Source: Lysobacter spongiicola DSM 21749 (GTDB lineage Bacteria > Pseudomonadota > Gammaproteobacteria > Xanthomonadales > Xanthomonadaceae). Taken from it: a stretch of 64,000 bases of DNA. Below, piece after piece: positions 1 to 64,000 of this stretch (positions are counted from its first letter, which is position 1; every line of letters starts with the position of its first letter). The notes beneath the pieces are model-generated. The model saw nothing but the letters and a program-made list of their open reading frames with translations, did not search any database and was not told where the DNA came from. The position numbers and the translations under genes were made by a program. The stretch lies in the NCBI RefSeq assembly GCF_900167055.1, contig NZ_FUXP01000001.1, positions 434,001-498,000 on the forward strand. Reading direction: 5' to 3'.

Positions 1-1118
1 CCGTCTGGGTGAAGGACGCTTCGCGCGCGGTCGGGGTCGCGCAGACGCTGATCACCCCGGCGTCCCGCGCGCCGTACATGGAGGGCATCGCCAGCGACTA
101 CGCCGACATCCGCGAGCGCCACCGCAACCGCAGCGGCGGCAAGCGCCTGGTGTCGCTGGAGAAGGCGCGCGGACAGCGCTTCGACGGTGGCTGGGATGAC
201 TACCAGCCACCGGCGCCCACGAAGCCGGGGCTGCACGTATTCGACGACTACCCGCTCGACGAACTGGTGGGCCTGATCGACTGGACGCCCTTCTTCCAGG
301 CATGGGAGCTCGCCGGTCGCTATCCGGCCATCCTCGACGACGAGGTGGTCGGCCGCCAGGCGACCGAGCTCTATCGTGACGCACGCGCCATGCTCGACCG
401 CATCGTCAGGGAGAAATGGCTGCAGGCGAAGGCGGTCTTTGGCCTGTGGCCCGCCAACAGCCAGGGCGACGACGTGGTGGTCGACCTCGATGGCACCCCC
501 ACCACACTGCACTTCCTGCGCCAGCAGGTGGACAAACCGCCCGAGCGCCCGGACTTTTGCCTCGCCGACTTCATCGCTCCCCACGACTCCGGGCGCGCCG
601 ACTGGATCGGCGCCTTCGCGGTCACCGCCGGCCTCGGAATCGAGCCCCATGTCCAGCGATTCCTCGACGACCACGATGACTACAACGCCATCCTGCTGAA
701 AGCACTGGCCGACCGTTTGGCAGAGACCCTGGCCGAACGCCTGCACCAGCGCGTGCGCAAGGAGTTCTGGGGCTACGCCGCGGACGAATCACTCGGCACC
801 GAGGACCTCATCGCGGAGAAGTACCGCGGCATCCGGCCGGCCCCCGGCTATCCGGCCTGCCCGGAGCACAGCGAGAAGGCCACGCTGTTCCGGATGCTCG
901 ACGCACCGGCCAACGCCGGCATGCAATTGACCGAAAGCTTCGCGATGACGCCTGCGGCGGCCGTATCCGGCTACTACTTCAGCCACCCCGGCAGCCAATA
1001 CTTCGTGGTCGGCCGGGTCTCCAAGGAGCAGGCGGCCGATTACGCACGGCGCAAGGGCGTGCCGCTGGCGCAGGCCGAGCGCTGGCTGGCGTCGAACCTG
1101 GACTACGACCCGGAGTAG
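1..1118 (+). CDS. metH: Cobalamin-dependent methionine synthase, C-terminal part (truncated by the window edge)
   Basis: This is the end of the B12-dependent methionine synthase, which methylates homocysteine from 5-methyltetrahydrofolate. The frame is open from base 3, and the first residues (VWVKDASRAVGV) continue a longer protein, so the start lies outside the window. What remains is the tail of the cobalamin-binding region and the whole reactivation domain, which uses S-adenosylmethionine and flavodoxin to re-reduce cob(II)alamin. The SAM-binding signature RPAPGYPACPEH lies near 834-870, and the end TESFAMTPAAAVSGYYFSHP is typical of the family. The gene converges on the DUF2058 gene, with a REPIN between them. 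Confidence 0.96.
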   Translation, partial: VWVKDASRAVGVAQTLITPASRAPYMEGIASDYADIRERHRNRSGGKRLVSLEKARGQRFDGGWDDYQPPAPTKPGLHVFDDYPLDELVGLIDWTPFFQAWELAGRYPAILDDEVVGRQATELYRDARAMLDRIVREKWLQAKAVFGLWPANSQGDDVVVDLDGTPTTLHFLRQQVDKPPERPDFCLADFIAPHDSGRADWIGAFAVTAGLGIEPHVQRFLDDHDDYNAILLKALADRLAETLAERLHQRVRKEFWGYAADESLGTEDLIAEKYRGIRPAPGYPACPEHSEKATLFRMLDAPANAGMQLTESFAMTPAAAVSGYYFSHPGSQYFVVGRVSKEQAADYARRKGVPLAQAERWLASNLDYDPE

Positions 1119-1148
1119 TCGACGGGCTGCAGGCGGCGCCCCGCCCCT

Positions 1149-1223
1149 GTAGGAGCGGCTTCAGCCGCGATCGGGCGATGACGCAGGCGGACAATTCCAC
1201 ATCGCGGCTGAAGCCGCTCCTAC
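1149..1223. repeat. REPIN 1: inverted pair of GTAG-headed REP palindromes
   Basis: A 75-bp dyad. Each arm starts with GTAG at its outer end, followed by a short hairpin (GCGGCT, loop TC, AGCCGC). The arms face each other across about 30 bases of less conserved spacer. It lies between the convergent ends of metH and the DUF2058 gene. Its right edge runs into a second small hairpin module at 1222-1256. Confidence 0.93.
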
Positions 1224-1256
1224 GCCCCGACGGAAGTCCCCCTGGGGAACAAAGCC
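1222..1256. repeat. REPIN tail module, copy 1
   Basis: Directly after REPIN 1 comes CGGAAGTCCCCCTGGGGAAC and then AAAGCC, containing the mini-hairpin TCCCC-CT-GGGGA. The same module follows the REPINs ending at 31320 and 40976, and part of it recurs inside ligA. Confidence 0.8.
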
Positions 1257-1274
1257 AGGTCGGCCCGGATACCG

Positions 1275-1922
1275 TCACCACACCAGGTCGTCGGGCACCT
1301 GGTACTTGGGATCGGCATAGGGATCGTCCTCGGCGGGCGCGTCGGGATCGACCTTCAGCGCCACCGCGGGCGCGAATACCTGTTCTGCTTCAGCCAGCAG
1401 CGCCGCCGTGACCAGCAGATAGCGCCCATCCATCTGCAGCACGCCCAGCTCGCCCGCATTGAGCGCCTTGAGCTGGTCGGCGGTGACGTAGACGCGTTTG
1501 ATCTTGCCACCGTAAGGGAAGTGGCGCGCGATATCGGCCTCTTCGACGTTCAGCGCCTTGCCCTTCACCAGCTCCGCGAGGCGTGTACGCGCTTCGCGAC
1601 GCTTGCGCGCCTCCTCCTGCTTGGCCTGCTCGGCCCGGATCCGCTCCTCCTTCTCGCGTTGCGCGCGGATCGCGTAGGCCTTGGCGAGATCGATGTCCTC
1701 CTGCGAGCGCGGCTTGCCGCGTCCCGTGCCCTGCGCGCCCTGTCTGTGGCCACCCTTGTGGGGAGCTCCCGCCCGGGCATTCCGCCCCGGCGCCGGGGCG
1801 TTGGACTTCTGCCCCGCCTTGGCATCGTGCCTGCCACCACGCCGGGGCGGATCGTTGCGCTTGGGGGCCGGAGCGGCCTTGAACCCGAGGCCGAGCAGCT
1901 GGTCGCGGAGGGAGTCGGTCAT
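1275..1922 (-). CDS. DUF2058 family protein (YaiL-like)
   Basis: A 215-residue, strongly basic protein of the DUF2058 family. It starts with SLRDQLLGLGFK, continues through a low-complexity region rich in R, K, G and P (about residues 20-75) and a charged helix, likely coiled coil (about 78-120), and then the family signature HFPYGGKIKRVYVTADQLKA (about 133-152). Family members are sometimes labelled nucleoprotein or polynucleotide-associated. The basic linker fits nucleic-acid contact, but the molecular role is unknown. It is the last gene of the leftward gpx-FKBP-FKBP-slyX set, 41 bp after slyX. Confidence 0.88.
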   Translation of the reverse strand: MTDSLRDQLLGLGFKAAPAPKRNDPPRRGGRHDAKAGQKSNAPAPGRNARAGAPHKGGHRQGAQGTGRGKPRSQEDIDLAKAYAIRAQREKEERIRAEQAKQEEARKRREARTRLAELVKGKALNVEEADIARHFPYGGKIKRVYVTADQLKALNAGELGVLQMDGRYLLVTAALLAEAEQVFAPAVALKVDPDAPAEDDPYADPKYQVPDDLVW

Positions 1923-1963
1923 GTCGTTGTTCGCCAGGTCGCGCAGCGGGCACTGCGCCCTTG

Positions 1964-2209
1964 TCAGTAATGGGGCGGAGGGGGTTCGCTGGCGGGATCG
2001 GCCGAAACCGCTCCCGCCGCCATGGTGGCGCGCATCTGTTTCAGTTCTTCGACCACGCGATGCATCAACAATGCATTGCGTGCCTCTTCGTCGCGGGCCT
2101 GCGCCAGCGCATCGCTGAGTTCGCCGATGGTGTGCTCCTGGAACGCCAATCGCGTCTCCAGGTCGACCAACCGCGCTTCGATATCAGTGTCCATCGGAGT
2201 GCCGGCCAT
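1964..2209 (-). CDS. slyX: SlyX family protein
   Basis: A small coiled-coil protein of 81 residues with the SlyX core LETRLAFQEHTIGELSDAL and the characteristic proline-rich end PPPPHY. SlyX has no settled biochemical role. In enterobacteria it also neighbours an FKBP-type isomerase gene (fkpA), so this neighbourhood is conserved. The start at 2209 is used; an internal ATG at 2194 (MDTDIEARL) is equally plausible because neither has a strong ribosome binding site. It lies 20 bp after the FKBP gene. Confidence 0.9.
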   Translation of the reverse strand: MAGTPMDTDIEARLVDLETRLAFQEHTIGELSDALAQARDEEARNALLMHRVVEELKQMRATMAAGAVSADPASEPPPPHY

Positions 2210-2229
2210 CTACGTCGTCAGCGGCCGCT

Positions 2230-3021
2230 TCACCGGGCCGGCGCCTCGACGATGTCCTGCAGCTCCACCTCGAACACGAGCACCTCGTTCGGGCCGATCG
2301 GGCCACCCGGGGTACCCGCTTCGCCATAACCCAGTTCGCCGGGAATCCAGAACCGGTACGTGCTGCCGACCGGCATCAGCGTGATGCCCTCCTGCCAGCC
2401 GGGCACCACCTGGTCGAGCGGGATCTCGGTCGGCTCCCCGCGGTCATGGGAGCTGTCGAACTTCTCGCCGTCCAGCAACGTGCCGGTGTAATGCACGCGT
2501 ACGACGTCATCGGCGGCCGGCCGCGGACCATCGCCCTGGGTCAGCACCTGGTACTGGAGGCCGGAATCGGTGGTCTGCACGTCCGGCTTGGCCGCATTGG
2601 CCGCCAGGAATGCCGCACCCTCTTCCTTGTTCACCCTCGCCTTTTCCTGCATCTCGGCGACCCGTTCGTTGCGGACCCGCTCGGCGAACGCCGTACGCAC
2701 CTGTTCGGTCTGCTCATCGGTGAGCAGCGACTCCTCGCCCTCCAGGCCGCTGCGGATGGCATCGGCCAGGGTGTCGACGTCGATGTCGTCCTTCACCTCT
2801 TCGAGGGAGCGCGCCATGTCGCGACCGATCATGTAGCTGACCTGTTGCTTCTCGGTCGGCAACGCGTCCACCTGCACCGTGCCCGGGGCAGCATCGGCCG
2901 CGGGTGCCGTCGCGGCTTCCTCGCCACCGTCCGGCTGGCAGGCGGCGAGCGCCAGGACGAGCGTGGCCATGGCAACGGGCAATGCCGCCCGGCGGGTGCT
3001 GTAGGTGGGGGAATTCGTCAT
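2230..3021 (-). CDS. FKBP-type peptidyl-prolyl isomerase, lipoprotein
   Basis: A FkpA/Mip-like envelope chaperone that isomerises X-Pro bonds. The start at 3021 was chosen over a longer in-frame extension because a lipoprotein signal peptide follows at once (TLVLALAAC, lipidation Cys about residue 27) and an AGGAG element precedes it. The mature protein has the helical dimerisation domain (QVSYMIGRDMARSLEEV) and then a C-terminal FKBP domain (VRVHYTGTLLDGEKFDSS, RFWIPGELGYGEAG), about 263 residues in all. It follows a second FKBP gene on the same strand. A perfect 12-bp-arm palindrome sits between the two. Confidence 0.95.
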   Translation of the reverse strand: MTNSPTYSTRRAALPVAMATLVLALAACQPDGGEEAATAPAADAAPGTVQVDALPTEKQQVSYMIGRDMARSLEEVKDDIDVDTLADAIRSGLEGEESLLTDEQTEQVRTAFAERVRNERVAEMQEKARVNKEEGAAFLAANAAKPDVQTTDSGLQYQVLTQGDGPRPAADDVVRVHYTGTLLDGEKFDSSHDRGEPTEIPLDQVVPGWQEGITLMPVGSTYRFWIPGELGYGEAGTPGGPIGPNEVLVFEVELQDIVEAPAR

Positions 3022-3060
3022 CGGGTTGGACTCCTCGGGGGAAAGGATAGCGGGCCGGCC

Positions 3061-3085
3061 ACCCTGCCCCGGTCCGGGGCAGGGT
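3061..3085. other. Perfect GC palindrome between the two FKBP genes
   Basis: Two 12-base arms (ACCCTGCCCCGG and its complement) around a single central T, between the stop of one FKBP gene and the start of the next. On the transcribed minus strand the T run comes before the hairpin, so it does not have the layout of an intrinsic terminator. It may stabilise or separate the two messages. Confidence 0.6.
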
Positions 3086-3103
3086 GCAAGAAAAACGGGT
3101 GGA

Positions 3104-4045
3104 TCAATCGACGATGGCCTGCAACTCGACATCGAAGATCAGCATCTGGTTCGGGCCGATCTGGCCACCCGGGGCGCCGCGCGAACCGTAGGCCAGTTCC
3201 CCGGGAATCCAGAACCGGTACTTGGCGCCGACCGGCATCAGGGTCAGCCCCTCGGTCCATCCGGGGATGACATCGCCCAGCCCGAACTCCGCGGCTTCGC
3301 CACGCTCGTAGGAACTGTCGAACACGGTCCCGTCCTGCAGCGTGCCCTCGTAGTTCACGCGCACGCGGTCGCGCGGCGACGGACGCGGGCCCGATCCCTG
3401 ACGCAGGACCATGTACTGCAGCCCCGAACCCGTGGTGAAGACGCCCTTCTGCTGACGGTTCTCGGCCAGGAAGGCTTCGCCTTCCGCGCGGTTCTCCTCG
3501 CCCATCGCCTGCATCCGCTGCTGCATGCCTGCCTGCATCTTGCGTGTGAAAGCCTCCCGCGTCGCATCCAGCTCGGCCTGCGCCATCGCCAGCTCACCGC
3601 CCTCGAAGGTGTCCCGCAGCCCGCGCAGCAGCGGCGGCACGGAAAGATCGGCCTTCATCGGGACCAGGGAGCGGCCGACATCAGCGCCAACAAGGTGTCC
3701 GGCCTTGCGACGATCCACTTCGGGAACCTCGGCGCCGGCGGGTGCACGGCCAGCCCGGGACGCGACGCGCATCATCAGCGCCTGCCCGGTGGATTGGACG
3801 TCGGCCTCGGCGATCAACGGCTTGCCGCCGTCCAGGGCGTTGCGGATCGCCTCCTCAAAGGCCGCCAAGTCGATGTCCGGCGCCGCCGGCTCGATCGAAC
3901 GGGCGACGTCGTGGCCGACCATGTAGCTGATGCGGTCGGTTTCGCTGGCGAGGGCCGGGTTGCCCTGCGCAGCGGCAGGGGGAGCCACCGCCAGCAGGGT
4001 GGCGGCGACGAACAGCGCGGCCAGGCCGCGGACAAGAACCTTCAT
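3104..4045 (-). CDS. FKBP-type peptidyl-prolyl isomerase with duplicated N-terminal domain
   Basis: A 313-residue periplasmic prolyl isomerase. It has a cleavable signal peptide (LFVAATLLAVAPPAAAQG) and a C-terminal FKBP domain (VRVNYEGTLQDGTVFDSS ... RFWIPGELAYGSRGAPGG). The FkpA-type helical N-domain occurs twice: DRISYMVGHDVARSIEP near residue 37, and the diverged KAGHLVGADVGRSLVPM near residue 113. Usual family members carry one. The start at 4045 gives a clean signal peptide; the longer frame upstream is not protein-like. The gene lies just upstream of a second FKBP gene, apparently a tandem duplication that later diverged. Confidence 0.93.
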   Translation of the reverse strand: MKVLVRGLAALFVAATLLAVAPPAAAQGNPALASETDRISYMVGHDVARSIEPAAPDIDLAAFEEAIRNALDGGKPLIAEADVQSTGQALMMRVASRAGRAPAGAEVPEVDRRKAGHLVGADVGRSLVPMKADLSVPPLLRGLRDTFEGGELAMAQAELDATREAFTRKMQAGMQQRMQAMGEENRAEGEAFLAENRQQKGVFTTGSGLQYMVLRQGSGPRPSPRDRVRVNYEGTLQDGTVFDSSYERGEAAEFGLGDVIPGWTEGLTLMPVGAKYRFWIPGELAYGSRGAPGGQIGPNQMLIFDVELQAIVD

Positions 4046-4151
4046 TGTGTAGCTCCATGGGTTGCCGCCGCAGGCACGGCGCAAAGAGGCCCATTGTCGC
4101 GGCCGCGCGCGCCACCGGCAACGCCCGCGGCGCGATTGCCCTCCATCGGGT

Positions 4152-4733
4152 TCAGGGACGCGGTGTCGGCGCCTGCAGGGCTTTCTCGATGGCGTCGACC
4201 AGGGCCTTGTCGGAAGGCTCGGTGCGGCTGCCGAAGCTGGCCACCAGCCGGCCATCGCGGCCTACGAGGTACTTGTGGAAGTTCCAGGCCGGCGCTTCGC
4301 CCGCCGCTTCGGCCAACTGCCGGTACAGCGGCGTCGCTTCGGCTCCGACCACGTACACCTTCTCGAACATCGGGAACCGCACGCCGTAGGTGAGCGTGCA
4401 GAACTCCCGGATCTCGTCCTCGTCCTCGAACTCCTGTTCCTTGAAATCTCCCGAGGGGAAACCCAGGACCGCGAACCCGCTGGGGCCGTACTTGGCATGC
4501 AACGCCTCCAGCCCCTCGAACTGCGGCGTGAAGCCGCATTTGCTGGCGGTATTGACGAAGAGCAGGACCTTGCCGCCGTGCACCTGGGCCAGGTCGACGG
4601 GATCTTTTCCTGCAAGCGGGCGGAAAGAGTGGTCCAGCAGGCCGTCACTGGCTGCCGCCGTGCCGGAGATCGCCAGGGAACACGCCAGGAAGAAAGCAGG
4701 TGCGCCGAACAGGTTCATGGACAGGGCCCGCAA
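4152..4733 (-). CDS. Glutathione peroxidase family protein, exported
   Basis: A cysteine-type member of the glutathione peroxidase family, which reduces peroxides with thioredoxin or glutathione. The peroxidatic Cys lies in NTASKCGFTPQFEGLE (Cys about 66) and the Trp-Asn pair in WNFHKYLVGRDG. The usual FPxNQF/FPSND segment reads FPSGDF, so the catalytic glutamine is absent. The first 28 residues form a signal peptide (FFLACSLAISGTAAA), placing it in the periplasm. An alternative start lies at 4718. It is the first gene of the leftward set, back-to-back with the YtrA operon promoter. Confidence 0.92.
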   Translation of the reverse strand: MRALSMNLFGAPAFFLACSLAISGTAAASDGLLDHSFRPLAGKDPVDLAQVHGGKVLLFVNTASKCGFTPQFEGLEALHAKYGPSGFAVLGFPSGDFKEQEFEDEDEIREFCTLTYGVRFPMFEKVYVVGAEATPLYRQLAEAAGEAPAWNFHKYLVGRDGRLVASFGSRTEPSDKALVDAIEKALQAPTPRP

Positions 4734-4775
4734 GGATGGGACGGCGAGTATGACTTCAGTTGGGATACGGGGGAG

Positions 4776-4803
4776 TTGACGGGGGCTGTCTAGGTGTTAT
4801 AGT
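4776..4803 (+). promoter_or_regulatory. Sigma-70 promoter of the YtrA/ABC operon
   Basis: TTGACG (4776-4781) and TATAGT (4798-4803) are separated by 16 bases, close to consensus and about 40 bp before the first gene. Part of the -10 box lies inside the operator dyad at 4793-4816, so a bound repressor would block polymerase. Confidence 0.75.
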
Positions 4804-4816
4804 TACATACAACACC
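4793..4816. promoter_or_regulatory. Dyad operator, probable YtrA/GntR binding site
   Basis: An imperfect inverted repeat, GGTGTTATAG and ATACAACACC around TTAC, matching in 8 of the 9 outer base pairs. It overlaps the -10 box and precedes an operon that encodes a YtrA-type GntR regulator. Binding of that regulator (autoregulation) is an inference from position. Confidence 0.7.
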
Positions 4817-4842
4817 GGTCTACCAACGAACAGGACCCCCTC

Positions 4843-5109
4843 ATGAACCGCAAGCTCCACAACACGCTCTCCGCCTTGCTGGCCAGCGGCGCTCTGCTGG
4901 TGGTCGGCCTGATCGTTGCTGCACCGGCGGTCCCCACCCCGGGCGACGAACTGGCCGGGACCTCCGCGCTGGCCGCCGCCCTGGAAACCGCCGCCTCGGG
5001 CATCGAGGACGCCACCGAAAACGCTCCATCGCGCTCCACAAGGACGAACGCGCCAAACCAGAGGCAAATCCTTGTCATGCCTTATTTCTCCTTTGTCCCG
5101 CGGGGTTGA
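4843..5109 (+). CDS. Small single-pass membrane protein, first gene of the YtrA operon
   Basis: An 88-residue protein not assigned to a named family. It has a hydrophobic stretch at residues 9-30 (ALLASGALLVVGLIVAAPAV), which could be a signal anchor, followed by a hydrophilic Ala/Thr/Ser-rich tail. It is the first gene after the promoter/operator and ends 3 bp before the regulator, so it is cotranscribed. Small leading membrane proteins occur in comparable YtrA operons. A role as accessory subunit of the exporter or as envelope-stress reporter is a guess. Confidence 0.7.
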   Translation: MNRKLHNTLSALLASGALLVVGLIVAAPAVPTPGDELAGTSALAAALETAASGIEDATENAPSRSTRTNAPNQRQILVMPYFSFVPRG

Positions 5110-5112
5110 CCC

Positions 5113-5481
5113 ATGACCGCTATCCAGTGGAGCGACGGCGCTCCCATCTACCGCCAGCTGAAGGAACGTGTCGTCGCAATGATGCTCGACGGCGTGCTCA
5201 AACCCGGCGACGCCCTGCCCTCCGTCAGGCAGGTCGCGGCCGAGTACCAGCTCAATCCGATCACTGTCTCGCGCGCCTACCAGGAGTTGGCGGACGAGGC
5301 TCTCGTAGAAAAACGCAGGGGGCTTGGCATGTACGTCACCGAAGAAGCCGCAAGGAAACTGCTCGTCAACGAGCGCGAACGCTTCCTCACCGAAGAGTGG
5401 CCACTGGTGCTGGAGCGCATCATGCGCCTGGGCCTGACGGCCGAAGAGCTGCTGGCGCCGGCCAAGGCGGGTGCGCAATGA
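5113..5481 (+). CDS. GntR-family transcriptional regulator, YtrA subfamily
   Basis: A 122-residue repressor with an N-terminal winged helix-turn-helix (APIYRQLKERVVAMMLDG, LPSVRQVAAEYQLNPITVSR) and only a short C-terminal dimerisation helix pair. This architecture defines the YtrA subfamily, which typically controls adjacent ABC transporters and its own operon. The stop codon overlaps the start of the ATPase gene (ATGA). The dyad at 4793-4816 is its likely operator. The inducing signal cannot be read from the sequence; YtrA relatives often answer to cell-wall-active compounds. Confidence 0.93.
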   Translation: MTAIQWSDGAPIYRQLKERVVAMMLDGVLKPGDALPSVRQVAAEYQLNPITVSRAYQELADEALVEKRRGLGMYVTEEAARKLLVNERERFLTEEWPLVLERIMRLGLTAEELLAPAKAGAQ

Positions 5482-6371
5482 ACGCCGCCAACCCTTCTGT
5501 TTCAACCACTTCCGACGTCGTGGTCAGCGCGCGCAACCTGCGCAAGGCCTACAAGAACAAGGTCGCGCTGGACGACACTGCCTTCGACATACCGACCGGG
5601 CGCATCGTCGGCCTGATCGGCCCCAACGGCGCCGGCAAGACCACCGCGCTGAAGGCCATGCTGGGCCTGATCCCGTTCGAAGGGCGGATGAGCGTGCTGG
5701 GCCGCGACCCCCGTACCGAGCGCGACGAACTGATGCAGGAAGTCTGCTTCATCGCCGACGTGGCGGTACTGCCGCGCTGGATCCGGGTAGAGGAAGCCAT
5801 CGAATTCGTCGCCGGCGTCCATCCCCGCTTCGACCGGGCCCGTTGCCAGCGTTTCCTGGCCGGCACCCAGCTGAAGCCCCGGATGCGGGTGCGCGAGCTC
5901 TCCAAGGGCATGATCGTGCAGCTGCACCTGGCGCTGGTGATGGCCATCGACGCCCGCCTGCTGGTACTGGACGAGCCCACGCTCGGCCTGGACATCCTCT
6001 ACCGCAAGCAGTTCTACCAGCGCCTGCTGGAGGACTACTTCGACGAGAACAAGACCATCCTGATCACCACGCACCAGGTCGAGGAGGTCGAGCACATCCT
6101 CACCGACGTGATGTTCATCCGCGACGGGAAGATCGTGCTGAACAGCGAGATGGACGCCGTGGGCGAGCGTTTCACGGAGGTGCTGGTCAACGCCGACCAG
6201 GCCGACAACGCCCGCGCACTGAAGCCGCTGGACGAACGCAGCCTGCCGTTCGGAAAGACCGTGATGCTGTTCGACGGGGTACCGCGCGGGCAGCTGACCC
6301 AGCTCGGGGAGACCCGCACGCCGGGGCTCGCGGACCTGTTCGTCGCCACCATGAAGGGGACCTACGCATGA
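5478..6371 (+). CDS. ABC transporter ATP-binding protein
   Basis: A 297-residue ATPase of a YtrBCDEF/antibiotic-export type ABC transporter. Walker A is GPNGAGKTT (residues 48-56), Walker B is LLVLDEPTLGLD, and the switch His is in TTHQVEEVEH. The signature loop reads LSKGM rather than LSGGQ, a common departure in this clade. The start is fixed by the 4-base ATGA overlap with the regulator gene. Its stop overlaps the start of the permease gene in the same way, so the three are translationally coupled. Confidence 0.95.
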   Translation: MNAANPSVSTTSDVVVSARNLRKAYKNKVALDDTAFDIPTGRIVGLIGPNGAGKTTALKAMLGLIPFEGRMSVLGRDPRTERDELMQEVCFIADVAVLPRWIRVEEAIEFVAGVHPRFDRARCQRFLAGTQLKPRMRVRELSKGMIVQLHLALVMAIDARLLVLDEPTLGLDILYRKQFYQRLLEDYFDENKTILITTHQVEEVEHILTDVMFIRDGKIVLNSEMDAVGERFTEVLVNADQADNARALKPLDERSLPFGKTVMLFDGVPRGQLTQLGETRTPGLADLFVATMKGTYA

Positions 6372-7420
6372 ACGCTGTCGTCGAAAACGCCACTGCACCG
6401 CGGGCGCCGGCCACGGCACCGCACGCCACGCACAAGTTCAAGCTGCTGCTCAAGAGGGAGTTCTGGGAGCACAAGGGCGGCTTCCTCTGGGCCCCGTTGA
6501 TCGCCGGCGGCATTTCCCTGCTGCTGAGCGCGATGGCGATCGTTGTCGGCCTTGTCGCCGCCCACAGGTCCGGGGTTGCCGACGAGCTCGAAGTCGACGG
6601 CGTCAACATCAACGGCCTCGACCTGGGCAGCCTGACCAGCAAGATGGACGCCACGGAGATGGCCCAGTTCGCCCAGGGCATCGACCTGACGCTGATCCTC
6701 AGCTCGTCCTGGCCGTTCATCGTCATGTCCTTCGTGGTCTTCTTCTACTGCCTCGGCGCCCTGTACGACGACCGCAAGGACCGCAGCGTGCTGTTCTGGA
6801 AGTCGCTGCCGCTGTCGGACAGCCAGACCGTCCTGTCGAAGGTCGTCAGTGCGGTGGTGGTGGCCCCGGTCATCGCGGTGGCCGCGACGGTCGCCACGAT
6901 GTTCGGGTTCCTGCTAATCATCAGCGTGGTCGTGCTCGCCTACGGCGGCAACCCGCTGACACTGCTGTGGGGTCCTGCCAGCCCGCTGGCGGTCGCGGCT
7001 TCGCACCTGGCGTGGATCCCGGTCTATGCGCTCTGGGCCCTTCCCACCGTCGGCTGGCTGCTGTTGTGCTCGGCGTGGGCCCGCAGCAAGCCCTTCCTCT
7101 GGGCCATCATGGTGCCGCTGTTCGCCGGCATCTTCGTCGCCTGGTTCGACCTGATGCAGCTGTTCGACCTCGCCACCTCCTGGTTCTGGATCCACGTGGT
7201 CGCCCGCATGCTGCTCGGCACCGTGCCCGGTTCCGACCTGCTGTACCGGGACAACGCCGGGCTGGAAAGCGCCGAAGGACTCGATGCGCTCTTCGCCAAC
7301 ATGTCCCCGGCAGGACAGCTCTCGAGCCTGGCGATGCCCGAACTCTGGGTGGGTGCGGTGGCCGGTGCGCTGATGATCTTCGCGGCGATCCGGCTGCGCC
7401 GCTGGCGCGACGACGGCTGA
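6368..7420 (+). CDS. ABC transporter permease
   Basis: A 350-residue ABC-2-like membrane subunit with about six hydrophobic segments, for example WAPLIAGGISLLLSAMAIVV (near residue 40), WPFIVMSFVVFFYCLGALY, VVVAPVIAVAATVATMFGFL and a last helix before the basic end RLRRWRDDG. The motif YDDRKDRSVLFWKSLPLSD is typical of bacitracin- or YtrC-like permeases. The gene overlaps the ATPase gene by 4 bp and forms the exporter with it. The substrate is unknown. Confidence 0.93.
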   Translation: MNAVVENATAPRAPATAPHATHKFKLLLKREFWEHKGGFLWAPLIAGGISLLLSAMAIVVGLVAAHRSGVADELEVDGVNINGLDLGSLTSKMDATEMAQFAQGIDLTLILSSSWPFIVMSFVVFFYCLGALYDDRKDRSVLFWKSLPLSDSQTVLSKVVSAVVVAPVIAVAATVATMFGFLLIISVVVLAYGGNPLTLLWGPASPLAVAASHLAWIPVYALWALPTVGWLLLCSAWARSKPFLWAIMVPLFAGIFVAWFDLMQLFDLATSWFWIHVVARMLLGTVPGSDLLYRDNAGLESAEGLDALFANMSPAGQLSSLAMPELWVGAVAGALMIFAAIRLRRWRDDG

Positions 7421-7428
7421 GTACCACC

Positions 7429-7456
7429 GCGGGCCGGCTGTCCCTGGCCGGCCCGC
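7429..7456. other. Intercistronic hairpin after the permease gene
   Basis: A perfect 10-bp stem (GCGGGCCGGC and GCCGGCCCGC) with an 8-base loop, just after the permease stop. No T tract follows, so it may attenuate or stabilise the message and not end it. The next gene has its own good ribosome binding site. Confidence 0.6.
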
Positions 7457-7485
7457 ACACTCTCCAGACACCAGAGGTGATCCCG

Positions 7486-8253
7486 ATGCGCAAGACACTC
7501 CTTGTCTGCCTGATGTCCCTGCCGTTCGCGGCGATGGCGCAGAGCCCCTGCAAGCACTCCACCCCCTACGACCTCGAGCTCGACCTGGAAGGTGTACGGA
7601 AGGTGACCTTCGAAGTCCGGCAGCACGACCTTGAGCTGACCGGCCGCGACGCTCGCGGCGGCAGGCTGCAGGGCCGCGCCTGTGCAGGCACCGAAGCGTT
7701 GCTCGAGACGCTCACCGTCACCCAGCAGAAGGACGGCGACCACCTGGTCGTCAGCCTCGAGAGCAGGGAGCGCGGTGGCTTCAGCCTCTTCGGCAACCGC
7801 TACGCCCATCTCGAGCTGGAAGGATCGATCCCCCGGGCCCTCGACGTGGACGTCAGGGTCGGCTCCGGTGATGCGGTGGTATCGGGCGTGGGCAGCCTGG
7901 AAGCCCGGGTTGGCTCCGGTGACCTGGAGGCACGACAGATCGCCGGCGCGGTGGAAGCCACGGTCGGGTCCGGGGATATCGAGCTCGAGCGGATGGCGTC
8001 GCTGGAAGTCGGCGCGGTCGGGTCGGGCGACCTCGAGGCACGGACGGTCGAAGGCGACGTACGGGTCGGCTCCATCGGTTCGGGCGACGTCGCGCTCGTG
8101 CAGGTCGGCGGCAGCGTGGAAGTCGGCTCCATCGGCTCCGGCGACCTGCAGGTAGAAAACGTCGGCGGCGCGTTGACGGTACGCAGCATCGGCAGCGGTG
8201 ACGTCGATCATGACGGCGTTGCCGGATCGGTCGACCTCCCGCGCGGCCACTGA
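7486..8253 (+). CDS. Exported VGSGD-repeat protein (DUF2807/GIN-domain-like)
   Basis: A 255-residue protein with a cleaved signal peptide (LLVCLMSLPFAAMAQ) and, from about residue 120, seven regularly spaced V/I-GSGD turns about 17-19 residues apart. The turns are spaced as in a right-handed beta-helix of the DUF2807 (putative autotransporter head/GIN) type. The start at 7486 is supported by AGAGGTGA just upstream. It follows the ABC permease by 65 bp and is probably in the same operon. Related proteins are often encoded next to envelope-stress ABC exporters; its function is unknown. Confidence 0.88.
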   Translation: MRKTLLVCLMSLPFAAMAQSPCKHSTPYDLELDLEGVRKVTFEVRQHDLELTGRDARGGRLQGRACAGTEALLETLTVTQQKDGDHLVVSLESRERGGFSLFGNRYAHLELEGSIPRALDVDVRVGSGDAVVSGVGSLEARVGSGDLEARQIAGAVEATVGSGDIELERMASLEVGAVGSGDLEARTVEGDVRVGSIGSGDVALVQVGGSVEVGSIGSGDLQVENVGGALTVRSIGSGDVDHDGVAGSVDLPRGH

Positions 8254-8290
8254 ACTTCATCCAGCCCTATCCATTTAACAGGCAACCCAC

Positions 8291-8890
8291 ATGAAGAACC
8301 ATCACATCCCCACCCTCGCGCTGCTGCTGGCCTGCAGTGTGTCCTGGCTCACCGCCTGCGGTGCGACCGAGCAACCCGCCGCTGCCTTGCAGGAGGCCGG
8401 CGACACCATCGGCACCCGCATGGAAGAAGCTTCCAAGGAGATCAAGCACGAGCTGGAGAACGAGAACATCTCGCTGTCGAGCGACGACAAGAAGGCGCCG
8501 GATGCGGAACTCACGCCTGACGGGCGCCTGCTGATCGACGGCAAGGAAGTCGCGCTGGATGCGCAGCAGCGGGCGTTGATGCTCGACTACCGCAAGCGCA
8601 TCGCCGAGGTCGCCATGGCCGGCGCCGACATCGGGATGGAAGCGGCCGGCATGGCCGGCGACGTGCTCGGCAACGTCGCCAAGGGGCTTCTGAACGGAAA
8701 CATGGACGAGATGGAAGCGCGCATCGAGGAAGAAGCGGCCGGCATCGCCGCCTCCGCCAAGGTGCTCTGCGAGCGCCTTCCCGCCCTGCTGGCGGCGCAA
8801 CAGGCCGCAGCCGCCGCGGTACCGGAGTTCGCGCCCTATGCGAGCATGACCCAGAGCGACGTCGATGATTGCCACGTCGAAATGAACTGA
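8291..8890 (+). CDS. Lipoprotein, YggN-like (DUF2884-related)
   Basis: A 199-residue lipoprotein with lipobox WLTAC (Cys about 23). The middle reads LTPDGRLLIDGKEVALDAQQ, resembling the YggN/DUF2884 pattern (DG, x-IDGK, LDA-x-QR). It is followed by a long Ala/Met/Glu-rich helical region, and two late cysteines (LCERL, DDCHVEMN) may pair. It is the last gene of the rightward YtrA operon and ends 7 bp before the convergent fumC stop. The family assignment is moderate and the role unknown. Confidence 0.82.
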   Translation: MKNHHIPTLALLLACSVSWLTACGATEQPAAALQEAGDTIGTRMEEASKEIKHELENENISLSSDDKKAPDAELTPDGRLLIDGKEVALDAQQRALMLDYRKRIAEVAMAGADIGMEAAGMAGDVLGNVAKGLLNGNMDEMEARIEEEAAGIAASAKVLCERLPALLAAQQAAAAAVPEFAPYASMTQSDVDDCHVEMN

Positions 8891-8897
8891 CCGGACT

Positions 8898-10292
8898 TCA
8901 CTGCTGGATGCCGCCGCGGGTCAACGCGGTGGGATCCAGCAGCCGGCGGAGGTCCTTTTCGGGCATGCCGGTGGATTCCATCGCCACTTCCAGCACCGGC
9001 CGCCCCTCCCTGTAGGCCTGCTTGGCGATTGCAGCGGCCTTTTCGTAGCCGATCACCGGGTTCAGGGCGGTCACCAGGATCGGGTTGCGGTCCAGCGCTT
9101 CGGCCACCTTGTCCCGGCGCACCTTCAGCCCGTCGATCGTGCTGTCCGCCAGCAACCGCATGCTGTTGGACAACAGCCCGATCGAATCCAGCAGGTTGGA
9201 CGCGATCAGCGGAAGCATCACGTTGAGCTGGAAGTTCCCGCTCTGGCCGGCCACGGTAATCGCGGTGTGGTGCCCCATCACCTGGGCGCAGACCATGCAG
9301 GTCGCCTCCGGCACCACCGGGTTGACCTTGCCCGGCATGATCGAGCTGCCCGGCTGCAGGGCCGGCAGTTCGACTTCGCCCAGCCCGGCCAGCGGCCCGG
9401 AGTTCATCCAGCGCAGGTCGTTGGAGATCTTCATCAGTGCGACCGCAAGCGTGTTGAGCTGGCCCGACAGCTCGACCGCATCGTCCTGCGATGCCAGCCC
9501 CTCGAACTTGTCCTCCGCCGATTCGAACCGGGTTCCCGACAGCTTCGACAACGCCCGTGCCATCGCGCTACCGAATCGCGGATCAGCATTGATGCCCGTG
9601 CCGATCGCGGTGCCGCCGATGGGCAGGCGCCGCAAGCGCTTCAGACTGTCCTCGACGCGTGCCTGTGCCGACGCAAGCTGCGACGCCCATGCCCCGAACT
9701 CCTGCGCGAAGGTCAGCGGCATCGCATCCATCAAGTGGGTGCGACCGGTCTTGGCGACCTTCCCGAAAGCGCGCCCCCGGCGCTCGATCGTGCGCCGCAG
9801 GTGCTTGATCGCCGGAAGCAGATCCTCGACCACGGCGAGCTGGGCCGACACCCGCAGTGCGGTCGGCACCACATCATTGGAGCTTTGGCCGAGGTTGACG
9901 TCATCGTTCGGATGGACCTTCGCCTTGCCTCGGATGGCGCCGCTGGCCAAGGCAGCGATCACCTCGTTGGCATTCATGTTGCTCGAGGTGCCCGAGCCGG
10001 TCTGGAAGATGTCCACCGGGAACTGCGCATCGTGCTCGCCAGCTGCCACCGCCAGCGCGGCCTTGCGGATCGCGGCCGAGCGGTTCTTCGGCAGCAGCGC
10101 CAGGTTGCCGTTGACCTCCGCCGCGGCCGCCTTCACCAGTCCCAGCGCCCGGATGAAGCCGCGGGGCATTGGTCGTCCGGACACCGGGAAGTTCTGCACG
10201 GCGCGCTGGGTCTGTGCCCCCCACAGCGCATCGATAGGCACTTGCAGCTCGCCCATGCTGTCGTGTTCGGTCCGATAGTCGCTCTTGGCCAT
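8898..10292 (-). CDS. fumC: Class II fumarate hydratase
   Basis: Cytosolic, iron-independent fumarase, converting fumarate to L-malate in the TCA cycle. It has 464 residues, the normal length. The superfamily signature GSSIMPGKVNP lies near residue 317; TGSGTSSNMNANEV and TGRTHLMDAMP supply substrate contacts. The end RRLLDPTALTRGG is typical. It faces away from purB, another member of the same superfamily, across a 258-bp spacer holding REPIN 2. Confidence 0.97.
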   Translation of the reverse strand: MAKSDYRTEHDSMGELQVPIDALWGAQTQRAVQNFPVSGRPMPRGFIRALGLVKAAAAEVNGNLALLPKNRSAAIRKAALAVAAGEHDAQFPVDIFQTGSGTSSNMNANEVIAALASGAIRGKAKVHPNDDVNLGQSSNDVVPTALRVSAQLAVVEDLLPAIKHLRRTIERRGRAFGKVAKTGRTHLMDAMPLTFAQEFGAWASQLASAQARVEDSLKRLRRLPIGGTAIGTGINADPRFGSAMARALSKLSGTRFESAEDKFEGLASQDDAVELSGQLNTLAVALMKISNDLRWMNSGPLAGLGEVELPALQPGSSIMPGKVNPVVPEATCMVCAQVMGHHTAITVAGQSGNFQLNVMLPLIASNLLDSIGLLSNSMRLLADSTIDGLKVRRDKVAEALDRNPILVTALNPVIGYEKAAAIAKQAYREGRPVLEVAMESTGMPEKDLRRLLDPTALTRGGIQQ

Positions 10293-10379
10293 GGTGCCCT
10301 CCGTATGTCTGCGGGGCCGAGGATACCCCCGACCGGATGAGCCGGCCGTCGCACCTCATGCCGTGCATTCCACGCTTCC

Positions 10380-10454
10380 GTAGGAGCGGCTTCAGCCGCG
10401 ATCGGAAACCGGAACGCGCAGATGATTCCCGATCGCGGCTGAAGCCGCTCCTAC
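10380..10454. repeat. REPIN 2
   Basis: A 75-bp pair of GTAG-headed palindromes, same arms as REPIN 1, in the divergent fumC-purB spacer about 95 bp before purB. The inner spacer differs from the other copies. No tail module follows. Confidence 0.92.
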
Positions 10455-10466
10455 AAACCCGCGTAG

Positions 10467-11927
<1,461 letters not shown>

Positions 11928-11929
11928 CG

Positions 11930-13186
11930 ATGACTCCGCGCAGGCGCCGGCCGTCCCCCACCCTGCCGACGGAGGTCGAGGGCTCGGCCGACAGGCCGCT
12001 GGGCATGCCCGCGGCCGACTTCCTTCGCGATTACTGGCAGAAGCGCCCGCTGCTGATCCGCAACCCATTCCCCGGCTTCCAGTCACCACTCGAACCGGAG
12101 GACCTGGCGGGACTGGCCTGCGAGGAAGGCACCCTCTCGCGCATCGTCGCCCATGAGCCGGCCGCGGACCGGTGGATGGTCCGGCAGGGGCCATTCCCGG
12201 AGGAGATGTTCCCGGGCATGCCCGACCACGACTGGACCCTGCTGGTACAGGACGTCGACAAGTGGGACGCGGATGTCGCCGCGATACTCGACCGGTTCGA
12301 CTTCCTGCCCCGCTGGCGGATCGACGACGTCATGGTGTCGTTCGCCGCGCCCGGTGGCTCGGTGGGCGCCCATGTCGATCAGTACGACGTCTTCCTGCTG
12401 CAGGGCGTGGGCCGGCGCCGCTGGCAGATCGATGACGGCCCGTCGCCGCCGCTGGAGTTCCGCGACGATGTCGAACTCAAGCTGCTGAAAGATTTCACGC
12501 CGACCCATGACTGGGTGCTCGGGCCCGGCGACATGCTCTACCTGCCACCGGGCGTGCCCCACCACGGCGTCGCCGAGGATGCCTGCCTCACCTTTTCGGT
12601 AGGCATGCGCGCGCCTTCGGCGGCGGAGCTGCTGGGCGACCTGGTCGACACGCTGGCGGCCGATGCCGACGAATCGCTTCGCTACCGCGATCCCGACCTT
12701 TCGCCCGCGGCGGACCCTGCCGAAATCGATCCTGCGGCCATGGCCCGGGTAACCGAAGCGCTGGACCTGCTGCGCATGGACGACCCCGAGCGCCTGGGCG
12801 ACTGGTTCGGCCGTTTCATCACGCTCTACCGGAACGCCGGGGAGGTGATGGCACCGGAGGATGCCACCGGCACTCCGCCGCTTTCCCGCATCGAGGTCGA
12901 ATGGGAGCTCCAGCAGGGCGGGCGCCTGCAGCGGCACCCGTACTCCCGCATGGCCTGGCGTCGCTCCGGCCGCGGCGCCCGTCTTTACGTCAACGGGCAG
13001 GAGTATCCGCTGGCACTGCGCGACGCACGGCGCCTGGCAAATGCTCCAACCCTGGACGGCGGAGACTACGGCCGACTGTCCGAAAGCGGCCGCGACCAGG
13101 TCTACGACCTGCTCCGCCGTGGGCACTACCATCTGTCGACGGGCGCGGCCGGTGCCGCGGACGGGGACGCAGAGGGCGGCGGGTAA
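11930..13186 (+). CDS. Cupin/JmjC ribosomal oxygenase (RoxA/YcfD-like)
   Basis: A 2-oxoglutarate/Fe(II) dioxygenase of the YcfD (RoxA) family, which hydroxylates an arginine of ribosomal protein L16. The iron ligands are visible as AHVDQYDVF (H and D near residues 148-150) and PHHGV (His near 210) within the double-stranded beta-helix. The C-terminal winged-helix part (ALRDARRLANAPTLDG) is also present. At 418 residues it is slightly longer than YcfD because of terminal extensions. It begins 2 bp after purB and is likely cotranscribed. Confidence 0.9.
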   Translation: MTPRRRRPSPTLPTEVEGSADRPLGMPAADFLRDYWQKRPLLIRNPFPGFQSPLEPEDLAGLACEEGTLSRIVAHEPAADRWMVRQGPFPEEMFPGMPDHDWTLLVQDVDKWDADVAAILDRFDFLPRWRIDDVMVSFAAPGGSVGAHVDQYDVFLLQGVGRRRWQIDDGPSPPLEFRDDVELKLLKDFTPTHDWVLGPGDMLYLPPGVPHHGVAEDACLTFSVGMRAPSAAELLGDLVDTLAADADESLRYRDPDLSPAADPAEIDPAAMARVTEALDLLRMDDPERLGDWFGRFITLYRNAGEVMAPEDATGTPPLSRIEVEWELQQGGRLQRHPYSRMAWRRSGRGARLYVNGQEYPLALRDARRLANAPTLDGGDYGRLSESGRDQVYDLLRRGHYHLSTGAAGAADGDAEGGG

Positions 13187-13217
13187 CTGCCACGCAGCCT
13201 GCAACGGGAGGGATTCA

Positions 13218-14123
13218 ATGGGCACCACGCCAGGCTTCACCATCAGCGCAGTCGAATACGAAAGCGGCCTGCCCGAACTGCGCCAGGTGCGCGAGACGGT
13301 ATTCGTGCAGGAACAGAAGGTCCCGCAGGAGATGGAGTGGGACGAGCTCGACCCGCTGTGCCACCACTTCATCGCGCGCGATGCTGGCGGCCAGCCGATC
13401 GGAACCGGCCGCCTCACGCCGAAACGCACGATCGGCCGGATGGCCGTGCTCGCCGATTGGCGAGGACGCGGTGTCGGCGATGCCCTGCTCGAGGCGCTGC
13501 TGGCGAAAGCCAGAGAGCTTGGCTGGCTGGAGGTCTCGCTGCATGCGCAGGCGAGCGCGATCGGCTTCTACGCCCGCCACGGCTTCCTTCCCGAGGGCGA
13601 GCGTTTCGACGAGGCGGGCATCGAGCACCAGGCCATGCGGCTGCTGCCGGACGCGCTGAACCCGGTGGAGACCCGCGACGCCGCCATCGCGGCGACACTG
13701 GGCGTCATCGCACTGGCCCGGCGGGAACTCGACATCTACAGCCGCGAACTCGATCCCGGCCTGCTCGACGTCCCGGAGGTGGTGGCTGCGCTGCGGCGTT
13801 TCGCCATCGACCGTGGCGAGGTCAGGTTGCTGGTGCAGGATCCGGCCACCCCGCAACGCGCACTGTCGCCGTTGATCGCCCTGGGGCAGCGCCTCTCCAG
13901 TGCGTTCGCCTTCCGAGCGGTGGAGGAACCGGTGGACCGCGCCTATCCCTCCGCCTACATCGTGAACGATCGTGGCGGCCATTATTTCCGCAAGCTCGGC
14001 CACCGCTTCGACGGCGAGACCCGGCTCGACGCGCCTGCCCGGGCACGCCAGTTGCGATCCGCCTTCGAGCCGGTATGGGAGCGCGCCCGCCCCATCACCG
14101 AATACCGCGCATTGCAGATCTGA
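13218..14123 (+). CDS. GNAT acetyltransferase fused to a C-terminal domain of unknown function
   Basis: A 301-residue two-part protein. Residues 1-145 are an ElaA-like GNAT domain: the acceptor loop VRETVFVQEQKVPQEMEWDE and the acetyl-CoA pocket RMAVLADWRGRGVGDALLEA. Residues 155-301 form a separate alpha/beta domain (LGVIALARRELDIYSRELD ... AYPSAYIVNDRGGHYFRKL ... FEPVWERARP) resembling the DUF7931 region that accompanies GNATs in this group. A good GGGAGGG precedes the ATG at 13218. It follows the oxygenase gene by 31 bp. The substrate is unknown. Confidence 0.88.
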   Translation: MGTTPGFTISAVEYESGLPELRQVRETVFVQEQKVPQEMEWDELDPLCHHFIARDAGGQPIGTGRLTPKRTIGRMAVLADWRGRGVGDALLEALLAKARELGWLEVSLHAQASAIGFYARHGFLPEGERFDEAGIEHQAMRLLPDALNPVETRDAAIAATLGVIALARRELDIYSRELDPGLLDVPEVVAALRRFAIDRGEVRLLVQDPATPQRALSPLIALGQRLSSAFAFRAVEEPVDRAYPSAYIVNDRGGHYFRKLGHRFDGETRLDAPARARQLRSAFEPVWERARPITEYRALQI

Positions 14124-14328
14124 TCCGGCAACGGGTCGCCTGCCTGAACGGGCGCGAACCCGTGGTCGCACTTTTTCGCCTTCCGGGGCGGAACGCAGTG
14201 TTTTTCGCGCGCTTTCGCTGGCCGCGCCCTCCCCGCTCCGGCATAATTCGGGGTCTTGGTCGCCTGAATAGCCGCGCCACCGGGCAGTTCCGGCATCAAA
14301 CCCTCCCTTTGAGTTTCCCGATGCCATC

Positions 14329-17163
14329 GTGGACAGTCTCCTGAAGCACTTCTCCCAGTCCTCCCAGCTCGGCTCCAACGCCGCCTATATCGAAGACCTG
14401 TACGAGCAGTACCTGGTCGACCCCGACAGCGTCGGGCCGAAGTGGAAGTCCTACTTCGATGGGCTGGAGGGTCGCGAAGCGGGGGATGTCCCGCACTCGG
14501 CGGTCATCGGCACCATCATCGAAGCCGCCCGGCACGCCGGACGCGTCGCCCCGGGCCAGGGCAGCGGCAGCGGTGGAGACGAGCGCGAGCGCTTCGTCGG
14601 CAAGCTGATCACCGCCTACCGTTCGCGCGGCCACCTGGGCGCCAACCTGGATCCGCTCGGCCTGCTGGAGATGCCATCGGCGCCGGACCTGGACCTGGGC
14701 TTCCACGGCCTGTCCGGCAACGACCTGGGCACCGAATTCAGCACCGGCGGCGTCGGCGGCAATGACCGCATGAAGCTCGGCGACCTGCTCGCCCTGCTCA
14801 AGGCGACCTACACCGGCTCGATCGGCGCCGAGTTCATGCACATCACCGATGCCGGCCAGCGACGCTGGATCTACGAGCGCCTGGAGAAGGCCGGCGGCAA
14901 GTACGGCCGCAGCAGCGACCAGAAGAAGCGCATCCTCGAGCGCCTGACCGCCGCGGAGGGGCTGGAGCGCTACCTCGGCACCAAGTACGTCGGCCAGAAG
15001 CGCTTCTCGCTCGAAGGTGGCGACGCGCTGATCCCGCTGATGGACACCACCATCCGCCGCGCCGGCGAACATGGCGTGCAGGATGTTGTCATCGGCATGG
15101 CCCACCGCGGCCGCCTCAACGTGCTGGTCAACACGCTCGGCAAGCCGCCGCGGCACCTGTTCGACGAGTTCGAGGGCAAGTTCGAGCACATCCACCACGA
15201 CCTCGCCCACACCGGCGACGTCAAGTACCACATGGGTTTCTCCGCCGACGTCGCGACACCGGGCGGTCCGGTGCACCTGGCGCTCGCGTTCAACCCGTCC
15301 CACCTCGAGATCGTCGACCCGGTGGTCGCCGGCTCGGTGCGTTCGCGCCAGACGCGGCGTGGCGACGAGGGTCGCAAGCAGGTCCTGCCGGTGCTGATGC
15401 ACGGCGACGCGGCCTTTGCAGGCCAGGGCGTGGTGATGGAGCTGCTGCAGATGTCGCAGGCGCGCGGCTTCGCCGTCGGCGGCACCGTGCACATCGTCAT
15501 CAACAACCAGGTCGGCTTCACCACCAGCGAACGCCAGGACGCGCGCTCCATCCTGTATTGCACCGACGTGGCCAAGATGGTCGGCGCACCGGTGCTGCAC
15601 GTGAATGGCGACGATCCGGAAGCCGTCGTGTTCTGCGCCGAGCTGGCGCTGGACTTCCGCAACACCTTCGGCAAGGACGTGGTCATCGACCTGGTCTGCT
15701 ACCGCCGCCATGGCCACAACGAGGCCGACGAACCGGCAGCAACCCAGCCGCTGATGTACCAGGTCATCCGCAAGCACAAGACCCCGCGCGATCTCTACGC
15801 GCAGCGGCTGGTTGCGGAAGGCACGCTGACCGACGACGAAGTCAAGGCGATGTCGGACGCGTATCGCGACAAGCTCGACGCCGGCGAAGTGGCCATCGAG
15901 ATGGCCGAAGTGAAGCCCGACGAATTCACCGTCGACTGGTCGCAGTTCCTCGCCGGCAAGCTGTCGGACCCGGTCGATACGAAGATTGGCCGCGGGACAC
16001 TCGATGAGCTGGCTTCCGCGATCAATGCCATTCCCGACGAGGTCAAGTTGCACGCACGGGTCGGCAAGATCTACGACGACCGCCGCAAGATGGCGGCCGG
16101 CGAGCTGCCGGGGGACTGGGGCTTCGCCGAGAACCTCGCCTACGCAAGCCTGCTGAGCGAGGGATACAAGCTGCGCCTGGTCGGCCAGGACAGCGGTCGC
16201 GGCACCTTCTTCCACCGCCACGCGATCCTGCACGACCAGGCCACGGACGACTATTACCTGCCACTGCGGCAGCTGGTGAAGAACCCGACCGACCTGACCA
16301 TCATCGACTCGCTGCTCAGCGAGGAAGCGGTCATGGCGTTCGAGTACGGCTACTCCACCGCCGATCCGATGACGCTCGACATCTGGGAAGCCCAGTTCGG
16401 CGACTTCGCCAACGGCGCCCAGGTGGTGATCGACCAGTTCCTGTCGTCCGGGGAGGCCAAGTGGGGCCGCCTGTGTGGCCTGGTCCTGCTCCTGCCGCAC
16501 GGCTATGAAGGCCAGGGGCCGGAGCACAGCTCGGCAAGGCTCGAGCGGTTCCTGCAGTTGTGCGCGCTCGACAACATGATCGTCTGCGTGCCCACCACGC
16601 CGGCGCAGGCGTACCACATGATCCGCCGGCAGATGCACATGGCCACCCGCAAGCCGCTGGTGGTGATGACCCCGAAGTCCCTGTTGCGCCACAAGCTGGC
16701 GGTCTCCAGCCTGGACGAGCTGTCCGGCGGCGGCTTCCAGGAGCTGATCCCCGATCCGAAGGCGGACGTGAAGAAGGCCAAGCGCGTGGTGCTGTGTTCG
16801 GGCAAGGTCTACTACGACCTCGTCGAGGACATCGCCAAGCGCGAGGCCAGCGACGTCGCCGTGTTGCGAGTGGAACAGCTCTATCCGTTCCCGCGCGAGC
16901 AACTCAGGAAGGAGCTGAAGCGTTACAGCGCTGCGGCCGACGTGGTCTGGTGCCAGGAAGAGCCGCAGAACCAGGGCGCGTGGTACCAGATCAGGCACCA
17001 CCTCACGGCCTGCCTGGCGCCGAAGCAGACACTGCACTACGCGGGCCGCGCCCGTTCGCCTTCACCGGCCGCCGGGCATTTCGCCGACCATGTCGCCGAA
17101 CAGACCCAACTGGTCGCCGATGCCCTGGTCAATCCGCTACGCGGCGAAGAAAGCCCCGAGTGA
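14329..17163 (+). CDS. sucA: 2-oxoglutarate dehydrogenase E1 component
   Basis: The thiamine diphosphate-dependent decarboxylase of the 2-oxoglutarate dehydrogenase complex. It has 944 residues, the normal length. Landmarks are the N-terminal binding helix ([20 protein letters not shown]), [30 protein letters not shown] and the ThDP segment INNQVGFTT. Translation appears to begin at a GTG (14329) with no clear Shine-Dalgarno sequence. A CATAAT at 14242-14247 could be the -10 box, with a weak -35. It heads the sucA-sucB-lpd operon. Confidence 0.97.
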
Positions 17164-17221
17164 TGGCCCGCCCCCAGACCCTCCCGCCCCACCTCCCAAA
17201 TTCTTCCAGGATGCCAGCCCC

Positions 17222-18466
17222 ATGAGCACCGAGATCAAAGTTCCGGTCCTGCCCGAATCCGTTTCCGACGCCACCATCGCGACCTGGCACAAGAAGGCTG
17301 GCGATGCCGTGAGCCGCGACGAGAACCTGGTCGACCTGGAGACCGACAAGGTCGTCCTCGAAGTGCCCTCCCCCGTGGACGGCGTGCTGAAGGAGATCAA
17401 GTTCCAGTCCGGCGACACCGTGACCAGCGACCAGGTGCTGGCGATCGTCGAGGCCGGCGCCACGGCGTCCGACAAGGGTGGCAACGACGCCGGCAAGAAG
17501 GCCGACAAGAAGAACGACGAAGCGGCCACGGCCGAGGCCAAGCCGGTCCAGCCGAAGAAGGAAGAGGCGCCGAAGCCGGCCTCGAAGTCCTCGTCGGGCG
17601 ACAGGTCCTCCAAGGGTGACGAGCTTCCCCCGGGTGCGCGGTTCACCGCCAACAAGGAAGGCATCGACCCGTCCAATGTCGAAGGCACCGGCCGTCGCGG
17701 CGCGGTGACCAAGGAAGACCTGCTCAACTACGCGAAGAACGCCGGCGCCGGCAAGGCTGGCGGGGCGCGCCCGGAAGAGCGCGTGCCGATGACCCGCATG
17801 CGCGCGCGTATCGCCGAGCGCCTGATGGAGTCCAAGAACTCCACCGCCATGCTGACCTCCTCCAACGAGGTCAACATGAAGGCCGTCATGGACATGCGCA
17901 AGGCTCAGGGCGAGGCGTTCCAGAAGGCCTACGGCATCAAGCTCGGCTTCATGAGCTTCTTCGTCAAGGCTGCGGCCAACGCGCTGCAGCGTTACCCGCT
18001 GGTCAACGCCTCGGTCGACGGGAAGGACATCATCTACCACGGCTACGCCGACATCTCGATCGCGGTCTCCACCGACAAGGGCCTGGTCACGCCGGTGCTG
18101 CGCAATGCCGAGTCGATGAGCTTTGCCGAGGTCGAGCAGGCGATCGACGGCTACGCCCGCGCCGCGCGCGAGGGTGGCCTGAAGCTCGAGGACCTGCAGG
18201 GCGGCACCTTCACCATCACCAATGGCGGCACCTTCGGCTCGCTGTTCTCCACGCCGATCATCAATCCGCCGCAGTCCGCCATCCTGGGCATGCATGCCAT
18301 CAAGGAGCGCGCCATCGTCGAGAACGGCCAGGTCGTCGCTGCCCCGATGATGTACATCGCGCTGAGCTACGACCACCGCATCATCGACGGCAAGGACGCG
18401 GTGCTGTTCCTGGTCGACATCAAGAACCAGCTCGAGAACCCGCACCGCATGCTGCTGGGCATGTAA
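17222..18466 (+). CDS. sucB: Dihydrolipoyllysine succinyltransferase (E2 of 2-oxoglutarate dehydrogenase)
   Basis: Core acyltransferase of the complex, 414 residues. Order of parts: an N-terminal lipoyl domain (lipoylated Lys in [14 protein letters not shown], about residue 43), a Lys/Ala/Glu-rich linker (about 85-135), a peripheral subunit-binding domain for E3 ([20 protein letters not shown]), and the catalytic domain ending with the conserved [13 protein letters not shown]. The start at 17222 gives the standard [14 protein letters not shown]-terminus. It lies 58 bp after sucA and 15 bp before the E3 gene. Confidence 0.97.
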
Positions 18467-18481
18467 TAGAGGATCATTGAA

Positions 18482-19924
18482 ATGAGCGAACAGCAGAACT
18501 TCGACGTCGTCGTGATCGGTGCCGGTCCCGCCGGCTACCACGCCGCGATCCGCGCCGCCCAGCTGGGCCTGAAGACCGCCTGCATCGACGCGGCGCTCGG
18601 CAAGGATGGCAAGCCGGCCTTGGGCGGCACCTGCCTGCGCGTGGGCTGCATCCCGTCCAAGGCGCTGCTCGACTCCTCGCGCCAGTTCTGGAACATGGGC
18701 CACCTGTTCGGCGACCACGGCATCAGCTTCAAGGACGCGAAGATGGATGTCGGCCAGATGGTCGGGCGCAAGGACAAGATCGTGAAGCAGTTCACCGGCG
18801 GCATCGCGATGCTGTTCAAGGCAAACAAGGTCTCCCCGTTCTACGGCTTCGGCACCCTGCACAAGGGCAACGTGGTCAAGGTCAAGCAGCACGACGGCAG
18901 CGAAGTCGAGCTCAAGGGCACCAACGTCGTCATCGCCGCCGGTTCGGACTCGATCGAGCTGCCGTTCGCGAAGTTCGACGGTGACACCGTCGTCGACAAC
19001 GTCGGCGCGCTGGACTTCACCGAGGTGCCCAAGCGCCTGGGCGTGATCGGCGCCGGCGTGATCGGACTGGAGCTGGGCAGCGTGTGGAAGCGGCTGGGCG
19101 CCGAGGTCACCATCCTGGAGGCGATGCCGGAGTTCCTGGCCACCGCCGACGCCGAGGTCGCGAAGACCGCCGCCAAGGAATTCAAGAAGCAGGGTCTGGA
19201 CATCAAGCTGGGCGCCAAGGTCAGCAAGGCCGAGGTCAAGTCCAAGGGCAAGTCGAAGGAAGTCCACCTCACCTATTCCGACAAGGATGGTGAGCAGTCG
19301 ATGGTCGTCGACAAGCTGCTGGTCGCCGTTGGTCGCAAGGCCGCGAGCAAAGGCCTGCTTGCGGACGGCACCGGCGTGAAGCTGGACGACCGTGGCCGCA
19401 TCGAGGTCGACGAGCACTGCCACACCGGCGTCGATGGGGTCTGGGCGGTCGGCGACTGCGTGCGCGGCCCGATGCTGGCCCACAAGGGTTTCGAGGAAGG
19501 CATCGCCGTGGCCGAGCTGATCGCCGGCCTGCCGGGCCACGTCAACCTCGATACCGTGCCGTGGGTCATCTACACCGAACCGGAGATCGCCTGGGTCGGC
19601 CAGACCGAACAGCAGCTCAAGGAAGAAGGTACCCCGTACAAGACCGGCAGCTTCCCGTTCGCCGCGATCGGTCGTGCCGTCGCAATGGGCGAGCCGGCCG
19701 GATTCGTCAAGGTCATCGCGCACGCGGAGACGGATCGCGTACTCGGCCTGCACCTGGTGGGCGTCGGCGTCTCCGAACTGGTCCACGAAGGCGTGCTGAC
19801 CATGGAGTTCAAGGGTTCGGCCGACGACCTGGCGCGCATCTGCCACGCCCATCCGACCCTGTCGGAGGCCATCCACGACGCCGCCATGGCGGTCGACAAG
19901 CGGGCCATTCACAAGGCGAACTGA
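18482..19924 (+). CDS. lpdA: Dihydrolipoyl dehydrogenase (E3)
   Basis: FAD/NAD flavoprotein that reoxidises the dihydrolipoyl groups of the E2 enzyme. It has 480 residues. The FAD-binding loop is VVVIGAGPAGYHAAIRAAQ, the redox-active disulfide lies in GGTCLRVGCIPSKALLDSS, NAD is bound at LGVIGAGVIGLELGSVW, and the catalytic His-Glu pair sits in HAHPTLSEAIHDA. The disulfide motif has Arg where most enzymes have Asn (CLRVGC for CLNVGC). As the third gene of the suc operon it presumably serves this complex; whether it is the only lpd of the genome cannot be seen here. Confidence 0.96.
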   Translation: MSEQQNFDVVVIGAGPAGYHAAIRAAQLGLKTACIDAALGKDGKPALGGTCLRVGCIPSKALLDSSRQFWNMGHLFGDHGISFKDAKMDVGQMVGRKDKIVKQFTGGIAMLFKANKVSPFYGFGTLHKGNVVKVKQHDGSEVELKGTNVVIAAGSDSIELPFAKFDGDTVVDNVGALDFTEVPKRLGVIGAGVIGLELGSVWKRLGAEVTILEAMPEFLATADAEVAKTAAKEFKKQGLDIKLGAKVSKAEVKSKGKSKEVHLTYSDKDGEQSMVVDKLLVAVGRKAASKGLLADGTGVKLDDRGRIEVDEHCHTGVDGVWAVGDCVRGPMLAHKGFEEGIAVAELIAGLPGHVNLDTVPWVIYTEPEIAWVGQTEQQLKEEGTPYKTGSFPFAAIGRAVAMGEPAGFVKVIAHAETDRVLGLHLVGVGVSELVHEGVLTMEFKGSADDLARICHAHPTLSEAIHDAAMAVDKRAIHKAN

Positions 19925-19944
19925 TCCGCCACGAGGCCCCACCG

Positions 19945-19980
19945 ACGACGGCGCACCCCGGTGCGCCGTCGTTCGTTGTC
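19945..19980 (+). terminator. Terminator-like hairpin after the suc operon
   Basis: A perfect 13-bp inverted repeat (ACGACGGCGCACC and its complement around CC), 21 bp after lpdA, followed by a short, mixed T-containing run. Very stable stem but a weak T tract. Confidence 0.7.
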
Positions 19981-19996
19981 CCGGAGGAAACACCCG

Positions 19997-20587
19997 ATGC
20001 GTTCAGTCGCCGTCTATTGCGGTTCCAACCCCGGCAGCCGGCCGGTCTACACCGAAACCGCCGCCCGTGTCGGCCGGATGCTGGCCGAGGCCGGCATTGC
20101 CGTCGTGTTCGGCGGGGGCAAGGTCGGCCTGATGGGGACGGTGGCCGACGCGGCGCTGGCGGCCGGCGGCGAAGTGATCGGTGTCATTCCCGAGCAACTG
20201 GTGCAGCTTGAGGTGGCCCACGCCGGTGTCACCCGGCTCGAGGTCGTCTCCACCATGCACGAACGCAAGCGCCGTATGTTCGACCTGTCCGATGGCTTCA
20301 TCGCCCTGCCAGGTGGGTTCGGCACCCTCGACGAGATGTTCGAGATGCTCACCTGGCGCCAGCTCGGGATCGGCGACAAGCCGTGCGCGTTCCTGGACGT
20401 TCAAGGCTTCTTCGAACCGTTGGTGGCGATGATGGACCGGATGGTCGGCGAGCGCTTCCTGCATGCCGACCAGCGCCGCGACCTCTGGCACGGCGACGAC
20501 CCGGAATCGATGCTGCGCTGGATGCGTGACTACACACCGGCGGAAGCATCCAAGTGGCTGGCCGAGAAGCACGCCGCAACGCGTTGA
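19997..20587 (+). CDS. LOG family protein (TIGR00730), nucleotide 5'-monophosphate phosphoribohydrolase
   Basis: A 196-residue Rossmann-fold enzyme of the LOG family, which hydrolyses cytokinin-riboside or purine nucleotides to base and ribose 5-phosphate. The two family motifs are clear: MHERKRRMFDLSDGFIALP (the PGGxGT partner helix) and PGGFGTLDEMFE. GGGEVIGVIPE-like and YCGSNPG segments form the nucleotide fold. The start at 19997 follows GGAGG by 9 bases. It is separated from the suc operon by the hairpin and is followed by an oxidoreductase gene. The physiological substrate in this organism is not evident. Confidence 0.92.
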   Translation: MRSVAVYCGSNPGSRPVYTETAARVGRMLAEAGIAVVFGGGKVGLMGTVADAALAAGGEVIGVIPEQLVQLEVAHAGVTRLEVVSTMHERKRRMFDLSDGFIALPGGFGTLDEMFEMLTWRQLGIGDKPCAFLDVQGFFEPLVAMMDRMVGERFLHADQRRDLWHGDDPESMLRWMRDYTPAEASKWLAEKHAATR

Positions 20588-20612
20588 CCATACCCCACGC
20601 AGGAGCGCCGAC

Positions 20613-21605
20613 ATGACCGTACCCGCGAGATTCACCGCATTCCGGATCCACAACGACGACGCCGGCTACCGCAGCGGCCTGGAGCAGGTGTCGCTGGAGG
20701 ACCTCTCTCCCGGGGAAGTGGTGATCAGGACCGCCTACTCCTCCGTCAACTTCAAGGACGCCCTTGCCGGCACCGGGAAGGGCAAGATCCTGCGCCGGTT
20801 CCCGCTGGTCGGTGGCATCGACGTCGCCGGCCATGTCGTCAGGTCGAGCGATCCCGGATTCCGTGAAGGCGACCCGGTGGTGGTGACCGGTTGTGGCCTG
20901 AGCGAAACCCGCGACGGCGGCTACAGCGAATATGCGCGGCTGGAAGCCAAGTGGGCGGTGCCCCTGCCGGCCGGCCTCGACCTGCGCGAAGCCATGATCC
21001 TGGGCACGGCCGGCTTCACCGCCGCGCTCGCGCTCTACCGGTTGCTGGACAACCGGCAGTCACCGGCGCTTGGCCCGCTCGCGGTCACGGGCGCCTCCGG
21101 TGGAGTCGGTTCGCTGGCGCTGGACATCTTCAGCCGCGCCGGCTTTGAAGTGCATGCCATCAGCGGCAAGGCCGACCAGCATGGTTACCTCAAATCGATC
21201 GGCGCCAGCCAGGTACTGGACCGGGATGCGCTGTCGACCACACGCCCGATGGAATCGACCCGCTTCGGTGGTGGCCTGGACAACGTCGGCGGGCCGATGC
21301 TGACCAGCCTGCTCGCGCAGACGGCGCCCTATGGCAACGTCGCCAGCGCCGGCCTGGCGGCCTCCCCGGCACTCGATGCCACCGTGATGCCGTTCATCAT
21401 CCGTGGCGTCTCCCTGCTGGGCGTCGCCTCCGCCGGCACCGCGCGTGACATCCGTGACGAAATCTGGCGCCGGCTCGCAAGCGACTGGAAGCCCGCCCAC
21501 CTCGATCGCATCTGCACCCGCGAGGCGGGGCTGGACGAACTCCCGGGGATTTTCAACGGCATGCTGGCGGGCGGATCCCTCGGCAGGACCCTGGTCAGGG
21601 TCTGA
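20613..21605 (+). CDS. YhdH/AcuI-type medium-chain oxidoreductase (acrylyl-CoA reductase family)
   Basis: A 330-residue, zinc-free member of the medium-chain dehydrogenase family. The N-terminal catalytic domain has YSSVNFKDALAGTGKG and PLVGGIDVAGHV; the NADPH-binding domain has LAVTGASGGVGSLALDI. This pattern identifies the YhdH/YhfP/AcuI group, of which AcuI reduces acrylyl-CoA to propionyl-CoA. A clear AGGAG precedes the ATG. The in vivo substrate here is unproven. Confidence 0.92.
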   Translation: MTVPARFTAFRIHNDDAGYRSGLEQVSLEDLSPGEVVIRTAYSSVNFKDALAGTGKGKILRRFPLVGGIDVAGHVVRSSDPGFREGDPVVVTGCGLSETRDGGYSEYARLEAKWAVPLPAGLDLREAMILGTAGFTAALALYRLLDNRQSPALGPLAVTGASGGVGSLALDIFSRAGFEVHAISGKADQHGYLKSIGASQVLDRDALSTTRPMESTRFGGGLDNVGGPMLTSLLAQTAPYGNVASAGLAASPALDATVMPFIIRGVSLLGVASAGTARDIRDEIWRRLASDWKPAHLDRICTREAGLDELPGIFNGMLAGGSLGRTLVRV

Positions 21606-21610
21606 AACAT

Positions 21611-21638
21611 TTGCGGCGCCGCCCGGCGCCGCTACAAT
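21611..21638 (+). promoter_or_regulatory. Probable promoter of the pilH-like gene with an embedded hairpin
   Basis: TTGCGG (21611-21616) and TACAAT (21633-21638) are spaced by 16 bases. Between them lies a perfect 8-bp stem, GCGGCGCC-GCCC-GGCGCCGC (21613-21632), which could also end the upstream oxidoreductase message. Confidence 0.5.
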
Positions 21639-21664
21639 CGATCCCGATCTCCTGGGGAAAACAC

Positions 21665-22030
21665 ATGGCGCGTATCCTTATCGTCGACGATTCGCCGTCG
21701 CAACTCATGGGCATTCGACGCATCGTCGACAAGCTCGGGCATGAGGCGCTGACCGCCGAAGACGGTGCCGCGGGCGTCGAAGCGGCCAAGCGCGAGCTTC
21801 CCGACCTGATCCTGATGGACGTGGTGATGCCCAACCTCAACGGGTTCCAGGCCACCCGCTCGATCTGCCGCGAGGAAACCACCCGCCATATCCCGGTAGT
21901 GCTGGTGACCACCAAGGACCAGGACACCGACCGGGTCTGGGGCATGCGCCAGGGCGCGAAAGCCTACATCACGAAGCCGTTCAACGAGGCCGAACTGGCC
22001 GAGATCATCGGCCAACTGCTGCCCGGCTGA
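21665..22030 (+). CDS. pilH: Single-domain response regulator, PilH-like
   Basis: A 121-residue CheY-like receiver with no output domain. The phosphoacceptor Asp is in LILMDVVMP (Asp52), the acidic pair is VDD, and the switch Thr and Lys are VTTKDQDTD and YITKPFNE. The stretches SPSQLMGIRRIVDKLGHEAL and DTDRVWGMRQGAKAYITKPF closely match PilH of the Pil-Chp twitching-motility pathway. It stands alone here, without pilG, pilI, pilJ or chpA beside it. A TGGGGAA element precedes the chosen start. Confidence 0.85.
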   Translation: MARILIVDDSPSQLMGIRRIVDKLGHEALTAEDGAAGVEAAKRELPDLILMDVVMPNLNGFQATRSICREETTRHIPVVLVTTKDQDTDRVWGMRQGAKAYITKPFNEAELAEIIGQLLPG

Positions 22031-22042
22031 TCCCGGGCGGCG

Positions 22043-22954
22043 TCAGGCACGGCGCCAGCCAGCCCCGAATGCATCCTTCATCGTCTCGTACGCCTTTTTC
22101 TGGGCGTCGTTCTGTGGCGTCGGCGCCAGTACCTCGAGCTCAACGATCTGGTCACCATCGGCCGGCTTGCCCGGCAGCCCCCGCCCCCGCAGCCGAAGCT
22201 TGCGTCCAGCCTCGGATCCGGCCGGGATCTTCAACTCCACCGGCCCACCCAGCGTCGGCACACTGATCGACGCCCCCAGGGCCGCCTCCCAAGGCGCCAC
22301 CGGCAGCACGTGGATCACGTTGCGCCCATCAACCTCGAACCGGGGGTGCGCCGCGTATTCGATCTCCAGCAACAGATCGCCGCCGGTGGCGCCCTGCCCC
22401 GCAAGGCGGATGGCCTGTCCTTCCCGTATCCCCTTCGGAACACGGACCTGCAAGGTCTTGCCGTCGACACCGATGCGCACCGTGTCGCCGGAATAGACGG
22501 TCTCGAGCGGGATGGCCAACTTGGCGCGGGTGTCGGCACGGGTGCGCGCGCCCGGCTGCGGCCCGAATCCGCCGGGCCCGGCAGGGCCTCCGCGCCCGCG
22601 GCCGAACAGGGTCTCGAAGAAGTCGCTGAACCCCCCGCCGGCACCGCCCCCCGCGAAGATCTCCTCGAAGTCGACACCGCCCGCCCCCGGATCACCGAAC
22701 CCACCCGGCGGTGGCTGCACATCGTCGCCCGGGCGATAGCCACGCGCACGCAGCTGGTCGTAGGCCTTGCGCTTCTGCGGATCGCGCAGGGCTTCATAGG
22801 CCTCGTTCACGGCCTTGAATTTCTCTTCGGCCTCAGGCTCCTTGCTGACGTCGGGATGGAACTTGCGCGCGAGGCGGCGGTAGGCGGTCTTGATCTCCGC
22901 GTCGCCGGCGCTGGCCTCCACGCCAAGCGTTTCGTAGTAGTCCTTGAACTGCAT
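22043..22954 (-). CDS. cbpA: DnaJ-class co-chaperone CbpA
   Basis: A 303-residue DnaJ homologue without zinc fingers. It has the J-domain (KDYYETLGVEASAGDAEIK, HPD at residues 33-35), a Gly/Phe-rich linker (about 75-135), and two beta-sandwich client-binding domains (LAIPLETVYSGDTVRI ... VPTLGGPVELKIPAGSEAGR). CbpA stimulates DnaK and can bind curved DNA. It is transcribed away from the peroxiredoxin gene across a 173-bp spacer, a plausible stress-responsive divergent region, and converges on pilH. Confidence 0.93.
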   Translation of the reverse strand: MQFKDYYETLGVEASAGDAEIKTAYRRLARKFHPDVSKEPEAEEKFKAVNEAYEALRDPQKRKAYDQLRARGYRPGDDVQPPPGGFGDPGAGGVDFEEIFAGGGAGGGFSDFFETLFGRGRGGPAGPGGFGPQPGARTRADTRAKLAIPLETVYSGDTVRIGVDGKTLQVRVPKGIREGQAIRLAGQGATGGDLLLEIEYAAHPRFEVDGRNVIHVLPVAPWEAALGASISVPTLGGPVELKIPAGSEAGRKLRLRGRGLPGKPADGDQIVELEVLAPTPQNDAQKKAYETMKDAFGAGWRRA

Positions 22955-23127
22955 AGGTCGCTCCGATCATGCCGGCCTTGCGGCATGGCTCTGCTGTTTC
23001 CAGCCATCGAACATGGCGATGGAAAAAAGTATGGGCGCGTGGCGGAGGTACAAGACGCACTCGCCGGCCGCGTTGACGAAAAGTTTAGCCGCGCCCCCTA
23101 GACTGCGCCTTCCCACAGGAGAAACCA

Positions 23128-23607
23128 ATGAGCATCCAGGTCGGAGACCCCCTGCCCGAAGTACCCCTGCAACGCATCCGCGATGGCGTTGAAACCGTCG
23201 ATACCAAGAGCCTGTTCGGCGACCGCAAGGTCGTCATCTTCGCCGTGCCCGGGGCTTTCACCCCGACCTGCTCGGAGCGCCACCTGCCCAGCTTCGTCGA
23301 GCACTACCCGCAGTTCCGCGACAAGGGCATCGACGTCGCCTGCATGTCCGTCAACGACCCGTTCGTGATGCAGGCCTGGGGTGAAAGCCAGGAAGTGCCG
23401 GACGGGCTGATGATGCTCGCCGACGGCAATGCCGAGTTCACCCGCGCCCTTGGCCTGGAGATCGATGCCAGCAGCTATGGCATGGGCACGCGCGCCAAGC
23501 GCTTCGCCCTGTACGCCGAGAACGGCGTGGTCCGGCAGTTGCACGTCGAGGCACCGGGCGAATACCGCGTATCCTCGGCCGAACACGTGTTGTCGCAACT
23601 GGACTGA
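23128..23607 (+). CDS. Peroxiredoxin, Prx5 type
   Basis: A 159-residue thiol peroxidase of the Prx5 class. The peroxidatic Cys48 lies in PGAFTPTCSERHLPSF, and a second cysteine is at position 72 (DVACMSVNDPFVM). These enzymes reduce hydrogen peroxide and alkyl peroxides using glutathione/glutaredoxin or thioredoxin. A TTGACG at 23073 may be part of its promoter, but no well-spaced -10 box was found. A clear intrinsic terminator follows the gene. Confidence 0.94.
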   Translation: MSIQVGDPLPEVPLQRIRDGVETVDTKSLFGDRKVVIFAVPGAFTPTCSERHLPSFVEHYPQFRDKGIDVACMSVNDPFVMQAWGESQEVPDGLMMLADGNAEFTRALGLEIDASSYGMGTRAKRFALYAENGVVRQLHVEAPGEYRVSSAEHVLSQLD

Positions 23608-23637
23608 CGGCCGGCCGATGGGCCGTCGGTCAAGAAG

Positions 23638-23662
23638 AACGCCACCCGAAGGTGGCGTTTTT
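23638..23662. terminator. Bidirectional intrinsic terminator between prx and gyrA
   Basis: A perfect 9-bp stem, AACGCCACC-CGAA-GGTGGCGTT, with a stable CGAA tetraloop, T's on the right and A's on the left. It serves the convergent peroxiredoxin and gyrA genes. Confidence 0.9.
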
Positions 23663-23687
23663 AATTCCGGTGGACGGACGGTCCAGG

Positions 23688-26324
<2,637 letters not shown>

Positions 26325-26525
26325 CGGGCTTCCGTTGTTTGCAGGTTCGACACCGCCGGGGCAAGGGACGGGACCGGCGCGCAAGCAGCGGCCTGCACGG
26401 GTCCGCCACGGCCTGCGCCGGACAGATGAAAACGACGTGAAATGATAGCACGAAACAGGGGCTGACGCGCCCCCGAATATCGCGCCGAATCAAGGACTTA
26501 TCGTTGTTTTACCGCGACCCGGGGA

Positions 26526-27584
26526 TTACCCGCCGAATGCGGCGCGCATTGCGGATTCATCCGGATGCTCGATGATGCCCCGCTCGGTCACGATCGCGTC
26601 GATGAGATCGTGCGGGGTGACGTCGAAGACCGGGTTCCAGGCGCCGATCTCCATGGCCGCGGTGCGCACGCTGCCGATGCCGAAAAGCTCACCCGGATCG
26701 CGCTCCTCGATGTGGATCGAGTCACCCGAAGGCGTCTCCATGTCCACTGTCGACGCCGGCGCGGCCACCATGAACTTCACTCCATGGTGCCGCGCGGCGA
26801 TGGCGAGCTGGTAGGTGCCGATCTTGTTGGCGGTATCGCCGTTGGCGCAGATGCGGTCAGCGCCCACCACCACCCACTGCACCTTGCCCGACTTCATCAG
26901 GTGGGACGCCGCCGCATCGGCGATGAGCGTCGGTGCGATGCCGTCCTGCTGCAGTTCCCACACGGTCAGGCGGGCGCCCTGGAGCCAGGGCCGCGTCTCG
27001 CCCGCGAACACTTCGTTGATGCGGCCTTGCGCGACACCCGCACGGATCACGCCCAGCGCGGTGCCGAACCCCGCCGTGGCGAGCGAACCGGTGTTGCAGT
27101 GAGTGAGGACGTTGCTGCCGGGCTCGATCAGGGCCGCACCGAGGGCACCCATCCGGCGGTTGGCGGCAAGGTCTTCTTCCGAGATCAACCGCGCTTCGCG
27201 CTCCAGCACATCCCGCCAATCCGAGGACGCCGCCAGCAGCACCCGGCGCATACGCGCAAGCGCCCACGCCAGGTTGACCGCCGTCGGCCGGGCGGCGTTC
27301 AGGTGGGCGATCGCGGGCGCGAGCAACGCGGCCGCTTCGACACCGTCATCAGCCTCGACGTTCCGCGCCGCCAGCACCAGGCCCCAGGCGGCGGCGATGC
27401 CGATCGCCGGTGCCCCGCGGACGGTCAGCGCGCCGATCGCCTCGGCCACCGATTCACTGGTGGGACAGCGCACGTACTCGACCTCGAACGGCAGCTTGCG
27501 CTGGTCGAGCAGTTCCAGCGCATCGCCGGTCCAGCGGATGGGACGGATGCGGTCGTAGCGGTCGAAATCGAAGGTCTCGGTCAT
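26526..27584 (-). CDS. mtnA: S-methyl-5-thioribose-1-phosphate isomerase
   Basis: Methionine-salvage enzyme converting methylthioribose 1-phosphate to methylthioribulose 1-phosphate. It has 352 residues, standard length. The catalytic Cys lies in [14 protein letters not shown] (about residue 163) and the Asp in [19 protein letters not shown] (about residue 241). [15 protein letters not shown] contributes the phosphate site. It lies about 200 bp upstream of gyrA on the same strand, an order seen in other xanthomonads. The 5' side carries a variant REPIN. Confidence 0.96.
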
Positions 27585-27629
27585 CCACCGATTCTAGACG
27601 AGGCGATGCATCGGGCAGCACTCGGTTTT

Positions 27630-27696
27630 GTAGGAGCGACGTAAGTCGCGACCGCCGGGCTCCGGAGAGGCCGGTCGCGACTTACGTCGCTCCTAC
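27630..27696. repeat. REPIN 3 (variant arm type)
   Basis: A 67-bp pair with the same GTAG head but a different stem (GCGAC-GTAA-GTCGC in place of GCGGCT-TC-AGCCGC). Both halves of the stem changed together, so the fold is conserved while the sequence is not. It lies between the mtnA start and the epmA stop. Confidence 0.88.
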
Positions 27697-27711
27697 AGAA
27701 GGTCGGTCCCT

Positions 27712-28692
27712 TTAGCTGCGGGCGAAGTCGAATGCGAGCACGTCGGCAATACGGTCGGTATCCAGCATCGCCATCAGCAGGCGATCGATACCCAGTGCTA
27801 CGCCGGCACACTCCGGCAGGCCCGCGGAGAGCGCCGCCAACAGGCGCGCGTCACGTGGCGGCACGATGTCGCCGCGGCGCTCGCGCACGGTCCGGTCACG
27901 ATCGAACCGCCCGCCCTGCTCGGCCGCGTCCGCCAGCTCGTGGTAGCCGTTGGCCAACTCCAGCGGCCCAAGATAAAGTTCGAACCGCTCGGCGACAGTG
28001 GTGCCGTCCGGTTCGTCGCGCAGGCGGGCCAGCGCGCACTGGGTGGCCGGCCAGTCGTGCACCGACAGCAGGTGATCGGTTCCGAAGGCGGGCTGCAGGC
28101 GGTGGGTCATCAACAGGTCCAGCCAGTCGTCGCGCACCAGCCCTTCCGGGTCGATGGCGACGTCGCCCAGCGCATTGCGCAACGCCTCGTCCGGGGCCAG
28201 GAATGGATCGAGCCCGAGGCGGTGGTGGTAGAGATCGCGGTAGCTGACCTGCACCAGAGGCACGTGCCGCCCGACCAGCGACAGCGCACGGTTGATCAGT
28301 TCCGCGGTCTCGCCCACCAGTTGCCGGTGGTCCCAACCCAGGCGATACCACTCGAGCATGGTGAACTCGGGGTTGTGGCGGCCGCCGGCCTCGCCGTCAC
28401 GGAACACCCGGCCCAACTCGTAGCAATCGCCGAAGCCGGCGGCGAGCAGGCGCTTGAGCGGGTATTCGGGCGAGGTGCGCAGCCAGCGCGTACGCGGAGC
28501 TCCGTCGGTGCGACCACTGAACTGCAGCGCGAACGGCGCGATGTTCGGTTCGGTGTTCCCGGCCATCGACAGCACAGGGGTTTCGACCTCGGTCACGTGC
28601 CGCTGCGCGAAGAAGCTGCGGATGCTCGCATTCAGCGCTGCGCGCAGGCGCAGGGCGTCGAAGCTGGCGGAGGGCGTCCAGTCAGTGGTCAT
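27712..28692 (-). CDS. epmA: Elongation factor P (R)-beta-lysine ligase
   Basis: A class II lysyl-tRNA synthetase paralogue lacking the anticodon domain (GenX/PoxA/YjeA), which attaches beta-lysine to a lysine of EF-P. It has 326 residues. The catalytic-core motifs are PVLSMAGNTEPNIAPF, LRTSPEYPLKRLLAAGFG, CYELGRVFRDGEAGGRHNPE, FTMLEWYR and the motif 3 region GVALGIDRLLMAMLD. Its partners epmB and efp are outside the window. REPINs flank it on both sides. Confidence 0.95.
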   Translation of the reverse strand: MTTDWTPSASFDALRLRAALNASIRSFFAQRHVTEVETPVLSMAGNTEPNIAPFALQFSGRTDGAPRTRWLRTSPEYPLKRLLAAGFGDCYELGRVFRDGEAGGRHNPEFTMLEWYRLGWDHRQLVGETAELINRALSLVGRHVPLVQVSYRDLYHHRLGLDPFLAPDEALRNALGDVAIDPEGLVRDDWLDLLMTHRLQPAFGTDHLLSVHDWPATQCALARLRDEPDGTTVAERFELYLGPLELANGYHELADAAEQGGRFDRDRTVRERRGDIVPPRDARLLAALSAGLPECAGVALGIDRLLMAMLDTDRIADVLAFDFARS

Positions 28693-28734
28693 CGGCGCTT
28701 CCCGACTGTTGTTTTTGCTGGGTTCCGTGCGGTT

Positions 28735-28811
28735 GTAGGAGCGGCTTCAGCCGCGATCGGATGATCGGCCGCGCGTACCGGGTCCACGGTCGCGGCTGAA
28801 GCCGCTCCTAC
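28735..28811. repeat. REPIN 4
   Basis: A 77-bp pair of standard arms between the epmA start and the ligA stop. Its inner spacer closely resembles that of the copy at 31244, so the two are close relatives or recent duplicates. Confidence 0.92.
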
Positions 28812-28831
28812 AGGGGTGGTGTCGTGGTCGG

Positions 28832-31318
<2,487 letters not shown>

Positions 31319-31320
<2 letters not shown>

Positions 31321-31350
31321 GACCGCAGGGAGTCCCGTGGGACAAAAGCC
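31319..31350. repeat. REPIN tail module, copy 2
   Basis: GGGAGTCCCGTGGGACAAAA and then GCC, with mini-hairpin GTCCC-GT-GGGAC. Compared with copies 1 and 3 the stem is one pair shorter but still fully paired. Confidence 0.7.
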
Positions 31351-31362
31351 GGCGGTGGCTTC

Positions 31363-32118
31363 CTACCAGCGGCCCGGTTTGGTCAGCGGCGGGGCTTCAC
31401 GCTGGCGGTCGTAGGCACGCAGCTCCTCGCGGATGTGGCCGATGCGCTGCCGACCCAGGGTATTGCGCTGCTCGTCCAGCACCAGCCCGCCCAGCAGCTC
31501 GGCCATGCGTTCGGCGGTGGGCAGCATGGTCTCCCAGGCGTTCAAAGCCGGCACCGGCGCCGGCAGGGTCAGGAAGAACGCGATCGCCGGGGTTTCCAGC
31601 TCCTGGATGTTGGCCATGTCGAAGCTGCCGGGCTTGACGATGTTGGCGACGCTGAACACCGGCCCCTGTTCGGGGTGGTGCTCGACCAGGCGGTGGAACA
31701 CGCCCATGTGGCCGTAGACCAGGCCGGCCTTCTCGGCGGCGACCACGATATCCGGGCCGTGCAGTTTTTCACCGGCACGGGCGGCCAGGTACAGGGTCAC
31801 GATCTTGTCGAACTCGTCGCTGGCGCGGCGGCCGAGTTCGCTGCTGGCGGAACCGGCGGAGGCGGAATCCAGCGTGCGGTCGAACAGCTCCAACTCGGCT
31901 TGCGTGGTGGCTTCACCGACCGGGCGGCCATCCTCGCCCAGTTCACCTTCGAGCTGCTCGCCCAGGGTCGGTTCGCGGCGCTGGTCGCGCGCACCGGCTT
32001 CGCGTGGCACGCGCTTGCCCTGCCCCGGCTTACGCGGCCGGCCGAAGAACACGATCGCGGCGATCAGCACCAGGCCGGCCAGCAGGATTCCGATCCGCAA
32101 CAGGGTCATGTCCGACAT
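31363..32118 (-). CDS. zipA: Cell division protein ZipA
   Basis: An inner-membrane anchor that tethers FtsZ at the division site. It has 251 residues: an N-terminal transmembrane helix (LLRIGILLAGLVLIAAIVFF), a short charged linker (about 27-105), and the C-terminal FtsZ-binding domain (GLVYGHMGVFHRLVE, FSVANIVKPGSFDMANIQ, TPAIAFFLTLP). The Pro/Gln-rich linker is much shorter than in enterobacteria. The gene order smc-zipA-ligA is conserved in many gammaproteobacteria. Confidence 0.94.
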   Translation of the reverse strand: MSDMTLLRIGILLAGLVLIAAIVFFGRPRKPGQGKRVPREAGARDQRREPTLGEQLEGELGEDGRPVGEATTQAELELFDRTLDSASAGSASSELGRRASDEFDKIVTLYLAARAGEKLHGPDIVVAAEKAGLVYGHMGVFHRLVEHHPEQGPVFSVANIVKPGSFDMANIQELETPAIAFFLTLPAPVPALNAWETMLPTAERMAELLGGLVLDEQRNTLGRQRIGHIREELRAYDRQREAPPLTKPGRW

Positions 32119-32154
32119 CTTTGGGCTACTCCTCGCTCAGACGTTCGACGGTGG

Positions 32155-35100
32155 TCAGGCCGCACCGGCCAGGCGCGTCGCCTCGGCCAGGTCGACCGAG
32201 ACCAGCCGGCTCACGCCGGGCTCGCGCATGGTCACGCCCGACAGCTGCTGCGCCACTTCCATCGTCGCCTTGTTGTGGGTGACGAACAGGAACTGTACCT
32301 GCTCGCTCATCTCGCTGACCATCGCCGCGAGCCGGCCGACGTTGGCATCGTCCAGCGGCGCATCCACCTCGTCGAGCAGGCAGAACGGTGCGGGGTTGAG
32401 CTGGAAGATCGCGAACACCAGCGCCACCGCCGTCATCGCCTTCTCGCCGCCCGACAGCAGCGAGATGTTGGACACGCGCTTGCCGGGCGGGCGCGCCATG
32501 ATCGCCACGCCGGTGTCGAGCAGGTCCTCGCCGGTGAGTTCGAGATAGGCATGGCCGCCGCCGAACAGCCTTGGGTACAGCTGCTGCACGCCCGAATTGA
32601 CCCGGTCGAAGGTGTCCTTGAAGCGGCCGCGGGTTTCCTTGTCGATGCGACGGATGGCGTCCTCCAGCGTCTCCAGCGCGGAGGTCAGGTCGGTGTCCTG
32701 CGCGTCCAGGTATTCCTTGCGCTGCGCCGCCTCGGCATGTTCGGCGATCGCCGCCAGGTTGACCGGTTCCAGCCTGCGCAGCTTGGCGTCGAAGTCATTG
32801 ACGGCCTTTTCCCAGACCGCAGGCTCCATCTCGTCAGTGAGCGTGTTGACCACGTCCTGCAGCACGAAACCGGCTTCGGCCACGGCTTCGGCGAGTGCCT
32901 CGGCCTTGAGTACCAGCGCCTGCTGGTCGAGCCGTCGTTGGCCGATGCCCTCGCGCTGCGCCAGGGCCTGTTCGTCGCGTTGCTGGCGGACCTGCTCGAA
33001 GCGGCGCAGGTCGTTGTCAATGCCGTCCAATGCCGTGCGGGCCGCGGTCAGCTTCTGTTCGCTGAGTACGCGCTGCTCCAGTGCCGCCTGGCGCTGCTGA
33101 TCGAGCTGCTCGACCGGGTCGTCGCCCTCGGCGAGCTGCGCAGACAGTTCGCCCAGGCGTGAATCGAGCTGGCCACGCTGGCCGCCCATGCGGTCAAGTG
33201 CCTGCGCCAGCGAAGCGACCTGCGCGCGCTGCGATTCCAGCGTCAGGGCCAGTGCGTGGGCGGCGTCGCGCGATTCACGGGCCATGCTGCGGGCCTGGTC
33301 GCGGGCTTCGGAAAGCTGCCGGCGCTCGGCGTCCAGCGCCTGCCGGGTGTCCTCCAGCTCGCCCATCCGGGCCACCGCTTCCTCCTGCCGCTGTCGGGCT
33401 TCGCGCGACTGCTCGCGGGCGGCCTCCAGCGTCTCGCCAAGTTGGGCAAGTTCGGCGTCGATTTTCTCGATGCGACCGCGGGCGGAGTCGAGGCGGCCCT
33501 GCTGGCTCTGCAGCTGGCCGGCCAGTTCGGACACGCTGCGGTGCGCCATGTAGAGCGTTCGCTGCGCATCCTCGCGCTGCTGTTCGGCAGCGAGCAGACG
33601 ATCGCGAAGCTGGGTCAGGCGCGACTCCAGCTCCTGCTCGCGGGCCTGCAGGTCCTCGATGCCGGCACGCAGGTCCTTGATCTCGCGCTCCCGCAGCAGC
33701 GCGCCCTGCTGGGCCGCGCCGGACCGCACGACCTGCAGCCAGCCGGCGCCGAGGCGCTCGCCGTCGCGGGTGATGACTGATTCGCCCTCCCCGAGCTGCC
33801 CGATCATGCCGCGGGCGGCGGGCAGGTCCTCGGCCGCATGCAACTTCGACAGCAGGCGACGGATCGCCAGCGGACCACGCACCTTCGCCGCCAGTGAGGT
33901 GGCCGGGAAGTCGGCCGCCTCGTCGCTGGCATCGACCAGCGCCAGGCGCCCGTCGCCAAGGTCGCCAATGGCATCGACCAGCGTTTCCGGGGCATCGACC
34001 AGCACGCCCTCGATCAATTGGCCCAGTGCACCCTCGACGGCATTCTCCCAACCGCTGTCGACCACCAGCTTCTCGCCCACGCGCGCGGCGGAATCAAGGC
34101 CCCGCGCCTGCAGCCAACCCAGCGCGGCCCCCTGCTCCTGGCCCAGCGCCGCATGCTGCAGGGTTTCCAGCGAAGACAGCCGGCCGCGTGCAGCCTGCGC
34201 CTGCTTGCGCGCCTCGGCCAGTTCGGACTGGGTCGAGCGTTGCTGTTCCTGCAACTCGCCGAGTGCGGACTTGCGGGTCTCCAGCGTCTCGGTCAGGTTG
34301 TCCAGCGAGAGCTTCTGGGTTTCGTGCTGCTCCTGCAGCCCTTCGAACGCCTCCGCCAGGGCGTCCAGGTCCAGGCCCGTGCGCTCGGCGGTGAGGGCTT
34401 CGCGTCGGCGGTCGGCATCCATCGCCTGGCGGTCGAGGTGCTCGATGCGGGTGCGCTCGACGTCCGCCGCGCGTGCGGCCTCGGATTGGGCGCGGCTGTG
34501 GCCATCCCAGCGCTGCTGCCAGTCCTGCAGGCGCGCCTCCGCCTCGTGCAGCGTGTCCTGCCGCGCTTCGTCCTCGGCCCGCAACTGTTCCAGGCGCGGC
34601 TCGTCGCGTTCGATCGCCTCGTTGAGCGCGTCCAGCCGCGACTGGTCGCTGCCGATGTGCTGGGCGATCTCGGCCAGCTGGTTCTGCGCCTCGTCCCGTG
34701 CCTTTTGCAGGCGGGTCGCCATCTCGCGCTGGTGCTGGATCTGCTGTTCGATCCGGGCCAGCGCACCGCCGACCTCGTAGCTTTCCGCCTGCGCCTTGTT
34801 GAGTGCGGCGGCAGCCTCTTCGCGGCGGACGCGGCCGGTCTCCAGCTCGCGCTCGGCCTCGCGCTGCTCGGCGATCAGCTGCTGCAGACGGGTTTCCTGC
34901 TGGGCCAGCTTCTCGCGGTGCGTCTGCAGGCGGCGGTCCAGCGCGCGGTGCTCTAGCGCCTTCCATTCGGCGTCCTTGATCCGGCGTTCGGCCTGGATAG
35001 CCTGGTACTGCTCGGCCTGGCGGGCCTGGCGGGCGAGGTGGTCGAGCTGCTTGCCCACCTCCTCGCGCAGGTCGCTCAGGCGGTCCAGGTTCTCACGGGT

Positions 35101-35658
35101 GTGGCGGATGCGGGTCTCGGTCTCCTTGCGGCGCTCCTTGTACTTGGAGATACCGGCAGCCTCCTCCAGGTACACGCGCAGGTCCTCTGGGCGGGCCTCG
35201 ATGATCTGGCTGATCATGCCCTGCTCGATGATCGAGTAGCTGCGCGGGCCGAGGCCGGTGCCCAGGAACAGGTCCGTGATGTCGCGGCGGCGGCACTTGC
35301 CGCCGTTGAGGTAGTACTGGCTCGCACCGTCGCGGCTGACCACGCGCTTGACAGAGATCTCGTTGAACGAAGCGTACTCGCCGGTGATGGTGTGGTCGGA
35401 GTTGTCGAACACCAGCTCGACCATCGCCTGCGAGACCGGCTTGCGGGCCGATGAGCCGGCAAAGATCACGTCCGTCAGCGAGTCACCGCGCAACCGGCTG
35501 GCCGAGCTCTCGCCCATCACCCAGCGCACCGCATCGATGATGTTGGACTTGCCGCAGCCATTGGGGCCCACCACGCCGGTCATGTTGGTCGGCAGGTGGA
35601 GCGTGGTCGGGTCGACGAAGGATTTGAAACCGGACAGCTTGATCGTGGACAGACGCAT
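32155..35658 (-). CDS. smc: Chromosome segregation protein SMC
   Basis: The ATPase of the SMC-ScpAB condensin, which extrudes DNA loops and aligns chromosome arms. It has 1167 residues. The Walker A loop GPNGCGKSN is at residues 31-39. Long coiled coils (about 170-500 and 660-1000) flank a hinge (about 510-640, VGEKLVVDSGWENAVEGALGQL and neighbours). The C-terminal head carries NISLLSGGEKAMTAVAL and FCLLDEVDAPLDDANV. Its kleisin and accessory genes (scpA, scpB) lie 1.8 kb away, facing the other direction. The start matches the family (MRLSTIKLSGFKSF). Confidence 0.97.
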   Translation of the reverse strand: MRLSTIKLSGFKSFVDPTTLHLPTNMTGVVGPNGCGKSNIIDAVRWVMGESSASRLRGDSLTDVIFAGSSARKPVSQAMVELVFDNSDHTITGEYASFNEISVKRVVSRDGASQYYLNGGKCRRRDITDLFLGTGLGPRSYSIIEQGMISQIIEARPEDLRVYLEEAAGISKYKERRKETETRIRHTRENLDRLSDLREEVGKQLDHLARQARQAEQYQAIQAERRIKDAEWKALEHRALDRRLQTHREKLAQQETRLQQLIAEQREAERELETGRVRREEAAAALNKAQAESYEVGGALARIEQQIQHQREMATRLQKARDEAQNQLAEIAQHIGSDQSRLDALNEAIERDEPRLEQLRAEDEARQDTLHEAEARLQDWQQRWDGHSRAQSEAARAADVERTRIEHLDRQAMDADRRREALTAERTGLDLDALAEAFEGLQEQHETQKLSLDNLTETLETRKSALGELQEQQRSTQSELAEARKQAQAARGRLSSLETLQHAALGQEQGAALGWLQARGLDSAARVGEKLVVDSGWENAVEGALGQLIEGVLVDAPETLVDAIGDLGDGRLALVDASDEAADFPATSLAAKVRGPLAIRRLLSKLHAAEDLPAARGMIGQLGEGESVITRDGERLGAGWLQVVRSGAAQQGALLREREIKDLRAGIEDLQAREQELESRLTQLRDRLLAAEQQREDAQRTLYMAHRSVSELAGQLQSQQGRLDSARGRIEKIDAELAQLGETLEAAREQSREARQRQEEAVARMGELEDTRQALDAERRQLSEARDQARSMARESRDAAHALALTLESQRAQVASLAQALDRMGGQRGQLDSRLGELSAQLAEGDDPVEQLDQQRQAALEQRVLSEQKLTAARTALDGIDNDLRRFEQVRQQRDEQALAQREGIGQRRLDQQALVLKAEALAEAVAEAGFVLQDVVNTLTDEMEPAVWEKAVNDFDAKLRRLEPVNLAAIAEHAEAAQRKEYLDAQDTDLTSALETLEDAIRRIDKETRGRFKDTFDRVNSGVQQLYPRLFGGGHAYLELTGEDLLDTGVAIMARPPGKRVSNISLLSGGEKAMTAVALVFAIFQLNPAPFCLLDEVDAPLDDANVGRLAAMVSEMSEQVQFLFVTHNKATMEVAQQLSGVTMREPGVSRLVSVDLAEATRLAGAA

Positions 35659-35818
35659 GCGTCGCGGGAACCTCTGGGCGCGGGGCGCCGCCGTTGGTGC
35701 AGGAAAGGATCAGGAAAACGTGCCAGGCCATTGATTCAACTAGGCGCGTACCTGCCGGAAAACCGGAGCCACAGGCGAGTATAGCGGCCGCTCCGGCACC
35801 CTCGCCGGACGTCCCCTG

Positions 35819-36451
35819 TCACCCGGCCCGGGTACCGAATATCTTGTCGCCCGCGTCGCCGAGGCCGGGCAGGATATAGCCGCGTTCGTCGAGCCGCTCG
35901 TCGATGGAGGCGGTGTAGATCTCGAGGTCCGGATGGACCGCCTCTACCGCCCGCAGCCCTTCCGGCGCGGCCACCAGGAACAGTCCCTTGATGCGGGTCG
36001 CGCCCGCGGCCTTGAGCATGTCGACCGTCGCGATCAGCGTTCCGCCGGTAGCCAGCATCGGATCGAGGATCAGCGCGATGCGGTCTTCCATGTTGCCGAC
36101 CAGCTTCTCGTAGTAGGTCACCGCGCCGAGGGTGGCCTCGTCGCGCTGCAACCCCACCACGCCCACCTTGGCCGCCGGCAGCAGCTCCAGCACGCCCGGC
36201 AGCATGCCCAGCCCCGCCCGGAGGATCGGGACGAGCGTGATCTTGCGGCCCTTGATGCGTTCGATCGCGACGGGTCCCGCCCAGCCCTCGACCTGCACCG
36301 TCTCGGTCTCCAGGTCGGCGGTGGCCTCGTAGGTCAACAGCGTGGCTACTTCGGAGGCGAGCTCGCGGAAGGTCTTGGTGCTGTTGTCGCCCCGCCGCAT
36401 GAGCCCGAGCTTGTGCTGTACCAGCGGATGGCGGACTTCGACGACCTTCAT
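35819..36451 (-). CDS. upp: Uracil phosphoribosyltransferase
   Basis: Pyrimidine-salvage enzyme making UMP from uracil and PRPP. It has 210 residues with the PRPP-binding loop [17 protein letters not shown] (about 129-145) and the uracil-binding end [17 protein letters not shown]. The start at 36451 gives the family N-terminus [19 protein letters not shown]. Its ATG overlaps the stop of the BolA gene by 4 bases, so it is the third gene of a coupled yciI-bolA-upp operon. Confidence 0.96.
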
Positions 36452-36750
36452 TGCCGTGCCGCCTCGTCCGGGGTGCGGGCGACGATCGCGAGCGCATGGA
36501 TGTCGGTCTCCATCAGATTGCCGACCGCCGCATAGACCGCCCGGTGGCGGGCCAGCGGTGCCATGCCCTCGAACGCATCGCTGACCACCTCGACATTGAA
36601 GTGCCCGCGGCCGTCGCGCGCCCCGGCGTGCCCGGCGTGGCGGGCGCTGTCGTCCTCCACCCGCAGGGTGCGCGGCTTGAGCGCTTCGGCGATCGCCAGC
36701 TCGATCGCGGCCACCCGCTCCTCGCGCGGCATCGGGCCACCGCCGCTCAT
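36448..36750 (-). CDS. BolA family protein
   Basis: A 100-residue BolA-fold protein with the diagnostic stretch [27 protein letters not shown]. BolA proteins pair with monothiol glutaredoxins and take part in iron-sulfur and stress regulation. The start at 36750 overlaps the yciI stop (ATGA); an alternative is the internal ATG at residue 7. Coupling to upp is tight at the other end. Which BolA subtype it is cannot be settled from the sequence alone. Confidence 0.92.
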
Positions 36751-37052
36751 GGCAGGACCCGCCGGAACGGACGCACCTCGGTGCGCTCGTACACACCGGC
36801 CTCGACGTAGGGATCGGAGTCGGCCCAGTACCTGGCGTCCTCGAGCGACTCGAACTCCGCAACCACCAGGCTGCCGCTGAAGCCCGCCGGACCGGGATCC
36901 TCGGCATCGATGGCCGGGCACGGACCGGCCAGCAGCAGCCGGCCGGCGTCGCGTAGTGCCTCCAGGCGGGCCAGGTGCCGCGGCCTGGCTTGGGCCCGTT
37001 TGGCCAGGACATCGGCGCCGTCGTAGCCCTCGATCACGTACCACATCGCCAT
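36747..37052 (-). CDS. YciI family protein
   Basis: A 101-residue ferredoxin-like-fold protein of the YciI family: [39 protein letters not shown] and [20 protein letters not shown]. The His in RPRHL and the Asp in DSDPY are the residues usually suspected in catalysis. It is the first gene of the leftward yciI-bolA-upp operon; in many genomes yciI genes neighbour intracellular septation or bolA genes. No reaction is established. Confidence 0.92.
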
Positions 37053-37427
37053 GCCGCGCTCTCCGCCATTACAGGAAGGGCCGGATTGTAGGCCCTGGCG
37101 ACGCTGGACAGCGCATTGCGCAGCCCGTACCCTAGGCCGATCCATCGAGGCCGTGAGCAGAGGCCCGTCGCGACAAGGCAAGCGCCGCCGCGACGATCCG
37201 TGTCCCCCACACACGGCCTGCTGCCCCCCACGGCCCTCGCTCGACATCCTGCAAACCTTGCGCGCCGCCAACCCGGCATGTCGCCCGTGTCGCAGGCCCC
37301 GAGCAGCATCGAACACGCTGTCCGTTGCACCCGGCACACCGTGCGGTTGTCCGCACCCGCCGTTGTCCGGCTTGTCCGGCCCGAACACAGACACTGCAGC
37401 GCCACGGCCCGGAGGGGCCGGCCTCGC
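37053..37427. other. Divergent 375-bp spacer between yciI and scpA, no gene found
   Basis: Reading frames cross this stretch, but none has the composition of the neighbouring proteins or a family match. It must hold the promoters for both the leftward yciI operon and the rightward scpA operon. A small hairpin GTGCGG-TTGT-CCGCAC lies at 37341-37356, followed by two near-copies of TTGTCCGGC. No convincing -35/-10 pair or RNA gene was recognised. Confidence 0.5.
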
Positions 37428-38366
37428 ATGACAAACGACCTCGCGGAAGACGCGACCGATCACAACCAGGGGGCCCCAGCCGGCCCCGCCCAGGCGGAGA
37501 AGCCGGAGCACCCGCAGCAGCAGGAAATGCCGCTGGCGATGGTGCATGGCCAGCCCGTGCTGCAGATCCCGCAGGACCTCTACATCCCGCCGGACGCGCT
37601 GGAAGTCATCCTCGACGCCTTCGAAGGGCCACTGGACCTGCTGCTGTACCTGATCCGCCGGCAGAACCTGGAGATCCTCGACATCCCGGTGGCGGAGATC
37701 ACCCGCCAGTACGTCGATTACATCCAGGCCATGCACATGATGCGGTTCGAGCTGGCCGCCGAGTACCTGGTCATGGCCGCCATCCTGGCCGAGATCAAGT
37801 CACGCATGCTGTTGCCGCGCGCCGCCGAGGAAGAAGGCCTGGAGGAGGACCCGCGTGCCGAGCTGGTGCGCCGCCTGCAGGAGTACGAGCGTTTCAAGAA
37901 GGCCGCCGAAGACATCGACGCCCTGCCCCGCCAGGATCGCGACACCGCGCCGGCGCAGGCCTTCGTGCCGGACCGGGCGTCGGTCAAGCTGCCGCCCGAG
38001 GTCGACCTCAAGGAAATGCTGCTGGCCCTGCACGACGTCTTCAAGCGGGCCGAGCTGTACACCCAGCACGCGATCAAGCGCGAGGCGCTCAGCGTGCGCC
38101 AGCGCATGGGGGAGCTGCTGACCCGGCTCGAGGATGGTGCCTTCCACCGCTTCGAAAGCCTGTTCGAGCCGCGCGAAGGGAAGCTGGGCGTGGTGGTGAC
38201 CTTCCTCGGCCTGCTGACCCTGGCCAAGGAGCAACTGGTCGATATCGTGCAGGAAGGGCCGCTGGCGACGATCTACGTGAAGTCGCTGGCACTGGACGCC
38301 GATCCGTCGGAGATCCAGCTCAGCAGCGAGTTCGACGACGCCGCCAACGATGACGCGCAACCCTGA
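37428..38366 (+). CDS. scpA: Segregation and condensation protein A
   Basis: The kleisin subunit that bridges the SMC heads. It has 312 residues. The N-terminal part binds the SMC neck ([31 protein letters not shown], spread over residues 65-95, then [21 protein letters not shown]), and the C-terminal winged helix has [19 protein letters not shown]. The ATG at 37428 is preceded by GGAGG; the longer upstream reading frame is not protein-like. The first 40 residues are low-complexity (Gln/Pro/Ala). scpB follows by 37 bp. Confidence 0.94.
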
Positions 38367-38403
38367 CCCGGCCTTGCCGGGCCAACATCGACAAGCAACC
38401 CAC

Positions 38404-39252
38404 ATGGACCAGACCCTGATCACCCGAATCGTCGAGGCTGCCCTGCTCGCGGCCAACCAGCCGCTGACACTGGCCCAGCTCAACGGCCTGTTCCCCGAAG
38501 ACGAACCGGCGCCCGCCGGCAGCGTCGCCCAGGCCATCGAGAGCCTGCAGCAGGCCTGCGAAGACCGCGGCGTGGAGCTGGTGGAACTGGCATCGGGCTT
38601 CCGTTACCAGGTGAAGTCCGACGTGCACCCGTGGGTGGCGCGCCTGTGGACGGAGCGACAGACCCGCTACACCCGCGCCACGCTGGAAACACTGGCGCTG
38701 ATTGCCTACCGGCAGCCGATCACCCGCGGCGAGATCGAACAGGTCCGTGGCGTGGCGGTCAGCAGCAACATCATCAGGTCGCTGGAAGAACGCGAATGGA
38801 TCCGCGTGGTGGGCCACCGTGACGTGCCGGGCAAGCCGGCGCTGTTCGGCACCACCAAGGTCTTCCTCGACTACTTCGGCCTCAAGCGGCTGGACGAGCT
38901 GCCGCCACTGTCGGAGCTCAAGGAGATCGGCGAGCTGGAACCGCAGTTCCAGTTCGACGGCAAGGACGAGGCGCCCCGAACGATCGACGCCGGCGGAATT
39001 TCCGCTGACGCCGATGCCCCCGATGCGCCCGATGCGCCCGATGCCGACCAGGAAGAACACGCGGGAGACGACGACGGCATCGACGTCGCCGCTGGAGAAA
39101 CACCCGATGCCACGCCGGAAGCACCGGCGGCCGAAGCGGACGAATCCGCGCAACCCGACCACGAAGCCGGCGTCGAAGACCCGGACGTGACCGAACAACA
39201 CCAGGAGGACGACGCCATCGTGGCCTCGTCGGAGCAACAGAGAAATGACTGA
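38404..39252 (+). CDS. scpB: Segregation and condensation protein B with acidic tail
   Basis: A dimeric winged-helix partner of ScpA in the SMC complex. It has 282 residues. The tandem winged helices are intact (ITRIVEAALLAANQPLTLAQL, RATLETLALIAYRQPITRGEI, LFGTTKVFLDYFGLKRLDEL). From about residue 195 the protein ends in an acidic, disordered tail with a DAP repeat (DAPDAPDAPDADQEE), absent from short family members. The start at 38404 was chosen over a GC-rich upstream extension. Its 3' end overlaps rluB by 8 bp. Confidence 0.95.
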   Translation: MDQTLITRIVEAALLAANQPLTLAQLNGLFPEDEPAPAGSVAQAIESLQQACEDRGVELVELASGFRYQVKSDVHPWVARLWTERQTRYTRATLETLALIAYRQPITRGEIEQVRGVAVSSNIIRSLEEREWIRVVGHRDVPGKPALFGTTKVFLDYFGLKRLDELPPLSELKEIGELEPQFQFDGKDEAPRTIDAGGISADADAPDAPDAPDADQEEHAGDDDGIDVAAGETPDATPEAPAAEADESAQPDHEAGVEDPDVTEQHQEDDAIVASSEQQRND

Positions 39253-40846
39253 AGAGAAGAACCGCAAGCTGACGCTCAAGCGCGGCAACGACACCGGCAC
39301 CGACGCGCCGCGCATGCAGGAACGCCTGCACAAGGTCCTGGCCCAGGCCGGGCTGGGCTCGCGCCGCGCGCTGGAGCAGCGCATCGCCGACGGCCTGGTC
39401 AAGGTCAACGGCGAAGTGGCGCAGGTCGGCATGTCGATCGGCAGCGGCGACAAGATCGAACTCGACGGGCGCCAGTTCGTCGCCAGCGCCCTGACCGAAC
39501 CATCGCGGGTGCTGATGTACAACAAGCCCGAAGGCGAGGTCACCACGCGTGACGATCCCGAAGGCCGCCCCACCATCTTCGAATCCCTGCCTGCGCTGAA
39601 GGGCGCGCGCTGGATCGCGATCGGGCGCCTGGACATCAACACCACCGGCCTGCTGCTGCTCACCACCGACGGCGAACTGGCGAACGCGCTGATGCACCCA
39701 TCGTTCGAGGTCGAGCGCGAATACGTCTGCCGCGTGCGGGCACCGGAAGGCGAGGATCGCGTCCCCGACAACATCCCCGACCGCCTCAAGCGCGGCGTCG
39801 CCCTCGATGATGGCCCGGCGAAGTTCGACGACATCGAGCGCATTGGTGGCAGCGACTCGCACGACTGGTTCCGGGTGGTGGTCAAGGAAGGCCGCAACCG
39901 CGAGGTCCGGCGCCTGTGGGAATCGCAGGGCTGCCAGGTCAGCCGGTTGAAGCGCATCAAGTACGGCGCCATCGACCTGCCGCGCGAGCTGCTGCGCGGG
40001 CAGTCGCAGGAGCTCGCGCCGGATCGTGTCGAAAAGCTGCGCAACGATCTCGGCCTGGAGGATGGCGCACCGTCGGCCCTGACCCTGCAGCCGGTGATCG
40101 GCCAGCGCAAGGCGAGCAAGTCCACCATCGACCTCACCGGCCGCAGCAGCAGCCAGGGTTACGTCGGCGGCCACGTGACCGCGGCCGACGAAGGCCGTGA
40201 GCTGCGCCGCTTCGACAACGTCCGTGAGGATCGCGGCCGTGGTCGTGGCCGTCCCGGCGGTGGGCGCTCGCCTGGCCTGACCGTGAGCGGCGATGCCGCG
40301 GCCAAGCAGTCGCAGAAGCCGTTCAAGCAGCGCAAGGAGAAGGGCGGCCGCAACCTGCCCGAAGGCAATCCCGCCGCGTTCCGCACCTGGTACGTGCCCG
40401 ATGGCGTGGAGACCGGCCCGAGCGGCCACCGCAACGCCGACGGCCGTGGGCCGAAGAAGCCTTATGGCAACCGGGGTGCAGGCCCCGGTGGCGGCGGACG
40501 TCCCGGTGGCGGCCGTCCGGGCGGCGGCGGTAGCGGCCGGCCGGGCGCTGGCGGCGGTGGCGGTGGACAGAGCCAGCGGGCGCCGCGTCCGTACGGGCAT
40601 CCGGGCAATGCCCCGACCTTCCCGTCCGACCACGCCAACCCCGGCAGCTTCAACCCGTATGGCGACAAGCCGCGCAGCCCCCGCCCCGGCGGCAAGCCGC
40701 CCGGTCGCCCGGGTGGCCCGCGACCGGGTGGGAAGCCCGGCGGGAAGCCCGGCGGAAACCGGCCCGGTGGCAACAAGCCGGGTGGTCCGCGCGGTGGCGG
40801 TCGTCCCGGTGGTGGTGGCGGCAGCCGCGGTCCGCGCGGCGCCTGA
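39245..40846 (+). CDS. rluB: 23S rRNA pseudouridine synthase RluB with long Gly/Arg/Pro-rich tail
   Basis: Converts U2605 of 23S rRNA to pseudouridine. It has 533 residues against about 290 in E. coli. An S4 RNA-binding domain (RLHKVLAQAGLGSRRALEQ) is followed by the RsuA-type catalytic domain with the nucleophile Asp130 in GRLDINTTGLLLLTTDGEL. Residues about 330-533 are a low-complexity RGG/GGxRPGG tail with many PGGKPGG and GGGRPGG units, resembling RNA-binding or phase-separating tails. The start overlaps scpB. A strong terminator follows. Confidence 0.95.
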   Translation: MTEEKNRKLTLKRGNDTGTDAPRMQERLHKVLAQAGLGSRRALEQRIADGLVKVNGEVAQVGMSIGSGDKIELDGRQFVASALTEPSRVLMYNKPEGEVTTRDDPEGRPTIFESLPALKGARWIAIGRLDINTTGLLLLTTDGELANALMHPSFEVEREYVCRVRAPEGEDRVPDNIPDRLKRGVALDDGPAKFDDIERIGGSDSHDWFRVVVKEGRNREVRRLWESQGCQVSRLKRIKYGAIDLPRELLRGQSQELAPDRVEKLRNDLGLEDGAPSALTLQPVIGQRKASKSTIDLTGRSSSQGYVGGHVTAADEGRELRRFDNVREDRGRGRGRPGGGRSPGLTVSGDAAAKQSQKPFKQRKEKGGRNLPEGNPAAFRTWYVPDGVETGPSGHRNADGRGPKKPYGNRGAGPGGGGRPGGGRPGGGGSGRPGAGGGGGGQSQRAPRPYGHPGNAPTFPSDHANPGSFNPYGDKPRSPRPGGKPPGRPGGPRPGGKPGGKPGGNRPGGNKPGGPRGGGRPGGGGGSRGPRGA

Positions 40847-40861
40847 GCACCGGCCGGTAAC

Positions 40862-40890
40862 AAAAAGGGCGCCCATCGGGCGCCCTTTTT
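40862..40890. terminator. Bidirectional intrinsic terminator after rluB
   Basis: A 13-base perfect inverted repeat, AAAAAGGGCGCCC-ATC-GGGCGCCCTTTTT, giving T tails on both strands. It ends scpA-scpB-rluB and, from the other side, backs up the convergent hydrolase gene. Confidence 0.93.
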
Positions 40891-40901
40891 ATGCAGCATT
40901 T

Positions 40902-40976
40902 GTAGGAGCGGCTTCAGCCGCGATCGGATCCAACGGAAGGCGGCCGGCTCTCGATCGCGGCTGAAGCCGCTCCTAC
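40902..40976. repeat. REPIN 6
   Basis: A 75-bp pair of standard arms just after the rluB terminator, in a convergent spacer. It is followed by tail-module copy 3. Confidence 0.93.
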
Positions 40977-41010
40977 GCCCCGAAGGAAGTCCCCTTGGGG
41001 GACAAGAGCC
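40975..41010. repeat. REPIN tail module, copy 3
   Basis: GAAGGAAGTCCCCTTGGGGG then ACAAGAGCC, with mini-hairpin GTCCCC-TTG-GGGGAC. Its first 28 bases are identical to the block inside ligA at 29706-29733. Confidence 0.85.
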
Positions 41011-41026
41011 GTGCGGCGCACCGCAC

Positions 41027-42826
41027 TCAGCGCGGCATCGCGAGATGCCGCCGCTCAAGCGCCGCACCCGCCCCGCGTGGCACGGTTTCGATCACTGCAT
41101 CGCCTGGCATCGGTGCCCCCTCCTGCAGGTGGGCCCAGGTGCGATCCAGTGCCTCGTAGACATACGGCAGCAGCGGCAGGTAGTGCGCACCGTAGGCCGG
41201 CAGCCCGAGGAAGGCGTCGAAGTGCTGCGCATTGCGCACCTGCCAGTACCGGACGTCGGCTCCGGCCGCCCGGGCCGCGGAAACATATGGGGCGCTGGTG
41301 AACGCCGCGGGTATCAACCCGTCATCGAGCCCGTGGATCACAGTGACCGGCGCCCCGGTGCGCGGTGACGTAGCGCGGGCGGCGGCGATGCCTTCCCGCA
41401 CCCGCCGCGCTTCAGCGGAATCCCCCTCCCACATGGTGCGCAGGCACTGCAGGCCAGCCAGCGGACGTGCGAGATCGCCCTCCGCCGCGATGATGCCCAC
41501 GCCTGCGCCGGGCGGGATACCACTGCCTTCGGCCGCCCATGCCGCCCGCTCCGCCGCCGTTGCCGCGCGCGGCGTGCCATCGGCACCCTGCACTGCGAAA
41601 TGGAAGCCACATGGGTGGTCTTCCGGCCCAAAGCGTCCATAGGCCGAGGCGTAGGTCACGGCCACCGCACGCCACAGGTCGAAACCGACGCTGATGGAGC
41701 CTGCGCGCAGCGCGGCATCGGTCCAGCCGCCTGCACGGAGCGTTTCGTAAGCCGACTGTTGCTGTGCCTCGAGCGTTTGTCCGGACACCAGCCCTGCCTC
41801 TGAAAGCGCGGCGCAGTGGGCGGGGACAGTGGGCATCGGCGGGATGCCCAGCACCGGCAGCGCACACGGCATCAACAGGGCGGCCTCCGTGGTGTAGTCG
41901 TAGAGTGGGCGCGCGCCGTCGACCTGCACGTTGGGTGCAGCGGCGACCACGGCGTCCAGCCAGTCACCCTCCAGTTCGGCCGCCCGCAGCACCGCGCCGC
42001 CGCCATTGGAGATGCCCACGGCGATCACGGTGGTGTTGTCCGGCCGGAACGGCTGCGCGTCCGGGAACGCCTCACCCAGTGCGTGCATCGCGAACCGCGC
42101 CGCCTGCTCCACGTGGCGGCCCCAGTCGGCTTCGGGGTTGTCCCCGGAATGCGAGTGTTTCACAGCGACGCCGCTGCCGGTGGCCGGGTGGGGCCGGAAC
42201 GCGAGTGCCGCGTCCGCTCCGCCGATCGTGCCGTCCAGCTGTACGCCCTGCCCTGCATCGAGATCGAAATAGTCGGTGCCGGCGCCCTTGTCGGTGTACG
42301 CCACCGCGCAGCCCTTCGGCAGTGCCCAGGGGCCTGCAACCGCGATACCGCCCAGCACCCCGCGCGAGCCGGAAGCCGGCGCCACCACGACGCAGCGCCG
42401 CTGCCGGTCGAAGTTGTCCGGGACCTGCACCAGCACCCGGTGCGGATGCGTGGCGCCGGGCACCGTGGCCAACGCCTGGTACTCGCGTCCGGGAACCGGT
42501 TCCACTGTGCCGTAAACGTCCGCATAGCCGCCGCCCGGGGCGAGGTCGGCGATGCCCCGCCAGTTGCTCCAGATCGCGCGTCGGCGGAGCTCCCCGGGCG
42601 TAGGCGCAACCGCATCGGCGAAAGCCGGCGGTGACATGGCGCGCAGGCCTTCGAGCCCGAGCCCGGCCGTCAGCAGGTCATCGGTTCCGCGATGCGTCGT
42701 GGCGCGGATCGGCTGAAAGGCCGATGCATCATCCATGGCCCGGTCCCGGGAGGGAGTGGTGGCGCAGCTGGCCAGCAGGGCAGTGGCTGCGAGCGCGGTC
42801 AGCGACATATGTAGTGGCATCTTCAT
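41027..42826 (-). CDS. D-(-)-3-hydroxybutyrate oligomer hydrolase, lipoprotein
   Basis: A 599-residue serine hydrolase of the 3HBOH family, which cleaves short 3-hydroxybutyrate oligomers, breakdown products of polyhydroxybutyrate (PHB), to monomer. The nucleophile is Ser273 in AVGISNGGGAVLRAAE; other family stretches are HSHSGDNPEADWGRHVEQAA and VIHGLDDGLIPAAFTSAPY. A lipobox (TALLASC, Cys21) predicts an outer-membrane or periplasmic lipoprotein, so the substrate probably comes from outside. It is divergent from a CrbR-like regulator across 87 bp. Assignment rests on motif recall, without alignment. Confidence 0.85.
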   Translation of the reverse strand: MKMPLHMSLTALAATALLASCATTPSRDRAMDDASAFQPIRATTHRGTDDLLTAGLGLEGLRAMSPPAFADAVAPTPGELRRRAIWSNWRGIADLAPGGGYADVYGTVEPVPGREYQALATVPGATHPHRVLVQVPDNFDRQRRCVVVAPASGSRGVLGGIAVAGPWALPKGCAVAYTDKGAGTDYFDLDAGQGVQLDGTIGGADAALAFRPHPATGSGVAVKHSHSGDNPEADWGRHVEQAARFAMHALGEAFPDAQPFRPDNTTVIAVGISNGGGAVLRAAELEGDWLDAVVAAAPNVQVDGARPLYDYTTEAALLMPCALPVLGIPPMPTVPAHCAALSEAGLVSGQTLEAQQQSAYETLRAGGWTDAALRAGSISVGFDLWRAVAVTYASAYGRFGPEDHPCGFHFAVQGADGTPRAATAAERAAWAAEGSGIPPGAGVGIIAAEGDLARPLAGLQCLRTMWEGDSAEARRVREGIAAARATSPRTGAPVTVIHGLDDGLIPAAFTSAPYVSAARAAGADVRYWQVRNAQHFDAFLGLPAYGAHYLPLLPYVYEALDRTWAHLQEGAPMPGDAVIETVPRGAGAALERRHLAMPR

Positions 42827-42862
42827 GCGTCGACCTTAGCAACCGGACGGCGCCCTGCCATC

Positions 42863-42875
42863 GTACCTTCGTACC
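42863..42875. promoter_or_regulatory. Shared motif GTACCTTCGTACC, candidate regulator site
   Basis: In the divergent spacer between the hydrolase and the response regulator gene. A near-copy (GTACCTTCGGACA, 11 of 13 identical) lies in the TonB receptor/permease spacer at 49563-49575. A binding site for the local CrbR-like regulator is an inference. Confidence 0.4.
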
Positions 42876-42913
42876 AGTCCGGCGGTGCCGGTGCTTGCTA
42901 CTCTGGCAGCCCG

Positions 42914-43578
42914 ATGCCGACCCTCCTGATCGCCGACGACCACCCCCTCTTCCGCGCCGCACTGCGCGGTGCGGCCGCCGATGCCGTGGCCGACCTGGTG
43001 GTACTGGAGGCGGACTCGCTTGATGGCGTGCTGTCGATCCTCGAATCCGAGACCGACATCGACCTGGTGCTGCTGGACCTGCACATGCCCGGCAACCATG
43101 GCCTGGCCGGACTGGCCGCGATCAGGGCCCAGCACCCGGGAGTCGCGGTGGTGGTGGTATCGGCCAACGACGATCCGCGCGTGGTGCGGCGGCACTCGAT
43201 CACGGTGCGGCCGGCTACCTGCCCAAGAGTTCGGGACTGGACGAACTGCGCGATGCGATCCGCGCCGTGCTGGCGTGCGAGCAATGGCTGCCGGCGACCC
43301 TGCGCGCGGCGGTGGCGCGCACCGAAAGCTCCTCCTCCGATGCCGACCTGGCTGCACGGCTGGCGAGCCTGTCGCCCCAGCAGTTCCGGGTACTGACCTT
43401 CGTCGCCCAGGGCCTGCTGAACAAGCAGATCGCCGACCGGCTGGACGTGCAGGAACGCACGGTGAAAGCGCACCTCTCGGCGATCTTCGAACGGCTCGGC
43501 GTACGCAACCGCACGCAGGCAGGCGTGATCCTGCGCGAGCTGGAGCTGAGCGATCCGGCGCGGCAGATGCAGGGCTGA
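42914..43578 (+). pseudogene. LuxR-type response regulator (CrbR/ErdR-like), split by a 1-base frameshift
   Basis: The receiver domain is read in one frame from 42914 (LLIADDHPLFRAAL, phosphoacceptor Asp55 in LLDLHMPG, VVVSANDDPRVVRR) and then breaks. From about 43192 the next frame continues it exactly (ALDHGAAGYLPKSSGLDELR), through to the LuxR helix-turn-helix (LSPQQFRVLTFVAQGLLNKQ, VQERTVKAHLSAIFERLGV) ending at 43578. One base is missing in GCGGCGG/CACTCG near 43187-43193. No slippery heptamer is present, so this is a mutation or a sequence error. Intact, it would be about 221 residues and the likely partner of the adjacent transporter-kinase. Confidence 0.87.
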
Positions 43579-43619
43579 TCCGAGCGAGCGTGTTCGCGCG
43601 GGATGTATGTGCAACTGAT

Positions 43620-43695
43620 GTAGGAGCGGCTTCAGCCGCGATCGGATTGTTGATCGGGCGTCCGATTCCATGATCGCGGCTGAAGCCGCTCCTAC
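43620..43695. repeat. REPIN 7
   Basis: A 76-bp pair of standard arms in the convergent spacer between the response regulator and the sensor kinase. Its right arm ends 3 bp into the region just beyond the kinase stop codon. No tail module. Confidence 0.92.
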
Positions 43696-46600
43696 AGATG
43701 CGACGGATCCTCCAGGGCCGTGGCGGCGGCCGCCACCGGCCGCACCTCGCTCGCTGCCAGCAGCCGGTCCAGGACGGACTTCAACGCCAACGGCTTGACC
43801 GGTTTGGACAGCAACGAGAATCCGGCCTCCATCACCGCCCGTCGCACCGCCTGGCCACCGTCCGCGCTCATCACCAGGGTCGGGCGCTGTCCATGGGCCG
43901 CGGCAAGCGATTCCGCAAGGGCCACGCCGGTGTCACCATCGTCCAGGTGGTAGTCGAACAACCAGAGAGCGGCCGGCATGCGACGCATCTGCGCATGGGC
44001 GGCTTCGCTGCCCGAGGCCATGGCGACGTCGCAGCCCCAACCGCGCAATACGCTGCCAAGGGCCGCCAGTGCCTGCGGATCGTTGTCCACCACCAGCACG
44101 GGTAGCCCCGGCAGGCCGCGCCCTCCCCTGCCGGCCGCACTCGCCACCGGCGCCGGTACGCGCGGTACCCGCACGGAAAAAACGGTGCCCCGACCCAGCG
44201 TGCTGCGTACCGTCAGCGGCGCCTCCAGCAGCTGTGCAATGCGGTCGGCGATCGACAGCCCCAGGCCCAGCCCTTCGCCCGGCGCATCATGCCCGCGACG
44301 GAATTCCTCGAAGATCGCCTCGCGCATGTGCTCGTCGATGCCCGGCCCGGTGTCATGGACCTCGACCGCCAGTCCGCTGCCGTCGCGGCGCACACCCAGC
44401 AACACCGTTCCGCGCGTGGTGTAGCGAACCGCGTTGGCCAGGAAGTTCTGCAGCACGCGTCGCAGCAACTGGGGATCGCTGTGTACCCAGGCCGAGCTCG
44501 CGACGGAGCGGAAACGCAGGCCCCGGGCCGCGGCAATGGCACCGAACTCCGAGCACAGCGGGTCCAGCACCTCGGCCAGCGGGAAATCCCGCTGCTGCGG
44601 CACCAGTCCGCCCGCCTCGAGCCGGGACATGTCGAGCAGGCCTGTAAGCAGGTCGCCGGTGGAGTCCAGCGCGCCGCTGACCTGCGACAGGATCTCGCGC
44701 TGGCGCGCGTCCAGTTGGCCGGACAGCGAATCGGTGAAGAGCTGGGCCGCGTGCAGGGGCTGCATCAGGTCGTGCCCGATCGCGGCGAGGAAGCGGCTCT
44801 TGGCGTCGTTGGCACGTTCCGCCTCGCGCTTGGCGATCTCCAGGTCGGTGGTGCGTTCCTCGACCCGCTGTTCAAGGGTCTCGTTGGCCAGCAGCAGTCC
44901 AGCCTCGGCACGACGGAATGCGGTGACATCGGTGAAGGTCGCCACGAAGCCGCCGCCCGGCATCGGATTGCCGCGGATCTCGATGATGCTGTCCTGGCCG
45001 CCCGCAGGGTCCGGCAACACCCGCTCGGTGAGGTGCGGAGTACCTGCGCGCATGAACGCCAGGCGCCTTTCAAGCGCGCGCTCGAGGTCGCCACGCGGCG
45101 GCACCTGCAGCAACGCCCATCGCGACAGGTCGGCGATCGGCCGCCCCACCTGGAGCAGGTCCGCCGGAAACCCGAACAGCTCGGCATAGCGGCGGTTCCA
45201 TGCCACCAGCCTGAGTTCGGCATCCACCACACTGATGCCCTGGCTCATGTTCTGCAGCGCTGCCTCCAGCACGCGCTGGTTGAAGCGCAGGTCGGCCGAC
45301 GCCTCGCCGACGATCGCCGCCACCGCGTCCAGGTCGCCCGCCTCGCGCCTGGCGGCATCCAGCAGGACCCGCGCGGAAGCCGAACCCAGCACGGCCGCAA
45401 GTTCGCGCTCGACCTGGGCTTCCACCCGGCCCGGCACTGCACCCGGACCTTCGATGCCATGCAGCAGTTGCGCCACCCGTTCCCGCGGCAGGAACCTCAG
45501 CCCCGCATCCCGCAGGGTCTGCGCGTCCAGACCGCGGATGGCCCGGCGCGGCGTGTCGCGCCGATGGATCGCCACCAGCACCGTTACAAGGGTACCGAGG
45601 AACAGGCTGGCACCGACCGCGCGTCCCAGCCGGCTCCATCCGGTCAGCCCGAACAGTCCCTCCGGCGACAGCCAGCGCCAGCCGAACGGCCCCTCGTGCA
45701 ACCAGGCCACCGGCACGCCACGCAGCTCGATCATCGTCGGTAGCAGCAGCACCCAGGCCCACGCGGCGAAGCCCACGGCCACGCCGGCCGTCGCGGCACG
45801 CGCCGGCGTCTGCGGCCGCCACACCGCGAAGGCCAAGGCCGGCGCCAGCGTAGCGAGCGCGGAGAATGACACCGCGCCGACGTCCGCCAGCGCCTCGCTG
45901 CCGGCAACGATGCGGCTGTAGCCCCAGGCCAGCAGCATGATCACCACGATCCCCGCCCGCCGCAGCGCCAGCACGCTGCCGCGCAGGTCGATACCGTCGT
46001 TGCGTGACCAGGCGCCGCGTAGCAGGCCCGGCGCGAACCAGTGGTTGCCGATCATCAGGCTCAGCGTCAGCGTGCTGACCACCACCATGCCGGTCGCCGC
46101 GCTCAGGCCGCCGAGGAACGCGAACAGCGCCAGCCCTTCACGCCCCTGCGACAGCGGCAACGCGAGCACGTACAGGTCCGAGGGCACGGTGTCGCCCAGC
46201 AGCGCCGCGCCCGCGGTCGCCAGTGGCAGTACCGGCAACGCGATCAGCACCAGGTACAGGGGAAACTGCCAGCGCGCCGTGCGGACGTCACGCTCGTCCC
46301 TGCACTCCACCACGCCGACGTGGAACTGGTGCGGCAGGATGAACATCGCCAGGGCGCCCAGCAGCACCAGCGGGATGAATCCCCCGGCCGCCGGGCCAGC
46401 TGGCACCCCGCTCGCCACGGCCGGTGCCGCAGCGAGGCTCGTGTCCAGCCCGAACCAGACGAAGCCGCCGATCGCCAGCATCGCCGCCAGCTTGAACACC
46501 GACTCGAAGGCCATCGCCAGCACCAGCCCGCGGTTGTGCTCGGTGGCGCTGGCCCTGCGGGTGCCAAAGAGCATTGCGAACACCGCCATGGCCAGCGCGA

Positions 46601-47090
46601 CGTACAGCGCACTGTCCTGCCAGGCAGGCACCGACCCGCCCTCCCCGGCCCGCGACGTCAGCATGGAGAAGCTCATCGCCACGGCCTTGAGCTGGAGCGC
46701 GATGTAGGGGATCAGGCCGAGCGCCGCCACCAGCGTGACCGTCGCCGCCAGCCATGCATCCTTGCCCAGCCGGGTCGCGATCAGGTCGGCTAGCGACGTC
46801 GCATTGGTCTCACGCGCGAGCCTGACCAGCTTGACCATGAAACCCACGGCTAGGGCGTAGAGCAGGATCGCGCCGAGGAAGGTGGGCGGCAGGGGCCAGC
46901 CGTAGCGGGCGGCCTGGGTGACGGTGCCGTAGAACGTCCACGAGGTGCAGTGCACGGCCAGCGAGAGGGCGTACACGTGACGCCAGTGCCGCGACCAGCC
47001 TGTCGGCCGGCGCTCGGCGAAAAGCGCGGCGCCGAACATCAGCCCGAGCCAGGCGAGGCTGGCCAGGGCGACGACTGTGAAGTTCAGCAT
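43692..47090 (-). CDS. Hybrid sensor histidine kinase with sodium/solute symporter domain (CrbS/MxtR-like)
   Basis: An 1132-residue membrane sensor. Residues 1 to about 500 form a multi-helix sodium:solute symporter-like domain (SLAWLGLMFGAALF, AVHCTSWTFYGTVTQAA). Then come a PAS domain (about 610-720, NMSQGISVVDAELRLVAWNRRYAELFG split over the segment), a histidine kinase with the phospho-His in FLAAIGHDLMQPLHAAQ (about residue 772), an ATPase domain (NFLANAVRYTT about 882, DTGPGID about 915) and a C-terminal receiver (LFDYHLDDGD, Asp about 1045). This layout matches CrbS/MxtR, which with CrbR/ErdR controls acetate and ethanol use. It converges on the broken regulator gene. Confidence 0.93.
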   Translation of the reverse strand: MLNFTVVALASLAWLGLMFGAALFAERRPTGWSRHWRHVYALSLAVHCTSWTFYGTVTQAARYGWPLPPTFLGAILLYALAVGFMVKLVRLARETNATSLADLIATRLGKDAWLAATVTLVAALGLIPYIALQLKAVAMSFSMLTSRAGEGGSVPAWQDSALYVALAMAVFAMLFGTRRASATEHNRGLVLAMAFESVFKLAAMLAIGGFVWFGLDTSLAAAPAVASGVPAGPAAGGFIPLVLLGALAMFILPHQFHVGVVECRDERDVRTARWQFPLYLVLIALPVLPLATAGAALLGDTVPSDLYVLALPLSQGREGLALFAFLGGLSAATGMVVVSTLTLSLMIGNHWFAPGLLRGAWSRNDGIDLRGSVLALRRAGIVVIMLLAWGYSRIVAGSEALADVGAVSFSALATLAPALAFAVWRPQTPARAATAGVAVGFAAWAWVLLLPTMIELRGVPVAWLHEGPFGWRWLSPEGLFGLTGWSRLGRAVGASLFLGTLVTVLVAIHRRDTPRRAIRGLDAQTLRDAGLRFLPRERVAQLLHGIEGPGAVPGRVEAQVERELAAVLGSASARVLLDAARREAGDLDAVAAIVGEASADLRFNQRVLEAALQNMSQGISVVDAELRLVAWNRRYAELFGFPADLLQVGRPIADLSRWALLQVPPRGDLERALERRLAFMRAGTPHLTERVLPDPAGGQDSIIEIRGNPMPGGGFVATFTDVTAFRRAEAGLLLANETLEQRVEERTTDLEIAKREAERANDAKSRFLAAIGHDLMQPLHAAQLFTDSLSGQLDARQREILSQVSGALDSTGDLLTGLLDMSRLEAGGLVPQQRDFPLAEVLDPLCSEFGAIAAARGLRFRSVASSAWVHSDPQLLRRVLQNFLANAVRYTTRGTVLLGVRRDGSGLAVEVHDTGPGIDEHMREAIFEEFRRGHDAPGEGLGLGLSIADRIAQLLEAPLTVRSTLGRGTVFSVRVPRVPAPVASAAGRGGRGLPGLPVLVVDNDPQALAALGSVLRGWGCDVAMASGSEAAHAQMRRMPAALWLFDYHLDDGDTGVALAESLAAAHGQRPTLVMSADGGQAVRRAVMEAGFSLLSKPVKPLALKSVLDRLLAASEVRPVAAAATALEDPSHL

Positions 47091-47172
47091 GGCCGGAGGA
47101 TAACGCGGCGCGAATAAATTGCGGCGGTGGGAGTCGCAGGCTCGCCACCGCCGCCAGACCGGGGGTCACCAG

Positions 47173-49458
47173 TCAGAAGTTGTACCGAACGCTCAGGTAG
47201 TAGTTGCGGGGCATGCCGTAGTACGCGGTCTGGATGTTGCCGACGCTGGAGAATTCCTGGCCGTCGGTCATGTACACCTCGTCGCCGAGGTTGCGCACGC
47301 CGGCGCGTACCTGCCAGTCGTAGGTCGGCGAGTCCCACACGCCGTACAGGCCGAACACGGTGTAGGCCTCCTGCATCAGGTTGGGACGGTTGTCGACCGA
47401 CAGCCAGGTATCGTCGCGGTGCGAGACGTCTCCACCCAGGGTCAGGCCACTGCCGCCGGCCAGGTAGAAGGTGTGCTGGAGCGCAACTCGTGCCGTCCAG
47501 TCCGGCGAGAAAGGCACGTGGTCGTGCAGGTTCGACAGGGCCGGGTCGAGTTGCACCCGCGGGTCGACGAACTCGTCATAGCGGGCGTCCATGTAGGACA
47601 GCTGGCCGGAAAGCCGGGTGCCCTCGCCCAGCAGCGCCGCACCCTCGAACTCGATCCCGCTGATCTTAAGCGCCGCTGCGTTGAGCACCGGGAACGAAAA
47701 GGTCGGCGTCGGCGAGTCGGGATTCACGACCTCCGACACCCGCGCCTGGAAGTCCTTGTACTCGCTGTGGAAAGCAGCGACGTTGCCCTGCAGCCGGCCT
47801 CCGTCGGAACGTGCCTTCAGGCCGGCCTCGTAGGTCCACACGAACTCCGGATCGAACTGGGCGCTGCGGGTCTCGGCGACGGAGTTGGCGCGGCCGTTGA
47901 AGCCGCCGGACTTGAAGCCCCGGTTGGCGGATACGTAACCCATGAAGTCGTCGCTGAAGGCCTTCTGCAGGCTCAGCGAAGGCGTCCAGGCGTCCCAGTT
48001 GGCCTCGCCCTCGAAGGCGACCGTCTCGTTGATCGCTTCGAACAGCGGCCCCCAGAAGGTGCTGGTGGTGCGCCAGTAGTCCTTCTTGTCCTTCGAATAG
48101 CGCAGGCCGGCCGCCAGCGTCCAGGTGGGGGCGAACTCCCACGTGACATGGGCGAACGCGGCCATGCTGGTGGTTTCGAGATCGTCGTCGATCGTGCGCA
48201 GGAAGGTGATCGGCGCGCCTGCGAAGGCGAACAGGTCGTCGGCGTAGGCCTCCTGGTAGGACGGCACCTTCTCGTTCATGTAGTACAGGCCGTAGATCGC
48301 CTGCAGGTTGCTGCCGTTGTCGTACTGCAGCTGGAATTCCTGGCTGGCCTGGGTCTGGTCGATCTCCACCAGCACGTCGCCCAGTTCCCATTCCGAGGCG
48401 TCGATGTCGATGAAGGAGCTGGTCTCCAGCGAGCGCACCGCGCTGATGCTCTTGAAGCGCCATTGGCTGTTGAGATCCCACTCCACGTTGAGGCTTGCGC
48501 CCTGGTGATTGAGCGACTGGCCCTGGCCGGGAGCGAAGGAGGTGCGGGTCTCGAAATCGTATTCGCTGCCGTCGGGCTGGTGCAGGACCACCGGCCCCAG
48601 CGCGAGGTCGGTGCGCACCAGCGGCGCGGTCGGCCGGCCCAGCGTCAGCGGCGCCTCCTGGTCCATGTAATCCAGCGACAGCGTGGCAGTGACCGCGTCG
48701 GTCGGGCGGAAGGCCAGCTTGGCACGCAGGACACCGGTCTCCTCGCCGTTGTAATCCTCGCCGGTGGTGGGGTCCTCCACGTAGCCGTCGCTCTGCAGCC
48801 ATGCGCCCGACAGGCTCATCGCGAAGCGGTCACTGACCGGCATGCCGACGTACCAGCGGCCTTCCATGCGGCCGAAGTTGCCCGCCGTCAGCTCGACCGC
48901 GCCATTGGGATCGTCGAACGGGTTGCGGGTGGTGATCTTGATCGCGCCGCCGGTGGAGTTCTTGCCGTACAGGGTGCCCTGCGGTCCGCGCAGCACTTCG
49001 ACCTGCTGCACGTCGAACAACGAGAACAGCGCACCGTTGATCCGCGAGTAGTAGACATCGTCCACATACATGCCGACGCCCGGATCGAAGGTCTGCAACG
49101 CGTCGGGCTGGCCGATGCCGCGGATGAAGACGTTCACCGAGTTGGAGGACCCGCGGCCCTGCACGATGTTCATGTTGGGCACGGCGCCCTGCAGGCCGTC
49201 GACGTTGCTGGCCTGCAGGTTCTGCAGGTCATCCTCGCTGAAGGCGCTGACCGCGACCGGAACATCCTGGATGGATTCGACCCGGCGCCGCGCCGTGACC
49301 TCGACCTTGTCCAGCGACACCGCCTGCCGATCCGCAACGTCCTGTTGCCCGGCAGGCTGGCCGCCGGATGTCGTCGACTGGATGGCATCGTCCTGCGCCC
49401 AGGCAACGGGCGCGAGCAATGCGCACATGATGGCGACGCTCAACTGCTTGCGGTACAT
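47173..49458 (-). CDS. TonB-dependent receptor
   Basis: A 761-residue outer-membrane, TonB-energised importer. It has a signal peptide (LSVAIMCALLAPVAWAQ), a TonB-box-like segment (LDKVEVTARRR), a plug domain (VNVFIRGIGQPDALQTFDPG, LFDVQQVEVLRGPQGTLYG) and a 22-strand barrel ending in the aromatic YLSVRYNF. It is of the FyuA/CirA-like class common in xanthomonads. The start at 49458 begins the signal peptide. It is divergent from a GntP permease gene. 3-Hydroxybutyrate oligomers as ligand are an inference from the neighbours. Confidence 0.93.
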   Translation of the reverse strand: MYRKQLSVAIMCALLAPVAWAQDDAIQSTTSGGQPAGQQDVADRQAVSLDKVEVTARRRVESIQDVPVAVSAFSEDDLQNLQASNVDGLQGAVPNMNIVQGRGSSNSVNVFIRGIGQPDALQTFDPGVGMYVDDVYYSRINGALFSLFDVQQVEVLRGPQGTLYGKNSTGGAIKITTRNPFDDPNGAVELTAGNFGRMEGRWYVGMPVSDRFAMSLSGAWLQSDGYVEDPTTGEDYNGEETGVLRAKLAFRPTDAVTATLSLDYMDQEAPLTLGRPTAPLVRTDLALGPVVLHQPDGSEYDFETRTSFAPGQGQSLNHQGASLNVEWDLNSQWRFKSISAVRSLETSSFIDIDASEWELGDVLVEIDQTQASQEFQLQYDNGSNLQAIYGLYYMNEKVPSYQEAYADDLFAFAGAPITFLRTIDDDLETTSMAAFAHVTWEFAPTWTLAAGLRYSKDKKDYWRTTSTFWGPLFEAINETVAFEGEANWDAWTPSLSLQKAFSDDFMGYVSANRGFKSGGFNGRANSVAETRSAQFDPEFVWTYEAGLKARSDGGRLQGNVAAFHSEYKDFQARVSEVVNPDSPTPTFSFPVLNAAALKISGIEFEGAALLGEGTRLSGQLSYMDARYDEFVDPRVQLDPALSNLHDHVPFSPDWTARVALQHTFYLAGGSGLTLGGDVSHRDDTWLSVDNRPNLMQEAYTVFGLYGVWDSPTYDWQVRAGVRNLGDEVYMTDGQEFSSVGNIQTAYYGMPRNYYLSVRYNF

Positions 49459-49562
49459 GCGGTGACTCCCCTGGTCTGTTTCCGGATTGCAGGCGGGACC
49501 ATGGCGACATGGGCGGCCCTTCATGGCGCACAGACTAGGGGGGCCGCCCTCCCCCCGCCGCT

Positions 49563-49575
49563 GTACCTTCGGACA
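49563..49575. promoter_or_regulatory. Shared motif GTACCTTCGGACA, second copy
   Basis: In the 178-bp spacer between the TonB receptor and permease genes. It matches 42863-42875 at 11 of 13 positions. A possible minus-strand -10 (TAGTCT, 49537-49532) for the receptor gene lies about 30 bp away, a spacing suited to an activator site. Confidence 0.4.
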
Positions 49576-49636
49576 ATGCCCCCGCCGGCCGCGCACCCCG
49601 AGACTTCCACGCCATCGATGCGTGCAGGAGTGGGGG

Positions 49637-51040
49637 ATGGAGTTTCTGATCGTGCTGGCGGCGCTGGCCTTCCTGATGTTCGTGGCCTACCGCGGCTACA
49701 GCGTCATCCTGTTCGCGCCTGTCGCCGCACTGGGCGCGGTGCTGCTGACCGATCCCACCCTGGTCGCGCCGATGTTCACCGGCCTGTTCATGGACAAGAT
49801 GGTCGGCTTCCTGAAGGCCTACTTCCCGGTGTTCCTGCTGGGCGCGATCTTCGGCAAGGTCATCGAGCTGTCGGGCTTTTCCAAGGCGATTGTTGCCGCC
49901 ACGATCCGGCTGTTCGGTGCCAGCCGGGCGATCCTCTCGATCGTGGTGGTCTGCGCGATGCTCACCTACGGCGGCGTCTCGCTGTTCGTGGTGGTGTTCG
50001 CGGTCTACCCCTTCGCCGCCGAGCTGTTCCGCCAGAGCAACATCCCGAAGCGGCTGATCCCCGGCACCATCGCGCTGGGTGCCTTCACCTTCACCATGGA
50101 CGCCCTGCTCGGCACCCCGCAGATCCAGAACATCATCCCGACCACCTTCTTCGGAACCGACACCTGGGCGGCGCCCTGGCTGGGCACCATCGGCGGCATC
50201 TTCATCCTCGTGGTCGGGCTTGCCTACCTGGACTGGCGGCGACGTGCCGCGCTGGACAAGGGAGAGGGCTACGGCGATCCGGCCAAACTGCTGAACGAGC
50301 CGACGCCGTTCGCGGGCGGCAAACTGGCCAACCCGCTGATCGCGGTCCTGCCGCTGGTCATGGTGGGCGTGACCAACAAACTTTTCACCCACTGGATTCC
50401 CGCCTATTACGGCGAGAGCCATTCGTTCGATCCGGCTGTCATCGGGGACACCGCACCCGTGGTGCAACAGATCTCTTCGGTGACCGCGATCTGGGCGGTG
50501 GAAGGCGCACTGCTGGTCGGCATCCTCACGGTGCTGGCATTCGCGTGGAAGCCGGTAATGACCACCTTCGCCGAAGGCACCCGTACCGCCATCGGCGGCG
50601 CGTTGCTGGCAGCGATGAACACCGCGTCGGAGTATGGCTTCGGCGCGGTCATCGCGGCCCTGCCCGGCTTCCTCGTCGTGGCCAATGCGCTGGGCGCAAT
50701 TCCCGATCCATTGGTCAACGAGGCGATCACCGTCACCGCGCTGGCCGGCATCACCGGCTCGGCGTCCGGTGGCATGAGCATCGCACTGGCCGCGATGGCC
50801 GATACCTTCATCGCGAACGCGAATGCCGCCGGCATCCCGATGGAGGTGCTGCACCGCGTCGCGGCGATGGCCTCCGGCGGCATGGACACGCTGCCCCACA
50901 ACGGCGCGGTCATCACCCTGCTGGCCGTCACCGGCCTGACCCATCGACAGGCCTACAAGGACATCTTCGCGATCACCATCATCAAAACGCTGGCGGTCAT
51001 GGTGATCATCGGCGTGTTCTACGCGACCGGGATCGTCTGA
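49637..51040 (+). CDS. GntP-family permease
   Basis: A 467-residue inner-membrane transporter with about 12-14 hydrophobic segments and GntP-family signatures (LTYGGVSLFVVVFAVYPFA, GALLAAMNTASEYGFGAVIA, GITGSASGGMSIALAAMAD, GGMDTLPHNGAVITLLAVT). GntP relatives carry gluconate, fructuronate or D-3-hydroxybutyrate. The neighbouring oligomer hydrolase favours hydroxybutyrate here, but that is inference. GGAG precedes the ATG at 49637. It ends 12 bp before the convergent porin remnant. Confidence 0.92.
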   Translation: MEFLIVLAALAFLMFVAYRGYSVILFAPVAALGAVLLTDPTLVAPMFTGLFMDKMVGFLKAYFPVFLLGAIFGKVIELSGFSKAIVAATIRLFGASRAILSIVVVCAMLTYGGVSLFVVVFAVYPFAAELFRQSNIPKRLIPGTIALGAFTFTMDALLGTPQIQNIIPTTFFGTDTWAAPWLGTIGGIFILVVGLAYLDWRRRAALDKGEGYGDPAKLLNEPTPFAGGKLANPLIAVLPLVMVGVTNKLFTHWIPAYYGESHSFDPAVIGDTAPVVQQISSVTAIWAVEGALLVGILTVLAFAWKPVMTTFAEGTRTAIGGALLAAMNTASEYGFGAVIAALPGFLVVANALGAIPDPLVNEAITVTALAGITGSASGGMSIALAAMADTFIANANAAGIPMEVLHRVAAMASGGMDTLPHNGAVITLLAVTGLTHRQAYKDIFAITIIKTLAVMVIIGVFYATGIV

Positions 51041-51052
51041 GCCGCGGGTGGA

Positions 51053-52093
51053 TCAGAAATCCAGCTGGCCCCAGATCCCGACTTCCGTGGCGCGGAGCTG
51101 CCGGGAGGGCGACGCGCTCTCCTGCCGCTTCCCGACCAGGGCGATGCGGAGGTGCGGTGACTTCCGCCATTCCAGGCCGACCTGGCTGTAGCGGTCCTTG
51201 CGCCGCGGGTCCTGCCGGGTGCTCGGGTCGGCCCGATCGTGCCGCGCAAACAGCGCGAAGTCGGGCCGGATCCGGTAGCTGCCCCAGGCGGACCACCCAC
51301 GCGCCGCGTCGGGCAGTGGCGAGGTCACCCTGTTCCAGTTGTCCGCGCGGACGAACTGCGCACCCAGTCGAAACCGCTCATCCGTCCACGCCACGACCGC
51401 GGTCGATCGCCGCGCGGTGTGGTACCTGGTTGCCGTGCCGTCGGCGAGCGCACGGGTGCCGCGGTAGCCACCGACGGCCAACGTCAGGCCATCACCCGAC
51501 CACCCCACCCGCGCCTCGTAATTGACGCGGCCGTCGGTGTCCGGTCGCTTGAACCCTGCGCCGGTGACCGCCGACAGCGCCCAGTCCACCCCACCGCCGG
51601 CGCGCCCGTTCAGGTGCAGGCCCCAGTCCGCCGGCGCACCGACACCGAGCCGGGATACCAGCCCGGGGTCTACGTAGCGATAGCCATTGAGACCGGCCAC
51701 GAACTATATCCACGGGGTAGGCGCACTGCCCAGCCGGAGCGTGGCACGATCGGCAAACCGTCGCTGCAGGTAGGCATGGCGGAGCCACAGGTCGGTCGGG
51801 TCACTGTTCCGGGTCCAGTTGATGTCGGTGGTGGCATGAATCGACCAGCGCTCGTCGATCCGATGGTCGAGGTTGATGTAGAAGCGCTTGAGCTCCATGG
51901 CCACCCCTTCGTCCCGGCTGGAAGTCCCCTCGCGCCGCAGGTCGCTCGCATTGACGAACAGCCGGGCCGACACGGAGGTATGCGGGGGCGGTTCGGTCGC
52001 CGCATCCCCCTGCTGGGCACGCGCCGGAACGCTGATGGCCAGTATCGCGGCAACAATGGCCACGCGCCGCCTGGGCCATGGACATTCCGCCAT
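51053..52093 (-). pseudogene. Outer-membrane porin-like gene with an in-frame amber codon
   Basis: A signal peptide (RRRVAIVAAILAISVPARAQ) and early beta-strands (KRFYINLDHRIDERWSIHAT, ADRATLRLGSAPTPWI) run to a TAG at 51706-51704. In the same frame the protein goes on at once (FVAGLNGYRYVDPGLVSRLG) through more strands to a terminal Phe (EVGIWGQLDF). Both halves belong to one porin of about 346 residues; only one codon separates them. A single substitution to TAG, a suppressed stop or a sequence error are the options. It follows the TsdA-like cytochrome gene; the ATG at 52093 was chosen, and a TTG at 52120 is an alternative. Confidence 0.82.
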
Positions 52094-52120
52094 CGAATTA
52101 CCGGTGCGCTCCGCCTCCAA

Positions 52121-53095
52121 CTACTGCGCGCCCTGGCCCAGCAGGCGCCCATCCACCTCCAGTCCGTAGAGCGAATGCGGACTGTCGTGGAACTTGGCAC
52201 GCGTTTCAGCCAGGTCGCCGGTATAACGCGGATCCTGCGGGCGCTCGTGTGCATTCATGTACATGGCCACGTCCCAGGCCTGCTGGTCGCTCAGGGTGTT
52301 GCCGCGCCCAAGCGGCATGTTCGCCTTGATGAAGCCGGCCGCGTTGTCGAGCTGGTGCATGCCCGCACCCCAGTTGAACGAGTCCCCGCCCCACAAGGGC
52401 GGGAACACGTACTTGCCCGCGACCTGTTGGCCTTCGCCGTTCCCGCCATGGCACAGGGCGCAGTTCTCGGCGTAGACCTGCTCGCCGCGCGCGTAGTCGG
52501 GCGGCTCCGGTGGCTCGAAGTCCTTCGCGTAGCCTGCGCCTTCCATCGCCGCGCCCACCGGGACACCCTGCGCCATCCAGAACGCATAGGTTTCCAGCGC
52601 CACCAACACCTCGTCGCCCTGCTCGGGCGGCGTACCGTCCATGCTGTAGCGGAAGCACCCCTGGAGGCGCTCCTGGAAATTGTTCACGTGCTGGTTCTTG
52701 CTGCGGTAGGCGGGGTAGCGGCCCCAAGCACCCCATAGCGGGGCGGAGTCTGGCAGCAGGCCCGCATCGATATGGCAATTGCCACATGAAAGGCCGTTCC
52801 CGACGAACTCCGGTGCATGGGTCCCGGTGTCGACGAAGATGTCGCGCCCACGCCGCACCATGTCGCCGAACGGGCCTTCGGGAATGTCATCGTGGTCGGG
52901 GGGCACGAACCCCGCGGTCTTGGCCGCCGGTTGTCCATCCTGCGGGACGCCGCCGGTTGCCCCGGCGGTCGGCGGCTCGCGCTCCACCTCGACGCGGTCA
53001 TGCTTGTATGCCGACCTCGGGGGGCGGATGTCTTCGCAGGCCACGAGGGCCAGGCTGGCGGCAATGCAGGCCAAACGGAGGACTGTCCGGTTCAT
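52121..53095 (-). CDS. Dihaem cytochrome c, thiosulfate dehydrogenase TsdA-like, lipoprotein
   Basis: A 324-residue lipoprotein (lipobox LALVAC, Cys20) with two class I cytochrome c domains: haem motifs CGNCH (104-108) and CALCH (212-216). The stretch QGCFRYSMDGTPP (Cys147) matches the TsdA motif whose Cys is an axial haem ligand in thiosulfate dehydrogenase, and YPAYRSKNQHVN is also TsdA-like. TsdA oxidises thiosulfate to tetrathionate, or the reverse. The 4-bp overlap with the preceding cytochrome gene and the ccm operon nearby support a working c-type electron chain. Direction and substrate are unproven. Confidence 0.88.
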   Translation of the reverse strand: MNRTVLRLACIAASLALVACEDIRPPRSAYKHDRVEVEREPPTAGATGGVPQDGQPAAKTAGFVPPDHDDIPEGPFGDMVRRGRDIFVDTGTHAPEFVGNGLSCGNCHIDAGLLPDSAPLWGAWGRYPAYRSKNQHVNNFQERLQGCFRYSMDGTPPEQGDEVLVALETYAFWMAQGVPVGAAMEGAGYAKDFEPPEPPDYARGEQVYAENCALCHGGNGEGQQVAGKYVFPPLWGGDSFNWGAGMHQLDNAAGFIKANMPLGRGNTLSDQQAWDVAMYMNAHERPQDPRYTGDLAETRAKFHDSPHSLYGLEVDGRLLGQGAQ

Positions 53096-53748
53096 TGCGT
53101 TCCCCCCGCCGGTACCGGCGACTGCCGCGCGAACCAGTCGGCCACCTGCTCCACTTCCTCATCGCTGAGTTCAGCTGCCAGGTGGCGCATCAGCTCCAGC
53201 GGATCGTTGGATCGGGTGCCTTCGCGCCATGCCTTGAGCTGGGCGACGATGTAGCCGGCCGGCTGCCCCGCGATCGCCGGGAAATCCTCGCCGACCCCGA
53301 TGCCGCCCGGGCCGTGGCATTGCACGCATGCCGGCACCTGGCGGTTCCAGGCCCCCCGCAATGCGATGCGCGCGCCCACGCTGCCATCCTCTCCGGGTAC
53401 CGGCCCACTCGCCGCGGCAACCGGCATGTCGGCGAAGTAGTTGGACATAGCGACCCATCCTTCCTCCCCGAGCGCCTCGGCGATGGGTTGCATGACCGCA
53501 TTCTCGCGGCGTCCATTGGTGAAGTCCTCGAGCTGCCTGCGCATGTACTCCGCATTGAGCCCTGCCAACCGCGGAAATGTCCCGGTGCCCGCACCATCGG
53601 AGCCATGGCAGGTGGCACAGGCCACGATCGCCCCATCGCCCTTTGACGCGATGATTTCAGGCGAAGCGGTTTGCGCCGAAGCACCGTGGGCAAGGAAGGC
53701 GCCTGCGGCAATGAGCGTCATTGGCAACCATTTTCGGGTCCGGGGCAT
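53092..53748 (-). CDS. Dihaem cytochrome c4-like protein (TsdB-like)
   Basis: A 218-residue periplasmic protein with a signal peptide (MTLIAAGAFLAHGASAQ) and two CxxCH haem motifs, CATCH (44-48) and CVQCH (141-145), each followed by a cytochrome c4-type fold (FPRLAGLNAEYMRRQLEDFT and FPAIAGQPAGYIVAQLKAWR). A c4-like TsdB encoded beside TsdA acts as its electron acceptor in other bacteria, which fits this pair. The ATG at 53748 was preferred over the GTG one codon earlier. It overlaps the TsdA-like gene by 4 bp. Confidence 0.9.
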   Translation of the reverse strand: MPRTRKWLPMTLIAAGAFLAHGASAQTASPEIIASKGDGAIVACATCHGSDGAGTGTFPRLAGLNAEYMRRQLEDFTNGRRENAVMQPIAEALGEEGWVAMSNYFADMPVAAASGPVPGEDGSVGARIALRGAWNRQVPACVQCHGPGGIGVGEDFPAIAGQPAGYIVAQLKAWREGTRSNDPLELMRHLAAELSDEEVEQVADWFARQSPVPAGGTQ

Positions 53749-53809
53749 CACGTCGGTCTCCTGGCAGGCGTACGCAACAGCGGCAGTTGTCGTTCAATCA
53801 TTGGATGAT

Positions 53810-54385
53810 TCACGAGTCCAGTCGCCCGACTTCCTGTCCCACCGCATCGCCCTGCGGGGTCAGCAGGTACCAGGTCCCCCACTCGTCTGTAATCCCATGG
53901 CCAGCGGTGGCGCCGATCGTCATGTCGCCGGCGTGGTGGTACAGCGGGTGGTCCTTGTAGGTCAGCTGCTCTGTTCCGTCGTCCCGGGTGATGGTGCCGA
54001 CGAGGACGGGCAGCAGGCCGCCGTCCACCGCCGGGTCACCCGGCGGAGGCAACACCGGTGCCCACTGCTCCAGGCAATCGCCGGAGCAGCCACGGCCGTC
54101 TTCGTCGCCATCGAGCATGTACACGGCGCGCCGGTTGCTGTCGGCCACGTAGTCCGCCGGGCCGCCGGCCGACATGACCGTGAGGGTGCCCGCCGACATC
54201 GTGCGCTGGGTGACGAGCGTGCCGTCCTCGACCTGGGCCGATGGCGTCTCGGGTCCCGCCATAGCGGGCGGCGCGTCTCCCAGGTTGTTTCCCTCGCCTT
54301 GCTGGTTGCAGGCGGTGGCGGCGAGTACGGCGAGCATGCACGCGGCGGCGAGGCGGCGGCGGACGGTGTTCGATGCTTGGTTCAT
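53810..54385 (-). CDS. Small lipoprotein of the COG4315 / Lipoprotein_15 family
   Basis: A 191-residue lipoprotein (lipobox LAATAC, Cys26) with one to two copies of the family pattern: [23 protein letters not shown] and [14 protein letters not shown]. The conserved Cys pair CSGDC and Trp-Pro region are present. The family is found in envelopes of many bacteria, often near cytochromes, and its function is unknown. The start overlaps the slipin stop by 4 bp, so the two are translationally coupled. The dihaem cytochrome genes follow 61 bp later on the same strand. Confidence 0.88.
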
Positions 54386-55188
54386 GGACGGGGCTCCGTG
54401 GAAGGCGTTGTGGAAGGCGCAGGATTGGCGTGCCGGGGCTCGCGGAGCCTTGCGAGCATCGGCTCGACCAGGTCCAGCGGCAAGGGGAAGACGATGGTGG
54501 ACGTCCGCTCTCCGGCGATTTCCGTCAGCGTCTGCAGGTAGCGCAGCTGGATGGCGCGGGGGTCCTCACCCATCAGCTTGGCGGCCTGGACCAGCTTCTC
54601 CGCCGCCTGCTGTTCGCCTTCGGCATGGATGATCTTGGCCCGGCGCACGCGCTCGGCTTCGGCCTGGCGGGCAATCGCGCGCACCATGGTCTCGTTGATG
54701 TCGACATGCTTGATCTCGACGTTGGCGACCTTGATGCCCCACGCGTCGGTCTGGCTGTCCAGGATGGCGCGGATGTCGTCATTGAGCTTTTCGCGCTCGG
54801 CCAGCATCTCGTCCAGGTCGTGCTGGCCCAGCACCGATCGCAGCGTCGTCTGCGCCAGCTGGCTGGTGGCGTCGTAGAACTGTTCGACCGCGATGATCGC
54901 CTTCTGCGGATCGACCACGCGGAAGTAGACGACCGCATTGACCTGCACCGACACATTGTCCCGCGAGATCAGGTCCTGCGAGGGCACGTCCATGACGATG
55001 GTGCGCAGGTCCACCCGGACCATCTGCTGGATGCCGGGGATCAGCAGGATCAGGCCGGGGCCTTTCACCCTCCAGAAACGGCCCAGCTGGAACACCACGC
55101 CCCGCTCGTACTCGCGCAGGATCTTGATGGAGCTGAGCAGCACCATCAGGACAATGATGATGACCGGCAGGTACACGAAAAGGTTCAT
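54382..55188 (-). CDS. SPFH/Band 7 protein, slipin (stomatin-like)
   Basis: A 268-residue prokaryotic stomatin. It has a short N-terminal membrane segment ([19 protein letters not shown]), then the SPFH domain ([40 protein letters not shown]) and a C-terminal helix rich in Ala/Glu/Arg ([20 protein letters not shown]). Slipins assemble membrane microdomains and are paired with NfeD proteases, as here: it overlaps the nfeD gene by 4 bp. The Pro/Thr-rich tail is variable. Confidence 0.94.
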
Positions 55189-56657
55189 CTGGAGCCTCCG
55201 TTGACGGGGGTGTCGTGCGGCGCGGCTGCCTGCAGCGGTGCCACGTGCAGGACCAGGCCGTCCACGGCCCGCACTTTGAGGATGTCGCCACGCGCGACGG
55301 GTACGTTGGAATACGCCTGCCAGACTTCGCCCCGGGTACGGACGCGACCTGCGCCGGTGAAGTCATCCAGCGCGACAGCAGGCTCGTCCAGCAGTTCGTC
55401 GACACCCGTGGTCACTGGCCGGCGCCGCGCACGTGCGGCAACCCAGACCACGCCCATGAAGGCGAGACCGCTGGCAAGGGATATCCCCACCAGCAACTGC
55501 CCCGGCACGCCGTAGCCGGGCACATCGGTATCGAACAGGATCAACGAGCCCACCACCAGCGCGGCCAGGCCGCCGATACCCAGTGCGCCGAAACTGGGCA
55601 TGGCGAACTCGGCCACCATCAGTGCGGCACCCAGCATCACCAGCGCCAGCCCCGCATAGTTCACCGGCAGCACCTGCATCGCGTACAGCGCCAGCAACAG
55701 GCAGATCGCGCCGACCACTCCCGGCACGATGGCGCCGGGGCTGTAGCCCTCGAACAGCAGGCCGTACATCCCGGCAAGCAGCAGCATGTAGGCCACGGTC
55801 GGGTTGGTGAGTACGGACAGCAACTTGAAGCGCCAGCCGGATTCCACCGTGGTGACGGGCTGGCCGCGGGTGCTCAGCTCCACCGCGCCGGCCGGCAATT
55901 GCACGCGTCGACCGTCGGCCTGCTGCAGCAGGTCCTGCAGGTCGGTCGCGACGATCTCGACCACGCCCTGCGCCAGCGCTTCGCTTGCCGTGAGGGTCGC
56001 CGCATCGCGCACCGCGCGCTCGGCAAAATCCGTGTCGCGCCCGCGCAGTTCGGCCAGGGATCGCAGGTATGAGACGGAATCGTTGGTGACCTTGCGCTCC
56101 ATTGCGCTGCCGCCCCGGCCTTGCCCGGAGGAGCCGCGGTCCGGGTCCCCGTCGCCCTGCGCCGCCTGTCCGTCTGCCGGTGCCGGATCGGGGCGGCCAT
56201 CGCGGGGCTCGCTCCCGCCCGGCGCTCCGCCGGCCGGCCCTCCACCCATCGACACCGGAGTAGCCGCCCCCAGTGAGGTCGCCGGCGCCATGGCCGCCAG
56301 GTGGGTGGCATAGAGGATGTAGGTCCCGGCGCTCGCGGCGCGTGCCCCGCTGGGGCCCACCCAGGCGATCACCGGTACCTCCGAGGCGAGGATGGCCTGA
56401 TTGATGTCGCGGGTGGAGGCATCGAGTCCGCCCGGCGTATCGATGCGCAGCACCACTGCCTCGGCACCTTCTTCGGTGGCGCGCTGCAGCCCGCGCTTCA
56501 GGTAATCGCGGGTCGCCGGGCCGATGCCGCCCTGGATCTCCAGCACCAGCACGCCACCTGCGGACGGCTCTGTACGCTCATCCTGCGAGGCGGCCGGGAA
56601 CGCAGCAACCGCCAATACGGCAATCGCCAGCAACAGGATTCGCATCCGCCGTCCCAT
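55185..56657 (-). CDS. NfeD family membrane serine protease
   Basis: A 490-residue protein of the long NfeD (1510-N protease) class, which cleaves its partner slipin. The N-terminal ClpP-like protease has the nucleophile in [13 protein letters not shown] and a general-base Lys in [14 protein letters not shown]. An unusual Gly/Pro/Asp-rich insert of about 45 residues lies between them. Then come several transmembrane helices ([20 protein letters not shown] ... [20 protein letters not shown]) and a C-terminal OB-fold. The ATG at 56657 is used; GTG 56663 or ATG 56645 are possible. It is the first gene of the leftward nfeD-slipin-lipoprotein-cytochrome run. Confidence 0.92.
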
Positions 56658-56745
56658 GGGCACCCCGGGTGTGGGGCGACGTCATCGCCCCGGAAACCCC
56701 AGTTAACACGCCACCCTGTAAAGGTTTCGGCAACGTGCGGCCGCG

Positions 56746-57555
56746 TCACCGCAGTTCGAACGCGTCTCCATCGAGCATCGCCGGGAACTTCTGCCTGAAC
56801 CGGGCCAGCTCTGAAGCCAGCAGCGTAGTCGTGGACACGACCTCGAAGTCACTGCACTCGCTGCTCGGCTCGCCGGTAAAATCGATGACGGCGCTCTCTC
56901 CGTCGTAGTGGATCCCGTTGCCGTCGGTGCCGACGCGGTTGAGGCCGGCGACGTAGCAGAGGTTCTCGATCGCACGTGCCCGCAGCAGCGTCTTCCACGC
57001 ATGGGTGCGGGCTGAAGGCCAGTTGGCGACGTAGATCGCGAGGTCGTAGTCGAGGGCGCCGGCCCGCTCGACGTCGTAGCGGTTGCGGGAAAACACGGGG
57101 AAGCGCAGGTCGTAGCAGACCAGCGGGCAGATCCGCCAGCCTTTCCATTCCACCGTCAACCTGTCCCGGCCGGCAGCGTAGCGTTCGTGTTCGTGGGCAA
57201 AACGGAACAGGTGGCGCTTGTCGTAGGTCTGCACCTGACCGTCCGGCGTCACGAACAGCAACCGGTTGAACACCGAGTCCCCCTCCCGCACCTGGACGCT
57301 GCCGGTCACGGCGGCACCGAGCCACGCGGCCTGTTCGCGCAACCAGGCGATGGTCGGGCCGTCCATGGTTTCCGCATCGCCAGCGGCTTCGTTGGAGAAG
57401 CCGCTGGTGAAGGTCTCCGGCAGGATCGCCAGGTCGGTGATGCCGCGCAGCTGGTGCAGCAGCTCGCCGTAGTACTCCCGGTTGCCGGCGGGGTCGTGCC
57501 AGCGCGTGGCGCCCTGGACCAGGGAGATGCGGAGGTTGTTCGTCGGTTCGGACAT
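56746..57555 (-). CDS. Carbon-nitrogen hydrolase, omega-amidase (YafV-like)
   Basis: A 269-residue nitrilase-superfamily amidase. The Glu-Lys-Cys triad is visible as ILPETFTSGF (Glu47), YDKRHLF (Lys113) and PLVCYDLRFP (Cys147). YafV-type enzymes deamidate 2-oxoglutaramate left by glutamine-dependent transamination in methionine salvage. That matches the neighbouring aminotransferase gene upstream on the same strand. AAGGAT precedes the chosen start; ATG 57573 is an alternative. Confidence 0.92.
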   Translation of the reverse strand: MSEPTNNLRISLVQGATRWHDPAGNREYYGELLHQLRGITDLAILPETFTSGFSNEAAGDAETMDGPTIAWLREQAAWLGAAVTGSVQVREGDSVFNRLLFVTPDGQVQTYDKRHLFRFAHEHERYAAGRDRLTVEWKGWRICPLVCYDLRFPVFSRNRYDVERAGALDYDLAIYVANWPSARTHAWKTLLRARAIENLCYVAGLNRVGTDGNGIHYDGESAVIDFTGEPSSECSDFEVVSTTTLLASELARFRQKFPAMLDGDAFELR

Positions 57556-57610
57556 CGCGATGGATCCTTGCATGTGTCGGCAGTTGCGGCCCCAGCTTCC
57601 CCCGCCCCCC

Positions 57611-57636
57611 GTAGGAGCGACGTGAGTCGGGACGGC
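57611..57636. repeat. Single degraded GTAG REP arm
   Basis: GTAGGAGCGACGTGAGTCGG, a lone arm of the variant type seen at 27630, with one mispaired base in the stem and no clear partner arm. It lies between the aminotransferase stop and the omega-amidase start. Confidence 0.65.
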
Positions 57637-57655
57637 GGATACCCCGGGGTCGCCC

Positions 57656-58822
57656 CTAGAGCCCGCGCAGGCGCTCGATCGCCGCGCCCAGCGTGGTTTC
57701 GTTCTTCGCGAAGCACAGCCGCGCCAGCCGCTGTCCTTGTGGCGGCGCGCCATAGAACGGCGAGAGCGGGATGGCGACCACGCCATGCTCGGTGGTGAGC
57801 CAGCGACAGAACGCGGCATCGTCGAGGTCGCTCACCGCCGAGTAGTCGACCAGTTGGAAATAGCCGCCCGGTACCGGCAGTGGCCGCAGCCGGGTGGACA
57901 GCAACTGCTCGCGGAAGCGGTCGCGCTTGTCCTGGTAGAAGGCACCCAGCCCCTCATAGTGCCCCGGCTCGGCTTCGATCATCTCGGCGAACGCGACCTG
58001 CGCCGGGGTGAACGTGCAGAAGGTGTTGTACTGGTGCACCTTGCGGAACTCGGCGCTCAAGGCCGGCGGCGCTATGCAGTATCCGACCTTCCAGCCGGTG
58101 CAGTGGTAGGTCTTGCCGAAGCTCGAGACCACGAAGGCCCGCTCGCGCAGCTCCGGATGGCGCAGCGCGGACTCGTGCCGGGCGCCGTCGAAGACGATGT
58201 GTTCATAGACCTCGTCGGACAGCAGCAGGATCTCGGTGCCCCGCAGCAACTGCGTCAACGAGTCGATGTCGGCGGCCGAGAACATCGCGCCCGACGGGTT
58301 GTGCGGCGTGTTGGTCATCAGCATCCGCGTGCGCGGAGTGATGGCCGATCGCACCAGCGCCCAGTCGGGCGCGAACGTCTCCGGGTCCAGCGGCACGTGC
58401 ACCGCCACGCCGCCCGCCAGTTGGATCGCAGGTTCGTAGCAGTCGTAGCAGGGGTCGAGCACGATGACCTCGTCACCCGGCCGGACCACCGCCTGCACCG
58501 CATCGAGGATCGCCTCGCTGGCGCCGGAGGTGACGGTGATCTCCAGGTCCGCATCCGGCCGGTACCCGTAGCAGCGTTCGGTCTTGCCGGCGATCGCCTG
58601 CCTCAGCGCCGCAATGCCCGGCATCGGGGCGTACTGGTTGTGGCCATCACGCATGGCCTTCTCCAGCGCCTGGACGAGGCGCCCCGGCACTTCGAAATCC
58701 GGAAAGCCCTGACCGAGGTTGACGGCCCCGTGTTCCATCGCCAGCTGCGACATCACGGTAAAGATGTTGGTGCCGACCTTCGGCAGCTTGGAGCGGACCT
58801 GGATCGGCGGGTTCTCGGACAT
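57656..58822 (-). CDS. Pyridoxal-phosphate aminotransferase, YbdL/methionine aminotransferase type
   Basis: A 388-residue class I aminotransferase. The PLP lysine is Lys237 in VVSSFGKTYHCTGWKVGY; other landmarks are NLGQGFPDFEVP, TVTSGASEAILDAVQA and NTPHNPSGAMFS. The set matches YbdL-type methionine (or glutamine) transaminases that convert 4-methylthio-2-oxobutyrate to methionine. The omega-amidase gene downstream would remove the oxoglutaramate formed. With mtnA in the same window, this suggests a methionine-salvage role. The start at 58822 gives the family N-terminus; the longer frame upstream is not homologous. Confidence 0.93.
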   Translation of the reverse strand: MSENPPIQVRSKLPKVGTNIFTVMSQLAMEHGAVNLGQGFPDFEVPGRLVQALEKAMRDGHNQYAPMPGIAALRQAIAGKTERCYGYRPDADLEITVTSGASEAILDAVQAVVRPGDEVIVLDPCYDCYEPAIQLAGGVAVHVPLDPETFAPDWALVRSAITPRTRMLMTNTPHNPSGAMFSAADIDSLTQLLRGTEILLLSDEVYEHIVFDGARHESALRHPELRERAFVVSSFGKTYHCTGWKVGYCIAPPALSAEFRKVHQYNTFCTFTPAQVAFAEMIEAEPGHYEGLGAFYQDKRDRFREQLLSTRLRPLPVPGGYFQLVDYSAVSDLDDAAFCRWLTTEHGVVAIPLSPFYGAPPQGQRLARLCFAKNETTLGAAIERLRGL

Positions 58823-58907
58823 CTCGGGCACCTCGGATGCGGGGCCCCAGAGTCTACGGAAACACGGTGCGGTTGCATCCCATCCCTCGTCGCTGGAAAC
58901 TTCCGCC

Positions 58908-59405
58908 ATGCGCGAACTGACCGTGGTCGATGCCAGGGAGCTGGCTGCCGCCTATGCCGCGGCGCAATACAGGGTGGCCGTCGACGGCGACACGTTGCCT
59001 TTGCGGGTGGGCCACCGCGCGAGCGACCTGGAAGCCTACTGGCCGGCCGACTGCTACACCTTCCTCACCGCGTGGAACCCCGCCTCCGCCCCGCATTCCG
59101 ATACCGCCAACGAAGCCGCCGATGCGTTGCTGGTACAGCGCCTGGACCGTGACGGCATCGCGCGACTGCCCGGATGGGCGGAAGCGCCCGATGGCGAATG
59201 GCACGAACCGGGCTGGCTGCTGGGCAACCTTGATGAGCTGTCGGTCGACAACATCGGCCGCGAGTTCGGCCAGGCCGCGGTGCTGCACTGGCGCCACGGA
59301 CAGGCAGCACGCTTGCGGATGCTGGTCGAACGCCCGCGTGATTGCGATCCGGCCGACCCCGGACTGGCGTTCACCGATTGGGTGGATGACGTGGTGACGG
59401 CATAG
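58908..59405 (+). CDS. DUF3293 domain protein
   Basis: A 165-residue cytosolic protein of the DUF3293 family. The signature residues are present: [40 protein letters not shown] and [18 protein letters not shown]. No function is known. It is transcribed away from the aminotransferase gene; the ATG at 58908 lies 86 bp from that gene's start. The ccm operon follows 42 bp downstream, but no link is evident. Confidence 0.85.
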
Positions 59406-59446
59406 ACTGGCGGTTTGCCAGCCCCCCGGCTGCTACACCCGACCCG

Positions 59447-60118
59447 ATGACTGCTGCCGACCACCCCCCTCCGCCGCTGCTGCAGGCATGCGGCCTCTCA
59501 TTCTCACGAAACGATGAGCCGGTATTCGGTCCGTTGGACTTCTCCGTGGATGCTGGTGAGGCCTTGCTGGTGCAGGGTGGGAACGGTGCGGGCAAGACCA
59601 CCCTGCTGAGGGTACTGGCGGGGCTGTTGAGGGCCGATCGCGGCAGCGTGGATATCGACGGAGAACCGGCCCAGCCAGCCCGCCGCGCGCGCGCGATCGC
59701 TTATCTCGGGCACCTGCCGGGCCTGAAGGCCGACCTGGGCGCAATGGAGAACCTGGAATTCCTGTGCGGACTGCACGGCCGCCGCAGGGCGCAGCTATCC
59801 GATCAGGCGCTGGCGATCGTGGGGCTGGCCGGCTATGAGGACGCGCTGGCCCGACAACTCTCGGCAGGCCAGAAGAAGCGACTGACGCTGGCGCGCCTGT
59901 GGTTGTCGCCGGCGCCGCTGTGGCTGCTGGACGAGCCCTACGCGAACCTCGACCTGGACGGCATCGAGCTGGTCAACCGCATGGTGCAGGCGCACCTGCG
60001 CGCCGGTGGCGCAGCACTGGTCACCACCCACGGCGCCTACGCCGCACCGCCGGTACGCACGCGCCTGCTGGTGATGGAACGCCCGGGCACCGCCGCCGCG
60101 ACCGGAGCCGCCGCATGA
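59447..60118 (+). CDS. ccmA: Haem exporter ATP-binding protein CcmA
   Basis: ATPase of the CcmAB transporter, which releases holo-CcmE from CcmCD during cytochrome c maturation. It has 223 residues with Walker [10 protein letters not shown] (about 44-52), signature [16 protein letters not shown] and Walker [12 protein letters not shown]. The switch His is in VTTHGAY. It is the first gene of the ccmABCDEF operon and overlaps ccmB by 4 bp. This maturation system is needed for the dihaem cytochromes encoded at 52-54 kb. Confidence 0.95.
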
Positions 60119-60807
60119 GCCGGGCATCCACGCCGGGACTGGCCGGATCGGCGAAGGCTCTGTTGCTGCGGGACCTGCGCCTGTTGTGGCGCCGCCGCGG
60201 GGACGCGCTCCAGCCGGCCCTGTTCGCCCTGCTGGTGGTGGTGCTGTTCGCGCTGGCGCTGGGCGGGGAGTCGGACGTCCTTGCCTCCGTGGCACCGGCG
60301 GTGCTGTGGGTGGCGGTGCTGCTGGCCGGACTGCTGGCGCTGGACACGCTGTTCCGTGGCGATGCCGAGGACGGTTCGCTGGAGCAGTGGATGCTGGCGC
60401 CGGTACCGCTGGGCTGGCTGGTCGGTGTGCGTACGTTCATGCACTGGGCTACCACCGCCCTCCCGCTGCTGCTGGCGACGCCGTTCCTGGCCGAGCTGAT
60501 GCAGTTGCCGCGGGCGCAATTGCCGATCCTGCTGGCGTCGTTGGCACTCGGAACACCGCTGCTGAGCCTGCTGGGCGCGGTGGTCGCCGCCCTGACCGTC
60601 GGGATGCGCCGCTCCGGTATACTGGTGGCCTTGCTTGCGCTGCCTCTGTATGTGCCGGTTTTGGTGTTCGGCGCGGGCAGCGTGGCGGCCTCGTCACAGG
60701 GACTGGACCCCAGTGGCGCCCTGCTCCTGCTCGGCGCCGGGCTGGTGATGGCCATCGTGCTGGCGCCGCTGGCTGCGGCGGCGGCAATCCGCATCGCCCT
60801 CAATTGA
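60115..60807 (+). CDS. ccmB: Haem exporter permease CcmB
   Basis: Membrane partner of CcmA, 230 residues with six predicted helices (for example [53 protein letters not shown]). The motif [19 protein letters not shown] is typical of CcmB. The start is fixed by the ATGA overlap with ccmA. A 124-bp spacer separates it from ccmC, longer than the other junctions of the operon. Confidence 0.94.
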
Positions 60808-60931
60808 GTCAGGTCAAACCCCGAGGCGGCCAAGCCGCCAGACTATCCGCACCCGATCCGCGCCCGGACCCGCGCCCCCATCCACGCCCGGCCATGACCG
60901 GAGCTCCAGAGCCTGGAGCGGACGCCAGAAC

Positions 60932-61684
60932 ATGAATCCACTGATCCGCTGGTTCCACAAACTCGGTTCGCCTCCCTACTTCGACCGCTTCGCCGCGCGT
61001 TGGGCACCGTGGGGCTATGGCCTCGGCCTGCTGGTGATGGCGATCGGCACCTATGGCGCACTGTTCTCGGTGCCGGCCGACTACCAGCAGGGCGACAGCT
61101 TCCGGATCCTGTACATCCACGTGCCCAGCGCCTGGATGAGCATGGCGGTGTTCGGCCTCATGGCGCTCTACGCCGCGATCGCCCTGATCTGGCGCATCAA
61201 GCTGGCCGAGATCCTCGCGATGGCCTGCGCGCCGATCGGTGCCGCCTTCACCCTGATCACCCTGGCCACCGGGTCGATCTGGGGCGAACCGATGTGGGGC
61301 ACCTGGTGGGACTGGGACCCGCGCCTGACCACCGAGCTGATCCTGCTGTTCCTCTACCTGGGCGTCATCGGCCTCTACAACGCCATCGACGACCGCCGCG
61401 CGGCCGCCCGCGCCGCCGGGTTCCTGGCCATCGTCGGGGTGGTGCTGCTGCCGATCATCCGCTACTCGGTGGTATGGTGGAACTCGCTGCACCAGGGCCA
61501 GACGATCCGCCTTTTCGGCGAGTCGAGCATGGACGCGAGCATGATCCAGCCGCTGGTCTGGATGGTGGTGGGGACCAAGCTGTGGTTCCTGGGCGCCCTG
61601 CTCGCCCGTGCCCGGGCGGACAACCTGCGCCGGGAGTCCGGCAAGGCATGGGTCGCCGAACTGGAACCCGGAGCGCGCGCATGA
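60932..61684 (+). CDS. ccmC: Haem-handling membrane protein CcmC
   Basis: A 250-residue, six-helix member of the haem-handling family that loads haem onto CcmE. The tryptophan-rich periplasmic loop [17 protein letters not shown] (about residues 125-141) binds haem, with flanking His residues in [11 protein letters not shown] and NSLHQGQTI. Its ATG at 60932 is followed downstream by a 4-bp overlap with ccmD. It works with CcmD and CcmE in the inner membrane. Confidence 0.95.
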
Positions 61685-61857
61685 GCTACCAGAATTACGT
61701 GATCGCCGCCTACGCGGTATTCGTGGTGGTGCTGGCCTGGGACTTCATCGCCACCCGTCTGCAGGTGCGCCGTGCATTGCGCAACGCCCGCCTGCTCGCC
61801 GCCCGCAGGACCGCGCGGCCGGCACCCCGTCCATCTTCCGAAGAGTTGATCCGATGA
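61681..61857 (+). CDS. ccmD: Haem exporter protein CcmD
   Basis: A 58-residue, single-helix protein that stabilises the CcmC-CcmE complex. It consists of one transmembrane segment ([18 protein letters not shown]) followed by a basic cytoplasmic tail ([14 protein letters not shown]), as usual. It overlaps ccmC at its start and ccmE at its stop by 4 bp each. It is too short for length-based gene finding, but position and pattern are unambiguous. Confidence 0.92.
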
Positions 61858-62330
61858 ATCCGATCCGTCGCCGCCGCCTGTTGTGGGTATTGGCCCTGGT
61901 GGTCGCTGCCGGCCTCGCCGCCTCCCTGGTGGCCATGGCCCTGACCCGCAACGTCGCCTATCTGTACACGCCGCACGAAGTGATCAGCGGCGCCGCCGGT
62001 CCCGACGTCGCTTCGGGCCAGGCCCGCTTCCGCCTCGGCGGCATGGTGGCGAAGGATTCGTTCTCCCGCGAGGAGGGATCGCTCGAGTCGCGCTTCGACG
62101 TGATCGACGGCGACGGCCGCATGACCGTGGTCTACCAGGGGATCCTCCCGGACCTGTTTCGCGAGGACCAGTCGGTGGTGGCGACCGGGCGCATGCAGGG
62201 CGACCACTTCGTGGCCGAGGAAGTACTGGCCAAGCACGACGAGACCTACATGCCCAAGGAAGTCGCCGACAAGATGGGCCAGGCACACGCGAAGCACGAC
62301 GTCGAAGCCCCCGACGCAGGGGCGCAATAG
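61854..62330 (+). CDS. ccmE: Cytochrome c maturation haem chaperone CcmE
   Basis: A periplasmic haem chaperone, 158 residues. An N-terminal signal anchor ([20 protein letters not shown]) is followed by the OB-fold domain ([33 protein letters not shown]) and the haem-attachment motif [10 protein letters not shown] with covalent ligand His128 and Tyr132. The C-terminal tail is charged. Its start overlaps ccmD and it ends 3 bp before ccmF. Confidence 0.95.
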
Positions 62331-62333
62331 CCT

Positions 62334-64000
62334 ATGCTGGCCGAACTCGGCCAGGTCGCGCTCGCCCTGGCACTGATTGTCTCGATCCTGCAGGCGGCGT
62401 TGCCGCTTGCCGGCGCCCAACGTGGCATCCAAGCGTGGATGGCGATCGCCCGGCCCGCCGCCTACGGGCAGCTGGTACTGGTCGCGATCGCGTTCGTCAT
62501 CCTCACCTGGGGCTTCGTCAGCCAGGACTTCTCGATGCGCTATGTCGCCGAGAACTCCAATTCGCTGTTGCCGATGGTCTACCGCTACACCGCGGTCTGG
62601 GGTGCGCACGAAGGCTCACTGCTGCTGTGGGCGCTGGTGCTGGCACTGTGGACCGCGGCGGTGGCGCTTTTTTCGAAGCGCCTCCCGGCACCGGTCATCG
62701 CACGGGTGCTGGGCGTGCTTGGCATCGTCAGCATCGGCTTCCTGGCCTTCCTGATCTTCACCAGCAATCCGTTCGAGCGGCTGCTGCCGGCGGCGGCCGA
62801 GGGGCGCGACCTGAACCCGCTGCTGCAGGATCCGGGCATGATCATCCACCCGCCGATGCTGTACTTCGGCTACGTCGGGTTTGCAGTGCCGTTCGCGTTC
62901 GCCATCGCCGCGCTGCTGGACGGGCGGATCGATGCGCGGTGGCTGCGCTGGACGCGACCGTGGACGAACATCGCCTGGGCTTTCCTCACGCTGGGCATCG
63001 CGCTGGGCAGCTGGTGGGCGTATTACGAACTCGGCTGGGGTGGCTGGTGGTTCTGGGATCCGGTCGAGAACGCCAGCTTCATGCCCTGGCTGGTCGGCAC
63101 CGCGTTGCTGCACTCGCAGGCGGTGACCGAGAAGCGCGGCAGCTTCCGCGGCTGGACGCTGCTGCTGGCGATCGCGACATTCTCGCTGTCGCTGCTGGGC
63201 ACCTTCCTGGTGCGCTCGGGCGTCCTCACCAGCGTGCACGCGTTCGCGGCGGATCCGACCCGCGGCCTGTTCATCCTGATCTTCCTTGGCATCGTCATCG
63301 GCGGTTCGCTGGTGCTCTACGCGCTGCGCGCTCCCGGCAGCGAAGATGGAAAGCCTTTCGAAGTGGCCTCGCGGGAGACATTGCTGCTGGGCAACAATCT
63401 CCTGCTGTCCACCGCCTGCGCCATGGTCCTGCTGGGCACGCTCTATCCGTTGCTGGCTGACGCACTGGAACTGGGCAAAATCTCCGTGGGGCCGCCCTAC
63501 TTCGCCCTGCTGTTCACCCTCCTGATGGCTCCGCTCGTGTTCCTGTTGCCGTTCGGCCCCGTCACACGCTGGCAGCGCGAACAGGTCTCGCGGCCACTGG
63601 CGATGCTGCTGCCGTGGGCCGGCTTGGCGTTGGGGGCCGGTGTGGTCGCCTTCTTCCTGGCACCGCAGGGGGCCTGGAAGGTGGCCGCCGGCGTCGTGGG
63701 CGCGGTCTGGGTCGGGGCCGGCACGTTGCGCTTCGCATGGTCGCGCCTGGCGCCATCGGCCGGCGGAGCGGGAGGCAAGCGTTTCACCGCCGAGATGCTC
63801 GGCATGGTGCTGGCGCATTTCGGCGTCGCGGTGTTCCTGGTCGGCGCCCTGTTGGTGGAAGGCCTCAACGTGCAGCGGGAGCTGGCGGTGCGGCCGGGCG
63901 AATCGATCGAAGCCGCGGGCCACGAGTTCCGGTTCGAAGGCGTCGAGCGCCGGTCGGGGCCAAACTACGCCTCCGACTACGGTACCGTGCAGGTGCTGCG
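62334..64000 (+). CDS. ccmF: Cytochrome c haem lyase subunit CcmF, truncated by the window edge
   Basis: The multi-helix membrane subunit that attaches haem from CcmE to apocytochromes. The first 555 residues are here; the frame is still open at the last base. The start is the ATG at 62334, three bases after the ccmE stop. The Trp-rich haem loop WWFWDPVENASFMPWLVG begins near residue 237, flanked by HEGSLLLWALVLALW and GMIIHPPMLYFGYVG, with conserved haem-b histidines nearby. The missing C-terminus, and presumably ccmG and ccmH, lie beyond the window. Confidence 0.96.
   Translation, partial: MLAELGQVALALALIVSILQAALPLAGAQRGIQAWMAIARPAAYGQLVLVAIAFVILTWGFVSQDFSMRYVAENSNSLLPMVYRYTAVWGAHEGSLLLWALVLALWTAAVALFSKRLPAPVIARVLGVLGIVSIGFLAFLIFTSNPFERLLPAAAEGRDLNPLLQDPGMIIHPPMLYFGYVGFAVPFAFAIAALLDGRIDARWLRWTRPWTNIAWAFLTLGIALGSWWAYYELGWGGWWFWDPVENASFMPWLVGTALLHSQAVTEKRGSFRGWTLLLAIATFSLSLLGTFLVRSGVLTSVHAFAADPTRGLFILIFLGIVIGGSLVLYALRAPGSEDGKPFEVASRETLLLGNNLLLSTACAMVLLGTLYPLLADALELGKISVGPPYFALLFTLLMAPLVFLLPFGPVTRWQREQVSRPLAMLLPWAGLALGAGVVAFFLAPQGAWKVAAGVVGAVWVGAGTLRFAWSRLAPSAGGAGGKRFTAEMLGMVLAHFGVAVFLVGALLVEGLNVQRELAVRPGESIEAAGHEFRFEGVERRSGPNYASDYGTVQVL

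Follow-up and report, generated by a model that had tools for sequence, protein, structure and literature searches.

In this work we have analysed a stretch of 64,000 nucleotides (the window) and, within it, five genes and two intergenic repeats which lie together (Table 1). According to the original prediction, the genes encode a hydrolase of the 3HBOH family, a CrbR/ErdR-like response regulator, a hybrid kinase with a symporter domain, a TonB-dependent receptor and a GntP-family permease. The divergent layouts are as it described them, and the hydrolase, kinase, receptor and permease genes are indeed present; the regulator as one open gene and the GntP label did not hold.

Table 1. Features of the locus, with positions in the window.
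Feature	Position	Strand	Basis
Hydrolase, 3HB-oligomer hydrolase family (HBOH), probably exported lipoprotein	41027..42826	-	PF10605
GTAC-type inverted repeat, regulator/hydrolase intergenic	42861..42876		Predicted site of locus regulator
RR2, LuxR-type response regulator, paralogue of ErdR/CrbR, frame-broken	42914..43578	+	Two ORFs, NF041830
CrbS2, CrbS-type SLC5 hybrid histidine kinase, locus paralogue	43692..47090	-	Domains, tree, PDB 10ED
TonB-dependent receptor, minority type here	47173..49458	-	Best start 49458, PF07715 + PF00593
Second GTAC-type repeat, receptor/permease intergenic	49561..49576		Predicted site
Inner-membrane permease, probable 3-hydroxybutyrate carrier	49637..51040	+	Homologue linkage, fold search

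The hydrolase, 599 amino acids long, scores 437 bits against the 688-position Pfam model 3HBOH (PF10605; cut-off 27) over residues 19-587, which agrees with the family originally assigned to it. The extracellular 3-hydroxybutyrate (3HB)-oligomer hydrolase of Pseudomonas sp. A1 is presumably a member of the same family. Residues S273, D502 and H535 are invariant in alignments of 33 and of 81 sequences and form a candidate catalytic triad. Of the best 80 of 359 relatives, 62 have a lipobox-like motif close to the N-terminus, and the protein is probably exported. The closest solved folds to its predicted structure (pLDDT 88.9) are alpha/beta-hydrolase esterases, with low TM-scores.

For the permease our results differ from the original prediction. 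It has no Pfam match at E 10, PF02447 (GntP) included, while E. coli GntP as a control scored 552 bits against that model, and profile comparison of the permease with E. coli GntP gave a probability of 0.9%. Annotated homologues do carry that name: the 25 best of 104 records are 68-75% identical over 96% of the length, and 14 of them are called 'GntP family permease', the other 11 having no listed gene there. A fold search with a model of medium quality (pLDDT 69.6) found resemblance to carriers of the ion-transporter superfamily. What, then, might this protein carry? Outside the Lysobacteraceae, a homologue adjoins a 3HB dehydrogenase gene in four of five plasmids inspected from the 104 records (Azospirillum, Cupriavidus, Klebsiella and Variovorax), and in the fifth, from Mycetohabitans, it has no adjacent dehydrogenase. 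From its gene neighbours, the probable substrate is 3HB. A further point named beforehand as counting against the original prediction, a permease that groups with carriers of unrelated substrates, can be answered in part: the linkage to 3HB dehydrogenase favours the predicted substrate, and the gluconate family model gave no match.

The same dehydrogenase recurs within the locus itself. In the sample formed by the best 80 of 359 relatives, 29 of 77 loci have it in the interval from regulator to hydrolase, and it is present in every such interval longer than 400 bp. Its presence within the locus of relatives, and next to permease homologues from beyond the Lysobacteraceae, supports the earlier guess that the substrate is 3HB. 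The window's genome has its own 3HB dehydrogenase on another contig (442 bits, over the curated cut-off), and class III phaE and phaC 10.3 kb beyond the window, some 31 kb away from the hydrolase (PhaE 202 bits, PhaC 551 bits, both over curated cut-offs). We were led to these class III genes by weak class I PHA synthase hits near the hydrolase; a class I synthase was itself rejected, with none of 149 genomes over the cut-off and four near it. The argument that the locus must scavenge, as the window holds neither a dehydrogenase nor a PHB synthase, cannot be kept when the genome has both, and imported monomer could also feed storage. As a candidate extracellular depolymerase of its own, the genome encodes one Esterase_PHB protein (150 bits, another contig), from a family too broad for assignment.

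Co-conservation of the five genes in relatives had been set as a test beforehand, and its outcome favours the original prediction. Among 149 Lysobacteraceae genomes, which are related so that the counts are not independent events, the hydrolase occurs in 108 and the permease in 107; both are present in 104, one alone in 7 and neither in 38. In 69 loci (L075 included) the sequence extends 9 kb or more beyond the regulator end; of these, 67 contain the regulator, 57 the kinase, 53 the receptor, 48 the permease and 47 all four. These loci too are related, and most were cut at 10 kb in either direction, so that a neighbour counted as missing may lie beyond the cut. On these co-occurrence and neighbourhood counts, the grouping of the locus genes is not due to chance.

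In the receptor, plug and barrel domains (PF07715 and PF00593) both score over cut-off, which bears out the TonB-dependent receptor proposed at first. The protein at this position is not orthologous throughout the loci: that of the window is 62-72% identical to the receptors of eight loci, and in the remaining 47 loci where a receptor was matched, the protein resembles a second type more closely; leaving out fragments, this type shares 31-35% identity with the receptor of the window. Between receptor and kinase, two Arenimonas-type loci (L075 and L081) encode a hydrolase-like protein that matches Esterase_PHB in part.

Pfam models recognize PAS, HisKA, HATPase and REC domains in the kinase and do not recognize its symporter half. 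Queries against structures, which ended at residue 520, showed the N-terminal half to be homologous to the SLC5 part of PDB 10ED (E 3.7e-47; 3.5e-87 with a profile query), described in the available text of PMC13022988 as the CbrA transceptor of Pseudomonas. The sodium:solute symporter domain first read from the sequence is upheld by homology. Lys200 of the kinase pairs with CbrA Lys196, as counted on the alignment, and is invariant in 15 sequences. The likeness of the regulator to CrbR/ErdR also stands, as both halves match the ErdR model NF041830, but the receiver half (42914-43396) and the HTH half (43267-43578) are in different frames, with the change near position 94 of the model. The NCBIfam ErdR cut-off of 390 was reached by no gene in 60 Lysobacteraceae genomes, acs-linked ones included. 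Regulator matches came from 77 relatives, and in 74 of these the reading frame continues for at least 205 amino acids without a stop. Since the window's copy is frame-broken, the locus in this genome is probably no longer inducible, unless the frame change is an assembly error.

Kinase and regulator are paralogues of the acs-linked CrbS/CrbR pair, and the window's genome has both pairs. A tree of 23 locus and 16 acs-linked kinases, picked for spread and including two outside rows on long branches, separates the two groups fully (support 100/100 and 100/99), and in this tree orthology of the window's kinase with the acetate CrbS is not seen, as it does not group with the acs-linked kinase. The regulator groups show fixed differences around the presumed recognition helix. 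The locus pair appears to be a copy of the acetate sensor re-dedicated to 3HB utilisation. The tie to CrbSR-type C2 metabolism in the original prediction is indirect, because a separate paralogous pair goes with acs and the locus pair has its own promoter element.

This element contains the dyad TAC-N4-GTA, chosen as one of the best-scoring dyads. Of the regions upstream of the hydrolase in the best 80 of 359 relatives, 70 have this dyad, where shuffled sequences would give 0.67. The repeat is missing upstream of the hydrolase in L064, L065, L069, L070 and L072, though kinase and regulator are kept. In 60 genomes, which overlap with the loci, the GTAC-type repeat gave 96 matches, 61 of them 34-228 bp before the hydrolase or permease, with expressions and a genome pattern shaped on sites already seen. 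By tallies compiled by hand, the site stands at the hydrolase in 29 of 43 genomes with a hydrolase and at the permease in 32 of 42 with a permease; on both strands, the pattern has 133 hits in the 43 genomes with the hydrolase and 12 in the 17 without. Genome-wide the pattern shows no excess over its reversed control (145 hits vs 259), and what sets it apart is position alone. Four genomes (G048, G040, G013 and G022) retain both sites although 71 kb to 2.2 Mb separate hydrolase and permease; the largest distance is that of G022, whose permease has an identity of only 39-41%. We predict that the repeat is the binding site of the locus regulator. The window's genome has three matches, none of them near its own 3HB dehydrogenase or phaEC. 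Among the 30 acs upstream regions returned from the 60 genomes, none has the GTAC repeat, and the published acetate motif, as a fixed expression, occurs in 10. In the two upstream regions of the locus the acetate motif scores at best 2.8 and -0.6, below the shuffled 95% level of 7.4, with a matrix built from four published sites and nine acs sites later scored, for which it is circular. A search for the acetate motif ACTU gave two matches in the window at up to three mismatches, both outside the locus and not exceeding the number expected by chance.

We consider it likely that the locus, governed by a two-component system of its own, serves the utilisation of 3HB and probably also of soluble 3HB oligomers. 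The TonB-dependent receptor would take oligomers through the outer membrane, and the lipoprotein hydrolase, judged by its family, signal and triad, would cut them in the periplasm. The permease, judged by its linkage to 3HB dehydrogenase among Lysobacteraceae and beyond, would import 3HB, which the dehydrogenase encoded elsewhere in the window's genome would oxidise to acetoacetate; the imported product may also return to storage through the class III PHB synthase encoded nearby. The transporter-like domain of the kinase may sense how much 3HB, or a near product of it, is available, and the kinase would act via the partner regulator, predicted to bind the repeats seen at two promoter regions, that of the hydrolase with the dehydrogenase or regulator and that of the permease and receptor. 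A more specific proposal, in which a PHB-oligomer receptor, a periplasmic hydrolase and a 3HB permease make up a polyester locus switched by a kinase that senses 3HB directly, is put forward tentatively. The earlier uptake and sensing interpretation keeps its co-conservation and its substrate, loses the scavenging-only argument and is left with an indirect C2 link.

Could the locus instead turn over the cell's own PHB store, with hydrolase, dehydrogenase and synthase as a storage cycle and with permease and receptor recapturing leaked monomer? In 40 of 67 loci the hydrolase is followed on its own strand by phaE and phaC, which in the window's genome lie about 31 kb from it, and oligomer hydrolases and 3HB dehydrogenase take part in intracellular PHB breakdown elsewhere, according to titles cited in PMC7830162. 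Such a store is cytoplasmic, however, whereas most relatives have the lipobox-like motif, and the repeat marks the hydrolase and permease/receptor promoters, with none of the three own-genome matches near phaEC; we regard this explanation as improbable. It is likewise unlikely that hydrolase, receptor and permease handle a hydroxy acid or ester other than 3HB, such as longer hydroxyalkanoates or an unrelated ester. PF10605-family members about 33% identical, from Pseudomonas luteola and Microvirga (two of four distant plasmid records inspected), adjoin AtuA and transport genes of citrate or tricarboxylate type, and the family may therefore have other ester substrates; feruloyl esterases, tannase and MHETase are among the closest solved folds to the hydrolase model; against this, the partner that recurs, within the locus as well as next to the permease outside the Lysobacteraceae, is 3HB dehydrogenase. 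That the pair is an ordinary acetate-type CrbS/CrbR for C2 metabolism, its neighbours there by chance or since 3HB yields acetyl-CoA, is very hard to believe: it has the family and architecture of CrbS/CrbR, which in the available text of PMC5715377 controls acetate genes in Pseudomonas and Vibrio, but a second pair accompanies acs, the kinase groups are fully separate, and the upstream regions of the locus and of acs have different motifs.

The new part of the proposed 3HB utilisation locus is the regulatory one, a paralogue of the acs-linked pair with its own DNA element at 3HB genes. The nutrients named for SLC5/STAC kinases in the available text of PMC9100948 are acetate, histidine (glucose in Azotobacter) and pyruvate. 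Within the partial texts of the literature searched, we found no printed link between an SLC5-type histidine kinase and 3-hydroxybutyrate; SLC5, histidine kinase and hydroxybutyrate co-occur in PMC8871633 and PMC5615194, in whose accessible portions hydroxybutyrate means the PHB polymer or stands in reference titles. If our interpretation is true, these kinases would have gained a further nutrient through duplication of the acetate sensor and a change of partner regulator and DNA site. Paralogue pairs in one family, with distinct neighbours and DNA sites, would allow a clean test of the residues of the transporter domain that set the nutrient, and would also show how kinase, regulator and site co-diverge. 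Perhaps the predicted outer-membrane receptor for polyester oligomers is relevant to the breakdown of biodegradable plastics, and the locus hints at how Lysobacteraceae may compete for PHB that other bacteria release.

Several known systems resemble parts of the locus. Like extracellular 3HB-oligomer hydrolases, its hydrolase has the Pfam family, probable export and a serine-hydrolase-like motif; it differs, as judged from sequence, in being a lipoprotein linked to its own sensor and receptor. Carbohydrate loci of the SusC/TonB type also unite an outer-membrane receptor, a hydrolase, an inner-membrane permease and a sensor, for glycans there and polyester oligomers here. RpuS/RpuR (pyruvate) and CbrA/CbrB (histidine) likewise tie an SLC5-type kinase to the use of one nutrient, and RpuS/R controls a transporter gene in the text available of PMC9100948; the predicted nutrient of the locus is 3HB, and RpuS is set apart by description, not by sequence. 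The locus also resembles CrbS/CrbR (MxtR/ErdR), with an SLC5-type hybrid kinase, a LuxR-type regulator and an inverted-repeat site before the targets, but the locus pair belongs to a separate paralogous group, has GTAC half-sites instead of GAC/GTC and is linked to 3HB genes, not to acs/actP.

All five genes that the original prediction had placed together were found in the window (see the table), in a genome of 3.1 Mb and 31 contigs, the window included. The hydrolase clearly belongs to the 3HBOH family, and its residues S273, D502 and H535 are invariant in two sets, of 33 and 81 sequences. Its confident model has feruloyl esterase, tannase, MHETase and other esterases among the nearest solved structures; the E-values are good and the TM-scores low, so that the model supports no more than the fold class. 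By hydrolase identity, the closest named organisms among the best 80 of 359 relatives are Lysobacter arseniciresistens, Lysobacter sp. A03, L. antarcticus and L. concretionis. The N-terminal half of the kinase matches an SLC5 domain of known structure, that of Pseudomonas CbrA, and in the alignment its Lys200 pairs with CbrA Lys196, a residue assigned to the Na2 site region in PMC13022988. The permease, which had been assigned to the GntP family, is not a Pfam GntP protein, although its close homologues carry that name; its medium-quality model resembles transporters of the DASS/TRAP type.

Features of the locus, its flanks and two related loci (positions in the window unless a locus is named)
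Feature	Coordinates	Strand	Remark
Hydrolase	41027-42826	-	3HBOH family
GTAC repeat	42861-42876		hydrolase promoter
Regulator	42914-43578	+	reading frame changes near ErdR-model position 94
Kinase	43692-47090	-	
Receptor	47173-49458	-	TonB-dependent
GTAC repeat	49561-49576		receptor/permease promoter
Permease	49637-51040	+	
Gene beside permease	51053-52120		two ORFs, same strand and frame, apparently separated by an in-frame stop codon; one of them has a porin O/P match below threshold (E 0.2)
Two cytochrome-c-like genes just past the locus	52121-53751		first with SoxA/TsdA-like domain, second judged by eye
Extra hydrolase-like protein, receptor-kinase interval	L075:5300-6361		Arenimonas-type; partial Esterase_PHB match
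Extra hydrolase-like protein, receptor-kinase interval	L081:15127-16242		Arenimonas-type; partial Esterase_PHB match

Co-conservation of the locus genes had been set beforehand as a test of the prediction, and it was borne out. Hydrolase and permease occur together in 104 of 149 Lysobacteraceae genomes, the hydrolase alone in 4, the permease alone in 3 and neither in 38 (108 and 107 genomes for the two genes, weak and partial matches counted; Fisher p 2.6e-27 in a test that ignores relatedness). Regulator, kinase, receptor and permease were complete in 47 of the 69 loci with enough sequence on the regulator side, L075 also counted. Gene order varies. L075 and L081 have kinase, receptor and permease on the opposite flank of the hydrolase, and four genomes have hydrolase and permease well separated, by 71 kb, 143 kb, 554 kb and 2.2 Mb. 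Four Stenotrophomonas loci (L062, L067, L071 and L078) have an additional 1.4 kb between receptor and kinase, which in L062 encodes an alpha/beta hydrolase together with a MaoC-like, possibly PhaJ-like, dehydratase. One genome, G029, has two copies of the locus (L207 and L208), each with hydrolase, kinase and permease, and a pattern search found the GTAC repeat there only at L208.

In a paired-triplet scan of promoter regions, 70 of the 80 regions upstream of the hydrolase (from the best 80 of 359 relatives) contained TAC-N4-GTA, against 0.67 expected, and a related site sits in the receptor/permease intergenic region. The repeat consensus, YNGTACNWWNGKACNR, has three matches in the L. spongiicola genome, at these two promoters and upstream of an NfuA-like gene (named by eye). 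Of 96 distinct matches in 60 genomes, 29 precede the hydrolase, 32 precede the permease and 35 lie elsewhere; the last group averages 0.60 per hydrolase-bearing genome (26 in 43) and 0.53 per genome lacking the hydrolase (9 in 17). By the strict pattern, 29 of the 43 genomes with a hydrolase and 32 of the 42 with a permease have the site at its expected place, and the others lack it. Pattern hits number 133 in the 43 hydrolase-bearing genomes and 12 in the 17 without hydrolase; genome-wide, the reversed control outnumbers the pattern (259 versus 145 hits, both strands), and the evidence for the repeat is therefore positional. Both promoters keep their sites in all four genomes with far-apart hydrolase and permease, including G022, whose permease is only 39-41% identical. 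The site was not found at L060, which has the hydrolase but neither regulator nor kinase in its locus, nor upstream of the hydrolase in five loci with both.

Could 3-hydroxybutyrate (3HB) be the nutrient? The window had been said to hold neither PHB synthase nor 3HB dehydrogenase, but the genome has both: the class III synthase lies 10.3 kb outside the window and some 31 kb away from the hydrolase, and the dehydrogenase is on another contig. Of 67 loci, 40 have genes for class III synthase subunits downstream of the hydrolase gene and in its orientation, mostly at a distance of 0.7-1.2 kb. The regulator-hydrolase gap exceeds 400 bp in 29 of 77 loci (among the best 80 of 359), with a 3HB dehydrogenase in all 29; the dehydrogenase model scores above cut-off in 102 of 149 genomes. 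Outside the family, five plasmids were inspected of 104 matched records, and a permease homologue adjoins 3HB dehydrogenase on four: those of Cupriavidus, Azospirillum (3-oxoacid CoA-transferase also present), Klebsiella (CoA-transferase and thiolase genes) and Variovorax (acetoacetate decarboxylase). On the fifth, from Mycetohabitans, no dehydrogenase adjoins it. Counting against this substrate, two other organisms have hydrolase-family proteins (about 33% identity) with different neighbours.

At the level of sequence, the gene partnership, the paralogy to the acetate pair and the set of sites at two promoters are demonstrated. In the mechanism we propose, oligomers would enter through the TonB-dependent receptor and be hydrolyzed in the periplasm, the permease would import 3HB, which would also be the signal of the kinase, and the regulator would bind the GTAC repeat. 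The receptor step is the weakest: two receptor types fill the same position, with 8 loci nearer the window's type and 47 nearer the other. The window's receptor differs in type from that of most relatives, including the closest named, L002 (34% identity), and the comparison suggests that the receptor alone was replaced.

The predicted CrbR/ErdR-like regulator gene stands in so far as both halves match the ErdR model, but it is not one open frame, receiver and HTH halves lying in different frames. Among the best 80 of 359 relatives, 74 of 77 with a regulator match are stop-free over at least 205 aa; the exceptions are L027 (contig edge), L028 (an assembly whose kinase and receptor matches are fragmentary too) and L050 (partial match, MAG). 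The split may be either real decay or an assembly error. Kinase, hydrolase and both predicted sites nevertheless appear intact.

All 16 sampled genomes have acs next to an ErdR-like regulator as well as a second CrbS-type kinase, which shares one stretch (≤15.5 kb) with them in 12; the locus kinase is also found in 10 of the 16. The L. spongiicola set is divided between contigs C28 (kinase) and C30 (acs and regulator). In the kinase tree, where two outside rows form long branches, the locus and acs-linked groups are fully apart. Fixed differences separate the two sets of regulators, and three of the positions lie around what we take to be the recognition helix. Of 30 acs genes (L114-L143), 10 are preceded by the published acetate motif, at 147-191 bases from the matched start, and none by the GTAC repeat; neither motif precedes the L. 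spongiicola acs (L131). Given the separate kinase groups, the regulator differences and the motif distribution, the best reading of the locus pair is a copy of the acetate system that has been turned to a new use. Since the kinase tree is unrooted, we only infer that the duplication started from the acetate side. In the one collection searched, within the text it makes available, we found no paper connecting an SLC5 kinase with hydroxybutyrate; the nutrients named for such kinases in the portions available are acetate, histidine (glucose in Azotobacter) and pyruvate (PMC9100948, PMC5715377).
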